A stretch of DNA of 64,000 nt, from NCBI RefSeq assembly GCF_019469265.1, contig NZ_CP048268.1, positions 1,753,001-1,817,000 on the forward strand, in the 5' to 3' direction. The position numbers and the translations under genes were made by a program. The notes under the pieces were generated by a model, which did not search any database, was not told the DNA's origin, and worked only from the letters and a program-made list of their open reading frames with translations. Positions 1-64,000 of this stretch are shown piece by piece (positions within the stretch are counted from its first letter, which is position 1; every line of letters begins with the position of its first letter). This DNA comes from Lactobacillus panisapium. Lineage in GTDB: Bacteria > Bacillota > Bacilli > Lactobacillales > Lactobacillaceae.

Positions 1-630
1 AAGCCTAGCGATCAAGATCAACCATTCATTTGCCATGCTAACCGCAAGATCAGTATCGAGGACATTTGCTTTGTTGAAAGTTCACACTACCAAGATACCC
101 CATTTGATCCATATGGCGACCAAGGTACTCCTGAACAAAAGAAAACTTACCGGCCAATTGCCTTGAACCGTAACTTTGAAACACATATTTTACAAGTTAG
201 AAACGATGTAGCAGAAGAAATTGCTGGTGTGCAATGGCTTTGCTTTGGTCCAAATACCTTTAACAGTTTTGTCCCATTCTACACCAACGTTAATGACACA
301 CCTGCTAGCTTCCAAACTGGTCCTAAGTTTGACTTGAACAAGATTTTCTGGTTAAACAAGCTGACTGCTCAACTTGGTGACACTAACTTTAAAGTTTACG
401 GCGAATTAGAAAATGATTTTGAGCAAAAATCATTGGCTCAATGCCACTTCATTCAACATGAAACTGATAAAAAAGTTGCTGGTCTTTCAGGTAAAGCAGT
501 CGAAGATGCCCTAACCGAAGCTAACCAAAAGATGGCCGACCAAGTATACAACAATACAATTGAACTGCTCGGCAACATGGTTAACGAAGGACACAACTTA
601 GCTACGTTGAAGTTTGATTTATTGGATTAA
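1..630 (+). CDS. pepD: Dipeptidase, C69 family (PepD-like), 3' part
   Basis: The open frame enters from before base 1 and ends with TAA at 628-630, so only the last 209 residues are present. The sequence resembles the C-terminal part of lactobacillar dipeptidase A (peptidase family C69/U34), with features such as NRNFETHILQVRND and GVQWLCFGPN followed by a long amphipathic C-terminal region. The family are cytoplasmic N-terminal nucleophile dipeptidases that finish the breakdown of imported peptides. The catalytic N-terminal Cys lies outside the window, so activity cannot be judged. A strong terminator follows directly. Confidence 0.85.
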   Translation, partial: KPSDQDQPFICHANRKISIEDICFVESSHYQDTPFDPYGDQGTPEQKKTYRPIALNRNFETHILQVRNDVAEEIAGVQWLCFGPNTFNSFVPFYTNVNDTPASFQTGPKFDLNKIFWLNKLTAQLGDTNFKVYGELENDFEQKSLAQCHFIQHETDKKVAGLSGKAVEDALTEANQKMADQVYNNTIELLGNMVNEGHNLATLKFDLLD

Positions 631-668
631 TCTTTTTAATTAAAACTGATACTCACTGAAAAACAAAA
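626..668. repeat. 43-bp direct repeat, copy 1
   Basis: Bases 626-668 match 2048-2090 at about 39 of 43 positions. Both copies start with ATTAATCTTTTTAATT and end with GAAAAACAAAA, and both lie immediately before a terminator hairpin. The pair flanks the kinase remnant and the GntR gene. Confidence 0.7.
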
Positions 669-708
669 CGCTCTCTAGCGGTTACCTAACCGTTAAAGAG
701 CGTTTTTT
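664..708 (+). terminator. Rho-independent terminator of the dipeptidase gene
   Basis: Arms AACGCTCT and AGAGCGTT plus an inner CGGT/ACCG stem, followed by a run of T. It lies 34 bp after the dipeptidase stop. Confidence 0.8.
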
Positions 709-709
709 A

Positions 710-949
710 CTTTTCCATTTCTTCAATTAACATAGTTACTAATACATATTTATCAAGGCTTTCATCAAAAAACTAACTATCAGTTTTTAGTGCAATCTAT
801 TATGGAGGAAAGATCAATTCGTTTTTCCACAGCTGCTAAATAAGTTCTCTTTTTTATCTAATAAACTAAAGCAAAAAATACACGATATCACCAAAAAAGT
901 AATATCGTGTATCTAGTTTTACCCAACTTTGAAGAATAATTTTATGACA
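710..949. other. Intergenic stretch with one terminator
   Basis: No open frame with a ribosome binding site was seen. The only clear structure is the hairpin at 876-912. The stretch is AT-rich and probably decayed. Confidence 0.5.
876..912 (-). terminator. Terminator behind the kinase remnant
   Basis: Arms ACACGATAT and ATATCGTGT around a loop of about 12 bases, followed on the minus strand by ATTTTTTGC. It lies just downstream of the decayed kinase and marks where a former minus-strand operon ended. Confidence 0.7.
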
Positions 950-1180
950 TTAGTGGATTCTTTCACCACAGCCAAATGACCCTGGTTGCTTAATGGTTTT
1001 AGCTGCCGCAATAGCAGCCTTATTCAGGGCTCTTTGGCAAGTCTGTTCAGAAAGATTCCGAAGGCAACTATTCTCAGTAAGTAAATAAGTCACTAAATTA
1101 GCAAAGAAAGTGTCACCGGCTCCCATTGTGTCAACCGGATGTGAGTGCAGTTTAAACTTGATACAGAGGTCAATTAATCG
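950..1180 (-). pseudogene. PfkB-family sugar kinase remnant (FrlD-like), C-terminal end
   Basis: Read on the minus strand, the frame ending with TAA at 950-952 contains VDTMGAGDTFFANLVTYL, the PfkB family signature 2 with the catalytic Asp of GAGD. It continues to a C-terminus ending GSFGCGERIH. Only about 70 codons survive. In-frame stops appear shortly upstream and no start is present, so the N-terminal substrate and ATP regions are lost. Fructoselysine 6-kinases (FrlD) end in a similar way, and a FrlB-like deglycase is present at 56.9 kb, but assignment within PfkB rests on a short fragment. The adjacent GntR gene may have been its regulator. Confidence 0.7.
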
Positions 1181-1227
1181 TACACTTAATACTTAATTAT
1201 CAGCAAATTTAAGATTTAAAACTGCAT

Positions 1228-1253
1228 ACTAGATTAATCTAAAATCTACTAGT
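1228..1253. promoter_or_regulatory. Possible operator upstream of the GntR gene
   Basis: Nested inverted repeats, with ACTAG and CTAGT at the ends and a TAGATTAATCTA palindrome inside, lie 45-70 bp before the GntR start. This is a plausible autoregulatory site, inferred from symmetry only. Confidence 0.3.
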
Positions 1254-1296
1254 ACAAAATATTGACTATTTTCGCTCAAATTAGGTGGATTCATTA

Positions 1297-2007
1297 ATGA
1301 TATATAAAGAAGTTAAAGAAAAAATATTTGATCAATATATCAAAAAAGCAAGCCAATCTGAACTAATTCCAGCAGAACGTAGCTTATCGGAACAGTTTCA
1401 AGTCAGCCGACCAACTATTCGAAAAGCACTAACTTCGCTTGAACAGGATGGATTAATTACCAAAAACTATGGCCGTGGGTATGTTATTAATCAAAAGCCT
1501 GCTACCACAGATAAATATATTGATCACGAATTAAGCACATTCATTGGATTTTATGAGGATGCTGAGCACCAGCAAAAGCCCACTTCTTCCAAAGTTTTGC
1601 AACAGTCGGTTGAATATGCCGATGAAGATGTGGCTAAAAAACTTAATTTACAAAAAGGCGATCCTATTTTCGTTCTTTCACGAGTTAGGTACATTAAAGA
1701 AAAACCGATGTGCATTGCTACATCATATATTCCTCTAAAATTTGATAATGAGCTAGTTAAGGAAGACTTTAGTAAAAAATCACTTTTCACTGTCCTTAAA
1801 GAAAACGGGCTTCAATTATCTAAAGCTAAACGAACAATTGAGGTTGTTAAAGTAACATCTTTAGACCACCTTTACTTGGACATTTCGAAAAATGAACCTA
1901 TTCTAAAATTCACAAGTATCGGCTATACGAGTAAAAATATTCCCTTTGAATACGAGGTATCTAGATATCCTGCTTACAAGGTAAAATTTGAAAGTACTGT
2001 TTGCTAG
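1297..2007 (+). CDS. GntR/HutC-family transcriptional regulator
   Basis: A 236-residue protein with an N-terminal winged helix-turn-helix (LIPAERSLSEQFQVSRPTIR, then LEQDGLITKNYGRGYVI) and a C-terminal UTRA ligand domain from about residue 80. HutC-type regulators bind sugar phosphates or similar metabolites and usually repress a neighbouring catabolic operon. The ATG at 1297 is preferred because AGGTGG (1283-1288) sits 8 bases before it; a GTG at 1285 overlaps that RBS. The only linked catabolic gene is the kinase remnant on the other strand, so this may be an orphaned regulator of a lost fructosamine locus, or it may act on a distant operon. Confidence 0.85.
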   Translation: MIYKEVKEKIFDQYIKKASQSELIPAERSLSEQFQVSRPTIRKALTSLEQDGLITKNYGRGYVINQKPATTDKYIDHELSTFIGFYEDAEHQQKPTSSKVLQQSVEYADEDVAKKLNLQKGDPIFVLSRVRYIKEKPMCIATSYIPLKFDNELVKEDFSKKSLFTVLKENGLQLSKAKRTIEVVKVTSLDHLYLDISKNEPILKFTSIGYTSKNIPFEYEVSRYPAYKVKFESTVC

Positions 2008-2047
2008 CAAGATAGTTGATGTAAAGTTTCCTTAATAAAAAGACAAA

Positions 2048-2090
2048 ATTAATCTTTTTAATTTGAACTGAAACTCATTGAAAAACAAAA
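2048..2090. repeat. 43-bp direct repeat, copy 2
   Basis: Partner of the repeat at 626-668, with four mismatches. It again lies directly before a terminator hairpin. Confidence 0.7.
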
Positions 2091-2136
2091 TAAGCTGCAG
2101 AATTCATTTTTACATGAACTCTGCAGCTTATTTTTA
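2086..2136. terminator. Bidirectional terminator between GntR gene and tkt
   Basis: Long stem with arms AATAAGCTGCAG and CTGCAGCTTATT, A-rich on one side and T-rich on the other. It can end both convergent transcripts. Confidence 0.8.
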
Positions 2137-2161
2137 TATTGTCATCTATGCATTGTTAACA

Positions 2162-4156
2162 TCAATCTGTTTTTTCGCAAATCTTTAAGTAAGTTTGAAC
2201 CAGGTTAGCTACGGTGAAGCCAGACTTCTTAATTAGTTCATCACCGTCACCACTTTCACCAAAATGATCAATGCCAATGACCGCACCATCCAAACCAGTG
2301 AATTGAGCCCAATCATAAGTCGATGCCATTTCAACTGCTACCCGTTTTCTAATTGCATTTGGCAAGACTTTTTCTTGGTAGGACTGATCTTGCTTTAAAA
2401 ATAGTTCAAAGCTCGGGAGCGAAACTACTCGTACATTGTGGTTTTTCTTAGCTAGTTCTTGTTGTGCTTGCAATGCCAATGTTATCTCTGAACCTGTTGC
2501 CAGTAAAATTCCTTCAGGATCACCGTTTGGTGCTTCTGCCAGGATATAGCCGCCCTTTGGCACGCCTTCTTTTACTTGTTCTTGATAAGCCGTTAAGGTT
2601 GGTAAGTTCTGTCTACCCAAAATAAAGGCAACGGGATTATTACTCTGATTAAGCGCATCTTGCCAAGCATAAATGGTTTCCAAATAGTCTGCGGGACGGT
2701 AAACAATTAAGTTAGGCATTGCCCGCAGGCCCTCGAGCTGTTCGATTGGCTGGTGTGTAGGACCGTCAGGACCTAGTGAAATTGAATCATGCCCAAATAA
2801 GAAAATCGACGGGACTTTCATTAGTGATGCGAGCCGCAATGCATTTTTCATATAATCAGAAAAAATAAAGAAGGTATTGCCAAACACACGGGAGCCACCA
2901 TAAAGAGTGATGCCGTTAATAGCAGTTGCTTCCGCAAATTCCCTGATACCGAAATACAGGTTGTTATTGGCATATGAATCTGGCTGGAAACCTTGATCAT
3001 TGTCAAAATAAGTTTTATCCGAACTGCCTAAATCAGCTGAACCACCCCAAAAGTTTAGGTCAGATTTGCCTGTTAGTTGGATCGCGGTGTGAATTGCATC
3101 CCTTGTCGATGAAGAAGCCGGAATTGGCGCCTCATCTGACTGAAAAGCAAGTTTAACATTATTATTAATGTTCTTAATCAACTTGCCACCTAATTTGGGA
3201 TACTGTTCCGTATATTCCTGCAGCATCTTGGTCCACTCTGAATGCTTCTTCTTTCCAGCAGTCTTGCTCTTTTCAAAAACTTCGTAAGAACTTGCCGGCA
3301 CTTCAAATGGTCCGAAATGGTAATCTAATTTTTCTTTGGTTTCCTTGACCTGCTCTTCATCTAAAACGGCACCGTGCACGACGTGATTATTAGCTAGTGG
3401 TGACCCGTAACCAATAACGGTGCTGACCTCAATTAAAGTTGGCCGCGTCTGCTCATCTTGTGCCACCTTAATAGCAGCATCAATTTGCGTCAGATCATTA
3501 CCATCAGCCACTTTCAGGTAATTCCAACCATATGCGTTAAACCGCTCAGCTACATTATCATCACATTCCTGACTCATCTTGGCATCCATCGTGTTTTGAT
3601 TTGAATCATATAACACAATTAGGTTATTTAACCGCAAATGGCCTGCCAAACTTGCCGTTTCGTGACTAACTCCTTCCATTAAGTCGCCGTCGCCGACAAT
3701 CGCATACACACGATTATTGATTATCGGATAATTGGGCTGATTATAAATGGCACTTAAATGCTTTTCCGCCATTGCCATACCAACAGCCATTCCTAGTCCT
3801 TGTCCTAACGGACCAGTCGCAGCATCCACACCTGGAGTGGTAATTTCAGGATGCCCTGGCGTCTTACTGCCAAGAGTCCGAAACTGCTTTAGGTCTGAAA
3901 TTGATAAATCAAAACCTGCTAAATGCAAAGTCGCATATAACATAGCTGATGCATGGCCACCTGATAAAACAAAACGATCGCGGTTAAACCAATGTGGATC
4001 AGCTACATCAAATTGCATGTTCTGGTAAATTGTATAAATCAATGGTGCCGCACTTAGTGCCATTCCGGTGTGACCAGAATTGGCATGGTGAATCTCATCG
4101 ATACTTAGAGCCCGAATTGTCTTAACGGCTAAATTATCTTTTTCTGTATATTTCAT
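2162..4156 (-). CDS. tkt: Transketolase
   Basis: A full-length 664-residue thiamine diphosphate enzyme that moves two-carbon units between sugar phosphates in the pentose phosphate pathway. The N-terminal TPP domain carries GHTGMALSAAPL, the motif VGDGDLMEG with the cofactor-binding GDG near residue 153, and LYDSNQ. The pyrimidine-binding domain starts near residue 350 (SSTRDAIHT), followed by the C-terminal domain with LATGSE. An AAGGAG RBS precedes the ATG. It is the last gene of the operon behind an ascorbate-family PTS, 45 bp after IIC. This suggests that the imported sugar or polyol enters metabolism as a pentose phosphate. A housekeeping paralogue may exist elsewhere. Confidence 0.93.
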   Translation of the reverse strand: MKYTEKDNLAVKTIRALSIDEIHHANSGHTGMALSAAPLIYTIYQNMQFDVADPHWFNRDRFVLSGGHASAMLYATLHLAGFDLSISDLKQFRTLGSKTPGHPEITTPGVDAATGPLGQGLGMAVGMAMAEKHLSAIYNQPNYPIINNRVYAIVGDGDLMEGVSHETASLAGHLRLNNLIVLYDSNQNTMDAKMSQECDDNVAERFNAYGWNYLKVADGNDLTQIDAAIKVAQDEQTRPTLIEVSTVIGYGSPLANNHVVHGAVLDEEQVKETKEKLDYHFGPFEVPASSYEVFEKSKTAGKKKHSEWTKMLQEYTEQYPKLGGKLIKNINNNVKLAFQSDEAPIPASSSTRDAIHTAIQLTGKSDLNFWGGSADLGSSDKTYFDNDQGFQPDSYANNNLYFGIREFAEATAINGITLYGGSRVFGNTFFIFSDYMKNALRLASLMKVPSIFLFGHDSISLGPDGPTHQPIEQLEGLRAMPNLIVYRPADYLETIYAWQDALNQSNNPVAFILGRQNLPTLTAYQEQVKEGVPKGGYILAEAPNGDPEGILLATGSEITLALQAQQELAKKNHNVRVVSLPSFELFLKQDQSYQEKVLPNAIRKRVAVEMASTYDWAQFTGLDGAVIGIDHFGESGDGDELIKKSGFTVANLVQTYLKICEKTD

Positions 4157-4201
4157 TTTTTCTCCTTATGATATGTTTGCCATCATAATAGGCAAACTGA
4201 A

Positions 4202-5569
4202 TTAATTAGCCTTTTTAGCAGACTTTTTTTGCTTGTGGTCAAAAATAATGGACACGATAAAGAAAACAACTAATGCAGCTACAAGTGCCACGATAATTAA
4301 TGTTCTACCGCCAAGAAGGCCACTATAACCAACATAAGAGCCAACAATTCCGAAGTCTGCGTCCGCATAACTGGCGGTACCAAGACCTAAGTGACCTAAA
4401 ACCGGAATTAAAATAATTGGTACAAAAGAAATCAGTAAACCATGAACAAAGGAACCGATGACACAACCTCGACGTCCACCCACTGAGTTGCCGATGACGC
4501 CAGCAGCGCCACCACACATGAAGTGGGCAACAACACCAGGGATAACAATTGTCATATGTAAAACGACCATTAATAATGTAGCAACGAGACCACCGACAAA
4601 GCTGGCAAAGAAACCAATGATGACGGCATTCGGTGCAAAAGTAAACAAGATTGGGATATCTAGCCCTGCTTTAGCATTAGGTACTAATTTACTGGAAATA
4701 CCCTTAAAAGCCGGAATTAATTCATTCAAAATCATTCTTACGCCAGCAAGCATAATATATACACCAGCTGAAAAAGAACCAGATTCAATCAGTGCAAAAA
4801 TTAGGTAGTTGATGCCGCCACTTAATTTTTCAACATAAACAGGGCCAGCAAAAATAGCAATAATCAGGTAAGCAACCGCCATGGTAACGGTGACGGCAAT
4901 TGTGTTATCGCGCAGGAAAGATACCTTTTTAGAAACATGCATGTCCTCAGTTGACTTTGATGAATCACCGACAACTTTTGCTACCAAACCAGCAATTAAA
5001 TAGCCGAAGTCACCCGTATGCGCAATCGCAATTTCATCACTTTTAGTGACATTTTTGACAAACGGCTGAATTAATGCCGGCATAATCGTGTCGAATAAGC
5101 CCAAGAATGTGCCGCCAACGATGATGGATGGAACTTCAGTAAAGCCGGCAACAGCTAGCAAAACGGCTAACATACATGACATGTTGATCATAACGTGGCC
5201 AGAAAGGTAAATGTATTTAAAATGGGATATTCTGGCTAAAAGGACGTTGACAATCATGGCAACTAACAGAATCATCGCCGTTGCGCTGCCATATTTCGTT
5301 AATGCTGTTGCTGTGAAAGCTTCATTATTCGGAACAACGCCTTGAACATGAAAGGCGTGCATAAACATTTTGCCGAATGGAGTTAAAGAATCGGTAATTA
5401 CCCCAGATCCCCCGGTTAACACCAGAAAACCAACGAAGGTTTTCAAACCACCAGAAATTACTTCGGTTGAATCCTTTTTTTGCAGGATCAACCCCAGAAC
5501 GGCTACTAGACCAACTAAAATTGATGGTGTTCTAGCAATACTTAAAAAGAAATTTAACACTTCATTCAT
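4202..5569 (-). CDS. PTS EIIC, ascorbate (UlaA/SgaT) family
   Basis: A 455-residue polytopic membrane protein of the UlaA family with about eleven hydrophobic segments. It has typical family features such as SGHVMINMSCMLAV, AHTGDFGYLIAGL and the glycine-rich GGAAGVIGNSVGGRRG. It forms the membrane channel that takes up a substrate while IIB phosphorylates it. L-ascorbate is the founding substrate. No ascorbate-6-phosphate lactonase (UlaG) or later ula enzyme is present, and a transketolase follows instead, so a pentitol or other C5 compound is equally likely. The IIB gene lies 6 bp upstream. Confidence 0.88.
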   Translation of the reverse strand: MNEVLNFFLSIARTPSILVGLVAVLGLILQKKDSTEVISGGLKTFVGFLVLTGGSGVITDSLTPFGKMFMHAFHVQGVVPNNEAFTATALTKYGSATAMILLVAMIVNVLLARISHFKYIYLSGHVMINMSCMLAVLLAVAGFTEVPSIIVGGTFLGLFDTIMPALIQPFVKNVTKSDEIAIAHTGDFGYLIAGLVAKVVGDSSKSTEDMHVSKKVSFLRDNTIAVTVTMAVAYLIIAIFAGPVYVEKLSGGINYLIFALIESGSFSAGVYIMLAGVRMILNELIPAFKGISSKLVPNAKAGLDIPILFTFAPNAVIIGFFASFVGGLVATLLMVVLHMTIVIPGVVAHFMCGGAAGVIGNSVGGRRGCVIGSFVHGLLISFVPIILIPVLGHLGLGTASYADADFGIVGSYVGYSGLLGGRTLIIVALVAALVVFFIVSIIFDHKQKKSAKKAN

Positions 5570-5575
5570 TAGTCA

Positions 5576-5875
5576 TCACTTTTCACTTTCTTTATCTACA
5601 CTAGCCAAATATTGTTGAATCTTGGTTTTTAATTCATCTTTGTCAATAATGCTGTCAAGCTGAGTGACATGATCAGCTCCGACAACATTAGCCACAGCAT
5701 CATACATGTCACGTCCGACAAAGAAATGATCCGCTACACTCGGATTGAGTCCCGATAAATCGATATGAGTAGTTTCAACATCCGGTCTGCCTAACTGTTT
5801 CAATACTTCCTGCATATTCATGTCCACCATGAAAGATGAACCAACCCCAGTACTACAACATGCTCCTAACTTCAT
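5576..5875 (-). CDS. PTS EIIB, ascorbate/galactitol (lactose-type fold) family
   Basis: A 99-residue phosphocarrier. The N-terminal ACCSTGVGSSFMV is the IIB phosphate loop, whose Cys (residue 6 or 7) takes the phosphoryl group from EIIA and passes it to the sugar. It overlaps the regulator gene by 4 bp and is followed 6 bp later by IIC, so all three are co-translated. No separate EIIA gene is present; the EIIA-like domain at the end of the regulator, or a gene elsewhere, must supply phosphate. Confidence 0.88.
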   Translation of the reverse strand: MKLGACCSTGVGSSFMVDMNMQEVLKQLGRPDVETTHIDLSGLNPSVADHFFVGRDMYDAVANVVGADHVTQLDSIIDKDELKTKIQQYLASVDKESEK

Positions 5876-7911
5876 TTTTCGCCTTTCTCAATTAATTCTT
5901 CAATTTCTCTAGCCGTTTTCGCATTCATTATCTGAGCCACTTCTTTCTTATTGCCTAGTATCTTGGCAAGTTCAGAAAGTGCCCTTAAATGCGAGGTTGC
6001 GTCACTTGCCGCCAGCACAATAATCAGCCTGATTTGATGATCAGCATCGACTAAATCAATATCGTGATCTAGCAGCAATAACGCCATCCCCAATTTATTC
6101 ACTCCTTGATTAGGACGCGCGTGGGCAAGTGCTATTTCTGTCCCAATATTGATATACGGGCCATTTTCTTTCACGTTGTTAATCATTGCATCAATGTAAC
6201 GACGTTCAATATTGCCTTTGGCAAGTAACGGCTGTGCGCATAACCGAATCGCATCTTCCCACGTGATTTTTTGGTTATGACTAAAACTAATCTGATCTTC
6301 TGTTAATACTTCACTTAACAATGGTCCTGTCCTTTTTGTCTTTTCCTCATGTTTTCTTTTACCGATTAAAACCTGTCTGATGCCTTTTTTAAGTTCTTCC
6401 TCGTTCAATATCTGCGTATTGTCGTAGATGGTTTCCATCAGCGCCTTATATTCTGTTTGCAAACTTTCTGCATTGGTAATTCCGTTAAGCTGAAAAAAAT
6501 GATCAATATTTTCAAAGTCTTTACCAGTCAGTACGGTATTAACCTTTAGCCACGGGACCGCTACGCGGCTCAGAGCAATATTCGTAATTACAACCCTTTC
6601 GGGCAATGCATTATTTTTTAATTCTGAGGGAGCAAGTGGCATGCTAAAGTTTACGTACGGATATTGCTCCACCATTTGAGTCATTAAAAACCCGGCCGAG
6701 CCATTGCTCCCAGAACTGACTAAAAGGACTTCGGGGGCCTGTTCCTGCTTACGCGCAATTTGCGAAGCAAAGTAAACCGATACTAGCCCCACTTCATAAT
6801 CATTTAAACTTGCCCCAATAAACCGCTCAAACGGGTGAATGCTCATTTTGGTGTAAATATAAATATCAGGATAATTTTCCTTAATTAGGTCAAAATCACT
6901 GTTTTGATACTGTTGCCGATATTTGACTCGGAAAAAAGTAGTGGCCAAATGAACAACAAGATCTTGATGCAGCTTGTTTTCATCTTTAAAGGAACAGTCC
7001 GCTAAGTTCTTAAAGGCCTTAATAATGGCCCAAACAATTTGGCCAATTTCATCATTAATTCCGTCTTTAGGCAGCTTTCTTTTTTGTCCACCCAATAAAA
7101 CTGACGTCAGATAGTCTTGTTCAAATTCATCAAAATGATCGCCTAACAGTAGCGTTAAAAAAGATCTGGCAAATTGATACTCTGGCCCACTCTTAATCTT
7201 TTTTGCTAAGGGATAAATAGCATTGTCCTTGGCCCTTTTTTCATTAAAAATCCGCTGCAAAGTTAAGGCGTAAAAGTATTCAAAAGGATTGATAAATTCT
7301 TCAGAATAGATAATATTATTCGCACTTTCAAATGAATTCAGCCACTGACTAATCAAACTACGCAGTTCTGTAATTTCACTGGTGTCATATAGCTTAGCAA
7401 GGTCATGGTGAGCATATAGCCAAGCAAAAAGAAACTGGCGAATTTTTACCTCTGATCCACTTAAAAAATGGCCATCATAATTGGAAATAATCGTAATGTC
7501 ATACGATCTCATTCTATGTTTGAGATTTTCGATATCTTTTAAAACTGTTTGCTTGCTTACTTCACACCTTTCACAAACTTTCTGCACGCTAAATTGGCCC
7601 TTAAGATAAAGTCCAATAAATTCTAAATACTGCCGCTCCTTTGCACTATATTGATTATGATTTAGGCCTGCTTGACATTGTTGAATTTGCCTTTTACTGT
7701 CTTCGCTTAAGTAATAACCTTGGCCATAAACATTACGCGTGCCCTCAATATTGACCGCTTTAAGCTTTTGGTTTATTTGACTTAAATTCTTGTAAACACT
7801 CCTTTCCGAAATAGCAACTTTTTCAGACATATCGCTGATTGTCATGAAATATTTAACTCTTACAAGGAGATCAATAATCTTTAGCTGACTCTGGTTAAAT
7901 TTCATTTTCAT
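5872..7911 (-). CDS. PRD-containing transcriptional regulator with EIIB- and EIIA-like domains (MtlR/UlaR type)
   Basis: A 679-residue regulator. The start at 7911 is chosen because AAGGAGG (7920-7926) lies 8 bases before it. An N-terminal HTH (about residues 8-50, ISDMSEKVAISERSVYKNL) is followed by a second HTH (VCERCEVSKQTVLKDI). Two PRD modules span about residues 170-400. A IIB-like domain follows (VLLVSSGSNGSAG, with Ser where IIB has Cys), then a EIIA type-2 domain (NIGTEIALAHARP with the phosphorylatable His). PTS phosphorylation of the PRDs and EIIA domain sets activity according to sugar supply. It has DNA-binding helices, not the RNA-binding CAT domain of BglG. It is first in the operon. 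Confidence 0.87.
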   Translation of the reverse strand: MKMKFNQSQLKIIDLLVRVKYFMTISDMSEKVAISERSVYKNLSQINQKLKAVNIEGTRNVYGQGYYLSEDSKRQIQQCQAGLNHNQYSAKERQYLEFIGLYLKGQFSVQKVCERCEVSKQTVLKDIENLKHRMRSYDITIISNYDGHFLSGSEVKIRQFLFAWLYAHHDLAKLYDTSEITELRSLISQWLNSFESANNIIYSEEFINPFEYFYALTLQRIFNEKRAKDNAIYPLAKKIKSGPEYQFARSFLTLLLGDHFDEFEQDYLTSVLLGGQKRKLPKDGINDEIGQIVWAIIKAFKNLADCSFKDENKLHQDLVVHLATTFFRVKYRQQYQNSDFDLIKENYPDIYIYTKMSIHPFERFIGASLNDYEVGLVSVYFASQIARKQEQAPEVLLVSSGSNGSAGFLMTQMVEQYPYVNFSMPLAPSELKNNALPERVVITNIALSRVAVPWLKVNTVLTGKDFENIDHFFQLNGITNAESLQTEYKALMETIYDNTQILNEEELKKGIRQVLIGKRKHEEKTKRTGPLLSEVLTEDQISFSHNQKITWEDAIRLCAQPLLAKGNIERRYIDAMINNVKENGPYINIGTEIALAHARPNQGVNKLGMALLLLDHDIDLVDADHQIRLIIVLAASDATSHLRALSELAKILGNKKEVAQIMNAKTAREIEELIEKGEK

Positions 7912-7942
7912 CAATGTTGCCTCCTTGTTGTTTTTATTATGG

Positions 7943-7956
7943 ATAAATCGCTTCCA
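7943..7956 (-). promoter_or_regulatory. cre-like site upstream of the ascorbate-type PTS operon
   Basis: TGGAAGCGATTTAT on the minus strand matches most of the CcpA-binding cre consensus TGWAANCGNTNWCA. Very similar sites lie before levR and before the 57.9-kb operon, which suggests catabolite repression of all three. Confidence 0.45.
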
Positions 7957-7972
7957 CGAAAAAAGTTAACTA

Positions 7973-7994
7973 AGTTCAGTACAAAAACTGAACT
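7973..7994. promoter_or_regulatory. Inverted repeat in the regulator's upstream region
   Basis: Perfect 8-bp arms AGTTCAGT and ACTGAACT around six bases, lying 62-83 bp upstream of the PRD regulator start. It is either an operator for that regulator or a leader hairpin. Confidence 0.4.
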
Positions 7995-7995
7995 A

Positions 7996-8030
7996 CAAAA
8001 AAGCATGAAGTACGAAACTTCATGCTTTTT
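7996..8030 (-). terminator. Terminator-like hairpin upstream of the PRD regulator
   Basis: Arms AGCATGAAGT and ACTTCATGCT around a 5-base loop with T-runs on both sides. No minus-strand gene lies just upstream for it to terminate, so it could be a leader attenuator or could insulate the divergent gene. Confidence 0.5.
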
Positions 8031-8156
8031 AATTATCCTATTAATCTATTTGTATAATCAAATTGGCTTATTTTGATATTGATAAACAAAACTTTTTCAT
8101 TATAATAATAGTATATTTAGAAAAAAGCTATTATTTATTAAATAGGGAGAATAAAA

Positions 8157-8852
8157 ATGGAAAAGTGTACTTTGCAATGTTTAAAGAAATGTTTTTCAAG
8201 TATAATAGCGTTATTATCTGTATGTTTATTCTTGTTTTTGTCATGTCTTAATCCATCTGATGAAGTAATTAAAAATTTACTAGATTTTGTCAGAATCATT
8301 ATTTTTATAAACCTTATGTTATGGATTCAAAAATTAGTTTTCATAGGTATCAAAAAAAATCGCTTTAAGTATACGATGATTTGGGACTTTGGCATAAGTA
8401 TAATTCTAGTTTCGATAAATATTTATGTAATTTCATCTATGTTCTTAGATAAGCCCCAAGCTTCAATTTTCGATAATTTAATAATATATATGTCAGTTTT
8501 ATTCCTTGTATGGATTTGGTTTTTCCATTCATGCTATAAAGAATGCAAGGTGGCCATTAGCAAAGATAATAAAGGACATATACTATTTTTTACAAAGCTG
8601 ATTAGAACAATCCTGGTCGCAATCGCATCTTTTTTACTTATTCAAACAAATATTATTACTAACTTAAGTTTTAATAGCTACGAAGAAATGTCATTGATAT
8701 CTTTGTTACACTGTCCAAGCTTTCAAAAAGATTTTTTTTATGCTATCGCCTATGTTTTTAATTGTATTGCGGCCTCATTTTATCCAATGATAGATATGTT
8801 GGTGTACACTATTCAAGTAACCCATAGTACGCAGAAGATTATGAGATATTAG
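8157..8852 (+). CDS. Membrane protein of unknown function
   Basis: A 231-residue protein with about six hydrophobic helices (roughly residues 14-32, 40-62, 72-95, 103-122, 146-166, 190-215) and no recognised domain or catalytic motif. AGGGAG lies about 8 bases before the ATG, and a terminator follows at 8903-8947, so the unit is monocistronic. Base composition is clearly more AT-rich than the PTS genes on both sides, with poly-A and poly-T runs, which hints at acquisition. It sits alone between two minus-strand operons. Function is unknown. Confidence 0.65.
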   Translation: MEKCTLQCLKKCFSSIIALLSVCLFLFLSCLNPSDEVIKNLLDFVRIIIFINLMLWIQKLVFIGIKKNRFKYTMIWDFGISIILVSINIYVISSMFLDKPQASIFDNLIIYMSVLFLVWIWFFHSCYKECKVAISKDNKGHILFFTKLIRTILVAIASFLLIQTNIITNLSFNSYEEMSLISLLHCPSFQKDFFYAIAYVFNCIAASFYPMIDMLVYTIQVTHSTQKIMRY

Positions 8853-8902
8853 ATTGATAGGCCTTTGCTCGTCATAATTGCTAAACCAATTAAAAATTAA
8901 TC

Positions 8903-8947
8903 AAAAATAACCACTTTAGCTAAAGCCAGCTAGTGGTTATTTTTTTA
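8903..8947 (+). terminator. Terminator of the orphan membrane protein gene
   Basis: Arms AAATAACCACT and AGTGGTTATTT with an inner AGCT/AGCT pairing, followed by a T-run. Confidence 0.75.
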
Positions 8948-9002
8948 GCAATCTTAGATTTGTCACGGAAGTTCGGCTTCAGTAAGTCTTTACTTTTTCC
9001 AA

Positions 9003-9038
9003 GCAAAAAAGGCTCAAGTAAGAAACTCAAGCCTTTAA
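9003..9038 (-). terminator. Terminator of the fructokinase gene
   Basis: Arms AAGGCT and AGCCTT with inner AGT/ACT pairs, followed on the minus strand by TTTTTTGC, 14 bp after the fructokinase stop. Confidence 0.6.
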
Positions 9039-9051
9039 ATGTTCCTCTAAA

Positions 9052-9924
9052 TTATTCTCTCAATAGCCGCTTAGCTAAGGCAAAATCACCAACTGTTGCC
9101 GAACCATTATTATCAATTGCAGGTAAAACAATGTATTCTTCAAGTTTAGGAACATGAACGTAGTTATTCAACAACTTAGCAAAATCACGCCGAACCTTTT
9201 GCAAGAATGCTTCACTGGTTACCCCGCCGCCAAAAACAATTTTGTCAGGGCGCAAAATCAGTGTTACTTGAAGAGCAGCTTGCGCAACGTAATAGCTCAT
9301 AATATCCCAAACAGGGTCAGATAACGGGACATCCTTTCCTGGCTTGTTCAGACGCGCTTCAAATGTGGGACCTGATACTAAACCTTCTAAGCAATCTTGG
9401 TGAAACGGGCAAACGCCAGCAAAAGCAAGATCATCTGGATGACGCTTTAATTTAACGTGACCCATTTCTGGATGGCCTAAAGAACCGACTAGTTTGCCAT
9501 TAATAATGGCACCCCCACCAACACCCGTTCCGATAGTATAGTAGACCAGTGAATCAATGTCGTCGTTTGACAACAATGACATCACGTATTCACCGTAAGC
9601 AGAACCATTAACATCAGTTGTGAAATACATTGGTACTTTAAGGGATTTTTGCAAGAAACCGACAAAGTCAGTATTACTCCATCCAGCTTTTGGTGTATCA
9701 GTAATAAAGCCATAATTGGGCGCGGTCTTGCGGACTTCAATCGGACCAAATGATGCAATCCCGATCGCATCTACCGGAAATTTTTTAAAGTAATCAACCG
9801 TCTTCTGCAATGTTTCGGAAGGCGTTGTGGTCAAAAAGGTAGTTTCATCTTTAATCTGATAATTTTCATTGCCGATGGCACACACGAATTTAGTACCGCC
9901 AGCTTCAATTGATCCTAATAACAT
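9052..9924 (-). CDS. scrK: Fructokinase, ROK family (ScrK-like)
   Basis: A 290-residue ROK kinase that phosphorylates free fructose with ATP to fructose 6-phosphate. The N-terminal GSIEAGGTKFVCAIG is the ATP phosphate loop, DVNGSAYGEY contains the catalytic Asp region, and TIGTGVGGGAIINGKL is the ROK signature. GHPEMGHVKLKRHPDD and CPFHQDCLEG supply the His/Cys zinc site typical of this family. AAAGGA precedes the ATG. It follows the fructan locus after a 131-bp gap and would handle fructose released inside the cell by the GH32 enzyme. Confidence 0.92.
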   Translation of the reverse strand: MLLGSIEAGGTKFVCAIGNENYQIKDETTFLTTTPSETLQKTVDYFKKFPVDAIGIASFGPIEVRKTAPNYGFITDTPKAGWSNTDFVGFLQKSLKVPMYFTTDVNGSAYGEYVMSLLSNDDIDSLVYYTIGTGVGGGAIINGKLVGSLGHPEMGHVKLKRHPDDLAFAGVCPFHQDCLEGLVSGPTFEARLNKPGKDVPLSDPVWDIMSYYVAQAALQVTLILRPDKIVFGGGVTSEAFLQKVRRDFAKLLNNYVHVPKLEEYIVLPAIDNNGSATVGDFALAKRLLRE

Positions 9925-10055
9925 TTAGTTTTCCTTTCAATTTTAATTGAATATCTTTACTTAATTAAGTGTACAGCGAAAAGCATAATAACTCGATAGC
10001 TTTTACTAAATGTCCACTAAAAATTAATATTAATTGCTATTATTAAGCGCTATTA

Positions 10056-10433
10056 TTACAATCGCTGACAGACTTCAAAGATTTCTTTATTTGGACCATA
10101 AAAATTAAAATATTTAATACCATTTTCCCAATACGGCAAGCTTTGGATGCCGTTCTCAACAAATTCAACATCTAACTTTTGCACTTGCGCAAATGCTGCA
10201 GCAATATCGTCCGTATCTAAAGCAATATGATTAATCGCCCCAACTTTTCCCGGAGCTTCTGCTGGCGATTCCCAGCTTTCAATCATTAATGAACCTAATT
10301 GATAAAAACCGACTTGGCTACCATTATTATCTTCGGTATTCACTAACTTAAATCCTAATGACTGATAAAAATTCTTGCTTTGTTCAAACTTTTTCGTTGG
10401 AACACCAATATGCTGTAAACCATTAAAAATCAT
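10056..10433 (-). CDS. VOC (glyoxalase/bleomycin resistance) superfamily protein
   Basis: A 125-residue protein with two beta-alpha-beta-beta-beta modules. The first is GLQHIGVPTKKFEQSKNFYQ with a candidate metal His; the second is INHIALDTDDIAAAF, ending in FYGPNKEIFEVCQ with a candidate metal Glu. VOC proteins include glyoxalase I and lyases or isomerases, and the substrate cannot be read from sequence. The gene is 13 bp downstream of the GH32 gene in the lev operon, so a role in sugar or sugar-phosphate detoxification is an inference from position. Confidence 0.75.
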   Translation of the reverse strand: MIFNGLQHIGVPTKKFEQSKNFYQSLGFKLVNTEDNNGSQVGFYQLGSLMIESWESPAEAPGKVGAINHIALDTDDIAAAFAQVQKLDVEFVENGIQSLPYWENGIKYFNFYGPNKEIFEVCQRL

Positions 10434-10446
10434 TTTTTACCTCAAT

Positions 10447-11862
10447 TTATTTTCTCGTATTTGCTTCTTGCCAATCTTGATAATATTTTATTTTTGAAAC
10501 TAAAATCTGACCTTCTGTGACAAAAAAGCTTAACTCTCGACCAAGCTTATTATACATCCGAGCACTCAACGCCACATTATTAATATATAAAATAATAATA
10601 CTGTCATCTACAATCAGCTTCAGGTCATATGTCTTACCTTTAATTAGGGGAAGTGGTCTCTCTAAGCCAGTAGCAAAATATGAGGGCCAAGGATAGTTAG
10701 GCGTACAAGTAAATTTAAGTATATTTTCTAGTCCATATGCCTGGTATTGGTAGCCTGCTCTAGTTTCTTCATTAACATATGCTTTGACGCCAAAAGACTT
10801 AGTATCTTGTAAAATCGTAATTTGGGCTTCAAGTAAAAATTGGTCAGGAAGATTTTTAATTATGGTTTCTTCCTTTTTCCCATCATTACAACTAAGCCTG
10901 ATTTGAGGCAGTGGTCGACTTTCAGCAAAATTAGCAGTAATTGTTTCTGGAAGATCTACTCCTAAAGTCTTATCAGGCCGTTGAATAATCTGGTGAGGCA
11001 CAAATGCACCACCCCAATCCCAATTACCTAAGTCCTGCTCATTTTCTTTAGTTGCTACCCAGCCGGTTAAAAAGCGCCCAACTTGATTGTTACCGACCGT
11101 TCTTGCGGCATAATAGGCTTTGCCATCAAAAAATTCATCACTAAGGGAATGCCATTGATTGAATAACCCATCACTAACGCGATATTTGGTCCGTTTATCT
11201 TCAGAATATTCAGAAAAAATTAGGTACCAGGTATGATTAAGTTCAAATAAGTCTGGCATTTCAATCATGTTAAACTCATTCGGTACCCAAAAGTCACCCT
11301 TAAAATGCCAATTATGTAAATCTTCTGATTCAAAATAAACCAGGCGCCCTGTTGGCTTCTTTTTATCTCCCGGCAGTCGTGCACCTAACACAAGAACATA
11401 ACACTGGCGCTGCTTTGAATAAACAATAACTGGATCACGCCAATCATTATGATCATAGCCTTTTTGCGGAGCCAAGCTAGTTTGCTTGCCTTCTTTTTGC
11501 CAATGAAGTAAATCTTGACTAGTTGCTGACATCAGAATTTCAGAAGTCTTTTTAGCTAATTTTGCCTGCCGATTATGTCCGGTATAAAATGCAATTTGTT
11601 CATTTTTGCCTTGGGTTACACTTCCAGCATAGATAAACTGATCGGCAGCATCATGTTTACCTTTAGGTAAAACCTCACCATGATCCTGATAACTAACAAA
11701 ATCTTTTGTCGTAACCAATGACCAGCCAAATGGATCAGTCAACGGCTTAGGATTGCGAGTATCACGCTGGTGAAAAAGGTAAAAGGTCTGGTCTTTTTCA
11801 TTAAAAAATGGCATGCAATCGCCAAACCAATATCCTTCTGGTTGATAAAATATTTTTTGCAT
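10447..11862 (-). CDS. GH32 glycoside hydrolase (intracellular beta-fructosidase)
   Basis: A 471-residue enzyme that cleaves beta-fructosyl linkages of sucrose-phosphate or short fructans. Family landmarks are present in order: GYWFGDCMPFF near residue 10 (position of the WMNDPNG nucleophile Asp), WRDPV near 135 (RDP stabiliser) and IEMPDLF near 200 (the acid/base Glu in place of the usual EC motif). The beta-sandwich domain follows from about 330. There is no signal peptide, so it acts in the cytoplasm on material brought in by the adjoining PTS. It lies 14 bp after IIA in the operon. Whether it acts on phosphorylated or free oligosaccharides is not visible. Confidence 0.87.
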   Translation of the reverse strand: MQKIFYQPEGYWFGDCMPFFNEKDQTFYLFHQRDTRNPKPLTDPFGWSLVTTKDFVSYQDHGEVLPKGKHDAADQFIYAGSVTQGKNEQIAFYTGHNRQAKLAKKTSEILMSATSQDLLHWQKEGKQTSLAPQKGYDHNDWRDPVIVYSKQRQCYVLVLGARLPGDKKKPTGRLVYFESEDLHNWHFKGDFWVPNEFNMIEMPDLFELNHTWYLIFSEYSEDKRTKYRVSDGLFNQWHSLSDEFFDGKAYYAARTVGNNQVGRFLTGWVATKENEQDLGNWDWGGAFVPHQIIQRPDKTLGVDLPETITANFAESRPLPQIRLSCNDGKKEETIIKNLPDQFLLEAQITILQDTKSFGVKAYVNEETRAGYQYQAYGLENILKFTCTPNYPWPSYFATGLERPLPLIKGKTYDLKLIVDDSIIILYINNVALSARMYNKLGRELSFFVTEGQILVSKIKYYQDWQEANTRK

Positions 11863-11876
11863 ATTAAATTCTTTCT

Positions 11877-12287
11877 TTATTCATCTTCTGCATTTTTTCT
11901 GTCTTGTGCTTTAAACATGGTCAGAGGAGTTAATTGTTGCAGCTTTTCAACCACTTGATCTAGTGACTGGTTCTGCATCCGCAAGTTTAACGCTTCAATT
12001 AAAACCGGTAAGCTAACGCCACCGAACAAGAAAAAGTCACTGCTGTATTTATTGCTTCTTTTTGCAAACTCATTAAACGGGGTTCCGCCAGCCAAATCGC
12101 ATAAAACAAGTACCGACTGGTTAGCTGTTGTCGCTAATAACTGATCTACCTTATTACCAAAACTAACGACTCCCTGATCTTTAAGACCAAGTGCTTCAAT
12201 TTGGTTTAAGTGGCCAAAAAGCGATTGTAAGACATTTAAAAATTCTTCTGCTAATTGACCATGTGTTGCAATAATAATATTGAACAT
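11877..12287 (-). CDS. levD: PTS EIIA, mannose/fructose family (LevD-like)
   Basis: A 136-residue EIIA-Man domain. IIIATHGQLAEEF carries the phosphorylated His near residue 9, and VLCDLAGGTPFNEFA is the conserved strand-loop of the family. It takes phosphate from HPr and passes it to IIB in the cytoplasm. It stands alone, not fused to IIB. It is fourth in the IIC-IID-IIB-IIA transcript and precedes the GH32 gene. Confidence 0.9.
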   Translation of the reverse strand: MFNIIIATHGQLAEEFLNVLQSLFGHLNQIEALGLKDQGVVSFGNKVDQLLATTANQSVLVLCDLAGGTPFNEFAKRSNKYSSDFFLFGGVSLPVLIEALNLRMQNQSLDQVVEKLQQLTPLTMFKAQDRKNAEDE

Positions 12288-12308
12288 AAAATCATAATCC
12301 TTCTACTA

Positions 12309-12797
12309 TTAAAGGTAATCTTTTAAATAAACTGTTGGACTCTGTGGTGTCGGAATAACCGTTACTTCCACACCACGGTCCAATAATTGCTTAAAGGCAG
12401 TTATTTCTTCTTGAGTAACATTAATTGATGGCCTAATGCGGGTTGTTCCGGGGCGAGCCGCCAAGTTGCCTACATTTACTTTTGTGATAGGCAAGCCGTT
12501 ATCAAGCAAGTAATTCACATCAACTGGTGAAACACAAATCAGCAATACGCGTTGCCCTTCATAACGACCACTTTTAATATTCGACACCGCTTTTTCTCTA
12601 CCCAAAATTGAGGTGCTAACGTTAGCCGGAGCAGCCAGACGAACAACACTTTTCCGCATATCGTCATTCATAATTGCATCATTAATTACCATTATTCTTG
12701 TTGCGTTAAGCCGACCACTCCACTGCGTAGCCACCTGCCCGTGAATCATTCGATCATCAATTCTTACGTGAATAATTCCTGCCATCTTCTCTGTCAT
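12309..12797 (-). CDS. levE: PTS EIIB, mannose/fructose family (LevE-like)
   Basis: A 162-residue IIB subunit. RIDDRMIHGQVATQW holds the active His that receives phosphate from IIA and transfers it to the sugar at IIC/IID. Family strands VNVGNLAARPGTTRI and VEVTVIPTPQSP are present. AGGAG lies 8 bases before the ATG at 12797, which supports that start over the internal ATG four codons on. It is followed 22 bp later by IIA. Confidence 0.9.
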   Translation of the reverse strand: MTEKMAGIIHVRIDDRMIHGQVATQWSGRLNATRIMVINDAIMNDDMRKSVVRLAAPANVSTSILGREKAVSNIKSGRYEGQRVLLICVSPVDVNYLLDNGLPITKVNVGNLAARPGTTRIRPSINVTQEEITAFKQLLDRGVEVTVIPTPQSPTVYLKDYL

Positions 12798-12808
12798 TAC
12801 TTTTTCTC

Positions 12809-13597
12809 CTATGCCAAAATATGTAGTGCATTTAATGCGATTGATACTACTAATACAATTAAAATCACATAAACTGGTTTAACCTTTTTTCCTAATAAAT
12901 AGTAAATTACACCAACAACTGCTGCTGGCAACAATCCAGGCATTATTTGATCCAAAATACTGTTACCAGTCATCGTTAACTTACCCTGTTTAAACGTAAA
13001 GGCTAAATTGACCTTAACCATTGTTGCAGCCAATGCTCCAACTACCATTAAGCCAAGTACAGATGCGGCATTGGTTAATGCTTTTAACGTTGTATTAATT
13101 GAAGAAAGCATTTTGGTTCCTGAGCGATAACCAGCAGTGAATAGCGGATAGGCAGTTAGCCGAATTAAAATAGACGCAATTATCCACAAAATGCAGCCAA
13201 ATGGATTACCGTGCAAGGCCATGTTAGCTGCAATTGCACCAAAGATTGTCCATGGAATCGTAACAAATAAGCTATCACCAATTCCGGCAAGCGGTCCCAT
13301 TAACCCAGTTTTTAAGGCACTAACTGCCTCAAGTGAAGCCGTTTTACCATTTTCTTCCATTCCAACATCAACGCCCATAATAAATGGTGCCGTGTACGGA
13401 GTAGTATTAAAAAACTGTAGTTGTGTGGTAATGGCTGTCTTTTTACCAGCTGGGTCATCACGATAATTTTCTTCGATGAAAGGCAACATGGCATAGGTAT
13501 AACCCAAACCTTCATATTTCTCATAATTTAGCGAAGTTGCACCAAACACAATCCACCGATTCATCACTTTGCGATATATCTTTTTCATTTTACTCAT
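12809..13597 (-). CDS. levG: PTS EIID, mannose/fructose family (LevG-like)
   Basis: A 262-residue IID membrane subunit. It shows the family features YEKYEGLGYTYAMLPFI, an EEN-type loop (GMEENGKTA), LMGPLAGIGDSLF and a C-terminal membrane helix pair. It forms the sugar-conducting complex with IIC. The gene overlaps IIC by 8 bp, so translation is coupled. Confidence 0.9.
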   Translation of the reverse strand: MSKMKKIYRKVMNRWIVFGATSLNYEKYEGLGYTYAMLPFIEENYRDDPAGKKTAITTQLQFFNTTPYTAPFIMGVDVGMEENGKTASLEAVSALKTGLMGPLAGIGDSLFVTIPWTIFGAIAANMALHGNPFGCILWIIASILIRLTAYPLFTAGYRSGTKMLSSINTTLKALTNAASVLGLMVVGALAATMVKVNLAFTFKQGKLTMTGNSILDQIMPGLLPAAVVGVIYYLLGKKVKPVYVILIVLVVSIALNALHILA

Positions 13598-14363
13598 CTT
13601 CGTTTGCCCCTCCGTTCACAGCATTTGTTGTTCCTTCACTAGTTTTAGTCTGGTTTTGATATAACAGTAGGGCAATTGCAAAACCAATCAATGAAATTCC
13701 AATAATTGGCATCTTGAGGTAAATTGCCAGTACAAATCCAAAGATAATGTATGAAAAATAATCTCTAGTCGGCAGGTACTGTAATAACATGCCAATTCCG
13801 ACTGCTGGTAAAATTCCGGCCGCGGTTTTAAGACCGCCTGATAACCAAGCAGGAATATAATTTATAAAACTGCCCACAATCTTTGGTCCCAAGATAACAG
13901 TTAATAAAACCGGAATTCCTGAAACAAAACTTGTAAATAACGTAGCCAAATATTGCATCCAATTAATCATTTGATAATTTTCTTGCTCCGCAAATTTTTC
14001 TGCCCGCTGTTGACAGAAAATATTGGCAGACCATTTTAAAACATCAACTTGAACAATTAATAGTGCAATAGGAATCGCTAGTGCAATCCCAATTGCAGCT
14101 TTTTGATGCGTTGCAATCGTTAGATATGTTCCAATTAATGCGGCTGTTTGGTAATCAGGTACCGAAGCTCCCCCAAAACTGGTAATTCCTAGCGTCATCA
14201 GTTGCAATGTACCACCTATATAGAGCCCGGTCTCAGCATCCCCCATAATTAGGCCAGTGATAAAACCAGCAACAACTGGTTGCGAAATGCCTAATTTTGG
14301 TCCTTCTTTATCGAAGTTAATAATAAAGCCGTAGATTACGACTAAAATGTTACGTAATAGCAT
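13590..14363 (-). CDS. levF: PTS EIIC, mannose/fructose family (LevF-like)
   Basis: A 257-residue polytopic permease. QPVVAGFITGLIMGDAETG and YIGGTLQLMTLGITSFGGAS are typical of IIC-Man, followed by several membrane helices. It is the first gene after the sigma-54 promoter and has a strong GAAGGAGAAG RBS. With IID, IIB and IIA it forms one transporter. The neighbouring GH32 hydrolase and fructokinase point to fructose or short fructo-oligosaccharides as substrate. Confidence 0.9.
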   Translation of the reverse strand: MLLRNILVVIYGFIINFDKEGPKLGISQPVVAGFITGLIMGDAETGLYIGGTLQLMTLGITSFGGASVPDYQTAALIGTYLTIATHQKAAIGIALAIPIALLIVQVDVLKWSANIFCQQRAEKFAEQENYQMINWMQYLATLFTSFVSGIPVLLTVILGPKIVGSFINYIPAWLSGGLKTAAGILPAVGIGMLLQYLPTRDYFSYIIFGFVLAIYLKMPIIGISLIGFAIALLLYQNQTKTSEGTTNAVNGGANEDE

Positions 14364-14432
14364 CTTCTTCTCCTTCTTTTGTAATGGTCCAAATATCTTT
14401 TACTTGGACTAATTTGCCCTCTACCGTTTTAT

Positions 14433-14451
14433 TAGCAAATACCATGCCAAG
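14433..14451 (-). promoter_or_regulatory. Sigma-54 (-24/-12) promoter of the lev operon
   Basis: On the minus strand the site reads TTGGCAT, then GGTAT, then TTGCTA. The invariant GG and GC are separated by exactly 10 bases, the spacing required by sigma-54, close to the consensus TGGCAC-N5-TTGCW. It lies about 70-90 bp upstream of the IIC start and directly after levR, which encodes the matching sigma-54 activator. Confidence 0.8.
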
Positions 14452-14459
14452 ATTGGGAA

Positions 14460-14500
14460 GAAAAAAGCATGCTAATCAGCAAATACTAACTAACATGCTA
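14460..14500 (-). terminator. Terminator of levR
   Basis: A stem of about 14 pairs with three G-U wobbles (AGCATGTTAGTTAG with CTGATTAGCATGCT) and a T-run. It lies directly after the levR stop and separates levR from the sigma-54 promoter. Confidence 0.75.
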
Positions 14501-14502
14501 TT

Positions 14503-17241
14503 TTATTGGTGGTTAAAAATTATTTGGTCAATATAAATTAACTCAGACACCGGAATTTTCACATTATAATTGTCAATAATCACACTAAAAGCAGCTTTGA
14601 TAATTTTAAGATCTGTTGCATATTTGTGTGCATACGTCTTGGCATATTCGGGATCAAGGTCATTTTTCTCCTTTCTGATTAGTCGTTCAATTAAGTAGCT
14701 AATGTGCACGTATAAGGTGAATTTTTTCTGATTAGATAAAGATATTGAAAAGCGCCGCTCAAGTTCCTGTAAAAAAATAGTAATGTTTTCAATCACTTTA
14801 GGTGCATCAAGGATAGTCACCATATTAATCGTACGTTCAAGAGAAAAATTCTTAACCAAATTATTCATAATGAGTTTAATCTCTGGCACCGTGAAAGACT
14901 TAGTCAGCCATTTTTGCAGCTTAGCAGTCCCCTTATCAGACAATATTTTTTCAAGGTGAATAAAATCTAGCCCCGGAATTTCTGGGTTTTCCGTACCGAC
15001 AATGCCGATAACATCATACATTTTATTAACCACTTTTATCTTATGTGGATCCTTTAAAGCTTGGTAATCATACGGAATAATCTTGATTTTACTACTGCTT
15101 GGCATACAACGCTCTAATAGCCGCGCCACATGAGTCGCCGTACCAATTCCTGAATAGCAAGTAGTCAGAATTACTTGTTGACGCCGCTTAGCTGGATAGG
15201 TTAGCTTAATTTCTATCTTGCTTTTTTGTTGTGCTAACTGGCCAATTTCGCGAAAACTGCGTTTTTGTAAAATGCTTTCGCCAACTGTTAAAGCTAGTGA
15301 TGTCGAAACGTTATTGATCAACAACAGCGGTGCATCAAGCTGGCGGGGAAATAGTTTTTCAATTTCTTGTAATGAACCCATGTCAACTAAGATAATTAGG
15401 CCATGACTGACATCATTATTTTCACTGTAATCAATTATTTTATTAGCAATCTGTTGTGTACTAACATTAATTGGCATATCAAAAGCATCAAGAGTATGGG
15501 CATTTAAAAGTCGGTTGACCACATTGGCGATACTGCCAGCCGTCGCGTAACCATGAGCCAATACGATTGCCTTTATTAGCCCAGTTTTAGTAATAATTTC
15601 GAGCTTATTGAGATAAATTGATAAGAAAATATAGTCAACTTCGTTTAATTCAATTTCTAAATTATTTTTGATTAATAGCAGCAGTTTGCCGACATAAGCA
15701 TAAACTTCAGGATAGCGCTGGCGCACTTCCTGATATAAACTGTGCAACGCATTTTTTTGCCTAACCTCATCGATATTCCACTGAATTTTTTGGCGCTCAA
15801 AGAGATAATAACTAATTGCATAAATGGCATTGCCACTTACCTGCAATTGATAAGCATTTTGTAACTGCTCAAAAAGATGCTTAAGGCGTTCAATTACATA
15901 GGACAATAAGGGAAGCTGCTTACTGGCATTTTTTTCAAATAATAAAGTATCGAATAGTTGGTAGACAATTTGCTTCAGCTTGGATTCACAGTTTGGCAAA
16001 TGATTATTACTTTGTTCATAGGTCGTTAACAAGCGCTCTAGACTATGAAGAAAAATTTTCTTTTCAGGAAAACTGCGGGCAATCAGATCGGCTGGTTCAG
16101 TTTCATCAGTAATCTGCAGTGGTTTTTTAGCAGACAGATATGATTCTGTTTTACTTCTCATTAAAACGTCAACCGGTAAATTATAAGCTGTCAGTGTCAG
16201 TTTATTCGCCTTTTTGGCATCGGCATTAGCACGGGCAATTGTTAATTTGACGGCATTTTTCAAGTCGCCAATATTTCCGACAGGAAGATAATTGGCCAGC
16301 ATTTCAAGCACCTGATCACTAACAATAATTGGTTTTGCAATCTCACGCTGCTCATTACAAAGTAAGGTATAAATTAAATTCAGTCTTTCTTCCCGACTTC
16401 GCTGACTTAGTGGCGGCAAACTAATCTTAACCGGTATTCGACGCATAAAAGTAGTTAAAAAGTTATTTTCTACTTCCTCAGTAGTCGCAAAGCACAAACG
16501 GACACTTACCCTTTTACCGTGACTTGTTTCACCGACTGGATAAACTAGTCCTTGATCAAGATAAGTAAACAATTTCTCCTGCCCTTTTGGTCCCAGACGA
16601 TGAACTTCATCTAAAAATAAAATGCCACCGTTTGCTTCAACAAACGCCCCGTCATGATCTTGATCTGCACCTGTGAATGCACCCTTCTTATACCCAAATA
16701 AGTTGCTAGTAAGCAATTCCGGATTATCAGCATATTGAGCACAATTAACCGTAACAAATGGTGCAGTTGTCTTAATTAATTTATTCGTCCGACAAAACCG
16801 ATTGATTAACCCAACTAAATAACTTTTACCAGTGCCGCTTTCACCTGTAATAAGCAATGGTAGTCCGTTATTAGGATATAAAACAGCAGCCCGAACACGT
16901 TCGACACTTTCTTTTAGACTAGGATTTATTTGCGCAAAACTTTTTAAAATATCTTGGTTGTTATTTTCTTGTTCTAACTGAGCAACTGTTGCATAAGTAT
17001 CTTTTTTTAACGCATAATTGCTTTTTTCAAACTGGGCTCTGTGAATAAAACGCACTGGGCGTGTTTGAACCTTTACTAATTTATGCTCATTTGTTAATTG
17101 GTTTAAATAAAGGCTGACAGTATTGCGCTTTGCATTAAGTGCTTGAGCAATACCGCCAGCCGTAAATCGCTTGTCAAGATGATCTAAATCAAGCGTCTTA
17201 GTTTGCTTTTTAAGATAAGCCAGTACATCATTTTTTAGCAT
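14503..17241 (-). CDS. levR: LevR-type sigma-54-dependent activator with PRD and PTS domains
   Basis: A 912-residue activator. An N-terminal winged HTH (about 1-70) precedes the AAA+ domain, with Walker A GESGTGKS (133-140), the sigma-54 contact loop GAFTGA (187-192) and Walker B GGILFLDEVHR. The C-terminal half holds a PRD, an EIIA-Man-like domain (VLAHGYATAG with His), an EIIB-like domain (TTCYSGIGTA with Cys) and a final PRD. In Bacillus and Lactobacillus, LevR activates levDEFG from a -12/-24 promoter under control by HPr and the LevE-type IIB. Gene order and the downstream sigma-54 site match that model. It implies that this genome encodes RpoN. Confidence 0.93.
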   Translation of the reverse strand: MLKNDVLAYLKKQTKTLDLDHLDKRFTAGGIAQALNAKRNTVSLYLNQLTNEHKLVKVQTRPVRFIHRAQFEKSNYALKKDTYATVAQLEQENNNQDILKSFAQINPSLKESVERVRAAVLYPNNGLPLLITGESGTGKSYLVGLINRFCRTNKLIKTTAPFVTVNCAQYADNPELLTSNLFGYKKGAFTGADQDHDGAFVEANGGILFLDEVHRLGPKGQEKLFTYLDQGLVYPVGETSHGKRVSVRLCFATTEEVENNFLTTFMRRIPVKISLPPLSQRSREERLNLIYTLLCNEQREIAKPIIVSDQVLEMLANYLPVGNIGDLKNAVKLTIARANADAKKANKLTLTAYNLPVDVLMRSKTESYLSAKKPLQITDETEPADLIARSFPEKKIFLHSLERLLTTYEQSNNHLPNCESKLKQIVYQLFDTLLFEKNASKQLPLLSYVIERLKHLFEQLQNAYQLQVSGNAIYAISYYLFERQKIQWNIDEVRQKNALHSLYQEVRQRYPEVYAYVGKLLLLIKNNLEIELNEVDYIFLSIYLNKLEIITKTGLIKAIVLAHGYATAGSIANVVNRLLNAHTLDAFDMPINVSTQQIANKIIDYSENNDVSHGLIILVDMGSLQEIEKLFPRQLDAPLLLINNVSTSLALTVGESILQKRSFREIGQLAQQKSKIEIKLTYPAKRRQQVILTTCYSGIGTATHVARLLERCMPSSSKIKIIPYDYQALKDPHKIKVVNKMYDVIGIVGTENPEIPGLDFIHLEKILSDKGTAKLQKWLTKSFTVPEIKLIMNNLVKNFSLERTINMVTILDAPKVIENITIFLQELERRFSISLSNQKKFTLYVHISYLIERLIRKEKNDLDPEYAKTYAHKYATDLKIIKAAFSVIIDNYNVKIPVSELIYIDQIIFNHQ

Positions 17242-17276
17242 AATCTCCTCAACTTCTCTGCCCTTTCATTTTCAAG

Positions 17277-17290
17277 ATAAATCGCTTTCA
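17277..17290 (-). promoter_or_regulatory. cre-like site upstream of levR
   Basis: TGAAAGCGATTTAT on the minus strand, 36-49 bp before the levR start. It agrees with the cre consensus except for the last two bases and suggests CcpA control of the activator gene. Confidence 0.45.
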
Positions 17291-17463
17291 AAGGACATTT
17301 TACCGCAATTCTTTCTACAAATAGTGCGTGTTCTACTGTGAAAGAAAGCGATAAACAAAACTTAGATGATAAAAGCCACAGATATTAAGTAAGAACACGT
17401 TTGCTCAATTTAAATAAAAATTTCAGCTTTTTTTACTGTGAAAAATGACATACTAGTGTGAAC

Positions 17464-17497
17464 TAAAAAAAGCCTCGAAAATGGTTTTCAAGACTTA
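17464..17497 (-). terminator. Terminator of the 115-residue membrane protein gene
   Basis: Imperfect stem (AGTCTTGAAAA with TTTTCGAGGCT) followed by seven T on the minus strand. Confidence 0.75.
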
Positions 17498-17503
17498 GAT
17501 TAA

Positions 17504-17851
17504 TTAACTATTTTTAGCTTTTCTATTAGTTCTTTCTCGGAATAGTTTAGTAAATAGATATAGCAGAACATCAGTAATAACTGCGGCCAATGGAAACAAA
17601 CTAATGTTTCCAATTAAACGACTGTAGTACATGGATAAGCGTGGCGTCAACGGAAAGAGAATTGCTCTGGCAGGAAGAAACCACGGAATAGCCATTAAAA
17701 TTATAAAAAGAACCTGAATCTTTTTTGATAAGGCCGCAAAATTTAGGGGAAAGTGATCGCTATTTTTATATTTGAGCACATAATACAATATTCCGATTAT
17801 CCCATATGTCATTGTTAAGTTGCTGATAATGTCCATTAAGTCACGATTCAC
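17504..17851 (-). CDS. Small membrane protein of unknown function
   Basis: A 115-residue protein with three hydrophobic segments (about residues 10-26, 44-68, 78-100) and a basic C-terminus (FRERTNRKAKNS). This predicts a cytoplasmic tail. A GGAA-type RBS precedes it and a terminator follows. No family was recognised. It is monocistronic, upstream of levR in the same orientation, and has no evident functional link. Confidence 0.55.
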   Translation of the reverse strand: MNRDLMDIISNLTMTYGIIGILYYVLKYKNSDHFPLNFAALSKKIQVLFIILMAIPWFLPARAILFPLTPRLSMYYSRLIGNISLFPLAAVITDVLLYLFTKLFRERTNRKAKNS

Positions 17852-18015
17852 AATGATAATTCCTTTCTTTCATCTCTGACTTAAAAATAAGCTCAGCTAA
17901 TAATTAATTTCATTCTAGAAGTTATGCCCTATTTTTGCAAGCGCTTTAAAAAATAATTATATTTATTACTAAGTAGCTTTTCGCCTTTTTACCTGATTAT
18001 TGGGATCGCAAATAA

Positions 18016-18052
18016 TAAAAAACGAATAAAAGAACGCATCTCTTATTCGTTG
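18016..18052 (-). terminator. Terminator of the toxin/antitoxin operon
   Basis: Arms AACGAATAA and TTATTCGTT with the T-run on the minus strand, downstream of the toxin pseudogene. Confidence 0.65.
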
Positions 18053-18081
18053 TTGATTTTATGATTACTAATTGCAAAGTA

Positions 18082-18396
18082 TTACTCAAGTCGTGACTTA
18101 ATTATCCAAATCGTCATTAGGTCAGCTACCAATACCAAAACTAATTCATCATGTTCTAAGTGATAAATAACAATCCAGTTATCATAAGCTTTACCATAAT
18201 TTCCACATCTTGCTGGGTGGAATTCACGCTAGCCGCTCCATTTTCCTTTTAAAGCATGATCCTTAATCTGCATTAAAATTCTGTTATCTTGCTCAATCAC
18301 CGCTTCTAAGCATAGCTTTAATAACGAGATCGGGTAATGCTTCTTAGCTAACTTTTTTAGTTGACGTTCAAATGACGTTGTTTGTTTAATTTTCAT
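18082..18396 (-). pseudogene. YafQ-family (RelE superfamily) toxin, interrupted by a nonsense codon
   Basis: The frame starts with ATG at 18394-18396, overlapping the antitoxin end by 11 bp as in intact type II modules. It reads MKIKQTTSFERQLKKLAKKH and then ALKGKWSG. A TAG at 18227-18229 falls where family members have the Tyr of GYRE, after which the frame resumes with REFHPARCG and DNWIVIYHLEHDELVLVLV. YafQ-type toxins are ribosome-dependent mRNA endonucleases. The premature stop removes the catalytic C-terminal half. The natural C-terminus is also replaced: from 18133 downwards the DNA copies the 3' end of the secreted-protein gene at 18972. Almost certainly inactive. Confidence 0.8.
18098..18133. 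repeat. 36-bp repeat, copy 1 (inside toxin pseudogene)
   Basis: Matches 18972-19007 at 35 of 36 positions. In the other copy it encodes the last residues GSWPNDDLDN of the secreted protein; here it is read in a different frame. Confidence 0.8.
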
Positions 18397-18667
18397 CTAA
18401 CTGATCAACCAAGTCATCAAAATCAGCTAATGAACCAATCGTTTTTACTTGCCCAGTTTCGGCTTCTTTTTTGGCAGCTAATGCCTCTGGCGAATCCAAA
18501 AAACTAATCAAACGAACTTCGTTATTTGCCGCTTTAACCAAAGATAATCGCATATATTCAGAAATAGTTAAGCCTTGCTTGGCTAAATTACGTTTAGCTC
18601 GCTCACTAATATCAGATGTGACCCGTGTTGACACAGTTTTATTTTTGATAATGCTTGTGCTCATCAT
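18386..18667 (-). CDS. RelB/DinJ-family antitoxin
   Basis: A 93-residue antitoxin. The N-terminal ribbon-helix-helix (TRVTSDISERAKRNLAKQGLT, then ISEYMRLSL) binds DNA and dimerises, as in DinJ. The C-terminal half (EALAAKKEAETGQVKTIG) would wrap the toxin. An AGGAAA RBS precedes the ATG. The partner toxin just downstream is broken, so the antitoxin survives alone, perhaps as a simple repressor or as protection against related toxins. Confidence 0.85.
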   Translation of the reverse strand: MMSTSIIKNKTVSTRVTSDISERAKRNLAKQGLTISEYMRLSLVKAANNEVRLISFLDSPEALAAKKEAETGQVKTIGSLADFDDLVDQLDEN

Positions 18668-18971
18668 ATTTTCCTCTTATTGTTTACCATGGTATTACAC
18701 TATTATATAATGCTTTTTAGCTTTCTACAACTAAACAAATTTTAGCTCATAGATTAGAAGATGCATTGATGTGTATTATAAAAAAGATATGGAGACTAAA
18801 GATGTCAATACTACTCACATATTCAGTAACTGTGCCTACCTTTAAGGCTCTAGTAACAGTTGATGCAGACGAATTTTGCTGGAACCATCCTAAAACTGTT
18901 TGCAAAAAATGATACAGCTCCAAAGTATTTGGTAGGCCTAGAACAAAAGTACTACGCTTTAAATTAGGAGT
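18668..18971. other. Intergenic stretch with one doubtful small ORF
   Basis: Contains the antitoxin promoter region. A plus-strand ORF of 36 codons at 18802-18912 (ATG after GGAG at 18791) has no recognisable similarity and no terminator of its own. I treat it as unproven, possibly a fragment left by the rearrangement that made the 36-bp repeat. Confidence 0.3.
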
Positions 18972-19007
18972 TTAATTATCCAAATCGTCATTAGGCCAGC
19001 TACCAAT
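18972..19007. repeat. 36-bp repeat, copy 2 (3' end of the secreted-protein gene)
   Basis: Source copy of the repeat at 18098-18133, with one mismatch and the same orientation, 874 bp apart. Confidence 0.8.
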
Positions 19008-19604
19008 CAAAAGATCCGGTGTTTCAGCCATTGTACCATATTTAATAAATTCCTTTAGCTGCTTGATTGAGGTTAACGCAATCTGCTTGTTTTTCCCTGT
19101 TAATCCAGTGGCAATTTGCTCAACCTGCTTAAGCAGTTCAGCTGTCGGCCGTTGGTCGCCTCTAGCATCCATTACCCGTAATTCTGCTTTAATTAGTGGC
19201 TGAAGTTCTTTTATTTTTGAGTTGTGATTTAAGATACCATTAATGTATATCGTATTGCCCTTGTACTTGCCATTCTTCGACACTAAGTCAACAGATACAC
19301 TATTATGAATCTTATTAACACGTTTAACCTTAAAAAGTATCTGATTTTTAACAATCTTTTTAAGCGTTTTTTGCCGATAAGGTTTTCCTGATTGATGATA
19401 GAGCGCCCCTTTTACAGCATTCGGCAATTCAAAGACATAGCCAGCTTTTGCTAACTTTGCAGTCCATTTTTTCGCTGTTGAATATGGTGCCTTGACCGTA
19501 GTTGCTGCAGCTACATCGCTTGCTGGTAAAATTGTTGAATTAGCAATCCCACAAAGTGCTGTAAGCACAGCAAGTTTAGTTACTTTTTTTATTCCTATCT
19601 TCAT
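18972..19604 (-). CDS. Secreted protein of unknown function
   Basis: A 210-residue protein with a classical signal peptide: MKIGIKK, a hydrophobic stretch to about residue 27, and a likely cleavage after ASDVAAA near residue 34. The mature part is basic and ends in an acidic tail PNDDLDN. A central segment (KKIVKNQILFKVKRVNKI, then GNTIYINGIL) looks beta-rich, and the end is helical. There is no LPXTG, no SLAP domain that I can identify and no catalytic motif. It is probably released or loosely wall-bound. Its last 36 bp are duplicated in the toxin pseudogene at 18.1 kb. Confidence 0.65.
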   Translation of the reverse strand: MKIGIKKVTKLAVLTALCGIANSTILPASDVAAATTVKAPYSTAKKWTAKLAKAGYVFELPNAVKGALYHQSGKPYRQKTLKKIVKNQILFKVKRVNKIHNSVSVDLVSKNGKYKGNTIYINGILNHNSKIKELQPLIKAELRVMDARGDQRPTAELLKQVEQIATGLTGKNKQIALTSIKQLKEFIKYGTMAETPDLLIGSWPNDDLDN

Positions 19605-19842
19605 TTTTTATTTCTCCAATTATTACCAAAAATACTTTTCCCTAAGCAAAATTTATTTTTTCTTAGTTCGATGAGCACCAAGACTGTTCAGAATACGTCA
19701 ATAAAGTTAATATTGATTATGAATATAATACTACAAATATATTAAAAAGCCAGTTGCTTAATTTAAGCAAGCACTAAGAGACAGACTAAATAGTTTTCAA
19801 TTAAAGGACTGGGTTGAAGATCTTTTTGATTAGCTCGGGCAA
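19605..19842. other. Intergenic stretch
   Basis: Upstream region of the secreted-protein gene. It is AT-rich with no gene seen. A GGAG-type RBS precedes the ATG at 19604. No confident -35/-10 pair could be chosen. Confidence 0.4.
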
Positions 19843-19880
19843 AGAAAAAGCACCAAGCTATCTTAATAGCTTGATGCCTA
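19843..19880 (-). terminator. Terminator of murA
   Basis: Arms AGGCATCAAGCTAT and ATAGCTTGGTGCT with a 4-base loop, then TTTTTCTTT on the minus strand. Confidence 0.8.
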
Positions 19881-19934
19881 AATTATCTGTTCTATCTGCT
19901 TTCCCATTTGGAAGATTTGACAGAGCGCATTTTT

Positions 19935-21209
19935 TTATTTATCTGGTACATCTTGAATTGTCACATCAGCGCCGAGCAAACGCAGTTTTTCCTGAACCCG
20001 GTCATAACCACGCAAGATATTGCCAGCATTATTAATAATAGTTTCACCGTGGGCCATTAGGCCGGCAATCATTAAACAAGCACCGGCCCGAATCTCACCA
20101 GCGGAAACTGTTGCACCATGCAATTTAGAAGTTGGGTGCACTAGGATGATATCATCTTCAACTTTGATGTCAGCTCCCATTTTCCGCAACTGCTCAATAT
20201 GGCCAACCCGCTTAGGGTAAATACGATCAATTATTACCCCTTCGCCAGTCTTAGCGGTAAGTAAAAGTGGCGTGACCGGTTGCTGCAGATCGGTTGCAAA
20301 ACCAGGATAAGCACCTGTTTTGATCTGTGTCATTTTTAAATCACCGGCAGGATAAACATACAGGGAATCCTCATCAGCATCAATCACAACACCCATTTCC
20401 TCTACTTTTGCTAAATAAGAATCTAGGTGTTCCTCAATAATGTTGTGAATACAAATGCCATTACCAATGCAGCCAGCAAGTGAAATATAAGTTCCAGCCT
20501 CAATTCGATCCGGAATAATTGTATGTGGGGCTCTGGCCTCCAGCTTTTCTACGCCCTCAATTCTGATTGAGTCGGTCCCAGCACCACGAATCGTTGCTCC
20601 CATGTTGTTAAGAAAAGTCGCAAGATCAATTATTTCCGGCTCTTTAGCAGCATTTTCAATGACTGTTTGCCCTTGTGCCGTAACTGAAGCCATAATAATG
20701 TTCATCGTCGCACCAACGGACGGCATCTCTAAGTGGATAGTCGCTCCCTTTAGACCGGTCGCGGGAGCCGTAATTGTTATTTGATCATTTTCATTTGTGA
20801 CACATGCGCCTAAGGCTTCAAAGCCTTTAATGTGTTGGTCAATGGGGCGGGGTCCAATATCATCCCCACCAGGGAAGCCCACAACAGCCTTACCAAACCG
20901 GCCAAGAAGAGCACCCATAAAATAATATGAAGCACGCAAGCTCTTGATTTTACCGCTTGGCAATGGGCTCATCTTAATGTTCTCGGGATCAATATGCAAA
21001 GTGGTTTTCTGAAAATCACTTTTAACATCCATTTCATTTAACAAGTCCATTAAGTTGTCGACATCAGCAATCCTCGGAACGCCTTCCAAAGTTACCGGTG
21101 TACGCGACAAAATTGATGCCGGAATCAGTGCTACAGTGGAATTCTTTGCACCACCAATCCAGACATCACCCTGTAGGGGCTTTCCACCATGAATTATCAT
21201 TTGCTTCAT
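19935..21209 (-). CDS. murA: UDP-N-acetylglucosamine 1-carboxyvinyltransferase (MurA), Cys-to-Asp active site
   Basis: A 424-residue enzyme that transfers enolpyruvate from PEP to UDP-GlcNAc, the first committed step of peptidoglycan synthesis. GGAKNSTVALIPAS (Lys22) binds substrate, and FPGGDDIGPRPIDQHIKGFE is the active loop. In most bacteria this loop reads PGGC, with the catalytic, fosfomycin-modified Cys (Cys115 in E. coli); here residue 116 is Asp, confirmed by the GAT codon. Asp in this position keeps activity and makes the enzyme fosfomycin-insensitive in Mycobacterium tuberculosis and Chlamydia. Length and all other motifs are normal. It lies downstream of pyrG in the same orientation. 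A second MurA paralogue may exist elsewhere. Confidence 0.93.
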   Translation of the reverse strand: MKQMIIHGGKPLQGDVWIGGAKNSTVALIPASILSRTPVTLEGVPRIADVDNLMDLLNEMDVKSDFQKTTLHIDPENIKMSPLPSGKIKSLRASYYFMGALLGRFGKAVVGFPGGDDIGPRPIDQHIKGFEALGACVTNENDQITITAPATGLKGATIHLEMPSVGATMNIIMASVTAQGQTVIENAAKEPEIIDLATFLNNMGATIRGAGTDSIRIEGVEKLEARAPHTIIPDRIEAGTYISLAGCIGNGICIHNIIEEHLDSYLAKVEEMGVVIDADEDSLYVYPAGDLKMTQIKTGAYPGFATDLQQPVTPLLLTAKTGEGVIIDRIYPKRVGHIEQLRKMGADIKVEDDIILVHPTSKLHGATVSAGEIRAGACLMIAGLMAHGETIINNAGNILRGYDRVQEKLRLLGADVTIQDVPDK

Positions 21210-21338
21210 TGGCGAAAAAATCCTTTTCTATTTCGATTAGTCATAATAATGTTAAAGGAATTTAACAGAAAAAACAAGAGAAGACTTCTGTCCTCCCTGC
21301 TTAAAAATTAAGATTTTTGTATTATTCAACTACACGCA

Positions 21339-23075
<1,737 letters not shown>

Positions 23076-23624
23076 TTATTCATCTTCATCGTCATCATCA
23101 TTTAATTCAGATAATTGACCTTCGATACCGTCAGGCAAGTCCTCATCATCTTCGTCATCCGTATCAACGAAATCGTCATCTTCGCCAAAGTCGTCAGCAT
23201 CGTCATCAGCGGTAGCATCAAGATCTTCATCTTCTGGATCATCATTATCGTAATCGATAATATCATCGCTACCAGTAGCACTTGCTAAGAAAGCATTGAC
23301 CTTCTTATGGTGAGCACGGGTATCTTCTTCATCCTCATCTTCAGGGTGGTTGACTTCTTCGTCAACTGACTCATAAGGAAACCATGAGCGCAAAGCCCAA
23401 ACATTTTCACCCATTGAAATGAACTCACCATTAGTGTTCAAGTCAGTGTAAAATTGGGGTAAACGCTCCCGAATTTCCTCGTCGCTCTCACCCAAGTACT
23501 TTTGTACTTCATTAACAATATCGGCAAAAGCCATTCTCTTATTGTTATCTTCCAAAATTGCGCGAGCAACTTCAATCATTGATAATTCATTACGATTTTT
23601 GTCTTTAAAGTCGTTTAATCCCAC
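23076..23624 (-). CDS. rpoE: RNA polymerase delta subunit
   Basis: A 182-residue protein with an N-terminal globular HARE-HTH domain (FKDKNRNELSMIEVARAIL, then MGENVWALRSWFPY) and an extremely acidic Asp/Glu-rich disordered C-terminal half from about residue 85. Both are hallmarks of delta, a Gram-positive RNA polymerase subunit that speeds enzyme recycling and sharpens promoter response to initiating NTPs. The GTG start at 23624 is chosen from the GAGAGG 9 bases upstream; an ATG eight codons earlier lies before that RBS. Confidence 0.95.
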   Translation of the reverse strand: MGLNDFKDKNRNELSMIEVARAILEDNNKRMAFADIVNEVQKYLGESDEEIRERLPQFYTDLNTNGEFISMGENVWALRSWFPYESVDEEVNHPEDEDEEDTRAHHKKVNAFLASATGSDDIIDYDNDDPEDEDLDATADDDADDFGEDDDFVDTDDEDDEDLPDGIEGQLSELNDDDDEDE

Positions 23625-23670
23625 AATTGCATTCCTCTCTTTTAACAATCCTTCTTATTTTACTAGGCGT

Positions 23671-24075
23671 TTAAGTAAAAATCAACGTGACGGTATAATT
23701 TCCTACTAAGTATAGACCACTAAAGAGGTCATATTCAATGTGAAGTTCCCTAGATCCATCAATTTTAGGGAAAAATTTAATTATTTTAGCCCTACTAGTT
23801 AAATCCATCTGATAACCTTGGGCTACGTAATGACATTCCTTTTTCTGGCCCACACTAAAATGGAGTTGGGAATAATCACTGGCAGAATCACCACGTCTAA
23901 TGATCACATCATTTTCTTTAATTAAAAGCTTAACGGGCACTTCGCCGTCTTCCAGATAAGAGACACGGGTAATCCCATTATGCTCGGTTAATTCTCCAGT
24001 ACCAGACTTGCGAAAAGTTTCGCTTTCCTTTTCTTGTTTAATTGTACTAGTAAACGCAATCTTTACTTTAGTCAT
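23671..24075 (-). CDS. DUF1934 family protein (YwiB-like)
   Basis: A 134-residue protein predicted to form a calycin-type beta barrel. Family features are IKQEKESETFRKSGTGEL, TRVSYLEDGEVPVKLLIKEN and a C-terminal IEYDLFSGLYLVGNYTVTL. Biochemical function is unknown, and members are small cytoplasmic proteins found next to argS or rpoE in Firmicutes. Here it is 47 bp upstream of rpoE in the same orientation. Confidence 0.85.
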   Translation of the reverse strand: MTKVKIAFTSTIKQEKESETFRKSGTGELTEHNGITRVSYLEDGEVPVKLLIKENDVIIRRGDSASDYSQLHFSVGQKKECHYVAQGYQMDLTSRAKIIKFFPKIDGSRELHIEYDLFSGLYLVGNYTVTLIFT

Positions 24076-24135
24076 GACTTAACTTAAATTCCTCATCTTA
24101 ACTAAAAGCTGGCACCAGCAACTCGGTTTGTTAAA

Positions 24136-24168
24136 TAAAAAAAGCTAACCATCTAGATTAGCTAAAAT
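24136..24168 (-). terminator. Hairpin upstream of the DUF1934 gene; orientation unclear
   Basis: Arms AGCTAA and TTAGCT followed by seven T on the minus strand. It lies between the end of the fatty acid operon (24331) and the DUF1934 start, and most likely terminates the fatty acid operon. A second short inverted repeat (AGCAG/CTGCT) lies near 24210. Confidence 0.6.
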
Positions 24169-24330
24169 CTTACAGTCAAACTGGCCAACTTAAAAGTTTT
24201 TAATCGAGCAGAAGTCGACTGCTTATTATCATTATTATAAAGTAAAAAGCCGATTTTCGCCAGTAAAGCAAACCCTAGTTGCAATCAACTTAGTGCAATT
24301 ATGGCCCTTGCTAGCATAATTGAAGCAAAC

Positions 24331-25101
24331 TCAAAATTGCCGAAAGCGGGCCTTACGCTTAGTCAGCAACTCATTAACTGACACTTTAGCAAAAGCGGTA
24401 ATTTTCTGCGCAAGCAATTGCCGCAATTTAACCGCATCTTGAGCTAACACATCTTCAGGTAAAACACGTTCAATTACACCGTGTTCTTTCAGCCACTGCG
24501 GCTCAATATGCATTAATTCGGCGGCTTGACTAGCTAGTTTACCATCTTTCCACATAATTGAGGCAAAGCCTTCTGGCGACAAGACGGTGTACATACTGTG
24601 ATCAAGCATCCAAATTTCGTCACTGCAGGCCAAAGCAAGCGCGCCACCGGAGCCAGCCTCACCCACAATAACGGTTAATAGCGGCACCTTAAGCTGAAGC
24701 ATCTCACTAATGCTTTGGGCAATGACTTGCCCCTGGCCACTTTTTTCAGCGTCAGCTCCTGGGTATGCTCCGGGTGTATTTAATAATGTAATCACTGGAA
24801 TATTCAAACTAGCCGCAGTTTTCATTATTCGGTTAGCTTTACGGTAACCACACGGTAGCGGGCTACCAAAGTTCGTCGCTAACCGTTTGTCCAGTTCTTG
24901 CCCCTTATTTGTTGCAATAACGGCAACACTGCGGTCGTTAATTGTCGCAAAGCCAGCAATAATTGCGGCGTCGTCACCGGTTGCCCTGTCACCATGCATT
25001 TCGAAAAAATCAGGAAAGAGCTGTTTTACCAGTTTGTTCATGTCAGTTTTGCTATCACTGCGGGCACCATTCATGATGGCAGTAATTTCGTCATTTGCCA
25101 T
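24331..25101 (-). CDS. accA: Acetyl-CoA carboxylase carboxyltransferase alpha subunit
   Basis: A 256-residue alpha subunit that, with AccD, moves CO2 from carboxybiotin to acetyl-CoA, giving malonyl-CoA. It shows GDRATGDDAAIIAGFATI, the oxyanion region GEAGSGGALALAC and PSPEG-like VLSPEGFASIMWK. It lacks the longer N-terminal region of proteobacterial AccA, as in other Gram-positives. The ATG at 25101 is chosen because GGGAGGGAG lies about 8 bases upstream; it overlaps the accD stop by one base. Last gene of the fatty acid operon. Confidence 0.93.
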   Translation of the reverse strand: MANDEITAIMNGARSDSKTDMNKLVKQLFPDFFEMHGDRATGDDAAIIAGFATINDRSVAVIATNKGQELDKRLATNFGSPLPCGYRKANRIMKTAASLNIPVITLLNTPGAYPGADAEKSGQGQVIAQSISEMLQLKVPLLTVIVGEAGSGGALALACSDEIWMLDHSMYTVLSPEGFASIMWKDGKLASQAAELMHIEPQWLKEHGVIERVLPEDVLAQDAVKLRQLLAQKITAFAKVSVNELLTKRKARFRQF

Positions 25102-25946
25102 TAGCTCGCTCCCTCCCACTTTTTAGCGGCAAAAATTGCCAATAGTTGTTCTAGGCATTCTTTCTGTTCAGTTCGGGGCACGATGGCATCAATAAAGCCG
25201 TTAGCAAATGCATTTTCAGCACTTTGAAAATTTGGTGGCAATTTTTTATTAATTGTCTGTTCAATTACCCGCCGACCAGCAAAGCCAATTAAGGCATGGG
25301 GTTCGGCAAGAATAACATCACCTTGAGAGGCAAAACTGGCAGTTACCCCGCCAGTTGTCGGATCCATCATGACTACAATATAAACGAGTCCTGCTTCGCG
25401 GTGCTGGTTGACTGCCTGAGAAATCTTGGCCATTTGCATTAACGACGTAATTCCTTCCTGCATCCTAGCCCCACCAGAAGCCGTCAACATGATGACCGGT
25501 AGTTTTTCCGCGGTTGCCCGCTCAAACATTTTCGTAATCCGCTCACCCGTGGCACTTCCTAAACTTCCCATGATAAAATCAGGATCCATAATGCCAAGAG
25601 CCGTTTCATAGTCACCAATTTTTGCTTGTCCAGTTAAAACGGCATCCTTAAGCTTAGTTTTGGTCTGCATTTGCTTAATTTTGGCTTGATATTGGGGAAA
25701 AGCCAGCGGATTAGTTGTTGCAATTGTTTCATCCCATTCGCTAAACTCTTTGGTCAGCATTTTAAGCCTTGTTCTGGCAGTTACCCTGAAGCCGTAGCCG
25801 CAGTTAGGACACAACCGGTATTTGCCCAATTTGCGAAAATAAAATTTGGTCTTACACTGCGGACAAATCCGAAAAATTCCCTGTGGTACATTTTCCTGGT
25901 AGTTGGCTAATGCGTGGTGAGGATGCTTAGAGAACTTAATTGCCAT
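25101..25946 (-). CDS. accD: Acetyl-CoA carboxylase carboxyltransferase beta subunit
   Basis: A 281-residue beta subunit. An N-terminal four-Cys zinc ribbon (CPQCKTKF and CPNCGYG, residues 28-53) is followed by the crotonase-like domain with MLTASGGARMQEG and MDPTTGGVTASFA. It partners AccA in the carboxyltransferase complex. Overlaps the accC end by 11 bp and the accA start by one base. Confidence 0.95.
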   Translation of the reverse strand: MAIKFSKHPHHALANYQENVPQGIFRICPQCKTKFYFRKLGKYRLCPNCGYGFRVTARTRLKMLTKEFSEWDETIATTNPLAFPQYQAKIKQMQTKTKLKDAVLTGQAKIGDYETALGIMDPDFIMGSLGSATGERITKMFERATAEKLPVIMLTASGGARMQEGITSLMQMAKISQAVNQHREAGLVYIVVMMDPTTGGVTASFASQGDVILAEPHALIGFAGRRVIEQTINKKLPPNFQSAENAFANGFIDAIVPRTEQKECLEQLLAIFAAKKWEGAS

Positions 25947-27339
25947 CTGTCACAGCCTCCTTAGCGCCAATTTTTTCTTTTTCCTGCTTAATATAATAGG
26001 GTAAAAACTGTTGATCAATGTAGGTGGTCAAGTAGTTACCACTTTGAAAAGCCGAATCGGTTAATAACGCCACTAAAAAGTCGCGGTTAGTTTTCAGACC
26101 CGTGATTGAAAACTCACTCAGGGCGTCTAATAAGCGTCTGATAGCCAGCGAACGATTATCGGCATGAGCGATAATTTTAATAATCATGGAATCATAAAAA
26201 GGTGAGACTTGATCCCCACTGTTGACACCACTCTCAATTCTGATACCTAAGCCGCTGGGCAAAGACATCTGCTTGATTTTACCGGCTTGCGGACGAAAAT
26301 GGTGAAGTGGATCTTCGGCATTAATTCGGGCTTCGATGGCGGCACCATGCAGGTGGACATCATCTTGGGTAATACTTAAATCATCCCCGGCAGCAATATG
26401 AAGCTGTTCTTTGACAAGATCAATTTGTGCAACTTCTTCAGTAATCGAGTGCTCGACTTGAATACGCGTATTCATTTCCATAAAGTAAAAATGATGTGCT
26501 GGATCCATTAAGAACTCAATTGTTCCCACATTTTCATAGTGAATAGCCTTAATTGCCTTGGACGTAATCTTTTGCAAGTATTGCCGTTCTTGGTCATTAA
26601 TCTGTGAACAAGGCGTTTCTTCAAGCACTTTTTGCTGATTACGCTGCATCGAGCAGTCACGCTCAGGCAAAGCCACAACGTGGCCTGCTTGATCTGCAAT
26701 AATCTGCACCTCAATATGCTTGGCTGGTGAAATGATTTTTTCAAGGTACATCGAATCATCACCAAAAGAAAGTTTTGCTTCTTCTTGGGCCTGACTGAAT
26801 GCTTGTGGCAAATCCTCGGGACGCTTAACCTTCCTGATTCCTTTTCCGCCACCACCAGCAACGGCCTTAAGCATTACCGGAAAACCAACTTTATTAGCTA
26901 CAGTTAGGGCTTGGGCCGCATCCTTAACGGGACCAGTGCTGCCAGGAATAACGGGAACTCCATGTTGCCGCATTGTTTCCCGCGCGTTGGCTTTATTTCC
27001 CATAAGCGAAATGGTCTTGGCCTGCGGTCCAATAAAAACCAGGTGACATTCAGCACACATCTGGGCAAATTCCGAACTTTCAGATAAAAAGCCATAGCCG
27101 GGATGAATAGCTTGTGCTCCGGTTAAAAGAGCCGCACTAATAATGTTTTGCATATTTAAATATGATTGTGCCGGCTGAGGCTGACCAATGCAGACTGCCT
27201 CGTCCGCTTCTTTGACGTGCTGGGAGTCTTTATCGGCAGTTGAGTACACTGCCACCGCAGTAATATCTAACTCATGTAAAGCATGAATGATGCGAACTGC
27301 GATTTCTCCCCTATTAGCGATTAATACTTTACTAAACAT
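25936..27339 (-). CDS. accC: Biotin carboxylase
   Basis: A 467-residue ATP-grasp enzyme that carboxylates the biotin carried on AccB. It shows MFSKVLIANRGEIAVRII, the glycine-rich loop AVAGGGGKGIRKV, and EMNTRIQVEHSITEEV with the catalytic Arg/Glu. Length is slightly above the usual 450, with a lysine-rich tail. Second half of the operon, 12 bp after fabZ. Confidence 0.96.
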   Translation of the reverse strand: MFSKVLIANRGEIAVRIIHALHELDITAVAVYSTADKDSQHVKEADEAVCIGQPQPAQSYLNMQNIISAALLTGAQAIHPGYGFLSESSEFAQMCAECHLVFIGPQAKTISLMGNKANARETMRQHGVPVIPGSTGPVKDAAQALTVANKVGFPVMLKAVAGGGGKGIRKVKRPEDLPQAFSQAQEEAKLSFGDDSMYLEKIISPAKHIEVQIIADQAGHVVALPERDCSMQRNQQKVLEETPCSQINDQERQYLQKITSKAIKAIHYENVGTIEFLMDPAHHFYFMEMNTRIQVEHSITEEVAQIDLVKEQLHIAAGDDLSITQDDVHLHGAAIEARINAEDPLHHFRPQAGKIKQMSLPSGLGIRIESGVNSGDQVSPFYDSMIIKIIAHADNRSLAIRRLLDALSEFSITGLKTNRDFLVALLTDSAFQSGNYLTTYIDQQFLPYYIKQEKEKIGAKEAVTDGN

Positions 27340-27351
27340 GTTTATCCTACT

Positions 27352-27801
27352 TTACTGTATGGCAAAAATTAATTCAGCTGTGCATGCCACTTTACCATTA
27401 ACGGTCGCCTTAGCTAGTCCTATTCCGGCTGAGCCACGCAATTTATCCAGTTCAACTGTTAAATCTAGGGTGTCGCCCGGTTTAACCATAGCCCGAAAAC
27501 GGGCATTTTTTATTCCGCCAAAATAAACGGTTTTACCAGTAAACTCCGGCATGGTTAGCAAGGCAACTGCTCCAGTCTGCGCTAAAGCCTCGGTAATTAA
27601 TACACCGGGCATGACGGGGTTACCGGGGAAATGACCCTGAAAATAGCTTTCATTAATGGTTGTGTTCTTGCGCGCATGGGCATATTCTCCCGGACGATAA
27701 TCAAGCACTTGATCAATCAAGAGCATTGGGTAGCGGTGAGGCAAAATTTGCTGAATTTCCTGGCTTGATAAGGTTTGCTTAGTTTCTTTTTCACTCATCA
27801 T
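27352..27801 (-). CDS. fabZ: 3-hydroxyacyl-ACP dehydratase
   Basis: A hot-dog-fold dehydratase of about 149 residues that removes water from 3-hydroxyacyl-[15 protein letters not shown] carries the catalytic His, and [22 protein letters not shown] carries the helix with the catalytic Glu. ATG at 27801 follows AAAGGAG; a second ATG at 27798 has slightly better spacing. Between accB and accC, as in streptococci. Confidence 0.95.
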
Positions 27802-27811
27802 TTGCACTCCT

Positions 27812-28300
27812 TTAATCAGGAATAATCGTCATCAATGGTTGATCGTACTCAACCACTTCTTCATTAGCCACCAAGATTTCAGTAATTGTTCCACTGCTAG
27901 TGCTTTTGATCTCAGTCATCATTTTCATCGCTTCAATCAAGCAAACAACTTCGCCCTTTTGAACATGATCGCCAACTTTTTTATATTGCGGTTTATCGGG
28001 ACTTGGCTGCAAATAGACGATGCCGACCAGTGGCGCCTTAACTTGCACTGTATTAGCTTTTACCTCAGTAGCTTGTTTAGCAGATTCAGGGACAGCCTTG
28101 GCTGAAGCTGTCGGCAGTGCGGGGCTGGCTTGCTCCTGCTGCTTAGCAGCTTCTTCACCTGTGCCGGTTACCTGAACCGGCTGGTCAGCAATGTCTCGTT
28201 TATCAATTAAAATATGGCCACCTTCAAAATCCAACTCAAGCTTTTGAATTTCACTTTGATCAATTTGTGCGATTAATTCTTGAATTTCCGCAAATTTCAT
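27812..28300 (-). CDS. accB: Biotin carboxyl carrier protein
   Basis: A 162-residue carrier. An N-terminal helical region (residues 1-35) and an Ala/Pro/Lys-rich linker (about 45-85) precede the biotinyl domain, with [13 protein letters not shown] holding the biotin-accepting Lys. It is a substrate of the biotin ligase encoded divergently at 34.2 kb. It starts one base after the fabF stop. Confidence 0.95.
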
Positions 28301-29533
28301 CTAATCACCCCATCTTTTCATTGCAATTACCCCGTTATGACCACCAAAGCCAAACGAATTACTTAAGGCGTAATCAACCTGCTGGTGGCAATTATTTTTA
28401 GTAACCAAATTGATTGCACACTGCGGATCTTGCTGCTTGAGCCCCACATTAACTGGTAATTGACCAGAATTAAGGGCCAAAATGGTGGCAATAGCTTCAA
28501 CAGCACCAGCAGCTCCTAGCAAGTGACCGGTCATGCTCTTGGTACTTGAAACGAGGACATTGCTATCCGCTCCAAAGACCTGGTTAATTGCCTTTGCTTC
28601 AGCTATATCATTAGCCTTTGTACTTGTACCATGAGCATTAATATAGCCGACCTGTTCTGGTGCAATTTTACCTTCCGTAAGCGCCAACTTCATTGCGCGG
28701 GCCGCTTGCGTACCAGCAGGATCAGGCGATGTAATATGGTAAGCATCAGAACTGACTCCGTAACCAACAATCTCGCCCCATATTTTAGCGCCCCTTTTTT
28801 GCGCATGTTCCAGTGACTCAAGGATGATTGAACCAGCACCCTCACCCATCACAAAGCCAGAGCGGTCCTGATCAAACGGGATACTGGCTCTTTGGGGATC
28901 TGTTGCTGTTGCCAAAGTTGTAATTGCCGCAAAACCGGCAATGCCGCTTTCATTAATTGCTGATTCCGATCCGCCGGTAATCATGACATCAGCATGTCCA
29001 TCCTTTATTTGCCGAAAGGCTTCGCCAATTGCATTTGTAGCTGAGCTGCAGGCCGTAACAATTGTTGTACTGATTGCTTGTGCGTTGTATTTAATTGAAA
29101 TGTTGCCAGCGGCCATATTTGCAATCGCCGTTGGGATAAACATCGGTGAAACCCGGTCAAGACCTTTATCATGCCACTTGATTACCTGTTCTTGAATCGT
29201 AGTCAAGCCGCCAATGCCACTACCCCAAATAACGCCCAGACGTTCACTATTGGTATTTGCTTCATTAATACCAGCTTGCTGAATGGCTTCGGCCGTTGCA
29301 TACATCGCATATTGCGTAAACCGATCCATCCGCCTCGTATCTTTTTTAGCTAAATACTTCAGAGGATCGAAATCCTTCAATTGTCCAGCTAAGGTTACGC
29401 CAGTAGAACTGGCATCAAAATAGGAAATAGGCGCAAAACCGACTTGCTGCTTGTTTAAACCTGCTTGAAAGCTGGCTAAATCATTACCAATGGGAGTTAG
29501 AGCTCCCATTCCCGTAACTACTACTCTTGTCAT
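28301..29533 (-). CDS. fabF: 3-oxoacyl-ACP synthase II
   Basis: A 410-residue condensing enzyme that extends acyl-ACP with malonyl-ACP. The nucleophile Cys lies in TACSSATNAIGEA, with His residues in NAHGTSTKANDIAEA and TKSMTGHLLGAAGAVEA. Family N-terminus VVVTGMGALTPIGND. Fully normal length. No FabB paralogue is in this cluster. Confidence 0.97.
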   Translation of the reverse strand: MTRVVVTGMGALTPIGNDLASFQAGLNKQQVGFAPISYFDASSTGVTLAGQLKDFDPLKYLAKKDTRRMDRFTQYAMYATAEAIQQAGINEANTNSERLGVIWGSGIGGLTTIQEQVIKWHDKGLDRVSPMFIPTAIANMAAGNISIKYNAQAISTTIVTACSSATNAIGEAFRQIKDGHADVMITGGSESAINESGIAGFAAITTLATATDPQRASIPFDQDRSGFVMGEGAGSIILESLEHAQKRGAKIWGEIVGYGVSSDAYHITSPDPAGTQAARAMKLALTEGKIAPEQVGYINAHGTSTKANDIAEAKAINQVFGADSNVLVSSTKSMTGHLLGAAGAVEAIATILALNSGQLPVNVGLKQQDPQCAINLVTKNNCHQQVDYALSNSFGFGGHNGVIAMKRWGD

Positions 29534-29543
29534 AGCCTCTCCT

Positions 29544-30278
29544 TTACTGCATGGTTAAACCGCCATCGACGGTAATTGTTTGGCCGGTTATATAATCACT
29601 TTGAGCTAAGAAAATAGCCGCCTGCGCCACTTCTTCCACTTGGCCTAGACGCTTAAGTGGAATCTGGTCAATTATCTGCTGCTCTAATTTAGAACTAAGA
29701 TTTTGGGTCATCTGAGTAGCAATCATTCCAGGTGCAATCGCGTTGCACCGCAAGTTACGCATGGCAACTTCTTTTGCAACAGACTTGGTTAAGCCGATTA
29801 CTCCTGCCTTACTGGCGGCATAATTTGCTTGCCCAATATTACCGGTCAACCCAATTACACTTGCCAGATTGATAAAACAACCACTGCGCTGCTTATACAT
29901 TGGTCTGACTGCTTGTCTGATAACATTAAACGTACCAATCAGATTAGTATCAATCACGCTTTGAAAATCTTCTTCTGACATTCGGTTCAACAAGCCATCC
30001 TTGACAATTCCGGCATTATTAACCACGACATCTAACTGATTAAATTGGGCATAAATCTGGGCAATCATTTCTTTGACAGCAGAGACATCCGTTATATCGG
30101 CGCTAAGATCAATTACATCATTACCATATTTTTTTAGTTCTGTAATGATTGCTGGTGCTACCGGTTTACGCGCATTTAAAACAATCTTGGCATGATTTTG
30201 CGCAAAAGCTTGTGCGATAGCCAGACCAATGCCGCGTGAGCTGCCTGTTATCAAAACAACTTTATCTTTTAAATCCAT
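29544..30278 (-). CDS. fabG: 3-oxoacyl-ACP reductase
   Basis: A 244-residue short-chain dehydrogenase that uses NADPH. TGSSRGIGLAIAQ is the cofactor loop, NNAG the structural motif, and Ser-Tyr-Lys are found in INLASVIGLTGNIGQANYAASKAG. The C-terminal ITGQTITVDGGLTM is typical of FabG. One-base overlap with fabD. Confidence 0.96.
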   Translation of the reverse strand: MDLKDKVVLITGSSRGIGLAIAQAFAQNHAKIVLNARKPVAPAIITELKKYGNDVIDLSADITDVSAVKEMIAQIYAQFNQLDVVVNNAGIVKDGLLNRMSEEDFQSVIDTNLIGTFNVIRQAVRPMYKQRSGCFINLASVIGLTGNIGQANYAASKAGVIGLTKSVAKEVAMRNLRCNAIAPGMIATQMTQNLSSKLEQQIIDQIPLKRLGQVEEVAQAAIFLAQSDYITGQTITVDGGLTMQ

Positions 30279-31207
30279 TATTTCATTGCCTCCAATGCAC
30301 TAACTGCAGCTTGCATGTCAGCACAACTATCCGTGCGGTAAGTTGGCACACCAACAACCACTTTACGGGCAAAAGACAGTAAAGTTTGACCGGGACCAAG
30401 CTCGACTACCGCGGTTAATTTATCTTGGTGCTGCATTAATGTCTTAGCAAAATAAGTTGAACTCACTAGCTGATTAGTTAAATTTGTCGTCAAATTCGCG
30501 GGCGTAAATTCTGTTTGCGTCGTTGTACTGTATACCGGAAAGCGCCCTTTTTGCCAGTTAACTTGCCTTAATTCGGCATTAAGATCTGACTGAATCGACT
30601 GCATTAACGGAGTGTGAAAAGCTCCGCTAACCCGCAGCGGCACTACCCGCGCACCCTGAGCAGTTAACTCACTACATGCCTTGGTGACAGGCTTTTCCGC
30701 CCCGCCAATTACCACTTGCTTTGGGGTATTAACGTTAGCAATGCCGATTTCTCCTAAATCTTGGACAGTTGCTAAAACCGTCTTAATTTTAGGTAGCGAA
30801 CTTTTCATCACGGCCACCATCACACCAGGATGTTGCTTGCTTGCTTTTCCCATTAGTTCGCCGCGTTTTTGGATAAGCCGCAAAGCTGAAACAAAATCAA
30901 TGTTATGCGCACTCGCAAGTGCACTGTATTCGCCTAAACTAAGACCAATGCCAAAAGCAGGTATATCTACGCTATCCTGCAATACTTGGTTAAGTGCATA
31001 ACTCACTGCTAAGATAGCTGGCTGTGCATATTCAGTTGCCGCCAATCGCTGTGCTTGTTCCTGATCATAAAGTAGATCAGGTAAGTCAAACTGCAAAATA
31101 TTGCTGGCCTGATCAATCAACTGACGATAATGCGGTACTGATTGATATAAATCTAGCGTAAGCCCGGTTTTTTGTGCTCCTTGTCCACTAAATAGTAATC
31201 CAATCAT
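30278..31207 (-). CDS. fabD: Malonyl-CoA:ACP transacylase
   Basis: A 309-residue transferase that loads malonyl groups on ACP. FSGQGAQKTGL at the N-terminus, the nucleophile Ser in FGIGLSLGEYSALA, and the catalytic His in SGAFHTPLM. One-base overlap with fabG and 3 bp from fabK. Confidence 0.95.
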   Translation of the reverse strand: MIGLLFSGQGAQKTGLTLDLYQSVPHYRQLIDQASNILQFDLPDLLYDQEQAQRLAATEYAQPAILAVSYALNQVLQDSVDIPAFGIGLSLGEYSALASAHNIDFVSALRLIQKRGELMGKASKQHPGVMVAVMKSSLPKIKTVLATVQDLGEIGIANVNTPKQVVIGGAEKPVTKACSELTAQGARVVPLRVSGAFHTPLMQSIQSDLNAELRQVNWQKGRFPVYSTTTQTEFTPANLTTNLTNQLVSSTYFAKTLMQHQDKLTAVVELGPGQTLLSFARKVVVGVPTYRTDSCADMQAAVSALEAMK

Positions 31208-31210
31208 TGC

Positions 31211-32164
31211 TTAACGACCGCCAGTCAATAGTTTTTCTGCTTGTTCAGCTACTTCAGCCAAAATCTCCGCAGCTGGTTGTTCTTCATGCACCATGCCGGA
31301 AATTTCACCGGCCATAAATGAACCGGTATCCGGATCCCCGTCGATGACTGCCCGGCGCAAACTGCCGCTTCCCATCTCTTCTAATTTGGCAAAATCGGGC
31401 TCAGGCTGCAATGCTTCTTCTTTTTCCAGCTTGATATAGTCCTTTGCCATCTTGTTTTTCAAAACGCGCGAAGGATGACCGGCATATTCGCCGGTTACCA
31501 TCGTACTGGCATCTTTAGCACGCAAGACAGCTTTTTTATAATTCGGATGAATCTTTGATTCTTTCGCAACTAAAAAGCGGGTACCCATTTGAACACCTTG
31601 TGCACCTAACATAAATGCAGCTGCAAGACCGCGGCCATCACCAATACCACCAGCAGCAATTACCGGAATTTCCACGGCATCTACCACTTGTGGAACCAGC
31701 GCCATCGTTGTCAATTTACCAATATGACCGCCGGATTCCATCCCTTCCGCAATGACAGCATCAGCACCAATGCGCTCCATCATTCGCGCAAGTGCTACTG
31801 AACCGACAACAGGAATTACCTTAATCTGTGCTTTTTTAAATTCGGATAAATACTTGGAAGGATTGCCGGCACCAGTAGTGACAACGGCAACTTTGTCCTT
31901 ATTGGCTAAGATTACGTCAACCACATCATCGGCATATGGTGATAGCAACATGACATTGACTCCAAAAGGACGGTCAGTTAACGACTTTGCCCGCTCGATT
32001 TCTGCCGCTACAACATCGCCTGGTGCATTGCCGGCACCAATAATTCCTAGGCCACCAGCACTGGAAACACTGGCAGCCAACTTACCATCAGCAACCCAAG
32101 CCATTCCGCCTTGAAAGATTGGATAGTTAAGTCCCAAACTTTTCATTAATGGACTTAATTCCAT
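31211..32164 (-). CDS. fabK: Enoyl-ACP reductase II (FMN type)
   Basis: A 317-residue flavin-dependent TIM-barrel reductase (nitronate monooxygenase-like fold) that performs the last step of each elongation cycle. It shows YPIFQGGMAWVADGKLA, SAGGLGIIGAGNAP, EGMESGGHIGKL and AAGGIGDGRGLAAAF. FabK, not FabI, is encoded here. FabK enzymes are naturally triclosan-insensitive. Position after acpP matches the streptococcal fab operon. Confidence 0.95.
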   Translation of the reverse strand: MELSPLMKSLGLNYPIFQGGMAWVADGKLAASVSSAGGLGIIGAGNAPGDVVAAEIERAKSLTDRPFGVNVMLLSPYADDVVDVILANKDKVAVVTTGAGNPSKYLSEFKKAQIKVIPVVGSVALARMMERIGADAVIAEGMESGGHIGKLTTMALVPQVVDAVEIPVIAAGGIGDGRGLAAAFMLGAQGVQMGTRFLVAKESKIHPNYKKAVLRAKDASTMVTGEYAGHPSRVLKNKMAKDYIKLEKEEALQPEPDFAKLEEMGSGSLRRAVIDGDPDTGSFMAGEISGMVHEEQPAAEILAEVAEQAEKLLTGGR

Positions 32165-32167
32165 GAG

Positions 32168-32416
32168 TTAACCCTCTTTCGCAGCTAGCTGTTTTTGCAC
32201 AAAATCAACCAAATCTTGAACGGTCTGAATACCATCTTCACTTTCAATCTTGATGTCAAACTCGTCTTCCAATTCATTAATTACTTCAAAAACATCCAGA
32301 CTATCGGCATTTAAGTCATCCTTGATATTTGCTTGCGGCGTCACTGCAGCATCGCTTTCTCCGGTTTGGGCAACAATAATTTCTTTTACCTTTTCAAAAA
32401 TTTCTTGTTCTGTCAT
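32168..32416 (-). CDS. acpP: Acyl carrier protein
   Basis: An 82-residue acidic four-helix protein. DDLNADSLDVFEVINELE contains the Ser that receives 4'-phosphopantetheine. It carries the growing acyl chain between the enzymes of this operon. Confidence 0.96.
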   Translation of the reverse strand: MTEQEIFEKVKEIIVAQTGESDAAVTPQANIKDDLNADSLDVFEVINELEDEFDIKIESEDGIQTVQDLVDFVQKQLAAKEG

Positions 32417-32446
32417 CTTGTATACTTCCTTTGTTAATTTCTTTAG

Positions 32447-33418
32447 TTAAAAAATCAGTGCAATGCTGGCAACCGTCAGACCGCCACCAAAGCCGCTTAA
32501 AATTAATTTCTGGCCGGGTTGAATATCACCCGATGTTACAAATTCGTCTAGCAAAATTGCCACACTAGCCGCCGAAGTGTTGCCGTAACGGGCAACATTA
32601 TTCAAAAACTTAGCCACTGGCTCATTAAGATGTTTGGCAATTACGGTTAAGATGCGGCCATTGGCCTGATGCAAAAGATACCAATCAACATCATCTTTTT
32701 GCCAATTAGCCTGCGTTAATACCCGGTTAATTGAGCTTGGCACTTCATGTGTAGCGAAGGTATAAACATCGCGGCCCTGCATTTCCAAATAGTGCTTATG
32801 CTGATCAGTATTATCTTGGCTAAAGGCGGAAACAGTCGGCTGATAGCCGGCCGTTAGAATCGCCGCCTGTTCACCAAATGCACGCAAATCTTCAGCAATA
32901 ATTCCCGCGGTGGCGGCATCTTTTTCCACAAGTACGCCACCACTACCATCGCCAAACAGCACGGCAGTAGAGCGATCTTGCCAGTCAACTAACTTGGTTA
33001 AAACTTCTGCACCAATGACCAGCCCCCTGTGATAAGGACCAGCAAGCAACTTATCCGCAACGGCCAAGGCGTAAATAAACCCAGAGCAGGCGGAATTAAG
33101 GTCAAAAGCTAAAGCATGTTGGGCATGAATCTTTCCTTGCACTATTGCAGCTGTCGAGGGAGTTAAAAAATCCGGTGACATTGTAGCCACAATGATAAAA
33201 TCAATTTGATCAGCAGCAACAGCCGCTTTTTTTAGTAAACTTTGCGCCACCTTAACAGCTAAAGCTGAAGTCTGCTCACCGTGAGAAACATGGCGCTGTT
33301 TAATACCAGTGCGGGATGAAATCCATTCATCAGAAGTGTCCATTATCTCTGCCAAGTCATCATTTGAGACAACTTGGGGTGGTACATAGCTGGCTGTTTG
33401 CGTAATTTTTAACCCCAT
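32447..33418 (-). CDS. fabH: 3-oxoacyl-ACP synthase III
   Basis: A 323-residue initiating condensing enzyme. Cys in LNSACSGFIYAL, His in LLHQANGRI and Asn in NNVARYGNTSAAS form the triad. The ATG at 33418 (start MGLKITQTASYVPP) is chosen because AGAAGGGG lies 10 bases upstream; earlier in-frame codons overlap the fabT end. It begins each fatty acid chain. Confidence 0.95.
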   Translation of the reverse strand: MGLKITQTASYVPPQVVSNDDLAEIMDTSDEWISSRTGIKQRHVSHGEQTSALAVKVAQSLLKKAAVAADQIDFIIVATMSPDFLTPSTAAIVQGKIHAQHALAFDLNSACSGFIYALAVADKLLAGPYHRGLVIGAEVLTKLVDWQDRSTAVLFGDGSGGVLVEKDAATAGIIAEDLRAFGEQAAILTAGYQPTVSAFSQDNTDQHKHYLEMQGRDVYTFATHEVPSSINRVLTQANWQKDDVDWYLLHQANGRILTVIAKHLNEPVAKFLNNVARYGNTSAASVAILLDEFVTSGDIQPGQKLILSGFGGGLTVASIALIF

Positions 33419-33422
33419 CAGG

Positions 33423-33887
33423 TTAATGCCCCTTCTTGTTATCAATATGCGGTGGAAATTCGAGAAAAGCCCTTAGATTAAGCAGAGCCCGTTCAATAAT
33501 GGCTATCTGCTCTTCATCAAAACCTTCGATAAATTTCTTAACCATGTGTCGGTGAAACGAGTCGTGTGCTCGGTAAATCAAACGACCGCGATTGGTTAAT
33601 CCTAGGCGAATAATTCTGCGATCATCTTCACCGTGAATCCGAATAACATAGCCTTTGCGTACCAGCTTATTAACCATTGTTGATAATGAACCGGCAGTAA
33701 CCATTAATTCACTAGCAACTTGCGAGCTTGTCTTATGCTCATACATAGAAATGACATCAATTGCATGCAGTTCCCTAATTGAAATGTCTTTAAATTCGCT
33801 CTTACGTAATTCACGTTCTTCTACACGCATGATATCGGAATAAACCGTTGTTAACAGGCTATTAATTCTTTTCAAATCTGTTTCCAA
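33423..33887 (-). CDS. fabT: FabT, MarR-family regulator of fatty acid synthesis
   Basis: A MarR-type winged helix protein of about 154 residues: FKDISIRELHAIDVISMYE, the recognition helix in SSQVASELMVTAGSLSTMVN, and the wing RIHGEDDRRIIRLGLTNRG. FabT represses the fab operon using acyl-ACP as corepressor. The TTG at 33887 is preferred since AAGGGG ends 8 bases before it; a GTG at 33896 and an ATG at 33893 are in frame but too close to the RBS. First gene of the operon. A FabT-type palindrome is found in the shared upstream region, close to birA. Confidence 0.92.
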   Translation of the reverse strand: METDLKRINSLLTTVYSDIMRVEERELRKSEFKDISIRELHAIDVISMYEHKTSSQVASELMVTAGSLSTMVNKLVRKGYVIRIHGEDDRRIIRLGLTNRGRLIYRAHDSFHRHMVKKFIEGFDEEQIAIIERALLNLRAFLEFPPHIDNKKGH

Positions 33888-33896
33888 TAGCATCAC

Positions 33897-34209
33897 CCCT
33901 TAGTTAATAGTTATTACTAAATTGCGACTTTCGATTCTTTCATACTAATCAAAAAAGCAGCTAGTCTCCGCGTTTTGACTCGTAAAATTGAACAACTTAA
34001 AAATTAAAAGCGACAATTATCATCTTCCCTATTTACTTTGTACTTCAAAATAAATTATGAAAGTATGATATTGTATTAAGTGAAAAAAGTCAAATAAATA
34101 TTGTATTTTGCGCTTTTTAGGTTAAAATCTTAATAATTTAAGTCAATTTTTAATCTTAAAATACTTTGATAATCAAACTATTATTTTTAAATGAGGTAAT
34201 ATCAGCAAA
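33897..34209. promoter_or_regulatory. Divergent promoter region fabT / birA with a FabT box
   Basis: The 313 bp between the two start codons are very AT-rich. A perfect FabT-type palindrome, TTTGAT-A-ATCAAA, lies at 34165-34177, about 33 bp before the birA start. A weaker half site (AATCAAAA) lies near 33947. No second full box was found close to fabT, so whether the box serves both genes is open. Confidence 0.75.
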
Positions 34210-34983
34210 ATGTGTAATGAACAAACTAGTACTGCCGTAAAAAAAGAGAGCCTTAAAATGTTGCTAGCAGATTTGCCATTGCAAATCAATTGGTGGCAAA
34301 CATGCAAATCGACTAATTTAGCTGCTAAAGAAGATTTCTTAGCAAATGGTTATGACGGTCCCAAACTGTTTGGCAGTGACGTGCAGACTGGTGGTTATGG
34401 CAAAAATGCTCGCCCCTTCATCTCAAATCAAGGGGGAATCTACCTATCACTAGTAATTAAAGTGCCGCAACTTACCGGGCAAAATCAGGGCCTGTTAACC
34501 ACTGGCATTGCTTGGCAGCTTTACGAAACCATTAAACAAGAATTACAGATAGAAACAGAGCTTAAATGGGTTAATGATCTTTTCTGGCAGGGCAAAAAAA
34601 TAGCGGGCATTCTGGTTGAATGTCCCGCTCCACACGTTGCCATTATTGGTATTGGCTGCAACCTTTTTCAAACTCATCTAAGCGAAGAGTTACCCGGTGC
34701 GACTAATTTGCTTACTGCCCAGCCGACCACTGAAAAAACTTGTCATTTAATCAGTAATTTAATCCACCACCTATTTTCTTTTATCCCCAATTTTATCCAC
34801 AGCGATTTCCTCCCCCAATATAAAAAACATATGATGCTTTTAAACAAAAAAGTTACCCTCCAATTGGGTCAAACCACCATTCAAGGACGCGCAGTTGACC
34901 TAACACCTATGGGTAACTTAATTTTGGAAACTGAAACAGGCAGTCGGTCATTTAATGCTGGCGAAATTACTAGAATCCGCTAA
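34210..34983 (+). CDS. birA: Biotin-[acetyl-CoA carboxylase] ligase, without DNA-binding domain
   Basis: A 257-residue monofunctional (class I) ligase that adenylates biotin and attaches it to AccB. The catalytic domain begins at about residue 25: QTCKSTNLAAKED, QTGGYGKNARPF (the biotinoyl-AMP loop) and LKWVNDLFWQGKKIAGILVE. The SH3-like C-terminal domain covers about 208-257. The N-terminal repressor HTH of bifunctional BirA is absent. GAGGTAA precedes the ATG. Divergent from the fatty acid operon and preceded by a FabT box, so modification of AccB is probably co-regulated with its synthesis. Confidence 0.92.
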   Translation: MCNEQTSTAVKKESLKMLLADLPLQINWWQTCKSTNLAAKEDFLANGYDGPKLFGSDVQTGGYGKNARPFISNQGGIYLSLVIKVPQLTGQNQGLLTTGIAWQLYETIKQELQIETELKWVNDLFWQGKKIAGILVECPAPHVAIIGIGCNLFQTHLSEELPGATNLLTAQPTTEKTCHLISNLIHHLFSFIPNFIHSDFLPQYKKHMMLLNKKVTLQLGQTTIQGRAVDLTPMGNLILETETGSRSFNAGEITRIR

Positions 34984-35122
34984 AAAATGACCTACTTTTT
35001 AAAAATTAATCTGCCGGTTTAACCATTAATAAATTGATGCCACCTAATAAAATTAAGATGACACAAACAGTAATCAGCTCTTGCTAAATATTGATTTTCT
35101 ATTCTACCTTTCAGTTAATTTA
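34984..35122. other. Intergenic stretch with possible gene remnant
   Basis: On the minus strand, 35006-35080 reads as a hydrophobic tail (ITVCVILILLGGINLLMVKP) with no start codon and a stop just upstream. It may be the end of a lost small membrane protein. No other feature seen. Confidence 0.25.
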
Positions 35123-35398
35123 TCAAACTAATACCAGCTTGATTTTTCTGTGGGCAGCATTAGCAATCTCGCTTAATAATCCCACGCTAACATTCATTGA
35201 ACCTGATTCGATACGGCTGATTGTTGCTTGCGACTTACCAACATAGCTAGCAAATTCTTTTTGCGTCATATTAAGATCATCCCGCATTTTGCGAACTATT
35301 ACTCCAGCATTTAAATTAAAATCTTCTTGCGCAAATCCTTTGGCTAGCTTAGGATTCTGTTCAATTCTTTTTTCAATGTAATTATCAATAAAGCTCAT
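35123..35398 (-). CDS. XRE-family antitoxin-like regulator (HigA type)
   Basis: A 91-residue protein with a HTH_3 domain (MRDDLNMTQKEFASYVGKSQ, then ATISRIESGSMNVSVGLL) after a 25-residue N-terminal helix. Such proteins serve as antitoxins to Gp49/HigB-type RelE-fold toxins, in toxin-antitoxin gene order. The toxin gene directly upstream survives only as its last 36 codons, so this is probably an orphan antitoxin. The ATG lies 1 bp after the toxin stop, which implies former translational coupling. Confidence 0.82.
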   Translation of the reverse strand: MSFIDNYIEKRIEQNPKLAKGFAQEDFNLNAGVIVRKMRDDLNMTQKEFASYVGKSQATISRIESGSMNVSVGLLSEIANAAHRKIKLVLV

Positions 35399-35399
35399 A

Positions 35400-35507
35400 C
35401 TATTTCACCCCATATTTTTGTTCATAAAGCTTTCTGCGCAGCAGTGCTTTGTCTAATTCTTTCTTAGGCATTTTTTGTGATTTCTTTTTGAAACCGTGTG
35501 TTATCAC
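35400..35507 (-). pseudogene. HigB/Gp49-like toxin, C-terminal remnant
   Basis: The minus-strand frame reads VITHGFKKKSQKMPKKEL, then DKALLRRKLYEQKYGVK and a stop. The pattern GFxKKxxKxPxxEIxxA followed by a basic tail is typical of the C-terminus of Gp49-like toxins (PF05973). A stop codon lies two codons upstream and no N-terminal part is visible, so the toxin has been deleted. Confidence 0.7.
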
Positions 35508-35609
35508 TTTTTATTATTGGAACTGAATTTGAAACTTTTTATGCAATATAGCATATCTGCTATATTACGGCAAACAAAAAAATTGTCTTTACTTATTTAT
35601 TTTTAGCAC

Positions 35610-35650
35610 TTAAAAAGCACATACCCGCTACTTTCAGGTATGTGCTTCTT
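35610..35650 (-). terminator. Terminator after the arc-linked regulator
   Basis: Arms AAGCACATACC and GGTATGTGCTT around an 11-base loop, T-rich on both sides. Lies about 50 bp after the stop of the regulator at 35702. Confidence 0.7.
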
Positions 35651-35701
35651 ATTTTCTTAAGGAGATTTTTACATAACAAATTGACTTATAGATAGTAATT
35701 A

Positions 35702-36418
35702 CTAATCGAGACTAACTGAGATTGTCCGATCTCGTGGCAACATATCATCAGAAAAGCTTTGTAATTCTGTTTCCAAAATGCCGAGATTTTCGGTTTTTTC
35801 TTTTAGATAAGCAACTGTCAGAGGTAATAAATCGATTCCTACTTTAGGATTTAACTGAGTAGCCTGTCTGATTTTTTCAAGGCGATACTCAATTGTTTTG
35901 GGGTGAACCATCAAAATATGGGCAAGTGAAGACAATGTAGCCTGCTTTTTAGTATATAGCCATAAAGTTAGTTGCGTATCTTCATCTAACTGGCTTAATT
36001 TTTTCCTGACATCAGGATAGTCCAGTGAAGAATGAACGATACTATACATATTGGCTACTTCATCGTAGTGAACAATTGAATCAAATTTATTACTTAACAA
36101 TAAGGCAAAAAGTGCCTCTTTAATACTCCCAGATAGGTCGAAATGTCGTTTACCTATACCAACACTGGTTTCTTTGGGTAAACTAGTTAAAAATTTACTT
36201 TCTTGCTTAGGCCGCATTACATAAACCCGATTGTTCTTGTCAAGATCAAACGCTAAACGCCATTCGGGCAAGTTGGTAACAGAAGAAACAACCATAGCAA
36301 GATATTTCACATCCAAATCAACTCCATTCATTTTTGCGCGGCCATCAAATCCATTGTTTGCGACAGGAACATCGTAGTCAGATACATATAGCCATTCATG
36401 CATAAACTTATCAAGCAT
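35702..36418 (-). CDS. PucR/CdaR-type HTH regulator linked to arc genes
   Basis: A 238-residue protein whose C-terminal region (about 140-205, LSSLAHILMVHPKTIEYRLE, then KIRQATQL) is the PucR-type HTH found in CdaR and PucR regulators. The N-terminal part (1-130) shows no recognised sensor domain. PucR-type proteins usually activate catabolic genes for small organic acids or purines. It follows arcC by 141 bp in the same orientation, and the gap could hold its own promoter. No ArgR or Crp-type ArcR gene is in the locus, so this is the best candidate for local control of arginine catabolism; that is an inference from position. Confidence 0.72.
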   Translation of the reverse strand: MLDKFMHEWLYVSDYDVPVANNGFDGRAKMNGVDLDVKYLAMVVSSVTNLPEWRLAFDLDKNNRVYVMRPKQESKFLTSLPKETSVGIGKRHFDLSGSIKEALFALLLSNKFDSIVHYDEVANMYSIVHSSLDYPDVRKKLSQLDEDTQLTLWLYTKKQATLSSLAHILMVHPKTIEYRLEKIRQATQLNPKVGIDLLPLTVAYLKEKTENLGILETELQSFSDDMLPRDRTISVSLD

Positions 36419-36559
36419 ATCTTATTCTCCTATTGTATATTTAGATTTGTATAAATAAAACTTATACTATAATAATTTAATCCATTAGACTTGCTAATTA
36501 CAAATAGGCCACTATATAACTCTTATAACATCTTTAAATTTATACATGTTTATGAAACT

Positions 36560-37501
36560 TTAGTCTGGCAAAATAATTGTTCCGTCACCATTTTTGAGGT
36601 ACGAAGAGATATTGTCTAGTGAGGTAATAACAGCCGGTTTATTCGACTTTTCAACAAATGAAATCGCAGCTTCTACTTTAGGTTTCATCGATCCAGGTGC
36701 AAATTGATTTTCACTAAGAAATTGTTTCATTTCTGCAACCTTAACCTGATGCAAATCTCTTTGTGATGGCTTGTGATAGTTTATTGCAACATATTTCACT
36801 GCGGTCAAAATAATCAATTGATCGGCATCTACTAGCTCAGCCAGTTTAGCCGCAGAAAAGTCCTTGTCAATAACCGCTTCAACACCGCGAATTTCCTCAC
36901 CAGATTTAATAACGGGAACACCACCGCCACCAGCAGCAATTAGTGTCATGCCCTTTTCTACCAGCGACTTGATCGCATCAGCTTCCATAATACTTAATGG
37001 TTTTGGTGAAGGAACTACCCGTCTAAATCCGCGACCAGCATCTTCGACAAGCTGCCAATCCGGATGTTCCTTTTTTACTTCATTAACTTCATTTTCTTGG
37101 TAAAAAACTCCGATTGGTTTTGACGGATTCTGAAAAGCTTTATCGTGTTCATCAACCACTGTTCTAGTCAGCATCGTCATAATTTTTACCGGTAATTGAC
37201 GTTCATCAGCTTTCATATCAAGTGCGTTGGCAAGCCACAGTCCAATTTCACCCTGCGTCATTGCGCCTACTGTATCAAGAGGCATCGCAGGATTACTTTC
37301 TGAACTACCCGCAAGTTCCTGCAATAACAAATTGCCAACTTGTGGACCATTTCCATGAGTAATTACTAACTGAATATCGCCCTGAGCGATAAAGTCAGTT
37401 AAATAATTAGCTGTTCTCAATAATGCGGCTTGCTGCGCTTGTGCTGATGGATCATCAGTCAGGATGGCATTTCCACCCAAAGCAACAACAATTCTTTTCA
37501 T
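36560..37501 (-). CDS. arcC: Carbamate kinase
   Basis: A 313-residue amino-acid-kinase-fold enzyme that makes ATP and carbamate from carbamoyl phosphate and ADP, the energy-yielding step of the arginine deiminase pathway. It shows VVALGGNAILTD, VITHGNGPQVGNLLLQ, LIAAGGGGVPVI and VIDKDFSAAKLAE. Fourth gene of arcABDC, 14 bp after the transporter. Confidence 0.95.
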   Translation of the reverse strand: MKRIVVALGGNAILTDDPSAQAQQAALLRTANYLTDFIAQGDIQLVITHGNGPQVGNLLLQELAGSSESNPAMPLDTVGAMTQGEIGLWLANALDMKADERQLPVKIMTMLTRTVVDEHDKAFQNPSKPIGVFYQENEVNEVKKEHPDWQLVEDAGRGFRRVVPSPKPLSIMEADAIKSLVEKGMTLIAAGGGGVPVIKSGEEIRGVEAVIDKDFSAAKLAELVDADQLIILTAVKYVAINYHKPSQRDLHQVKVAEMKQFLSENQFAPGSMKPKVEAAISFVEKSNKPAVITSLDNISSYLKNGDGTIILPD

Positions 37502-37515
37502 ATTAACTCCAATTT

Positions 37516-38952
37516 TTATATCTTCAATTTACCCAGTGCCAAAGCAGCGATTGCCCCGATTGCTAATACGGCAATAATAACCATAAATAGCCATTCGAGT
37601 TTGCCGACACTGTTACCCGTTTCTTTACGTGCCTTGTAGTACAGGACAAAGCCTATTACATAAGCAATAGTGCATAGCCACAAGAATTGCAGTCCCGCAA
37701 AAATCATGCTAAGAACTTCAAAAACTAAGGCAATTAAGCCGGGAATAATGACCTTTAATTCCTTTTGTTGCAAACCGAGTTTCAATTGATAAGCACCAAC
37801 CAAGGCATAGCAAACAGCGATAGCAGATGTACATAAAGAGTATGCAAAGTTATATGCTTGATCAGTAAATAAAAGGGTTATTAGAAAGAGTTGAATTAAT
37901 ATTTCGGTTAGCCATAAGGAATTGGCAGGGGCACGATGTTTATTCAGCTTGCCAAACCATTTGGGCAAAAGTCCTTGTTCCGCCATCAGTGACGTCGCTT
38001 CAACTGGTAGCATTGTCCAAGAAAGCCATGCACCTAAAATCGAAATAATTAAACCAATTGCAATGAAGGCCCCACCAATTGGTCCAGTCATTTCTTTAAA
38101 TAAGTAAAGTAATACTGGGTGCCGCATTGTTTGCAATTTACTTAGTGGCAAATAACCATAAGGTAAGATTGAAACTACGACATAGATACTTAAGAGTGAA
38201 ATCAATCCGATGATTGTTGCCTTACCAGCATCTGATTTTTTCTTTGCCCGGGCAGCCATTGTTGTTGCCCCTTCAATACCGACAAAGACCCACATCATAA
38301 CCATCATACAGCCCTTGATTTGCTCGAAAATACCCGAACCGGTTGCCTTTGAATATGTCACGCTTCCCTGAAGATTGGTGGACATATTAGCCCAAAAGTG
38401 GCTAGTAAAAACGCCGGCCTTGAAGTTGATGATTGCGATCACAATGAAAGCAAAAATTGGAATCATTTTAGTAACGGTTACGATTGCGTTAATGATTGCA
38501 GCAGATTCAATTCCCCGGGTAACCAAGATTGTCAATGCCCACGAAATTAGTGAAGCAAAGATAATTGCACTAACACTATTACCCGATTTTAATGAAGGGA
38601 AAAAGTAACCAAACGATGACATGAGCATTGTGGCAAAAGCAACATTGCCTAGCCAAGCTGAAAGCCAGTAGCCCCAGCCTGAAATAAAGCCAACAAAGTC
38701 ACCAAATCCGGCACGAGCATAGTCTGATACACCAGTTAATTCAGGTTTATTCAAAACTAAATGATTTAAACACAGTGCCAGCATCAAAATTCCAATTCCC
38801 GTAATCACCCAAGCAATTAATGCTGCTCCTGGAGTAGCTGCTTGAGCTAGTGTTGACGGTAAATCGAAAATTCCTGACCCAATTGCGGAACTAACAACTA
38901 AGGCAACTAGGGCCGGCAGGGCAATACCATTTTCTTTGGAATCAGCCATCAT
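37516..38952 (-). CDS. arcD: Arginine/ornithine antiporter, APC family
   Basis: A 478-residue transporter of the basic amino acid/polyamine antiporter family with about 12 membrane helices. [17 protein letters not shown] in helix 1 and [19 protein letters not shown] [15 protein letters not shown] after helix 6 are typical. It exchanges external arginine for ornithine at no energy cost. AGGAG lies 4 bases before the ATG at 38952 and 7 before the next ATG at 38949; either start overlaps the arcB end by about 10 bp. Confidence 0.92.
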
Positions 38953-39997
38953 TTTCTCCTGCTTGTTCAAGTTCAGGTACAGCTGGAATGAATAAATTAC
39001 CTAACGTAGCAGCCATAATCGCTTTAATTGAGTGCTTGCGGTTTTCTGCTTCTTCGAATTGACGGGCATACTCGCTTCTGAATACCTCATCAGTAACTTC
39101 CATTTCGGTAATACCGTATTGTTTCTTAACGTCCTCACCATATTCTGTATTAGTATCGTGGAAAGCAGGCAAACAATGCATAAAGATAAGTTGGTCCTTT
39201 GGCGTGCCTGTCTTCTTCATCATTTCCATGTTGACTTGATATGGCTTCAATAATTTAACCCGATTTTCCCAATCAGATTCGCCCATTGAAACCCACACAT
39301 CGGTGTAGATAACATTGGCGCCTTTGACACCTTCATCAATATCAGCAGTAATCAATAATTGCGCACCAGATTCAGCCGCAAACTTATTAGCTAAATCAAC
39401 CACTTCTTGAGCTGGGTGGAGTTCTTCCGGAGCAACAATATGAATGTTGACACCAAGCATGGCACCAGTAACTAATAACGAATTAGCCATATTGTTGCGA
39501 CCATCACCAACAAATGAAAGAGTCAAACCACGTAAATGACCAAAGTTTTCTTTAACGGTCATAAAGTCGGCAATCATTTGTGTTGGGTGCCACTGATCAG
39601 TTAAGCCGTTCCAAACAGGTACACCTGAATATTTGGCTAAAGCTTCAACATCAGATTGCTTGAATCCTCTGAACTCAATTCCGTCAAACATTTTTCCTAA
39701 AACAATCGCTGTATCTTCAACGGATTCTTTTTTACCTAATTGAATGTCGTTTGCACCCAAATATTCTGGATGTGCGCCTAATTCAATGGCCGCAGTGGTG
39801 AAAGCTGAACGTGTTCTGGTGGATGTTTTTTCAAATAATAATGCAATGTTCTTGCCTTCCAAATAGCGGTGCGGAATATTATTGTGCTGCAATGTCTTTA
39901 AATGAAGACCAAAATCGACTAAATATTGAATTTCACCTGGGGTAAAATCTTTTTCCGCTAATAATGAACGACCTTGAAATACTGAGTTAATTGCCAT
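38942..39997 (-). CDS. arcB: Ornithine carbamoyltransferase, catabolic
   Basis: A 351-residue enzyme that splits citrulline with phosphate to ornithine and carbamoyl phosphate. [16 protein letters not shown] is the carbamoyl phosphate loop, and [11 protein letters not shown] and [10 protein letters not shown] are substrate motifs. It is about 15 residues longer than usual, with an acidic tail. Located 33 bp after arcA. Confidence 0.95.
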
Positions 39998-40030
39998 TGA
40001 TAAACCTCTTTACTCTCTTTTTTGAATTAG

Positions 40031-41275
40031 TTATAAATCTTCACGCCATAATGGTTGTGACATACAACGAGGGCCGCCACGACCGCGTGATAATTCGCTT
40101 GAAATAACTTCGTGAACCAGAATGTCATGCTTTCTCAGCATTTCGTTGCTGACATAATTACGGTTGTAGGTAACTACTTCACCCGGAGCAATTGTCAGCG
40201 TGTTTGAACCGTCATTCCATTGCTCACGCGGAGCCACAATGTCATCACCGTTACCAGTTAAAATCAGATCTAGTTCTGATAAATGCAAAACTTGTTTCAG
40301 AGTTTCGCCCAAGTCGGTGTGATGTTCCATTCTTACTTCACCGTTATCACCAGGTGTCAAAACAAAAATATTCATTTTGCCAGCTTCGTCCATGATGCCT
40401 GGGAAAACAGTAAATTGATCTGTGTTAACCATCGTGAAGACCGTATCTAGGTGCATCATTGCATGATTATGTGGAATCTCAATTGCCACTACGGTATCGA
40501 AGTGACTATCTTTATTGGTAAAGAGTTCTTTAGCTAAGCCTTCTACTGACTTAGATGAGGTCCGTTGGGAAACACCAATAGCCAAAACATGGTCGTTCAA
40601 GACTAGTTCGTCCCCACCTTCAATTCTAGTGGTGTGATTACGACTACGCCAAATATCTACTTTGCCAGCAAAGCGAGGATGATATTTCATCACAAATTCG
40701 GTAAACAATGATTCAGGGCGCCGAGCAGCAAATGTCATGCGGTTAATAGTAATGCCTGAACCAATTGATGCTTGTGGATCACGTGTGAAATATGCATTAG
40801 GCAGTGGATCAAGTAGGAACGGATCGCTAGCGTCGCTACCTGCTAAGTCATGAAGTGATTCGTGTTTAACATCCAAATCAACTTCATTGCGCCGAACACC
40901 GCTGTAAAGCTTTTCAACCATATCTTTAGTTTCTAAATCTGTCAGATATTCATGCAAAACATCATGCGTGGTTCCTGAGCCATAGCCGTGTTCGTCAAGA
41001 TACTGTTCTAAGAACTTTTCTTTAATATCGTCATCTTCTGAGAGCGCCTCAACTGCAAGGTCATCAATATATAATGTTTCCACACCATTTTTTCTTAATG
41101 TTTCAGCAAAATAGTCATGCTCTTTCTGAGCGATTTTTAAAAAAGGAATATCGTCAAACAAAAGCCGTTCCATCGTATCTGGTGTAATATTTTCAACTTC
41201 TGCACCAGGTCTTTTTAGTAAAACCGTCTTCAATTTACCGATTTCCGAATTAACATTAATTGCCGGATTATCCAT
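40031..41275 (-). CDS. arcA: Arginine deiminase
   Basis: A 414-residue guanidino hydrolase that turns arginine into citrulline and ammonia. [25 protein letters not shown] and [16 protein letters not shown] hold the catalytic Asp, Glu and His. The nucleophile Cys is in [12 protein letters not shown] near the C-terminus. AAAGGAG precedes the ATG. First gene of the arc operon. The ammonia raises pH and the carbamoyl phosphate feeds ATP synthesis via ArcC. Confidence 0.97.
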
Positions 41276-41310
41276 AATTGCTTCTCCTTTGTAAAGTAAT
41301 GTAAAATCAT

Positions 41311-41324
41311 AAAAAGCGCTTTCA
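41311..41324 (-). promoter_or_regulatory. cre-like site upstream of arcA
   Basis: TGAAAGCGCTTTTT on the minus strand, 36-49 bp before the arcA start. It has a strong central AAGCGCTT with the last bases off consensus. It suggests CcpA control of arginine catabolism, as known in several lactic acid bacteria. Confidence 0.5.
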
Positions 41325-41389
41325 TTAATTTACGATTTAATTATCACAAAAAGCATTTATTGTTTAAACGGTGTTTTAGATAGACTTTT

Positions 41390-41405
41390 TTATCCAATTG
41401 GATAA
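41390..41405. promoter_or_regulatory. 16-bp perfect palindrome upstream of arcA
   Basis: TTATCCAATTGGATAA is fully self-complementary and lies about 115-130 bp before the arcA start, between it and the terminator of the first peptide gene. It does not resemble an ARG box. Possible operator for the PucR/CdaR-type regulator. Confidence 0.4.
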
Positions 41406-41423
41406 ATACATAAAAGCAGTGCA

Positions 41424-41462
41424 CAAAAAAACATCCTCAATCTAAACGATTGAGGATGCTTT
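41424..41462 (-). terminator. Terminator of peptide gene 1 (unit B')
   Basis: Arms CATCCTCAATC and GATTGAGGATG with a 5-base loop, then seven T on the minus strand. Confidence 0.85.
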
Positions 41463-41515
41463 TTGGGGAAGAATGATTTAAATAACTATCTTTGCTAAGT
41501 TCTAGCTAAATATAT
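41461..41515 (-). other. Conserved 3' element, B-type copy 1
   Basis: Lies between peptide 1 and its terminator. Matches 42001-42054 over about 54 bases with one substitution and one 1-base indel. The part next to the terminator (TTCTTCCCC on the minus strand) is shared by three units; unit A' varies it to TTCTTCTC. Confidence 0.75.
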
Positions 41516-41588
41516 GACGACTTAGCAACTAATTTCTTAGAAAGTTAGCCACTTGTTCGTCTTTAAGTTGAAATATTAATTTATGTTT

Positions 41589-41633
41589 TTATGGCTCAGT
41601 TACAATAACAACCAATGTTCTTAAAAAGTCCAT
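41589..41633 (-). CDS. Leaderless 14-residue peptide 1 (unit B')
   Basis: ATG at 41631-41633, TAA at 41589-41591. The product is MDFLRTLVVIVTEP. AAAGGAG lies about 7 bases before the ATG. It has no signal or GG leader. It begins M-D/S-F-L-R-T like peptide 3 and ends in a hydrophobic run plus T-E. It has its own upstream palindrome (41700-41715), 3' element and terminator, as the other three units do, and this repetition is the main evidence that so short an ORF is real. It may be a signalling peptide sensed by the Rgg protein; a toxin-like or membrane-active role is also possible. Confidence 0.7.
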   Translation of the reverse strand: MDFLRTLVVIVTEP

Positions 41634-41699
41634 TTTTTCTCTCCTTTACTTGTATTTGCATAGTACATCTTAATACTACTGAAATTTCTTTCCATTATT

Positions 41700-41715
41700 T
41701 TGTCATATTTGAAAA
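41700..41715. promoter_or_regulatory. Palindromic box upstream of peptide 1
   Basis: TTGTCATATTTGAAAA, inverted arms around TATT, 67-82 bp before the ATG. A putative -10 (TACTAT) starts 37 bases further down. No good -35 is seen, which suits an activator-dependent promoter. Confidence 0.65.
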
Positions 41716-41725
41716 ATAATTAAGA

Positions 41726-41764
41726 CTAAAAAATACTCTTAATCGAATGATCAAGAGTATTTTG
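41726..41764 (-). terminator. Terminator of peptide gene 2 (unit A')
   Basis: Stem AATACTCTTGAT with ATTAAGAGTATT, then six T on the minus strand. Confidence 0.8.
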
Positions 41765-41794
41765 AGAAGAATGATTAAATAACTTTAATTTGCT

Positions 41795-41836
41795 TTAAGC
41801 AGGGAATACAACAACCATGTCTCTTAATAAATCCAT
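41795..41836 (-). CDS. Leaderless 13-residue peptide 2 (unit A')
   Basis: ATG at 41834-41836, TAA at 41795-41797. The product is MDLLRDMVVVFPA. AAAGGAG lies about 8 bases upstream. The opening MDLLRD is identical to peptide 4, placing both in an A class. Palindrome at 41910-41925, -10-like TATTTATAA, and a short 3' element plus terminator complete the unit. No secretion signal is present. The same alternatives as for peptide 1 apply. Confidence 0.7.
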   Translation of the reverse strand: MDLLRDMVVVFPA

Positions 41837-41909
41837 AATTTTTCTCCTTTACTAATCATTTTATGCTTATAAATATATCTTAGTCTTACTGTAACTTTTT
41901 TCTATTATT

Positions 41910-41925
41910 ATTTCATATTTGACAA
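41910..41925. promoter_or_regulatory. Palindromic box upstream of peptide 2
   Basis: ATTTCATATTTGACAA, 74-89 bp before the ATG, with the same core TCATATTTGA as the other three boxes and a -10-like sequence at the same 37-base distance. Confidence 0.65.
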
Positions 41926-41966
41926 TTATATTTTGACATAAAACTAGTTATATATTTTTAACATTA

Positions 41967-42004
41967 AATAAAAAAACTCCTAGTCAATAACTAAGAGTTT
42001 TTTT
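41967..42004 (-). terminator. Terminator of peptide gene 3 (unit B)
   Basis: Arms AAACTCTTAGT and ACTAGGAGTTT with a 5-base loop, followed by T on the minus strand. Confidence 0.8.
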
Positions 42005-42054
42005 GGGGAAGAATGATTGAATAACTATCTTTGCTAAGTTCTAGCTAAATATAT
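42001..42054 (-). other. Conserved 3' element, B-type copy 2
   Basis: Near-identical to 41461-41515. Placed between peptide 3 and its terminator. Confidence 0.75.
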
Positions 42055-42088
42055 TACATTTAATTAAAAATTAAATGTAACACATGAA

Positions 42089-42130
42089 TTAATCAGTAAT
42101 AATAATTGCTACAGTTCTTAAAAAACTCAT
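42089..42130 (-). CDS. Leaderless 13-residue peptide 3 (unit B)
   Basis: ATG at 42128-42130, TAA at 42089-42091. The product is MSFLRTVAIIITD. AAAGGAGG lies about 6 bases upstream. It resembles peptide 1 (FLRT opening, aliphatic run, T-D or T-E end), and both share the long 3' element. Palindrome at 42201-42216. Leaderless and hydrophobic. Confidence 0.7.
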   Translation of the reverse strand: MSFLRTVAIIITD

Positions 42131-42200
42131 ATTTTCCTCCTTTGTTTAACTCTCATTGTTTATACATATATTAGTCTAATCATGTTTTTTCACTATCTAT

Positions 42201-42216
42201 TTTTCATATTTGAAAA
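42201..42216. promoter_or_regulatory. Palindromic box upstream of peptide 3
   Basis: TTTTCA-TATT-TGAAAA is a perfect inverted repeat, 71-86 bp before the ATG. It is the most symmetrical of the four boxes and fits binding by a dimeric regulator. Confidence 0.7.
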
Positions 42217-42263
42217 TTATTTTTCTATAAAACAGATTATGCATATCAGATAGATTCAGATTA

Positions 42264-42300
42264 AATAAAAAACACCTAGTTAATAACTAAGTGTTTTTTG
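42264..42300 (-). terminator. Terminator of peptide gene 4 (unit A)
   Basis: Arms AACACTTAGTT and AACTAGGTGTT with a 3-base loop, then six T on the minus strand. Confidence 0.85.
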
Positions 42301-42378
42301 GGGAAGAATGATTGAATAACTTTTACTAAAGTTAAATTTGGCAAATCTTAAAAATTTGCTTCTAAGTTTTTAGATTAA

Positions 42379-42432
42379 TTAGAACTTGTTTGATCTAAGG
42401 ACAACAACAATTAAATCTCTTAATAAGTCCAT
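42379..42432 (-). CDS. Leaderless 17-residue peptide 4 (unit A)
   Basis: ATG at 42430-42432, TAA at 42379-42381. The product is MDLLRDLIVVVLRSNKF. AAAGGAGG lies about 7 bases upstream. MDLLRD is shared with peptide 2; a basic tail RSNKF follows the aliphatic core and is unique to this copy. First peptide gene downstream of the Rgg regulator; its palindrome begins 5 bp from the regulator gene's end. Confidence 0.7.
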   Translation of the reverse strand: MDLLRDLIVVVLRSNKF

Positions 42433-42501
42433 GCTTTTGCCTCCTTTTTCTATACTTTTATCCAATTAATAATACCTCTTTTACTATTTAAAATAATTGT
42501 T

Positions 42502-42517
42502 TTGTCATATTTGAAAA
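42502..42517. promoter_or_regulatory. Palindromic box upstream of peptide 4
   Basis: TTGTCATATTTGAAAA, identical to the box of peptide 1, 70-85 bp before the ATG and 6 bp past the regulator stop codon. The spacing to the nearest -10-like sequence (TATTAT) differs from the other three units. Confidence 0.65.
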
Positions 42518-42522
42518 CGAAT

Positions 42523-43368
42523 TTATGGTTTATTATATTTATCCACCATTTTGTTAACAAATGTTCCATATCCTGCTCTGGTAAATAAATTTCTAATTAA
42601 CTTCACATCATCAAATTTTCCTTTAATTAGGCTTTCGTAATATTCAACTAATATCTTAGTGAACGCTAATTCGACGGTATTAGGTAACGCTTTTAGATAT
42701 TTTATCGCTTTAACACATAGATTAGCTTTACCATTTTCGAAACACCAATTGATAAAATTCGTCATTGCAGCACTTATAGCTAATAGCAGCTTACCTTCAA
42801 TTTTATCAACATCTTTATATCTTCTGATAATACTGCTAATTAAAAATGAGGCTTCATCAAAACTATATACTCTTATTGTATTAGCAATCATAGCTATCCT
42901 AATATATTCGTTTTCATCAGTATCTTCTTGAAAAATAATCTTTTTTATTTCCCTTTTTTCTTTTTCATTAAGCTTTCTTAAAGCATCCTCATCATGTGTG
43001 TTAGCAATTAACTTAGTAAGCAAAATTTCTGATTTGACAAACGGAGTCCTAGGTTTAATATTTTCTATTTCGCTAATTATATTATTTATCTCAGTATCAT
43101 CATCTACATTGGCTGCCTTTACGAATTTTCTTAATAGAATGTTTACCCTTTTGTTGTTGGCATCTTCTTTAGATATGCCTGAAAAGAACTCTTGAAAGCT
43201 AATATTATGTTTCTGTAAAATTTCGATTAATTCTTCCGCACCGATATCGTGATACCCGCGCTCAACTTTTGAATAAAAAGAAACCGAAATTACTCCCGCG
43301 GCCATTTCTGTTTGAGTAAGACCCAAGTCATGCCGTAGCTGCTTCAATTTACTCCCAATATATCTCAT
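42523..43368 (-). CDS. Rgg/RRNPP-family peptide-sensing transcriptional regulator
   Basis: A 281-residue protein with an N-terminal XRE-type HTH (residues 5-60: LKQLRHDLGLTQTEMAAGVI, SVSFYSKVERG, IGAEELIEILQKHNISFQEF) and an all-helical C-terminal region of about 215 residues, the size and layout of Rgg/MutR proteins with a TPR-like peptide pocket. Family members (RopB, Rgg2/3, ComR) bind short imported peptides in the cytoplasm and then activate or repress nearby promoters, often those of the peptide genes. Four tiny peptide genes with matching palindromes lie directly downstream. The peptides have no leader, which recalls the leaderless SIP peptide sensed by RopB in Streptococcus pyogenes. 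Confidence 0.85.
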   Translation of the reverse strand: MRYIGSKLKQLRHDLGLTQTEMAAGVISVSFYSKVERGYHDIGAEELIEILQKHNISFQEFFSGISKEDANNKRVNILLRKFVKAANVDDDTEINNIISEIENIKPRTPFVKSEILLTKLIANTHDEDALRKLNEKEKREIKKIIFQEDTDENEYIRIAMIANTIRVYSFDEASFLISSIIRRYKDVDKIEGKLLLAISAAMTNFINWCFENGKANLCVKAIKYLKALPNTVELAFTKILVEYYESLIKGKFDDVKLIRNLFTRAGYGTFVNKMVDKYNKP

Positions 43369-43390
43369 TTTACCAATCCCTTTTTATAGT

Positions 43391-43431
43391 TTCATATAGA
43401 TAATTATGAACATTTAGCTTAAAATATTCAA
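43391..43431 (-). promoter_or_regulatory. Promoter and inverted repeat of the Rgg-type gene
   Basis: -35 TTGAAT (43426-43431), 17-bp spacer, -10 CATAAT (43403-43408). An inverted repeat TTCATA-N8-TATGAA (43391-43410) covers the -10 and predicted start. Its TTCATAT half resembles the half site of the peptide-gene boxes, suggesting autoregulation. Confidence 0.5.
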
Positions 43432-43478
43432 AATTATTATTTTTTTCTAATGGCTTTGTTTGTTTTAATTATCAAAAA

Positions 43479-43508
43479 TTAACCGTAATCCCCTAAGTTT
43501 GCTATAAT
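43479..43508 (+). promoter_or_regulatory. Promoter of the HD-domain gene
   Basis: Extended -10 TGCTATAAT (TATAAT at 43503-43508) with a weak -35 TTAACC at 43479-43484, 18-bp spacer. Confidence 0.6.
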
Positions 43509-43566
43509 CAGGGTAAGTAGTAGATTTTTTCAATAGTAACTGAAATTAAATTTTTGAGGAATTTAT

Positions 43567-44934
43567 ATGCCTAAATTTCAAAGCAAAAAATTAGCTAAGG
43601 AAGTCGTCTTACGCGACCCCGTTCACGATTACATTCATATTGAGGATCAAGTAATCCTAGACATTTTAAAAACTAAAGAGTTTCAACGAATGAGACGGAT
43701 TAAACAGTTGGGACCATTAGCCTACGTTTTTCCCGGCGCTACTCATACACGTTTCGAGCATAACCTAGGAGTCTATGAATTAACCCGCAAAATCTGCAAC
43801 ATCTTTGCTACCAAGTATCCTTCACGAGTTCCCGGCGACGGGCTATGGGATGATAATAACCGCTTATTAGTCGAGTGCGCGGGATTATTGCATGACATCG
43901 GTCATGGACCATATTCCCATACTTTTGAGCATCTTTTTGGCACGGACCACGAAAAGATTGGGCAAAAGATTATTACTGACTCTAGTACTGAAATCAATCA
44001 GGTATTGCGCAAAGTCGCACCTAATTTTCCCGATCTAGTTGCTAGTGTTATTGCCAAAACTTACCCTAACCCACAAGTCGTTAAAATGATCTCTAGCCAA
44101 GCCGATGCTGATCGGATGGATTATTTAAAGCGTGACGCCTATTTCACCGGTGTCACTTACGGCGAATTTGATCTTTCACGAATTTTGCAAGAAATCAGAC
44201 CGTACAGTGGAGGAATTTGCTTCACAATGGCTGGAATGCACGCAGTTGAAGACTATATTGTCTCGCGTTATCAGATGTATCAGCAAGTCTACTTTCATCG
44301 CGTTGGCAGATCAATGGAAGTAATTCTGCAACATCTGCTGGAACGAGCCAAAATGGTTTACCAACAAGGGACATTGCGGGTGACGCCTAATCTAGCCAAC
44401 TTTTTAGCCGGAAACTGGACCCTCGAAGATTATCTTAAACTAGACGATGGCGTTATGGAAAGTAACTTTTTAGAATGGACCCAGGCTAGCGACCCAATCT
44501 TAGCTGACTTAGCAAGTAGCTACTTATTCAGAAAGCCTCTGGAAAGTGTCTGCATTGATGAAGAAACCAAAAACTTGCTTCCTAAACTGAAGGATTTGAT
44601 CAAGCAAGCAGGATTTGATCCACTTTATTATACCGACACTAATTCTGCCTTTGATGAGCCTTATGATGCATATAAGCCGAGCGGTAAAAATGCCAACAGC
44701 CAAATTGAAATTATGCAAAGCGACGGACAGCTGATCGAGTTGTCACAATTAAGTCCATTGGTTCGTGCACTTAATGGCACACTGCAAGGAGATGAGCGTT
44801 TCTTCTTCCCTAAAATTATGATGTCAAACAGTGCTGAACCACAGATTTTTGATCCACTTTACCAGCAATTTCAGCGCTACGTTAAAAACGGCAAATTGCG
44901 CTATTTGAGAAGACCCAAAAATAGTAAAAAATAA
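43567..44934 (+). CDS. HD-domain phosphohydrolase (YwfO-like, dNTPase family)
   Basis: A 455-residue metal-dependent phosphohydrolase. The HD motif residues are in HTRFEHNLGVYELTRK, the double His-Asp in GLLHDIGHGPYSHTFEH, and the distal Asp in SSQADADRMDYLKRDA. Related proteins (YwfO, EF1143) are dNTP triphosphohydrolases that may adjust nucleotide pools. The C-terminal part from about 320 is family-specific. TGAGGA precedes the ATG. Monocistronic with a strong terminator. Confidence 0.9.
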   Translation: MPKFQSKKLAKEVVLRDPVHDYIHIEDQVILDILKTKEFQRMRRIKQLGPLAYVFPGATHTRFEHNLGVYELTRKICNIFATKYPSRVPGDGLWDDNNRLLVECAGLLHDIGHGPYSHTFEHLFGTDHEKIGQKIITDSSTEINQVLRKVAPNFPDLVASVIAKTYPNPQVVKMISSQADADRMDYLKRDAYFTGVTYGEFDLSRILQEIRPYSGGICFTMAGMHAVEDYIVSRYQMYQQVYFHRVGRSMEVILQHLLERAKMVYQQGTLRVTPNLANFLAGNWTLEDYLKLDDGVMESNFLEWTQASDPILADLASSYLFRKPLESVCIDEETKNLLPKLKDLIKQAGFDPLYYTDTNSAFDEPYDAYKPSGKNANSQIEIMQSDGQLIELSQLSPLVRALNGTLQGDERFFFPKIMMSNSAEPQIFDPLYQQFQRYVKNGKLRYLRRPKNSKK

Positions 44935-44966
44935 AAAAATGAGTTCCGAATAGAACTCATTTTTTG
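44932..44966. terminator. Bidirectional terminator between HD gene and SIS gene
   Basis: Arms ATGAGTTC and GAACTCAT with a 6-base loop, A-run before and T-run after, between convergent genes. Confidence 0.85.
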
Positions 44967-44980
44967 ATAGATTATTTTAT

Positions 44981-46078
44981 TTAGACATTCATGTGCCCAG
45001 AAATGGAAGTATCAGTTACCGGACTAACACTAGTATCAATTCCAACTTTCTCAGATAACTTAGCAGCCAGAATTTGAAAAGGCACGATGTAGAAAATTGG
45101 TGAAAGCAGTTCAGAAGTCTTTACACTCAATTTCAAATCTTTTTCGGTTGCCTTAAATTGCTCTCCAGAAATTATGAAAACATGCTTAGTATAGGCACGA
45201 CGATAATAAGCACTTATCTCTTGCAACCGTTCAAACTCAGGCCCAAGATTGCCACCAATCAAGAAAATATAATTGTCTTGATTATAAGCACGCAGCGGTC
45301 CATGAAGCTGCTCTTCTTGTTCATAAGCCGTCGTTGGGCGTCCAAATGTTTCAAAAAATTTTAGCCTAGCTTCTAAAGCTGTCGGCAAATTAACGCCATA
45401 GCCAGCAATAGAGGCCTTTTGCATGTCAACTAACTCCGCTTGTTGCTTTTCATACCACTCAAGGCTTTCCTTAACTACGATTGGAAAATCATTGACTAGC
45501 TGCTGAGCTTGCGCAATTAAATTATCATACTTAGCTTTACCAATTTGCTCTGATTGATAAGCAATTTCAACAGCTAACAAATAGAACTGCAGCAAAGTTT
45601 CAGTATAACCACGTGTTTCCGGCCCAACCTGTTCTTCTTCACAAACCAAATGAACATAATGATCAGCAATTTTCGTAATGGCTGATCCCAGTTGCTCAGT
45701 AATACCTAACGTAGCATATCCGCACTGCTGTGCATGTCGCAGTGCATCACAAGTAGAAATACTATCCCCATGTTGTGATAAGCCAACCACTAGAATCTGA
45801 TCATTTCTAAAATTACTGCTAGGATTAATGTTCTCCGAATAAGTAAAAACGGTTGGTTCTACTGCAACGCCTTCAACATGTAAAAGTTTAACAAACATAT
45901 TGCGGATTACTCTCATGGCATTGTAAGAAGTACCTGATCCCGTAAAAATAACTTTCTTAAAATTCTTTTTTAGCCAAAAAGCAATCAGCTCCTGCCCATA
46001 TTCATCCCTTTCGGCAATTGCTCGTTGCAAAACTCGTGCAGTGTCTTCAATATGTCCCATCATTGATAATTTTGTCAT
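44981..46078 (-). CDS. SIS-domain sugar-phosphate enzyme (GlmS isomerase-like)
   Basis: A 365-residue protein with two SIS domains, as in the isomerase half of GlmS. SIS1 (about 30-170) contains VIFTGSGTSYNAMRVIRN and VVGLSQHGDSISTCDAL; SIS2 (about 200-345) contains AIAGYGVN-type ASIAGYGVNLPTALEA and QEEQLHGPLRAYNQDN. The glutaminase domain is absent. Homologues in PTS operons act as deglycases or aldose-ketose isomerases on amino or glycated sugar phosphates. It is the last gene of the IIA-IIB-IIC-IID operon, 2 bp after a small anchored protein. The exact substrate is unknown. Confidence 0.8.
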   Translation of the reverse strand: MTKLSMMGHIEDTARVLQRAIAERDEYGQELIAFWLKKNFKKVIFTGSGTSYNAMRVIRNMFVKLLHVEGVAVEPTVFTYSENINPSSNFRNDQILVVGLSQHGDSISTCDALRHAQQCGYATLGITEQLGSAITKIADHYVHLVCEEEQVGPETRGYTETLLQFYLLAVEIAYQSEQIGKAKYDNLIAQAQQLVNDFPIVVKESLEWYEKQQAELVDMQKASIAGYGVNLPTALEARLKFFETFGRPTTAYEQEEQLHGPLRAYNQDNYIFLIGGNLGPEFERLQEISAYYRRAYTKHVFIISGEQFKATEKDLKLSVKTSELLSPIFYIVPFQILAAKLSEKVGIDTSVSPVTDTSISGHMNV

Positions 46079-46080
46079 GT

Positions 46081-46713
46081 TTAAAACTCCTCCATTTTTA
46101 TTGTTTGATGCGCGAGTTTACGCATCTGCATTACGTATGTCTGTTCTTGTTTTCTCAATCCGAGTATTTCAGTAGCTTTAGCCAACCTTTGATAAATAAT
46201 TAGTTGTTGTTGTGGCCCACTTGCTATGGATAATTGTTGTTTTAGTTGATCTAACAGTTTTTTATCGGGTGCCAAATATACTTGATATAATTCATTTACC
46301 TCATCTTGAACTTCTTTTAGGTGACAATTTTTAAGCAAGTAATTTGCCAGTTTATCTGCCTCTTTACTACTTTTTTTATCCAAAAAGAAAATGTAACAAC
46401 GCATTAAGCGAATTATTACGGCCTGCTGCGAATCCAACTTTTTATATTTGGCAATTAGCAGATTAACCATTTGCTTAATCTTATCTTCATTACCATATGC
46501 TAAATAATAATCTAGGCTTAATAGTCTGCGTGTCTTAGCCGGTAAGCAAATTAATGAAATTGGGCCATTTAAAAGCTGAAAATATTGTTTTTGTCTACCT
46601 GCCTTTTGCAGACGTAGCAATTCAGACAATAGTCTTTTTCTTAAACCTGATTCTGCCACCCAACTAAACGGTAAAGCCGCAACTAGTAAAAGCACAATCC
46701 ATACTGTTTTCAT
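46081..46713 (-). CDS. Membrane-anchored helical protein of unknown function in a PTS operon
   Basis: A 210-residue protein with a single N-terminal hydrophobic segment (residues 3-20, VWIVLLLVAALPFSWV), followed by a basic, all-helical region. Repeated Leu/Tyr/Lys spacing (LLSLDYYLAYGNEDKIKQMV, IIRLMRCYIFFLDKKSSKEA) suggests TPR- or SEL1-like hairpins, but no repeat is clear enough to call. The basic side of the anchor is C-terminal, so the bulk is probably cytoplasmic. It lies between IID and the SIS gene, 14 bp and 2 bp from each, so it is part of the operon. I know of no described PTS component like it. Confidence 0.65.
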   Translation of the reverse strand: MKTVWIVLLLVAALPFSWVAESGLRKRLLSELLRLQKAGRQKQYFQLLNGPISLICLPAKTRRLLSLDYYLAYGNEDKIKQMVNLLIAKYKKLDSQQAVIIRLMRCYIFFLDKKSSKEADKLANYLLKNCHLKEVQDEVNELYQVYLAPDKKLLDQLKQQLSIASGPQQQLIIYQRLAKATEILGLRKQEQTYVMQMRKLAHQTIKMEEF

Positions 46714-46727
46714 TCAATTTACCTGTC

Positions 46728-47558
46728 TTAAAGCAACCCTAGTGCAACAGCTACAATTCCTAGGATAATTAGCCCAATCAAAATGACGGTTCCGTTGACT
46801 TTCTTTTGTAACAAGCCATAGCAGCCAAAAGTTAATAGCAATGGCAACAAATCGGGCATCAAGGAATCAAGGGTCTGTTGCAAGCCAACCTTGGTCCCAC
46901 CTAATTTCATTACTAACGGTACTTTAATGATAACCATCGAGGCAATCATTGCTCCTACAACAACCAAGCCTAATATCTTAGCCGCCTCAGTTAATTTTTG
47001 TAGAGTGCCATTTTCACTTGCTTCAGCTAGAAACTTATTGCCGCCCTGATAAGCCAATTTAAAACCAAACCAACGCAAAAGTTCACTCGGAATTACATTA
47101 ATTAGGAAATAAAGAATAGGCCCTAGAATGCTGCCTTTGACAGCCAAAGGGGCACCAACTCCTACTCCAATAACACGCAATGTTCCCCAAAACATGGAAT
47201 CGCCAATTCCGGCGAGTGGACCCATCAAGGCAGTCTTTACCGAATTAATTGAATTGGCATCAAATTTTTCCGAATTAGCATTTTGCTCCTCCATCGCACA
47301 ACTGATTCCTAGAATTAGGGGTGAAGTCGAAGTTGAGCAATTGAAAAATTCTAAATGTCGCTGAAACCCCTTCTGCATTTCCTGGTCGTTATCCCCATAC
47401 AACCTTTTAATGACAGGAGTCATGGCCCATGCATACCCCAATGACATTTGACGTTCATAATTAAAGGATCCTAAGAGTTGATAATGACGCCACATAACAC
47501 GGCGTAAATCCTTTTTAGTTAACTTTTTCTCTGTTTGTGTCGCTTTAGAATCAGTCAT
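46728..47558 (-). CDS. PTS EIID, mannose family
   Basis: A 276-residue IID subunit. NYERQMSLGYAWAMTPVI, LEFFNCSTSTSPLILG, ALMGPLAGIGDSMFWGTLR and the C-terminal membrane helices are diagnostic. GAGGAGG precedes the ATG, which overlaps the IIC stop. Forms the membrane complex with the IIC at 47.6 kb. Confidence 0.9.
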   Translation of the reverse strand: MTDSKATQTEKKLTKKDLRRVMWRHYQLLGSFNYERQMSLGYAWAMTPVIKRLYGDNDQEMQKGFQRHLEFFNCSTSTSPLILGISCAMEEQNANSEKFDANSINSVKTALMGPLAGIGDSMFWGTLRVIGVGVGAPLAVKGSILGPILYFLINVIPSELLRWFGFKLAYQGGNKFLAEASENGTLQKLTEAAKILGLVVVGAMIASMVIIKVPLVMKLGGTKVGLQQTLDSLMPDLLPLLLTFGCYGLLQKKVNGTVILIGLIILGIVAVALGLL

Positions 47559-48304
47559 TACAATAAGTCCTCCTCATCATTTGCAGCAGGCTTAAATTCA
47601 TAATAAACATAGGCAATAATTAGGCCAAAAACTGCTACTCCAATCATCGGAACTTTCAAGAAAGCAACAAGACCAAAACCTAAAAACAAAAATGGCGCAT
47701 ACTTTTTGTCATATGTTAACTGCATTAACATTGCTATTCCTAAAGCCGGCAATAAATTACCTGATTGGGTCAATCCATCTTGAATAACTTTAGGGATTGC
47801 TTTAACGATCAATTTAATTACTGGCGCGCCTACTAAATAGCCCACAATTATTGGAATAAATTTAGCCAAAAACAGCATTGCCGTGCCAGACCACTGACCA
47901 ATTGCAATTCCTTTCCAGTTTTTTCTTGCCACCTGCCGATCAGCATAGTGAGTAAAAATAGCGTTAAAACTGCCAATTGCGATTGCAATCATCTGTGCAA
48001 TCAGGGCAATTGGTATGGCTAAAGTTAATGTCGTTTGCCAATTAGTGCCGGTTTTAATTGCCAAAGCAGTTGCTAGGGCCGAACCAACGACAACATCGGG
48101 TGGCGTAGTGGTACCAATACCAACTAACCCCATCCAGACTAGCTCTAGTTGTCCACCTAATATTAGTCCAGTGGTAAAGTCTCCCATCACCAAGCCAACA
48201 AGTGGCCCAATAATAATCGGTCGATCAAGCATATGCTGGCCGCCAATACGGCTTTCCATGTAAACGCCGGCACCAATCAGTGCAACTAAAAATGCCTGTA
48301 ACAT
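47558..48304 (-). CDS. PTS EIIC, mannose family
   Basis: A 248-residue permease with RPIIIGPLVGLVMGDFTTGLI and LGGQLELVWMGLVGIGT, typical of IIC-Man. Several membrane helices follow. AAAGGAGG lies before the ATG. Its closest relatives by pattern are the sorbose/N-acetylgalactosamine-type branch, which suggests a sugar other than plain mannose. Confidence 0.88.
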   Translation of the reverse strand: MLQAFLVALIGAGVYMESRIGGQHMLDRPIIIGPLVGLVMGDFTTGLILGGQLELVWMGLVGIGTTTPPDVVVGSALATALAIKTGTNWQTTLTLAIPIALIAQMIAIAIGSFNAIFTHYADRQVARKNWKGIAIGQWSGTAMLFLAKFIPIIVGYLVGAPVIKLIVKAIPKVIQDGLTQSGNLLPALGIAMLMQLTYDKKYAPFLFLGFGLVAFLKVPMIGVAVFGLIIAYVYYEFKPAANDEEDLL

Positions 48305-48324
48305 TGTTTACCTCCTTTCAGACT

Positions 48325-48813
48325 TTATTTAGTAAAAGCCTTTTCGATTCCCGCAAAATTCAGCTTTTCTGCTGTTGGTGTTACCTGAGCAAACACTTCA
48401 ACGCCTTGCTCCTGCAATTCCTTGGCACAAGCAAATTCTTCTTGGGTCATTTTTACCTGTGGTAAGACCGCTACTCCGTTTTTTTCGTGAATACCAGCAG
48501 TGCCAACATTTACTTTTGCAATCCCAGGGACTTCTTTTTTCAACTTCAGAGCATCTTCAACATTAATCGTGACTACGAAAATCTTTTTATTGGCATACTT
48601 AGGATTATTTAGAATTTGAGCGGCTGATTTTAGGTCTTTAATTCCTAACGTTACTCCAGCTGGCTTAGCTAATTTCATCGTCATTTTAGTCATTGTGTCA
48701 CTAGCTGCATGATCATTAGCGACTACCAGAATATCTGGCTGCAATTGATTAGTCCAAGATACAGCAACTAAGCCATGAACTAATCGATCATCTGCACGTA
48801 ATAGTGTAATCAT
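48325..48813 (-). CDS. PTS EIIB, mannose family
   Basis: A 162-residue IIB subunit with the active His in LLRADDRLVHGLVAVSW (family usually HGQV). KVNVGTAGIHEKNGV and VEVFAQVTPTAEK match the fold. Overlaps IIA by 4 bp and passes phosphate from IIA to the sugar. Confidence 0.9.
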   Translation of the reverse strand: MITLLRADDRLVHGLVAVSWTNQLQPDILVVANDHAASDTMTKMTMKLAKPAGVTLGIKDLKSAAQILNNPKYANKKIFVVTINVEDALKLKKEVPGIAKVNVGTAGIHEKNGVAVLPQVKMTQEEFACAKELQEQGVEVFAQVTPTAEKLNFAGIEKAFTK

Positions 48814-49214
48814 TCCAAATCATCCTCCTTCAACAAATCATTTACGTATACGAGTTGCTTTTGAGCCTGACTAACAGCTAAACGAATCGTTTCATCTGAC
48901 AATGTTTGGTCAGCATTTAACACAAGTTCTAGTACTAAGGCCAAATTAATTCCGCTAATTACTTGGCAGTGATATTTCTTAATTAAATTAACTGCTTCGC
49001 GATTTACGCTTCCTCCAGGCATATCAGTTAAAATTATTACTTGCTCATTTGGCATCTGATCTAACATTTGACTTAATTCATCAGTAAAATTAGTTTGCTC
49101 ATCAACGTAAGCATTAATAAATTGCACATTATTAACTGAGCTATCAAAGAACTTGAGTGAACTCTGATACCCGTTTGCTAAATAACTATGGGTAGCTATG
49201 ATAAATTGGCTCAT
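48810..49214 (-). CDS. PTS EIIA, mannose family
   Basis: A 134-residue IIA domain. FIIATHSYLANGYQSS holds the phospho-His near residue 9, and VIILTDMPGGSVNREA is the conserved loop. First gene of the operon that runs down to the SIS enzyme at 44.98 kb. GGAAGG-type RBS. The promoter is at 49284-49312. Confidence 0.9.
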   Translation of the reverse strand: MSQFIIATHSYLANGYQSSLKFFDSSVNNVQFINAYVDEQTNFTDELSQMLDQMPNEQVIILTDMPGGSVNREAVNLIKKYHCQVISGINLALVLELVLNADQTLSDETIRLAVSQAQKQLVYVNDLLKEDDLE

Positions 49215-49255
49215 TGATTACCTTCCTTTCAGTAAGTTCGATTTTTTAAGTAAAA

Positions 49256-49269
49256 TGTTAGCGCCAACA
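49256..49269 (-). promoter_or_regulatory. cre-like site in the leader of the 49-kb PTS operon
   Basis: TGTTAGCGCCAACA (plus strand), nearly palindromic and close to the cre consensus, lies about 8-21 bases after the predicted start of transcription, where CcpA would block elongation. Confidence 0.45.
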
Positions 49270-49283
49270 TTAAAACTAGCTTA

Positions 49284-49312
49284 AATATACTACTGTATAT
49301 ACATTTATGCAA
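49284..49312 (-). promoter_or_regulatory. Promoter of the 49-kb PTS operon with an operator in the spacer
   Basis: -35 TTGCAT (49307-49312), 17-bp spacer, -10 TATATT (49284-49289). The perfect palindrome TGTATATACA (49294-49303) sits inside the spacer, an ideal repressor position. A related site GGTATATACA occurs at 49401-49410 near the divergent GntR gene. Confidence 0.7.
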
Positions 49313-49522
49313 GGGTATTTTTTGCATTTATTGGTACAAATTCCTTTTATCATGCATTTTAACCAGTATTAATTATTAATGTAATATTTTTATATTTATT
49401 GGTATATACATTTTATTAAATAGCAATAAAACTTTTTTGCTTAAATGTCATTCCATTATTTATAATTAAAGTAACGTTTATTGCAAAAATAAAATTCCAA
49501 ACCATTAATTAAGGACAAACAA
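49313..49522. other. Intergenic region before the first GntR gene
   Basis: Very AT-rich. Contains the second operator-like site TTGGTATATACATTTTA at 49399-49415 and a possible -10 TATAAT near 49462. No gene seen. Confidence 0.5.
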
Positions 49523-50236
49523 GTGAAAGCTAAATATCAAAAAGTAGAAGATTTTTTTATTGAAAAAATCAATAAGGGCATACTTAAAGCCGGAGATAAG
49601 TTGCCACCTGAAATTACAATCAGCGCAAAATATGGCTATAGTCGAATGACCGTCAACAAGGCAATGAAGGACTTAGAGAAACAAGGCTATGTTACACGTA
49701 TTGCTGGTCGCGGCACTTTTGTCAAAGAAAAAAGTGTTTTACGCCTATTAACTGATAACATCAGTTTTAGCGACATCATTAAACAGCAACGAATGACTCC
49801 AGGATCCACGCTTATTTCATACAATTTATTACCCAGTAGCAAAGTTCCTTCGGCAACTGAATTTGAAACGCCAATTAATAAATTTCACCATACTGTAAGA
49901 CTGCGCACTGGTGATGATAAGCCGATTGCAATTACGGAAGACTACTTGAATGCGGATTTAATCACTAATATTGACTTCAACCTTCTAACAACCTCACTTT
50001 ATTCCTATTTAAAGAAGCTAAAGTTACCAGTTATTCAGAACTTTGTTGAAATTAAGGCAGTAAGAGCAACTAAAGAGCAACAGAAGGCCTTAAATTTAGA
50101 CGTCGATTTTTTATTAATGACGCTTGCTAATGCAGATACAATCACTGCCAGTAATCAACGTGTCCCTCTTGGCGTGTTTGTTTCTTATTACAATCCCGAT
50201 TTTTATACTTATCGTTTCAATGAAGCACAACAATAA
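49523..50236 (+). CDS. GntR/HutC-family regulator, first of three
   Basis: A 237-residue protein starting with GTG after AAGGA. The N-terminal wHTH (LPPEITISAKYGYSRMTVNK, LEKQGYVTRIAGRGTFV) is followed by a UTRA domain from about residue 80. It is divergent from the 49-kb PTS operon and the intervening DNA holds two copies of a GTATATACA-type palindrome, so it is the likely repressor of that operon and of itself. The ligand is presumably the phosphorylated substrate. Confidence 0.87.
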   Translation: MKAKYQKVEDFFIEKINKGILKAGDKLPPEITISAKYGYSRMTVNKAMKDLEKQGYVTRIAGRGTFVKEKSVLRLLTDNISFSDIIKQQRMTPGSTLISYNLLPSSKVPSATEFETPINKFHHTVRLRTGDDKPIAITEDYLNADLITNIDFNLLTTSLYSYLKKLKLPVIQNFVEIKAVRATKEQQKALNLDVDFLLMTLANADTITASNQRVPLGVFVSYYNPDFYTYRFNEAQQ

Positions 50237-50248
50237 AATTAATTACTA

Positions 50249-50289
50249 AAATACTCAGCCTTACCTTAAAAGGAAAACTGAGTATTTTT
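50249..50289 (+). terminator. Terminator of the first GntR gene
   Basis: Arms AATACTCAG and CTGAGTATT around about 19 bases, then T-run. Confidence 0.75.
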
Positions 50290-50467
50290 ACTATAATTGA
50301 AAAAAATGGATAAAAATATTTTTACTATTTATATTGACAGTTACTTATTTATCAAGGTTTACGCTAGAGCTTCTAGAGGATATTTGGTAAACTTGTGTTT
50401 AGTAAAATTTGAACATTTCATGTTTTTCATCAAGATAAAATCAGATTTATCTTAAGGAGTTGCCATT

Positions 50468-51202
50468 TTGTCAGCTATCAGAAAAGAAGAATTAGTAGCA
50501 AAAGATATTCAATATAAAATCGACCAGGGATTAATCAGCAGTGGACAAAAGCTGTCAGAACGCTGTATTGCCAAAGAATATGCCATTTCTCGCGGAACAG
50601 CGAGAACAGCGTTGCAAAGATTAGAAAAAGAAGGGTTGATTAAATCTAAACAAGCTGTTGGCTACTTCATCAATCAACCCAAAAAAGAACCATTATTAAA
50701 CTTTATTAATTATTTTTCTGATAAGTTTGCCGCTCTTTCGATGCCCAATGAGGCTCAAACCATTAATATTCTTTCCACCAAATTAATTGATACTGACAAA
50801 GAATTGTCCGAAAAGTTAAAGGTAGTTTTAGGAACCATCTTCTTATTAGTGTCGCTGCAAATATTAGAAACTGATGCCAACAATTACACACTTTGTCATG
50901 TTTTTATTCCGGCGAAAAAATCTTCTACTGTTAATGAAGAACAGATTATGGCTTTAATTAAAAGGCAGCTACAATTAGCAATTGATGCCGAAGTAACTAT
51001 GAACCTTAGCTTTGCTGATGATAACACAGCAAGCTTCCTGCATGTGCCTAATCACAATCCGCTATTAACTACAAGCACAATTTTTAAGGACAAAAATAAT
51101 CAAACATGTTTATTTTTAGAACAGTCCAGTGATGCCAATCACGCCGTTAGCATCATGCCGTCAGAAATTATTAGCAGAAAGCTTGGTACATTTAATGAAT
51201 AA
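50468..51202 (+). CDS. GntR-family regulator, second of three, with a divergent C-terminal domain
   Basis: A 244-residue protein starting with TTG, placed 9 bases after AAGGAG. wHTH residues 12-70 (LISSGQKLSERCIAKEYAIS, RGTARTALQRLEKEGL). The C-terminal part resembles UTRA in length and predicted fold but is poorly conserved, e.g. NNYTLCHVFIPAKK where HutC proteins have a clear ligand loop. It overlaps the next GntR gene by 8 bp, so the two are translated together and may form mixed dimers or act in sequence. Confidence 0.75.
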   Translation: MSAIRKEELVAKDIQYKIDQGLISSGQKLSERCIAKEYAISRGTARTALQRLEKEGLIKSKQAVGYFINQPKKEPLLNFINYFSDKFAALSMPNEAQTINILSTKLIDTDKELSEKLKVVLGTIFLLVSLQILETDANNYTLCHVFIPAKKSSTVNEEQIMALIKRQLQLAIDAEVTMNLSFADDNTASFLHVPNHNPLLTTSTIFKDKNNQTCLFLEQSSDANHAVSIMPSEIISRKLGTFNE

Positions 51203-51929
51203 ATTAGCTTATAAGACACCGCTATATGAGCAAATTGAACACATTCTTTACGAAAAAATTCAAACACAAGAATATCTTCCTGGGCAAAAAATTCCGAGCG
51301 AACGAGAACTGGCCGAGCATTATAAGATTAGTCGAACTACCACTAAACACGCCATCAATTCTCTCGTTGAGCAAGGTTTATTAACACGTAAATTGGGCAA
51401 AGGCACTTTTGTAGTTTCTGGTATCGACCAACGCTTTAACATTTCCTTTCAAAATTCACGTTCATTAACAAATTCACTTTCTTCAAGCGGAATCAGTATT
51501 GCAAATAAGCAAATCAAATTTTTTACTAATATCGACTCTGCTTTTTTACGGCAAAAGCTGTGCCTAGCAAATGACGAGCCTGTGTTCGGCATGCAGCGGC
51601 TCAAGTTGCACTGTGGCAAGCCCTTTGCCCTTGAAAACTCGTTTGTTCCTGGAGCTTTATTTACCGATTTTTATCAAATCGATTTTAATAATATCGGCTT
51701 ATACGACTACATGGAAAGTAAAGGTCATAACTTGGAAAATTACCAAGTTTACCAGCAAATTGAAACTTTGATGCCTGAAGAAGCCAAACTATTAAATGTT
51801 GCAGAAGATTCATATGTTATCAAGTCTTGCTACTCTAGTGCCGATCAGAACCAGCAAATAATCGAGTATACCGAAAGTTATGTAAAAGCCAATAAGGGCA
51901 TTATTCAATACCATTTAAATTTCAAATAA
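51195..51929 (+). CDS. GntR/HutC-family regulator, third of three
   Basis: A 244-residue protein. Start at ATG 51195, inside the end of the previous gene; an upstream in-frame ATG at 51129 would add 22 residues unlike the family. wHTH: LPGQKIPSERELAEHYKISR, LVEQGLLTRKLGKGTFVV. UTRA domain from about residue 85 with FGMQRLKLHCGKPFALENSF. It lies between two PTS/SIS operons. The 57.9-kb fructosamine-type operon is a plausible target. Confidence 0.85.
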   Translation: MNKLAYKTPLYEQIEHILYEKIQTQEYLPGQKIPSERELAEHYKISRTTTKHAINSLVEQGLLTRKLGKGTFVVSGIDQRFNISFQNSRSLTNSLSSSGISIANKQIKFFTNIDSAFLRQKLCLANDEPVFGMQRLKLHCGKPFALENSFVPGALFTDFYQIDFNNIGLYDYMESKGHNLENYQVYQQIETLMPEEAKLLNVAEDSYVIKSCYSSADQNQQIIEYTESYVKANKGIIQYHLNFK

Positions 51930-51934
51930 ATTAT

Positions 51935-51966
51935 GAAAAAGACTTCTTAATCAAGTCGTCTTTTTT
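51935..51966. terminator. Weak bidirectional terminator between GntR and MFS genes
   Basis: AAGACT and AGTCGTCTT arms with flanking A and T runs. It overlaps the 3' end of the MFS gene. Confidence 0.5.
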
Positions 51967-53117
51967 AGTAACGGCAATGAAAATACTAGTTCTGCCCCAA
52001 GCACCATAAGTCCACAAACTAGAAAAAGTACTTCATAGTTAGAATTATCAATGATTAGTGCACCAAAAACGGGCCCGATTGCTTTTCCAAGTGCGCTAAA
52101 GACCTGTACTTTGCCCTGATAATACCCAGTTAGATTAGTCGGCGCAGCAAGGTCAACGAAGCTGGCTACACCAGGAAATAGAAGGATTTCTCCAAGTGTT
52201 AGCAAGCACATAGATAGTAAATAAAGCAAGTAATTATGTTTAAACGGTAATAATAAAATGACAAAGGAATTTACTAGCAGTAACGCCCCTAAATTAAGCC
52301 TGCCACGAAGATGTTTGAGCAACCAATCATCAAAAAAAGTGACTAGGGGCTGAAAAACAACAATCAAGACCGCATTGAGTGTCCATAATAAACTATATTT
52401 TTTCACTGGAAAGCCAAGTTCAACCATATAAGCTGATAAGTTGCTCTGCCATTGTTCATACACTAGCCAACAAACCAGTGTCAAAAACAAGACTCCCAAA
52501 ATTTGCGATGTCATTTTCCCCTTGTGCCCTGTAAAATTACGCTTATTCTCAGTAACCGAGCGGGCAACATTATATTTTTTATAAGCTACAAGTAAAAATA
52601 ATATTTGAATGCTAGTTGTAAGCGCAAAAACATAACCAATGCCTAACGGTAAAATGTAACCAACCGTTAAGGTACCAAATACAAGACCAAAATTAGCTGC
52701 AAAATACAGCAAGTTAAAAACATAGCTTGACCGCCTATTTTTTACCCGTGTTGCCAACGAATTCTCGCAGGTTACCGAAATGCCATTGGCAAAGCCAGAA
52801 AGGATTAGCAAGATGGCATAAAACGGCCAAGTATGCAGGAAAATCAGTCCACCAAGTGCAAAAATATTTAAGCTAATACCGAGTAAAATAGCATAATACG
52901 GTTGCCACTGATCAAATAATTTTCCTCCAATTAAACTTCCGAGCATTGTGGCAAATTGGTTAAAAAAGAGAACCAGCGAAGCAATAACTAAGCTTTTGTG
53001 TAAAGTTTCGTGAAGATAAATCGTATTTAACGGCCAAATAAAGCTCATTGCTGTGTTCGTAATCAAAACACCTACCAGAAGCCATTTAAGTGAAACAGTT
53101 TGTTTTTGATTAGTCAT
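51951..53117 (-). CDS. MFS transporter (DHA1-like)
   Basis: A 388-residue protein with 12 predicted membrane helices. The loop motif GSLIGGKLFDQWQPYYA after helix 2 corresponds to motif A of drug:proton antiporters. The substrate is unknown; relatives export drugs or sugars. Monocistronic, between the GntR trio and the PTS operon, and perhaps controlled by one of the GntR proteins. Confidence 0.8.
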   Translation of the reverse strand: MTNQKQTVSLKWLLVGVLITNTAMSFIWPLNTIYLHETLHKSLVIASLVLFFNQFATMLGSLIGGKLFDQWQPYYAILLGISLNIFALGGLIFLHTWPFYAILLILSGFANGISVTCENSLATRVKNRRSSYVFNLLYFAANFGLVFGTLTVGYILPLGIGYVFALTTSIQILFLLVAYKKYNVARSVTENKRNFTGHKGKMTSQILGVLFLTLVCWLVYEQWQSNLSAYMVELGFPVKKYSLLWTLNAVLIVVFQPLVTFFDDWLLKHLRGRLNLGALLLVNSFVILLLPFKHNYLLYLLSMCLLTLGEILLFPGVASFVDLAAPTNLTGYYQGKVQVFSALGKAIGPVFGALIIDNSNYEVLFLVCGLMVLGAELVFSLPLLKKTT

Positions 53118-53145
53118 TTTTCACCTCTTTAATTAGCTAACCGAA

Positions 53146-53184
53146 AGAAAAAGAAATGAGTAGTTACGGCACTCATTTCTTTTC
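53146..53184 (-). terminator. Terminator of the 57.9-kb PTS/SIS operon
   Basis: Arms AGAAATGAGT and ACTCATTTCT with a 9-base loop, then TTTTTCTTT on the minus strand. Confidence 0.8.
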
Positions 53185-53207
53185 GCTAATTTAATAAATT
53201 GACTTAG

Positions 53208-54041
53208 CTATACGCCTAGAACATTAAAGTAGGCGCCAGCAATGCTGACAATGAGGACAATCAGCATAATTAACAACGGATTCATTTTCTTTTTTAACAT
53301 CCAATACATGATGCCAAAAAGCGCAAGAGTTGCTAGTCCTGGGGCTATTCCGTCAAGTAAATTTTGAATTGTTTGTGCGCCCTTACCTGAACCAATTTTT
53401 GTCACAAAATTAACTTTAGACATGCTCATCGTCATGCCACCAACAACCATGATGCCCATGATTGAAGCATATTCCATTACCTTATCCATAATGCCCGATT
53501 GCTTTAGCTTATCGATCACGTTAGAACCTAAGCCGTAGCCCAAAAAGGTCATAATATAACGAATAATAAAATGCGGGACATCAAAGATTAACAGAAATAG
53601 AATTGGGCCTAAAATATTGCCTTGCAGCGCTAAGGAAGTACCTACACCTGTGGCAAGTATACGTAAAGTGCCCCAGAAAAAGGCATCCCCGACACCGGAT
53701 AATGGTCCCATCATGGCCAGTTTGACCGCTGAAATTGATTCCGTGTCAAAATTTGGGTCACTTGCATTCAACTCTTCCATTGCCGTTGCAATTCCTTCGG
53801 GCAAAGTAATGATATAAGGAGTAACATTGTAAACTTCCAAATTACGAGTCAAAGCTGCGGATAAATCTTCTTTTTTCGGATAAAGCTTTTTTAAAATTGG
53901 GATCATCGCATAAGTGTAACCAACATTCATCATTCGTTCATAATTCCATAAATGTTCGGTAGGAATGCTGCGCCAAAAAACTTTTTGTAAATCCTTTTTA
54001 GTTATTTTGCCTTTATATTGAGGCTGAATTTTAAAACTCAT
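53208..54041 (-). CDS. PTS EIID, mannose family (GfrD-like)
   Basis: A 277-residue IID subunit: NYERMMNVGYTYAMIPIL, MGPLSGVGDAFFWGTLRIL and four C-terminal helices. ATG at 54041 is chosen because AAGGAG lies 9 bases before it; the gene overlaps IIC by 11 bp. Last gene of the operon whose first genes encode FrlB-like and GfrE/F-like deglycases. Confidence 0.9.
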   Translation of the reverse strand: MSFKIQPQYKGKITKKDLQKVFWRSIPTEHLWNYERMMNVGYTYAMIPILKKLYPKKEDLSAALTRNLEVYNVTPYIITLPEGIATAMEELNASDPNFDTESISAVKLAMMGPLSGVGDAFFWGTLRILATGVGTSLALQGNILGPILFLLIFDVPHFIIRYIMTFLGYGLGSNVIDKLKQSGIMDKVMEYASIMGIMVVGGMTMSMSKVNFVTKIGSGKGAQTIQNLLDGIAPGLATLALFGIMYWMLKKKMNPLLIMLIVLIVSIAGAYFNVLGV

Positions 54042-54834
54042 CGAACCCATCTCCTTGTTCTTCACTCGAAGTTGTTGAACTAGTTGCTACCTTCGTAGAA
54101 TTGCCATTTCTCTTTTCAATAAAGATATACATAACAATAATGATTAATGCTGCAAACAAAGCCACTCCCGTAGTTGAAAGATTGCCGTAGGCAACCATAA
54201 AGAAACCGATGAAAAAGAACACAGCGACTTTTTTATTCATAATCATCTGGGCGAGCATGGCAAATCCCAAAGCTGGTAATAGGCCAGAAGCAATTGTCAT
54301 CCCAGTTGTAATAAATTTTGGCATGTTGCTTAATAGGGTAGTTACCGCACTTTGACCAAAATAAAAGGCTGTCGGAACAATAATTAAACCAGGCAACTTG
54401 CCAACATAACCACCGATGATCATGTTACGTGCAATTGCCCGTGTATTTGCATCTTGAGCATTTTTATCAATCCGGTGAACAAAGATTAGTTTTAACGGTT
54501 GGCCAATAGCCGTTTCTAAAGCCAAAACAATTGTGGCGATTGGAATTCCTAATGTTAAAGCGGCCGCAGAATTTGCGTGTGCTTGGATAGCTAATGCCGT
54601 GCCTAGGATTGTTCCGGAAACCATATCAGGTGGAATGTAAGCTCCAATTGAAACCGAACCAACCATTGCTAATTCCATGGCACCACCCATAATAATTCCA
54701 TCTTTCAAATCTCCTAAGACTAGTCCGGTCAGCATCCCCATGACCAATGGGCGCTGAATCAAGCTAGTACCAGTAAAAGCATCACTGTAGCCAATTAAGG
54801 CTACAAGAAAAATCAAAAATGTTTTTAAAATCAT
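54031..54834 (-). CDS. PTS EIIC, mannose family (GfrC-like)
   Basis: A 267-residue permease: RPLVMGMLTGLVLGDLKDGI, GGAMELAMVGSVSIGAYIPP, many membrane helices and a Ser/Thr-rich cytoplasmic tail. Works with the IID encoded next. Confidence 0.9.
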   Translation of the reverse strand: MILKTFLIFLVALIGYSDAFTGTSLIQRPLVMGMLTGLVLGDLKDGIIMGGAMELAMVGSVSIGAYIPPDMVSGTILGTALAIQAHANSAAALTLGIPIATIVLALETAIGQPLKLIFVHRIDKNAQDANTRAIARNMIIGGYVGKLPGLIIVPTAFYFGQSAVTTLLSNMPKFITTGMTIASGLLPALGFAMLAQMIMNKKVAVFFFIGFFMVAYGNLSTTGVALFAALIIIVMYIFIEKRNGNSTKVATSSTTSSEEQGDGFDEF

Positions 54835-54856
54835 CTAGAACATCTCCTTTGTCGCT

Positions 54857-55324
54857 CTAAATTACATTCTTTGCTTCAATCCTATTTTCAGTCGGTACCA
54901 TCTGAATAAAGACATCAACTCCTGCATCAATTAGTTCCTCAATTGTTTGTCTTTCATCGTTATTGATGTAAATACTATTACTTATTTTTTCTTTTCCCTT
55001 TGCAAATGAAATATTGCCTAAGTTAACCTGCTTAATGTTAAAGGTGCGTGCTAATTTTGCCGCAATCTCAACCGTCTCACAGATAACAAACAAAGTGTAA
55101 TTATCAGTCTTGCCACTTTTAATGACATCTATTGCTCCCTGCGTATCCTTGACTACCACATTAACGCCGCTCGGTTTTGCCAAAGCAAGCATCTGCAGCC
55201 GTAATTTATCGTGCTTCAAAGTATCGCTGACCAATAAAAGAGCGTCTGCACCAAGCGTACCGGTCCATGAAACTGCTACTTGTCCATGTAATAGCCGGTA
55301 ATCAACCCGTATCATTTTAATCAT
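54857..55324 (-). CDS. PTS EIIB, mannose family (GfrB-like)
   Basis: A 155-residue IIB subunit. The active His is in VDYRLLHGQVAVSWTG (Tyr replaces the usual second Asp of DDRLIHGQ). KQVNLGNISFAKGKEK and VDVFIQMVPTENR follow the family pattern. GGAGATG-type RBS; 26 bp after IIA. Confidence 0.9.
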   Translation of the reverse strand: MIKMIRVDYRLLHGQVAVSWTGTLGADALLLVSDTLKHDKLRLQMLALAKPSGVNVVVKDTQGAIDVIKSGKTDNYTLFVICETVEIAAKLARTFNIKQVNLGNISFAKGKEKISNSIYINNDERQTIEELIDAGVDVFIQMVPTENRIEAKNVI

Positions 55325-55349
55325 TCAAAACATCTCCTTTAACTGCTAA

Positions 55350-55769
55350 CTAAAAGTCATCGCTAATTGTTTCTGTCTCAGTCTTAATTGTTTGATTAAT
55401 ATCCTGAATACCGTTTTTTGCTTCCCGAATTGTCTTTGCAATCGTTGCTTCTAAGTCTTGTTCATTTGAAAGTAAAAGTTGGACTACCATTGGTAAATTG
55501 ACACCAGCAATTAACTGTAAATTTTTATGGGTTGGGATCATCTTTGCCAAAGCCGTATTGACACTACCTCCGACAATATCAGTCAGTACTACGACTGGCT
55601 CAGTAGGATGTTTTTGTAAAAAGGTGGCAATTTCATGTTCATAATCAACTTGCTCTTTAGTATAAGCTGCAATCGCATGCAGGTTTTCTTGTGGTCCCAT
55701 AATGAACTCGGCCGTCTTTTTGACGCCAATTGCCATTTGTTCATGTGTGCAAATTATTACCTGAACCAT
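55350..55769 (-). CDS. PTS EIIA, mannose family (GfrA-like)
   Basis: A 139-residue IIA domain. VIICTHEQMAIGVKKTAEFI holds the phospho-His near residue 9, and VVVLTDIVGGSVNTALA is the family loop. An acidic C-terminal tail (TETETISDDF) is unusual. Starts 3 bp after the SIS gene. Confidence 0.9.
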   Translation of the reverse strand: MVQVIICTHEQMAIGVKKTAEFIMGPQENLHAIAAYTKEQVDYEHEIATFLQKHPTEPVVVLTDIVGGSVNTALAKMIPTHKNLQLIAGVNLPMVVQLLLSNEQDLEATIAKTIREAKNGIQDINQTIKTETETISDDF

Positions 55770-55772
55770 TCT

Positions 55773-56837
55773 CTACCTCCCCTGTTTGTCATAGTTTTTG
55801 GTTGGAATCATATTCATAAATTTAGTCGCCAGTGGATGCGCATCTTCTCTGTTTAAAGCAGGCATCATGCTGGCCACTATTATTTGGAAAAATGGAATTG
55901 TTGCCAATGAGCACAAACTATTAATTGCAGGTAGCTTGATGTTAATTACATTAGGCTGAACTTTGTCAGAATTATATGTAATAAGGTAATGCCGCGCAGT
56001 GACAGCAGCCAAACTGGTATTAATGGCAGCAATTCTAGGACTTGCCTGCGGATTATCAATTAGAAAAATGCTATATTGCGGACTTAATTGAATATCGGGT
56101 CCATGCATAAACTCTTCAATCTCGTAATGTAATGTCGGTATTTTTAGTGTTTCTTGAAACTTCAAAGCTGCTTCGCGAGCAACACCAAGATTCATATTAT
56201 TACCACAAATAAAAGTTGGGCCCATTTGTGCTAATTCCATAAAATGATCGTTAACAAATTCAAGAGCAGTATTGATTGTTTTAGTCATAATTTTAGGCAG
56301 CTGTAACAGGTCATCATCGCTGTCAATCGGCCTTTGTTCTCTTTGCGCAACTTCGTTTGCAAATAAGACCAGATACATCACCAAGGTAGAAAGCCCCACT
56401 GTGACGTACCCCACAGTTTCCTTACCAACACCATAATCAATCACGATGTCGGCCTTTTGTGCCACCTCACTGTGTGTATTTCCTGTTAAAGCAATGGTTC
56501 GACCATTTCGCTCATTAACGAACTTCATTGCATGCAAAATATTAGTTGAAGCCCCACTTTGAGAAACAAAGAAGGTAAAATTTTTCATGTTTTTACTAGT
56601 TCTGGTTAATTCAAACAGTTCTGGCGTAACGACCTCAACTGAACGAGCTAACCGCATTTTTAAGTAAGGTTTAGACATCATTACCGCGTTAAAAGATGAC
56701 CCCGATGCCACTATGGTAACGCTTCCATTTTTCTGTTTAAAAAAAAGATTGACTAATGGAGAAACTAAACTGTTCTTATCAGCTATATTCTCTTTTAATT
56801 TAGCTGGTGTCACTTTCACATAATCAAGCATTTCCAT
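55773..56837 (-). CDS. SIS-domain deglycase-like protein (GfrE/GfrF-like)
   Basis: A 354-residue protein with two SIS domains and no glutaminase domain. SIS1: VTIVASGSSFNAVMMSKPYL and FFVSQSGASTNILHAMK; SIS2: TFICGNNMNLGVAREAAL and EIEEFMHGPDIQLSPQ. In Salmonella and Enterococcus, gfr operons combine a mannose-family PTS with two such enzymes that split glucoselysine and fructoselysine 6-phosphates into sugar phosphate and lysine. Gene content here is the same (two SIS genes plus IIABCD), although the order differs. Glycated amines are therefore the best guess. Confidence 0.78.
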   Translation of the reverse strand: MEMLDYVKVTPAKLKENIADKNSLVSPLVNLFFKQKNGSVTIVASGSSFNAVMMSKPYLKMRLARSVEVVTPELFELTRTSKNMKNFTFFVSQSGASTNILHAMKFVNERNGRTIALTGNTHSEVAQKADIVIDYGVGKETVGYVTVGLSTLVMYLVLFANEVAQREQRPIDSDDDLLQLPKIMTKTINTALEFVNDHFMELAQMGPTFICGNNMNLGVAREAALKFQETLKIPTLHYEIEEFMHGPDIQLSPQYSIFLIDNPQASPRIAAINTSLAAVTARHYLITYNSDKVQPNVINIKLPAINSLCSLATIPFFQIIVASMMPALNREDAHPLATKFMNMIPTKNYDKQGR

Positions 56838-56913
56838 GATTAATACTCCTAATCTAGCTTAATAAAGTAAACGGGATACATTGTATCCCGCCCTCTGCCA
56901 ATCACCAGTAAAA

Positions 56914-57942
56914 TTAGTACTCGAATTGACGATAATATCTTCTGTAGTTTTTATTGTGCTTTGTGTAAACCTGATAATGATTGGTTAACCGATCAGTTAA
57001 CAGTGAATTTACAATCCATGGAATTACTAGTGGACGAAATTCGTCATCAACACTCAGACTGTATTCCTTCGTGTCAATCACATAATGTTCTGCGCCAATC
57101 TTTTCACAAAAACGTTGCACCCGAACATCTTGCTTTCTAAATTCATCTTCACCTTCAACGATAAAGACCGGTACACCTTTTTCGACCAGTTCAAGTGTTC
57201 CGTGGAAAAACTTGGCACTAGTAATTGGACGAGTCCTAATCCATTGCATTTCTTCAAGAAGACATTCAGCAAATAATTCGGTTTCTCCCCAAAGTGCGCC
57301 AGAACCTGTAAAAATCGTGTATGGTGCCTGATAACATTTTTGAGCAATCTTATCGGCTTTAGGTTCAAACTTTTTACGAATTGCCAATAAATCCTTAAAT
57401 ACGCCTTTTAGTTGATCAGCAAATTTTGGGTATCCTGCGAAATCACCGTGCTTGTATAGTAAGCGATAAATTAACATTGCTTCTGCCATGTAATAATTTT
57501 GCCCTGACCCGGTAGAGCCATTAACTTCAATAACATTTGGTGCTAGCCCACCAAGCTCACCGCTTTTTTTCGTAAATGCAATTAAGCGAATATTAGCTTT
57601 AATCAACCATTTAGCAGCTTCAATAATTTCGGGCGTGTTTCCGCTATCGCTTGCCGTTATTACAATTGAGTCTTGGGTTAAGTCGCGTGGATGCACACTA
57701 TTCAAGTCGGCAGCATTAATGCACTTAACCGGTAAAGCAGACATTCTGTTAGCTGCATAAGCAAACTGGTACAATTCGAACTCAGTTCCACCAATGCCCA
57801 TTAAGTAAATATTTTTATAACCTTCAGTCGATAACTTGTCCGCCAGCGCCTCAATTTCAGGCCGCTTTGAATAGACAAAATCGCCATCGGCAAGGTATCC
57901 ATCTTGATTAAAATCGATTAATTCTACTTTTTCAGTTTCCAT
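56914..57942 (-). CDS. Fructosamine-6-phosphate deglycase-like protein (FrlB/GfrF-like)
   Basis: A 342-residue SIS protein close in length to E. coli FrlB (340). IYLMGIGGTEFELYQFAYAA and IVITASDSGNTPEIIEAAKW form SIS1; TIFTGSGALWGETELFAECL and SAKFFHGTLELVEKGVPVF form SIS2, the FHGT-E motif matching FrlB. It would split fructoselysine 6-phosphate (or another Amadori product) to glucose 6-phosphate and the amine. First gene of the operon; GGGAGG precedes the ATG. With a PTS doing the phosphorylation no kinase is needed, which fits the decay of the FrlD-like gene at 1 kb. Confidence 0.8.
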   Translation of the reverse strand: METEKVELIDFNQDGYLADGDFVYSKRPEIEALADKLSTEGYKNIYLMGIGGTEFELYQFAYAANRMSALPVKCINAADLNSVHPRDLTQDSIVITASDSGNTPEIIEAAKWLIKANIRLIAFTKKSGELGGLAPNVIEVNGSTGSGQNYYMAEAMLIYRLLYKHGDFAGYPKFADQLKGVFKDLLAIRKKFEPKADKIAQKCYQAPYTIFTGSGALWGETELFAECLLEEMQWIRTRPITSAKFFHGTLELVEKGVPVFIVEGEDEFRKQDVRVQRFCEKIGAEHYVIDTKEYSLSVDDEFRPLVIPWIVNSLLTDRLTNHYQVYTKHNKNYRRYYRQFEY

Positions 57943-57977
57943 TTTGACCTCCCAAAATTAAATTAAATTTCAAAATT

Positions 57978-57993
57978 GGATTCTTTTGAATCC
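57978..57993. promoter_or_regulatory. Palindrome in the leader of the fructosamine-type operon
   Basis: GGATTC-TTTT-GAATCC, perfect 6-bp arms, about 8-24 bases after the predicted transcription start and 36 bp before the first ATG. Candidate operator for one of the GntR proteins. Confidence 0.4.
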
Positions 57994-58007
57994 CTATTTC
58001 AATTTTA

Positions 58008-58035
58008 AGTATACCAGTTGCTCTGATTAATTCAA
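58008..58035 (-). promoter_or_regulatory. Promoter of the fructosamine-type operon
   Basis: -35 TTGAAT (58030-58035), 16-bp spacer, -10 TATACT (58008-58013). About 65 bases of leader precede the FrlB-like start. Confidence 0.65.
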
Positions 58036-58044
58036 CAGCTTTTT

Positions 58045-58058
58045 TTAAATCGCTTACA
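58045..58058 (-). promoter_or_regulatory. cre-like site upstream of the fructosamine-type operon
   Basis: TGTAAGCGATTTAA on the minus strand, just upstream of the -35. It shares AAGCGATTTA with the sites before levR and before the ascorbate-type PTS. Confidence 0.45.
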
Positions 58059-58107
58059 CTTTTTTAGATTCTGTGAGATTTACTTGGTGTAAATAGACTT
58101 TAACTAA

Positions 58108-58147
58108 TAAAAAGACCACCTTTTGCATAAAGATAAAAGGTGGTCAC
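58108..58147 (-). terminator. Terminator of the ABC transporter operon
   Basis: Arms GACCACCTTTT and AAAAGGTGGTC around 10 bases, then TTTTT on the minus strand. Confidence 0.8.
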
Positions 58148-58165
58148 TATTTTGATTTAGTTTAC

Positions 58166-59752
58166 TTATTCATTCAACTTGGTAAGGTGGATTTCACGGT
58201 CGAATAACTGTTTCATCTGGGCATTGAAATTGTGGGCAATAAACAACACCGTTGCCGATGTATTGGTCACTTCACGCAAAATTGCCATTGTCGCTTTTTG
58301 GTCAATTGCACTTGTGCCCTCATCAATCAGGATAATTTTACTCTGATGGACTAAAGCACGAACCAGTACAATTTTCTGTCTTTGTCCACCGGAAATATTT
58401 AGCTTATTCAAATCAATTCGTTCATTCAATCCCTGATCAAATTTGGCAATGTCGCTGTCCAAGTGTACTTTTGCCACTAAACTTGGTAGCCGGACTTGTA
58501 ACTTTTTATTAAACATTGTCATGTTATCAGCAATGCTGACGGGAAAAAGCACGGGATCTTGTGGAATGTAACCGATTTGACTCATATCAGGGTTAATTAT
58601 TTTGCCATTTTGATCTTTAAACACTATTTCACCCGTATTTGGCTTAATTTGCTTTAAAATCAACTTGAATAATGTCGTCTTACCGGAACCGGAATCACCA
58701 GTAAATAAGATTTTCTCACCTGGCTGAATAGCAATATCTGGAAAGAACAGATTTTCACCGTTAGGAAACTGCAAGCTGAGATTGTGGGTACTAAATGCAG
58801 CTGGTGTAGCATTTCCTAGCTCCGGTTGTGGCAGAAGGCGACAAGTTGCCTCAATCTCCGTATTCAATTTCTGTGCGCCCTTTATTTGCCCATACGCATC
58901 AACCATCTTGCTAATCGCAAAGTTCATGTAGTACTCACAGTTAGACGCTGCCACAATTACGCCAAAAGCTACTTTCCCATTTAAAAATAAGAAACCGGCA
59001 AGAAGAAACAACATCAAAGAAAAGATCACTTCAATTAGACTATTAATACTTGATAGCAATTGCGTGAAACCAGTTTGCTTCACATTGGCATCTTCTAATT
59101 TTTTGGCCGCTTTAGCCGTCACCTTAAATAATTTTTCACCTGCTAAATAACGTCTAATTTCGTCTAATCCGTTAAGCCACTTATTCAAACAATCAAGATA
59201 TTGCTGGTTGCTAGTCGAAATCTGCATTGTTGCTTTTTGTAACGGTTTAGCAATTAGTTTCGGTACCAACAGCGAAACAAGCGTCATTGCAATAATTGTT
59301 ATTAGTAAGCTCCAATGAATTGTAATTAATAAGATAAAAACAAGCACTAGTGTGACTAGACCAGAAACAAAGCCAATAAAAGCTTCCAGATAATTTTCGT
59401 TATTTTGCACTAAATCATTAGTCAAGCGATTTTGTACTTGCGCTACCGGATGATCTTGACCATCTAAGTAATAATGGTCAGTAATTTGTTCACGTAAAGC
59501 AACATTGTACTGTTGCTCTTGCTTGATAATTAAATAGGAATTTAGGCCCTGAACTAGGTAGTTAAACAAAGCTAAACCAAATTCGATTGCAATAATGCTA
59601 AAGCAGGTTCGGGGATCATTATTTTTTAATGCTGTCGTTTCAATAATTAATAGTTGAGTATCAAAAATCATGGAGGCAAATATGAAGACAACGTTAATCA
59701 TTATCCCAATAAATCTTACCGGATTTATTCTAAAAAATGCTCTAATCGTCAT
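58166..59752 (-). CDS. ABC exporter half-transporter, subunit 2
   Basis: A 528-residue protein with an N-terminal type IV exporter membrane domain (about six helices, residues 15-285) and a C-terminal ATPase domain. Walker A is GDSGSGKTTLF, signature LNISGGQRQK, Walker B IILIDEGTSAID (the second position Ala of DEATSAID is Gly) and switch His in FIAHN. It overlaps the partner gene by 11 bp, so the two form a heterodimer. Substrate unknown. No bacteriocin or peptidase C39 domain is present. Confidence 0.85.
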   Translation of the reverse strand: MTIRAFFRINPVRFIGIMINVVFIFASMIFDTQLLIIETTALKNNDPRTCFSIIAIEFGLALFNYLVQGLNSYLIIKQEQQYNVALREQITDHYYLDGQDHPVAQVQNRLTNDLVQNNENYLEAFIGFVSGLVTLVLVFILLITIHWSLLITIIAMTLVSLLVPKLIAKPLQKATMQISTSNQQYLDCLNKWLNGLDEIRRYLAGEKLFKVTAKAAKKLEDANVKQTGFTQLLSSINSLIEVIFSLMLFLLAGFLFLNGKVAFGVIVAASNCEYYMNFAISKMVDAYGQIKGAQKLNTEIEATCRLLPQPELGNATPAAFSTHNLSLQFPNGENLFFPDIAIQPGEKILFTGDSGSGKTTLFKLILKQIKPNTGEIVFKDQNGKIINPDMSQIGYIPQDPVLFPVSIADNMTMFNKKLQVRLPSLVAKVHLDSDIAKFDQGLNERIDLNKLNISGGQRQKIVLVRALVHQSKIILIDEGTSAIDQKATMAILREVTNTSATVLFIAHNFNAQMKQLFDREIHLTKLNE

Positions 59753-61343
59753 TGTTATTAGCCCCCTTACTGTTGGTAGTTAAATGAATTTGTCTGTCAA
59801 ACTGCGCGATTAATTCGGGGCTAAAGTTATGTGCAATCATTAAAATCGTTGCGTTTGTCTTGAGTAATTCACTAATAATTTGTTTTGTACCCTGACGATC
59901 TATTGCACTAGTAGCCTCATCTAGCAGCAAGAATTTGGTCTCGTGAATTTCTGCGCGTGCTAACACCACTTTCTGTCTTTGCCCGCCAGACAAATTAGGT
60001 TGATCTAAGTCAATAACGGTGTTAGCTCGAGCCGGAAACTTAGCTAAATCTGGGGCCAGCTGCACTTTTTGCAAAACTTGTTTTAGTTTACCGTTAAGCT
60101 GCTGATTAAACATCGTAATATTATTCGCAATGGTTGTGGGGAAAAGACTAGCATCCTGCGCGATATACCCAACTTGGGCATTTTGCGGTTTAATTAACTG
60201 CTGATTAGTCGCTTTGAACATAACTGAGCCTGCACTTGGCTTAATTTGGTTCAGTAAAACTTTAAATAAAGTAGACTTGCCCGTTCCCGAGTCACCCGTT
60301 AACAAAACTTTTTCTCCAGGTTTAATTTCAAAATCTGGATAAGTTAGTTTTTCACCATTTGCATACGTAACAACCAAATTATGGCTTTGGACAGCATCAA
60401 CAATAACTCGTTTATTAGTTATTTTGACTGGTTGAACTAGTGTGGCAACTTGTTTACGCAATTCTGCAGTCGATTTTATTTTAGTAATCGCAGTTATAAC
60501 TTGCCAAAGTCCATTAAAAATTATTGAAACAAAGCCAAGACTTGTTAGCCAATCTCCGATTGTAATCTGCTGCGAAAAATATAAAATAGAACACCAGAAA
60601 CAAATACCCACTTGACCAATTGAATTGCCAATACCATTAATAATTTGTGCTTCACCACTAATTTTTCCCTGGGTGATATTCGCATCGGCCAAAGCCTGAC
60701 TTTTTTGCTTAACTGCTTGCTTCAAGGTCTTTTTGGACTGGTAGCGGCGAAGTTCACCCAAGCCGGAAAACCAATTACTAATTGTATTCAAAAATGTTGA
60801 ATTCGTTTTGGCTACAATCGCGGAAGCTCGGGCCAATCTTTTCTCCAGAATCTTAGGTAACAGCAGAACAATGATCGTAATTAAAATCGTGGCAATTACA
60901 ATTGACCAGTGCAATGTCAAGATGGCGGTAATAGCTAATATAACTCTTAGAATCGTGCTCCAAATGTCAATCCATGGTTTAGCATAGTTATCGGTTAAAA
61001 TCTTTAAATTATTGCCTAGTTGGTTCGCCATTTCAGCTACATTGACCGATTTTTGGCCGTAATAATGCTTCATCATGTGTGTTCGAATTTGATGAAGATA
61101 ATTTTGAATTTGCTGATTAAAAAGATATGTTCCTAGAGGCAATAGAAAAAAGGTAAATAGTCCCATAATAGCTATAATTACGAGCCACATGACCGCACTA
61201 GTCCAAGCTTTTTTGGTTAAATTATCGGTTGCAAATTTGATTAAATAATTATTGAGCGTTTCTGCAATGGCATACAAAACATAAGCAAGCAAGATAAGCA
61301 TCCCACGCGGAATATTTGACTTAAACAATTCTTTTATTGACAT
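59742..61343 (-). CDS. ABC exporter half-transporter, subunit 1
   Basis: A 533-residue partner with the same layout. Walker A is GDSGTGKSTLF, signature LSGGQRQKVVL, Walker B FLLLDEATSAID and switch region MIAHN. GGAGGAAG lies before the ATG. Both ATP sites look complete. Members of this group include multidrug and small-peptide exporters. The locus is 15 kb from the short-peptide array and shows no direct link to it. Confidence 0.85.
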   Translation of the reverse strand: MSIKELFKSNIPRGMLILLAYVLYAIAETLNNYLIKFATDNLTKKAWTSAVMWLVIIAIMGLFTFFLLPLGTYLFNQQIQNYLHQIRTHMMKHYYGQKSVNVAEMANQLGNNLKILTDNYAKPWIDIWSTILRVILAITAILTLHWSIVIATILITIIVLLLPKILEKRLARASAIVAKTNSTFLNTISNWFSGLGELRRYQSKKTLKQAVKQKSQALADANITQGKISGEAQIINGIGNSIGQVGICFWCSILYFSQQITIGDWLTSLGFVSIIFNGLWQVITAITKIKSTAELRKQVATLVQPVKITNKRVIVDAVQSHNLVVTYANGEKLTYPDFEIKPGEKVLLTGDSGTGKSTLFKVLLNQIKPSAGSVMFKATNQQLIKPQNAQVGYIAQDASLFPTTIANNITMFNQQLNGKLKQVLQKVQLAPDLAKFPARANTVIDLDQPNLSGGQRQKVVLARAEIHETKFLLLDEATSAIDRQGTKQIISELLKTNATILMIAHNFSPELIAQFDRQIHLTTNSKGANNNDD

Positions 61344-61453
61344 GGCTTCCTCCTTTATTTCTTATGCTTTTAGTTAAACTTAAGCTTTTTATCATGTAAA
61401 TAAAGAATGAGTAAGCGGTCAAATAGGCTTATTAAGTGGCCAAATTTTCCACA

Positions 61454-61488
61454 CAAAAAAAGACTCACTTTGTAAGCAAGTCTTTTTC
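61454..61488 (-). terminator. Terminator of prs
   Basis: Arms AAAAGACT and AGTCTTTT around about 13 bases with inner pairs, T-run on the minus strand. An AT-only stretch (61495-61530) separates it from prs. Confidence 0.65.
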
Positions 61489-61519
61489 TGTGTGTTATAT
61501 ATTAAATATATATATTAAA

Positions 61520-62497
61520 TTATATATTTTGCTTATTTTCTTGGTACCTAGTATTGAACAATGGACTAAGCGGTTCATTCTTTTGAATACACTTAATCGC
61601 ATCTCCAATAAGTGGACCGACTGAAACAAGTAAAGTCTTATCCAACTTCTTCTCGGCAGGTTGGTTAATTGAGTCTGTTAATACTAAATTTTTAATCGGA
61701 GAATCATTCAGTCTCTTAATTGCTGGGCCAGACAATACAGCGTGAGTGGCACTAGCATAGACTTCAGTTGCACCCGCATCAATTAATGCTTGTGCTGCTA
61801 AAGTAATTGTTCCAGCAGTATCAATCATATCATCGATAATGATTGCTCTTTTGCCTTTAACATCACCAATAATATTCATAACTTCAGCGACATTGGCACG
61901 TGGGCGACGTTTATCCACAATCGCAATTGACGTACCCAAAAATTCTGCTAACTTTCTAGCACGGGTAACGCCACCATGATCAGGCGACACAACTACAGCA
62001 TTTTTTTCTAAGTGATTACTTAAGAAATAATCTGCAAGTAGTGGTGCACCCATCAAATTATCCACAGGAATATCGAAGAAACCTTGAATTTGTGGTGCAT
62101 GCAAGTCAAGTGACAATACTCTAGTTGCGCCAGCTTCTTGTAGCATATCTGCTACTAGCTTGGCGGTAATTGGTTCACGTGGACGTGTTTTACGGTCTTG
62201 GCGAGCATAGCCGTAATAGGGAATCACAATATTAATCGTCTGTGCACTTGCACGGCGGACGGCATCAATCATGATTAACAATTCCATCAAATTGTCATTG
62301 ACTGGAACACTGGTTGACTGAATCAAATATACGTCTTTGCCTCGGACAGATTCGTCAATATTAATTTGAATCTCGCCATCGCTAAAGCGCTGCACACTGG
62401 ATTCACTTAGTGGAATACCAACGCGATCAGCAATCTTTTGCGCTAACGGCACATTCGAATTAAGGGCAAACAACATCATATTGTCTTTATAAGACAT
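61520..62497 (-). CDS. prs: Ribose-phosphate pyrophosphokinase
   Basis: A 325-residue enzyme that makes PRPP from ribose 5-phosphate and ATP, feeding purine, pyrimidine, His and Trp synthesis. It shows [53 protein letters not shown] and the PRPP loop [18 protein letters not shown] lies before the ATG. Monocistronic. Confidence 0.96.
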
Positions 62498-62756
62498 AAT
62501 TTCCTCCGTATAATATTTGTCTACAACTTATTATTTTACCAAAAGTTGCCGAAAAAAAGTTAATAACCATATTTATTATTCAACTTTAACCAGCGACATT
62601 CAAGCCCTTAGGGCTAATTATTCAGGAAAAATGGCATTTTTTTCTAGCTTAGCATAGCTTTTTAAACTAAAAACTTAACAACTTAGTCATTTTATCGCTT
62701 TATCACTTAACTTAAACACTTCAAGAAAGCATGTCATAAATTACGCTAATTAAACC
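62498..62756. other. Intergenic region before prs
   Basis: Presumed prs promoter region. No open frame with an RBS, and no strong hairpin apart from the murQ terminator beyond it. Confidence 0.4.
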
Positions 62757-62800
62757 AGAAAAACCTTGAATCACATTATTAATGCTACCAAGGTTTAATT
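62757..62800 (-). terminator. Terminator of murQ
   Basis: Arms AAACCTTG and CAAGGTTT around about 20 bases, then TTTTC on the minus strand. Confidence 0.65.
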
Positions 62801-62802
62801 CA

Positions 62803-63702
62803 TTATTTATTCGCCTGCAAAACCGCGGCAACATTACCGTGTGCTTTTGCCAGTAAATCCCTAGCATCTGCCTTTGACCTACCAGTTTCAATCATAATAA
62901 TTGCTACAGAAACATCATTTGCGCTATTGTGTAAAGCCGTCATTGCTTCACTAGTAGAAACACCGGTTGTTGTGCTAATAATGCGGCATGCACGGTCAAT
63001 TAGCTTGGCATTAGTCGGCTGAACGCCAATCATGACGTTTTGGTAAACCTTCCCCTGCTTAATCATCACACCGGTGGAAATCATATTTAAAATCATTTTT
63101 TGTGCGGTACCAGCCTTCATTCGTGTCGAGCCCGTGATAACTTCTGGGCCAACAACAGCTTCAATACCAATTTCTGCATGTGAGCTGATTACGGCATTCG
63201 GAACACAAGCAATTGCAATCGTTAACGCACCAACCTCGTTAGCAAAATCAAGGCTGCCAACTACATAAGGCGTTCGGCCACTCGCTGCTAAACCTATCAC
63301 CGTGTCTTTTGCAGATAAATGAAGTTGACGCAAATCTTGCTGACCGAGCTCAAGGTCATCTTCTGCTCCCTCAACCGCCTGTAGCATTGCCTGTTTACCG
63401 CCTGCAATTAAGCCAACTGCCCGCTCTGGCTTAATGCCATAGGTCGGGACTAGCTCAGCTGCATCAAGTACTCCCAGCCGGCCACTGGTGCCTGCACCAA
63501 TATAAATTAGACGGCCGCCTTGCTGATACCGTTTAGCTGCAGCGTCAATTGCTCGCGCAATTTGTTGATCCTGCTGGCCAACAGCTGCAGCAACTTTTTG
63601 ATCTTCATGATTGATTGTACGAACCATCTCAAACGTTGACATCGAATCGATGTTCATCGTGTTGGGATTGCGTTCTTCGGTAATTAAATCTTTAATGTTC
63701 AT
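62803..63702 (-). CDS. murQ: N-acetylmuramic acid 6-phosphate etherase
   Basis: A 299-residue SIS-fold lyase that removes the lactyl ether from MurNAc 6-phosphate, giving GlcNAc 6-phosphate and lactate in cell-wall recycling. It shows ITEERNPNTMNIDSMS, YIGAGTSGRLGVLDAAE (with the catalytic Glu), VIGLAASGRTPYVVG and EVITGSTRMKAGTAQKMI. It follows a PTS EIIA gene by 15 bp, which may feed a MurNAc PTS. Confidence 0.96.
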   Translation of the reverse strand: MNIKDLITEERNPNTMNIDSMSTFEMVRTINHEDQKVAAAVGQQDQQIARAIDAAAKRYQQGGRLIYIGAGTSGRLGVLDAAELVPTYGIKPERAVGLIAGGKQAMLQAVEGAEDDLELGQQDLRQLHLSAKDTVIGLAASGRTPYVVGSLDFANEVGALTIAIACVPNAVISSHAEIGIEAVVGPEVITGSTRMKAGTAQKMILNMISTGVMIKQGKVYQNVMIGVQPTNAKLIDRACRIISTTTGVSTSEAMTALHNSANDVSVAIIMIETGRSKADARDLLAKAHGNVAAVLQANK

Positions 63703-63717
63703 TAATTCTTCTCATTT

Positions 63718-64000
63718 TTATTTGGTTTTAACTGTTACAGCATCTTGGTTAATTTCTACTTGACCAGCAGCAAGCGGCGTAATTTGAGCAACATCTTCCA
63801 TATTAGTAATGATTGTCATTACATCTGTTGGCTTACCTGCAGCTTTAAGAGCAGCAAGATCAACTTTTGCAATAATGTCTCCGCGTTTAACGTGTTGACC
63901 GCTGGCAACCTCAATTGAAAATGGTGCACCCTCTAATTCAACCGTGTCTATGCCAAAATGTAGCACTAATTCTAATGGGCCGGTTGCTGACTCCATCGTA
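63718..64000 (-). CDS. PTS EIIA, glucose (Crr) family, C-terminal part
   Basis: The frame enters from beyond base 64000; about 94 residues up to the C-terminus are present. LELVLHFGIDTVELEGAPF contains the active-site His (H of LHFGIDT), and VASGQHVKRGDIIAKVD and MTIITNMEDV follow the EIIA-Glc barrel. It may be a separate EIIA or the end of a IICBA protein; the missing N-terminal side decides. Being upstream of murQ it probably supports MurNAc or glucose uptake. Confidence 0.88.
   Translation of the reverse strand, partial: TMESATGPLELVLHFGIDTVELEGAPFSIEVASGQHVKRGDIIAKVDLAALKAAGKPTDVMTIITNMEDVAQITPLAAGQVEINQDAVTVKTK

Follow-up and report, generated by a model that had tools for sequence, protein, structure and literature searches.

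The window, a stretch of 64,000 nt of Lactobacillus panisapium (GCF_019469265.1, NZ_CP048268.1, positions 1,753,001 to 1,817,000, forward strand), carries at 41424..43431 a 281-residue regulator of the Rgg/RRNPP type followed by four very short open reading frames (ORFs) of 13-17 codons on the minus strand. The host is a Lactobacillus akin to honey-bee gut species. An initial annotation, made from the letters alone, had described this four-peptide arrangement, and we read it in the sequence as described (Table 1). Each ORF has AAAGGAG or AAGGAGG as a ribosome-binding site (RBS), a palindromic box that starts 82-89 nt ahead of its ATG, a common 3' element (4/4 units) and its own terminator; four hairpins lie in 41250-43500, compared with 0.4 expected in shuffles. 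The fourth hairpin was listed on the plus strand, and the minus strand also reads as a hairpin with a T-run. Only 4-11 in-frame codons separate the preceding stop from each ATG, which bears out the claim that the peptides are leaderless. Eight further short frames with poorer RBS-like motifs were found between 41300 and 43440 (both strands, loose RBS motifs), and the four peptide ORFs are distinct from them by virtue of their RBS and conservation. Fixed -10 spacing, single-copy orthologs and a manA site, all described below, were absent from the initial annotation.

Table 1. Features of the Rgg-type regulator and peptide gene array, in window positions
Feature	Positions	Strand	Basis or remark
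RRNPP regulator, Rgg fold, 281 aa	42523..43368	-	HTH ~1-62; TPR-type peptide-binding domain 63-281; predicted pocket N163, R166, N204
Box, unit 1, TTTTCAAATATGACAA	42502..42517	-	box search
-10, unit 1, TATTAT	42469..42474	-	nt 44 from box start
Peptide gene 1, MDLLRDLIVVVLRSNKF (D6 type)	42379..42432	-	ORF read, codon-position test
3' element, unit 1	42294..42321	-	motif search
Terminator, unit 1	42267..42299	-	hairpin scan
Box, unit 2, TTTTCAAATATGAAAA	42201..42216	-	box search
-10, unit 2, TAATAT	42168..42173	-	spacing test
Peptide gene 2, MSFLRTVAIIITD (T6 type)	42089..42130	-	ORF read, codon-position test
3' element, unit 2	41999..42026	-	motif search
Terminator, unit 2	41970..42004	-	hairpin scan
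Box, unit 3, TTGTCAAATATGAAAT, 2 mismatches	41910..41925	-	box search
-10, unit 3, TAAGAT	41877..41882	-	spacing test
Peptide gene 3, MDLLRDMVVVFPA (D6 type)	41795..41836	-	ORF read, codon-position test
3' element, unit 3, diverged, UUCUUCUC	41757..41784	-	motif search
Terminator, unit 3	41730..41763	-	hairpin scan
Box, unit 4, TTTTCAAATATGACAA	41700..41715	-	box search
-10, unit 4, TAAGAT	41667..41672	-	spacing test
Peptide gene 4, MDFLRTLVVIVTEP (T6 type)	41589..41633	-	ORF read, codon-position test
3' element, unit 4	41459..41486	-	motif search
Terminator, unit 4, stem unlike others	41426..41464	-	hairpin scan; between array and arcA

Among 75 Lactobacillus genomes we found 10 full-length receptor orthologs, with seven named bee-associated species represented. 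These proteins are 45-55% identical to the window's across at least residues 1-275 of the 281, and downstream of every one lies a co-directional short ORF of the same type (10/10), a single peptide gene being seen per locus as against four in the window. The frames are intact at all ten loci; the initial annotation had counted broken frames beside surviving palindromes and terminators as evidence against its reading. When 11 of 12 sequences were compared (L. apis was omitted for an insertion), mean pairwise divergence was.43/.125/.48 at codon positions 1/2/3, compared with.64-.65 in the flanks, and the BLOSUM score was 2.83 in frame and.52 and.89 out of frame. The four window ORFs, which are 56-76% identical to one another and all keep frame, RBS, box and -10, differ at 27/60, 10/60 and 28/60 sites at codon positions 1/2/3. 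The count of synonymous one-base codon differences fails to single out the frame (94/219 in frame, 94/236 in frame +1 and 18/241 in frame +2; among the four window units 7/40, 11/41 and 1/41).

A box matching TTTTCAAATATGAAAA with 0-2 mismatches precedes the peptide in 4/4 window units and in 9/10 orthologs; L035, a metagenome-assembled genome (MAG), has the peptide and no recognisable box ahead of it. A TAnnAT hexamer begins exactly at nt 44, counted from the box start, in 11/11 non-redundant boxed units, and the mean score (10.5) exceeds the best of 1000 shuffles (9.5). Together with the ortholog ORFs at the same place and the codon-position conservation, this fixed spacing makes a chance origin of the four ORFs unlikely. 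Box-like sites elsewhere were rejected as targets: those with one mismatch were about as common (0-3 on each strand of a genome) as sites for a reversed-pattern control, and 7 of the 8 such loci that were read lack TAnnnT at nt 44, the exception, L209 with TAAAAT, being an isolated case. Sites with two mismatches also occur elsewhere in the window's own genome (control 1 and 2).

The 3' regions raise the question of whether the transcripts act chiefly as small RNAs, with the C-rich element AUUCUUCCCC before the terminators and the ORFs incidental or secondary. Every unit retains the element (unit 3 in diverged form) though the terminator stems differ; at 0-1 mismatch it occurs genome-wide in units 1, 2 and 4 and at no other site, and at 2 mismatches in unit 3 and at one unrelated site. 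However, the 3' regions of the 10 orthologs (282-285 nt each) contain no such element, whereas the ORF is kept there. The codon-position pattern also argues against a small RNA, as does Rfam, whose four matches in 40000-45000 were all under gathering scores. We therefore regard this explanation as very unlikely.

The window receptor has the architecture of the RRNPP(A) fold, an N-terminal HTH and a C-terminal TPR-type helical domain. According to PMC10518010, LCP-set receptors, those of leaderless-peptide systems, were selected by TIGR01716 at E<1e-5, by BLASTP against RopB (25% identity, 70% coverage) and by membership of the RopB clan. The window receptor scores E 0.02 with TIGR01716 (the Rgg C-terminal model) and misses this filter; in alignment A1, which comprises 10 receptors including the window's, the model matches 8/10 at E<=10, with a best value of 2.4e-9, which means that the filter admits one ortholog or more. 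In profile comparison RopB appeared at 7e-6 with alignment A2, and was absent from the listing up to E 10 with A1. Mean identity among the A1 receptors is 79% over residues 1-62 and 48% over residues 63-281, which suggests that the same box is recognised while the ligand domain diversifies. The predicted pocket residues N163 (10/10 in A1) and N204 (30/30 in A2) align with N150 and N190 of Rgg2. Relatives in viruses were not confirmed in IMG/VR, phages yielded none, and plasmid matches were only 22-23% identical, on five Enterococcus plasmids.

The peptides fall into two types by residue 6, which is D in units 1 and 3 and T in units 2 and 4. From this residue onward, the peptides of window and orthologs read D, T, N, G or R followed by about five aliphatics. 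It is possible, at rather less than even odds, that the true ligands are one or two units only, namely the D6 units 1 and 3, with units 2 and 4 being duplicates that are neutral or in decay. R166 of the window receptor aligns with R153 of Rgg2, which we take to have a role with the acidic first residue of SHPs, and by this analogy should favour D6. Within A1, R166 is restricted to the window and L. helsingborgensis, whose peptide also bears D6, while seven Q166 receptors and one E166 receptor pair with N, T, G, R or (in L. apis) K-P at peptide place 6. However, this association is post hoc and comes from few sequences; T6 recurs in the single peptide of L035, and units 2 and 4 have frame, RBS, box and -10 intact despite the divergence of the ORFs. 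Doubling of a D6-T6 pair was suggested by the two types and by a 59-nt 3' stretch common to units 2 and 4, but gains no support from whole-unit identities (75-81%, with units 1 and 2 the top pair).

The principle is not new, since leaderless peptides that serve Rgg-type receptors already form the LCP class described in PMC10518010; reported members are RopB/SIP of S. pyogenes, NrpR/NIP of S. salivarius and the LCPs of E. malodoratus and L. reuteri (PMC10518010, PMC12186490). The initial interpretation is partly supported: anatomy and comparison agree with a multi-peptide locus (one RRNPP receptor, leaderless peptides, a box per gene). As in LCP systems, a very short leaderless ORF with a strong RBS lies next to an Rgg-fold receptor, and two pocket asparagines are comparably spaced (N152 and N192 in RopB/NrpR, PMC12186490; N163 and N204 here, aligned to Rgg2 only). 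Unlike LCPs, which according to PMC10518010 are usually of 8-10 residues, aliphatic or aromatic and preferably divergent, with longer and charged exceptions named, the window peptides have 13-17 residues and charged ends, and their four genes lie downstream and co-directional.

The Rgg/SHP systems of streptococci (Rgg2, Rgg3, Rgg144) share the receptor fold and are among the nearest sequence-profile relatives with a known ligand. The core of units 1 and 3, D plus aliphatics, resembles the mature SHPs reported as DIIIIVGG and DILIIVGG (PMC13361665). The window peptides differ in having no propeptide leader, an often non-acidic first core residue and a C-terminal tail. The initial annotation had set them apart from SHPs, which is right as to the leader, but from residue 6 they are nearer to SHPs than it claimed. 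Nothing in the mature SHPs given in PMC13361665 corresponds to the preceding MDLLR, so that trimming or an unusual ligand would be needed. Judged from sequence, the proposed circuit is LCP-like in its working (RopB/SIP) and SHP-like in its cores and pocket residues, and neither definition fully fits.

Several pheromones for one receptor also have precedents. In pneumococcus, one Rgg-type receptor, RtgR, has two pheromone genes, RtgS1 and RtgS2, and type B of RtgS is reported to be a partial agonist and, at high dose, an antagonist of type A (PMC7018657); unlike the window peptides, RtgS are normal propeptides whose mature parts are one residue apart, with the second copy elsewhere in the locus. 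Several variants per RRNPPA receptor are likewise described for Rap with two Phr genes and for the internal duplications of Phr3T and Phr105, whereas Phr are secreted propeptides with a leader (PMC9765709, PMC11343458). PMC9765709 describes multiple propeptide genes as exclusive to Rap systems. Our searches of open-access literature turned up no published account of Rgg peptides from bee-gut Lactobacillus or of leaderless peptide genes arrayed in tandem.

Short, hydrophobic genes, each with its own terminator, might also encode membrane-active peptides, type I toxins or bacteriocins under the Rgg regulator. However, the aliphatic run of 5-6 residues, as judged by inspection, is too short for a membrane span, box and peptide accompany the receptor gene in orthologs, and neither inspection nor Rfam gave support for such a role or revealed an antisense RNA or immunity gene. 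We consider it very improbable indeed. That the ORFs serve the genes downstream, here the arc operon, as leader peptides or attenuators is extremely improbable: each ORF is followed by a terminator and arcA starts ~310 bp past peptide gene 4, but the genes downstream vary by species (an FAD/FMN-binding protein, an ABC transporter and others), and the close ArcA relatives G041 and G074 lack peptides there, yet have a similar arcA upstream region. The position of the array ahead of arcA had suggested arcA as a target of the regulator; this idea is weakened by the same two upstream regions and by the lack of a receptor match at E<=1e-20 in the nearest ArcA relatives (G041, G007 87%, G074 82%). 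Adjacent genes were also rejected as a general target in relatives, their identity changing from species to species; no box was found before them among the stretches listed (the end of L039 and the start of L040 left out). Read-through from the peptide promoter into adjacent genes may occur.

A second box lies upstream of the mannose-6-phosphate isomerase gene, manA, in 12/12 receptor-bearing genomes. Among 27 genomes examined without a detected receptor (six further manA starts were not located), 25 lack this box and two have it, both MAGs (54% and 66% complete). The receptor-bearing genomes appear to make up a single clade, so this co-occurrence is confounded by descent. Relative to the peptide boxes, the manA box is in reverse orientation; in the six measured, the -10 is at nt 45-46. 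The same circuit probably acts also on manA.

A scan for leaderless candidates beside paralogous Rggs covered the surroundings of 100 unique receptor frames, fragments and orthologs included. Its strict RBS/hydropathy filter missed the real L013 peptide and also listed less convincing frames, so that it proves neither presence nor absence there.

We interpret the locus as a leaderless-peptide/Rgg autoinduction circuit that has grown to four peptides, each with its own promoter and falling into one of two types, a reading to which we give a probability of roughly 0.78. The regulator would be a cytoplasmic Rgg-type receptor, presumably an activator rather than a repressor. It would bind the palindromic box, whose centre lies ~47-48 bp before the predicted start site, and switch on four very short monocistronic transcripts, each translated into one leaderless peptide. 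The peptides would exit the cell and return, probably via oligopeptide permeases (the genome has nine OppA-like genes), and the SHP-like core would dock in the TPR pocket, giving autoinduction. By also working at the manA box, the receptor would couple the signal to mannose-6-phosphate/fructose-6-phosphate exchange. The single peptide gene of relatives would have become four here, and the D6 and T6 types may differ in effect; different or opposing effects are plausible in light of the D6/T6 split and the RtgS types A and B (PMC7018657). More tentatively, and with the odds against it, the array may be a four-signal code in which D6 peptides are agonists and T6 peptides weaker agonists, antagonists or signals for Q166-type receptors of neighbouring species; the receptor would induce all four, and their blend ratio would set autoinduction and manA expression with no leader or maturation protease.

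Novelty lies in the array of four genes, in the receptor group and in the link to manA. Should the four-signal code hold, no earlier case of pheromone genes in tandem, each with its own promoter, would be known for an Rgg-type receptor from the open-access literature searched. The locus would counter the statement in PMC9765709 that limits several propeptide genes per receptor to Rap systems. It would provide a natural set of four ligands for one receptor, with receptor residue 166 and peptide residue 6 as a candidate specificity pair, and the manA site offers a concrete output for the signal in sugar-phosphate metabolism. Leaderless peptide signalling would extend to a separate receptor group of bee-associated lactobacilli.

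The initial annotation described four short minus-strand ORFs after the gene of a 281-residue Rgg-type regulator (the receptor), and this was borne out: all four could be read. Each lies in a unit of 196-290 nt from box to terminator, comprising a palindromic box (a putative receptor operator), a -10 element, an RBS, an ORF of 13-17 codons, a 3' element and a hairpin terminator. Pairwise identity among units was 75-81% over the whole unit and 56-76% over the first 13 codons, and the peptides were of two types, LLRD in units 1 and 3 and FLRT in units 2 and 4. The 3' element was retained across the units despite differing terminator stems, and the 3' regions of orthologs that were inspected showed none; it is possibly a C-rich RNA seed. 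The palindrome and cre-like sequence upstream of arcA, beyond unit 4, have a similar counterpart in two genomes without the peptide array (G041 and G074).

Coordinates and sequences of the features (window positions unless marked; G000 is the window's own genome)
Feature	Position	Strand	Sequence or remark
Regulator gene and four units	43368-41426	-	
Window peptide ORFs	four units	-	MDLLRDLIVVVLRSNKF, MSFLRTVAIIITD, MDLLRDMVVVFPA, MDFLRTLVVIVTEP
3' element	42294-42321, 41999-42026, 41757-41784, 41459-41486	-	AATCATTCTTCCCC; precedes each terminator; unit 3 copy diverged
arcA upstream	41380-41410 and 41304-41331		TATCCAATTGGATA palindrome and cre-like AAAGCGCTTT
Ortholog peptides			MDLLKTVVIILPDP, MDLLRDVIVVMPQR, MDLLRNVIIILPEP (two genomes), MDLLRNVIIIITDL, MSLALFKPVIIIVTD, MDLVRGLIIIVADE, MDFLRRVIIIIAED, MNLLRGLIIIMPDP (two genomes)
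manA box of own genome	G000:C1:832876-832891 (outside window)		equivalent place in 11 other genomes
Six OppA-like (PF00496) genes	G000:C1:1277676-1288779		one 11-kb stretch
Paralog-linked candidate peptides			MFKLLRELILLVSKYC, MVIVVKPTF, MVIEFPILV, MFIPWYPL (two genomes), MVIIVLPVLPHDFNK
L005 candidate peptide (own genome, Rgg paralog)	1276-1226 of L005		

The window's genome is a single 2.19-Mb contig. Searching 75 genus genomes, this one included, we found nearly full-length receptor orthologs (45-55% identity) in 10 others, and in an eleventh, G037, a fragment at a contig edge (75% over residues 1-56). The carriers are L. apis, laiwuensis, melliventris, kullabergensis, huangpiensis, helsingborgensis, kimbladii, strain W8174 and uncultured Lactobacillus MAGs; we take the named species to be the honey-bee Firm-5 group. 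Literature listings link several of these names to honey bees. An HD-domain protein adjoining the window locus is 91% identical to its L. apis counterpart and 87-91% to the others.

All 10 nearly full-length ortholog loci carried a single co-directional short ORF about 50-100 nt past the receptor stop. Seven peptides were recovered by an RBS-filtered scan (L006, L007, L009, L010, L012, L014 and L015), which revealed no second peptide of this type in the 1.5 kb to each side; for L008, L011 and L013 the peptide was taken directly from the sequence, outside the filter. Codon positions 1, 2 and 3 diverged by.43,.125 and.48 in 11 of the 12 distinct peptide sequences (L. apis, which has an insertion, was left out), and flanking DNA by.64-.65; residue similarity was high in the reading frame only. 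A count of synonymous changes among one-base codon differences did not pick out the frame (94/219 in frame, 94/236 in frame +1, 18/241 in frame +2); among differing codons of the four window units the values were 7/40, 11/41 and 1/41.

The box, TTTTCAAATATGAAAA with 0-2 mismatches, preceded the peptide in all four units of the window and in 9 of the 10 orthologs. The exception is a MAG locus, L035 (the same genome as L006 and G062), in which receptor and peptide MDLLKTVVIILPDP are present with no recognisable box before the peptide; this genome nevertheless has a manA box with one mismatch. Counted from the first box base, the TAnnAT hexamer of all 11 units tested (four window and seven ortholog units from 14, leaving out W8174 and kimbladii as near duplicates and the boxless L035) began at nt 44, and the best positional mean for the -10 was 10.5, against a maximum of 9.5 in 1000 shuffles. 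None of the promoter-like pairs listed by a generic sigma-70 scan had its end at one of these -10 elements. This anatomy, with the operator centre near -47, is of the activator-dependent type, from which we infer activation itself.

A second target is suggested by manA, encoding a class I mannose-6-phosphate isomerase (TIGR00218, 200.6 bits). A box stood upstream of it in 12 of 12 receptor-bearing genomes, G037 included, in 11 as an exact match to WTTTCAAATATGAMAA, and 25 of 27 receptor-less genomes had no site with fewer than four mismatches in the 110-130 nt upstream of manA, a co-occurrence test that is confounded by descent. These 27 are the receptor-less genomes with a manA start found (17 of 19 boxless in one set, 8 of 8, with nine loci, in another); manA occurs in 71 genomes, and six further receptor-less ones gave no start. 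The two with a box are both MAGs, with completeness of 54% for G066 and 66% for G063. In G052 the manA promoter is otherwise clade-like by eye, yet has no box, and the genome has no receptor match at E<=1e-20. In the ten receptor genomes measured, 54-70 nt separate the manA ATG from the box, which is upstream and on the opposite strand, and a -10 (TAAACT/TACACT) stands at nt 45-46 from the box (six measured); three receptor-less genomes have TATACT or TAAACT at about equal distance from the start codon.

Together, receptor and peptide probably activate the peptide promoters, which would amount to autoinduction, and manA. Import could proceed through oligopeptide permeases; the genome has nine OppA-like genes, six of them clustered. 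Four peptide genes in place of one may give a higher dose of signal, or supply agonists together with weaker ligands, for which a precedent is RtgS type B, which acts as a partial agonist and, at high dose, as an antagonist of type A (PMC7018657).

In their survey (PMC10518010), LCPs mostly have 8-10 residues and tend to be encoded divergently from ropB, and receptors were admitted at TIGR01716 E<1e-5; at E 0.02 the window receptor would thus fall outside that survey, and at least one ortholog would pass the filter. SHPs have leaders, whereas the window peptides have none, and PMC9765709 reports multiple propeptide genes in Rap systems only. On these comparisons we treat the array as a variant and assign it to neither the LCP nor the SHP class: judged from sequence, it would operate in the manner of LCP systems, and its peptide cores are SHP-like.

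Some other Lactobacillus Rgg paralogs were also followed by leaderless candidates, co-directional and 90-105 nt past the receptor stop (L005, L118, L094, L105, L111 and L031), selected from a scan that also returned less convincing frames. A distinct Rgg paralog group (L173, L174, L175, L176 and L179) lies near GTCAAATATGACA boxes, one before a 530-residue ORF (from MVYKYY), a putative ABC transporter, with TATATT at nt 44, and in L173, L174 and L176 another before a putative MFS-like ORF (416 residues where whole), with TACTAA one base later. The layout of a receptor followed by a leaderless peptide may be more widespread in the genus.
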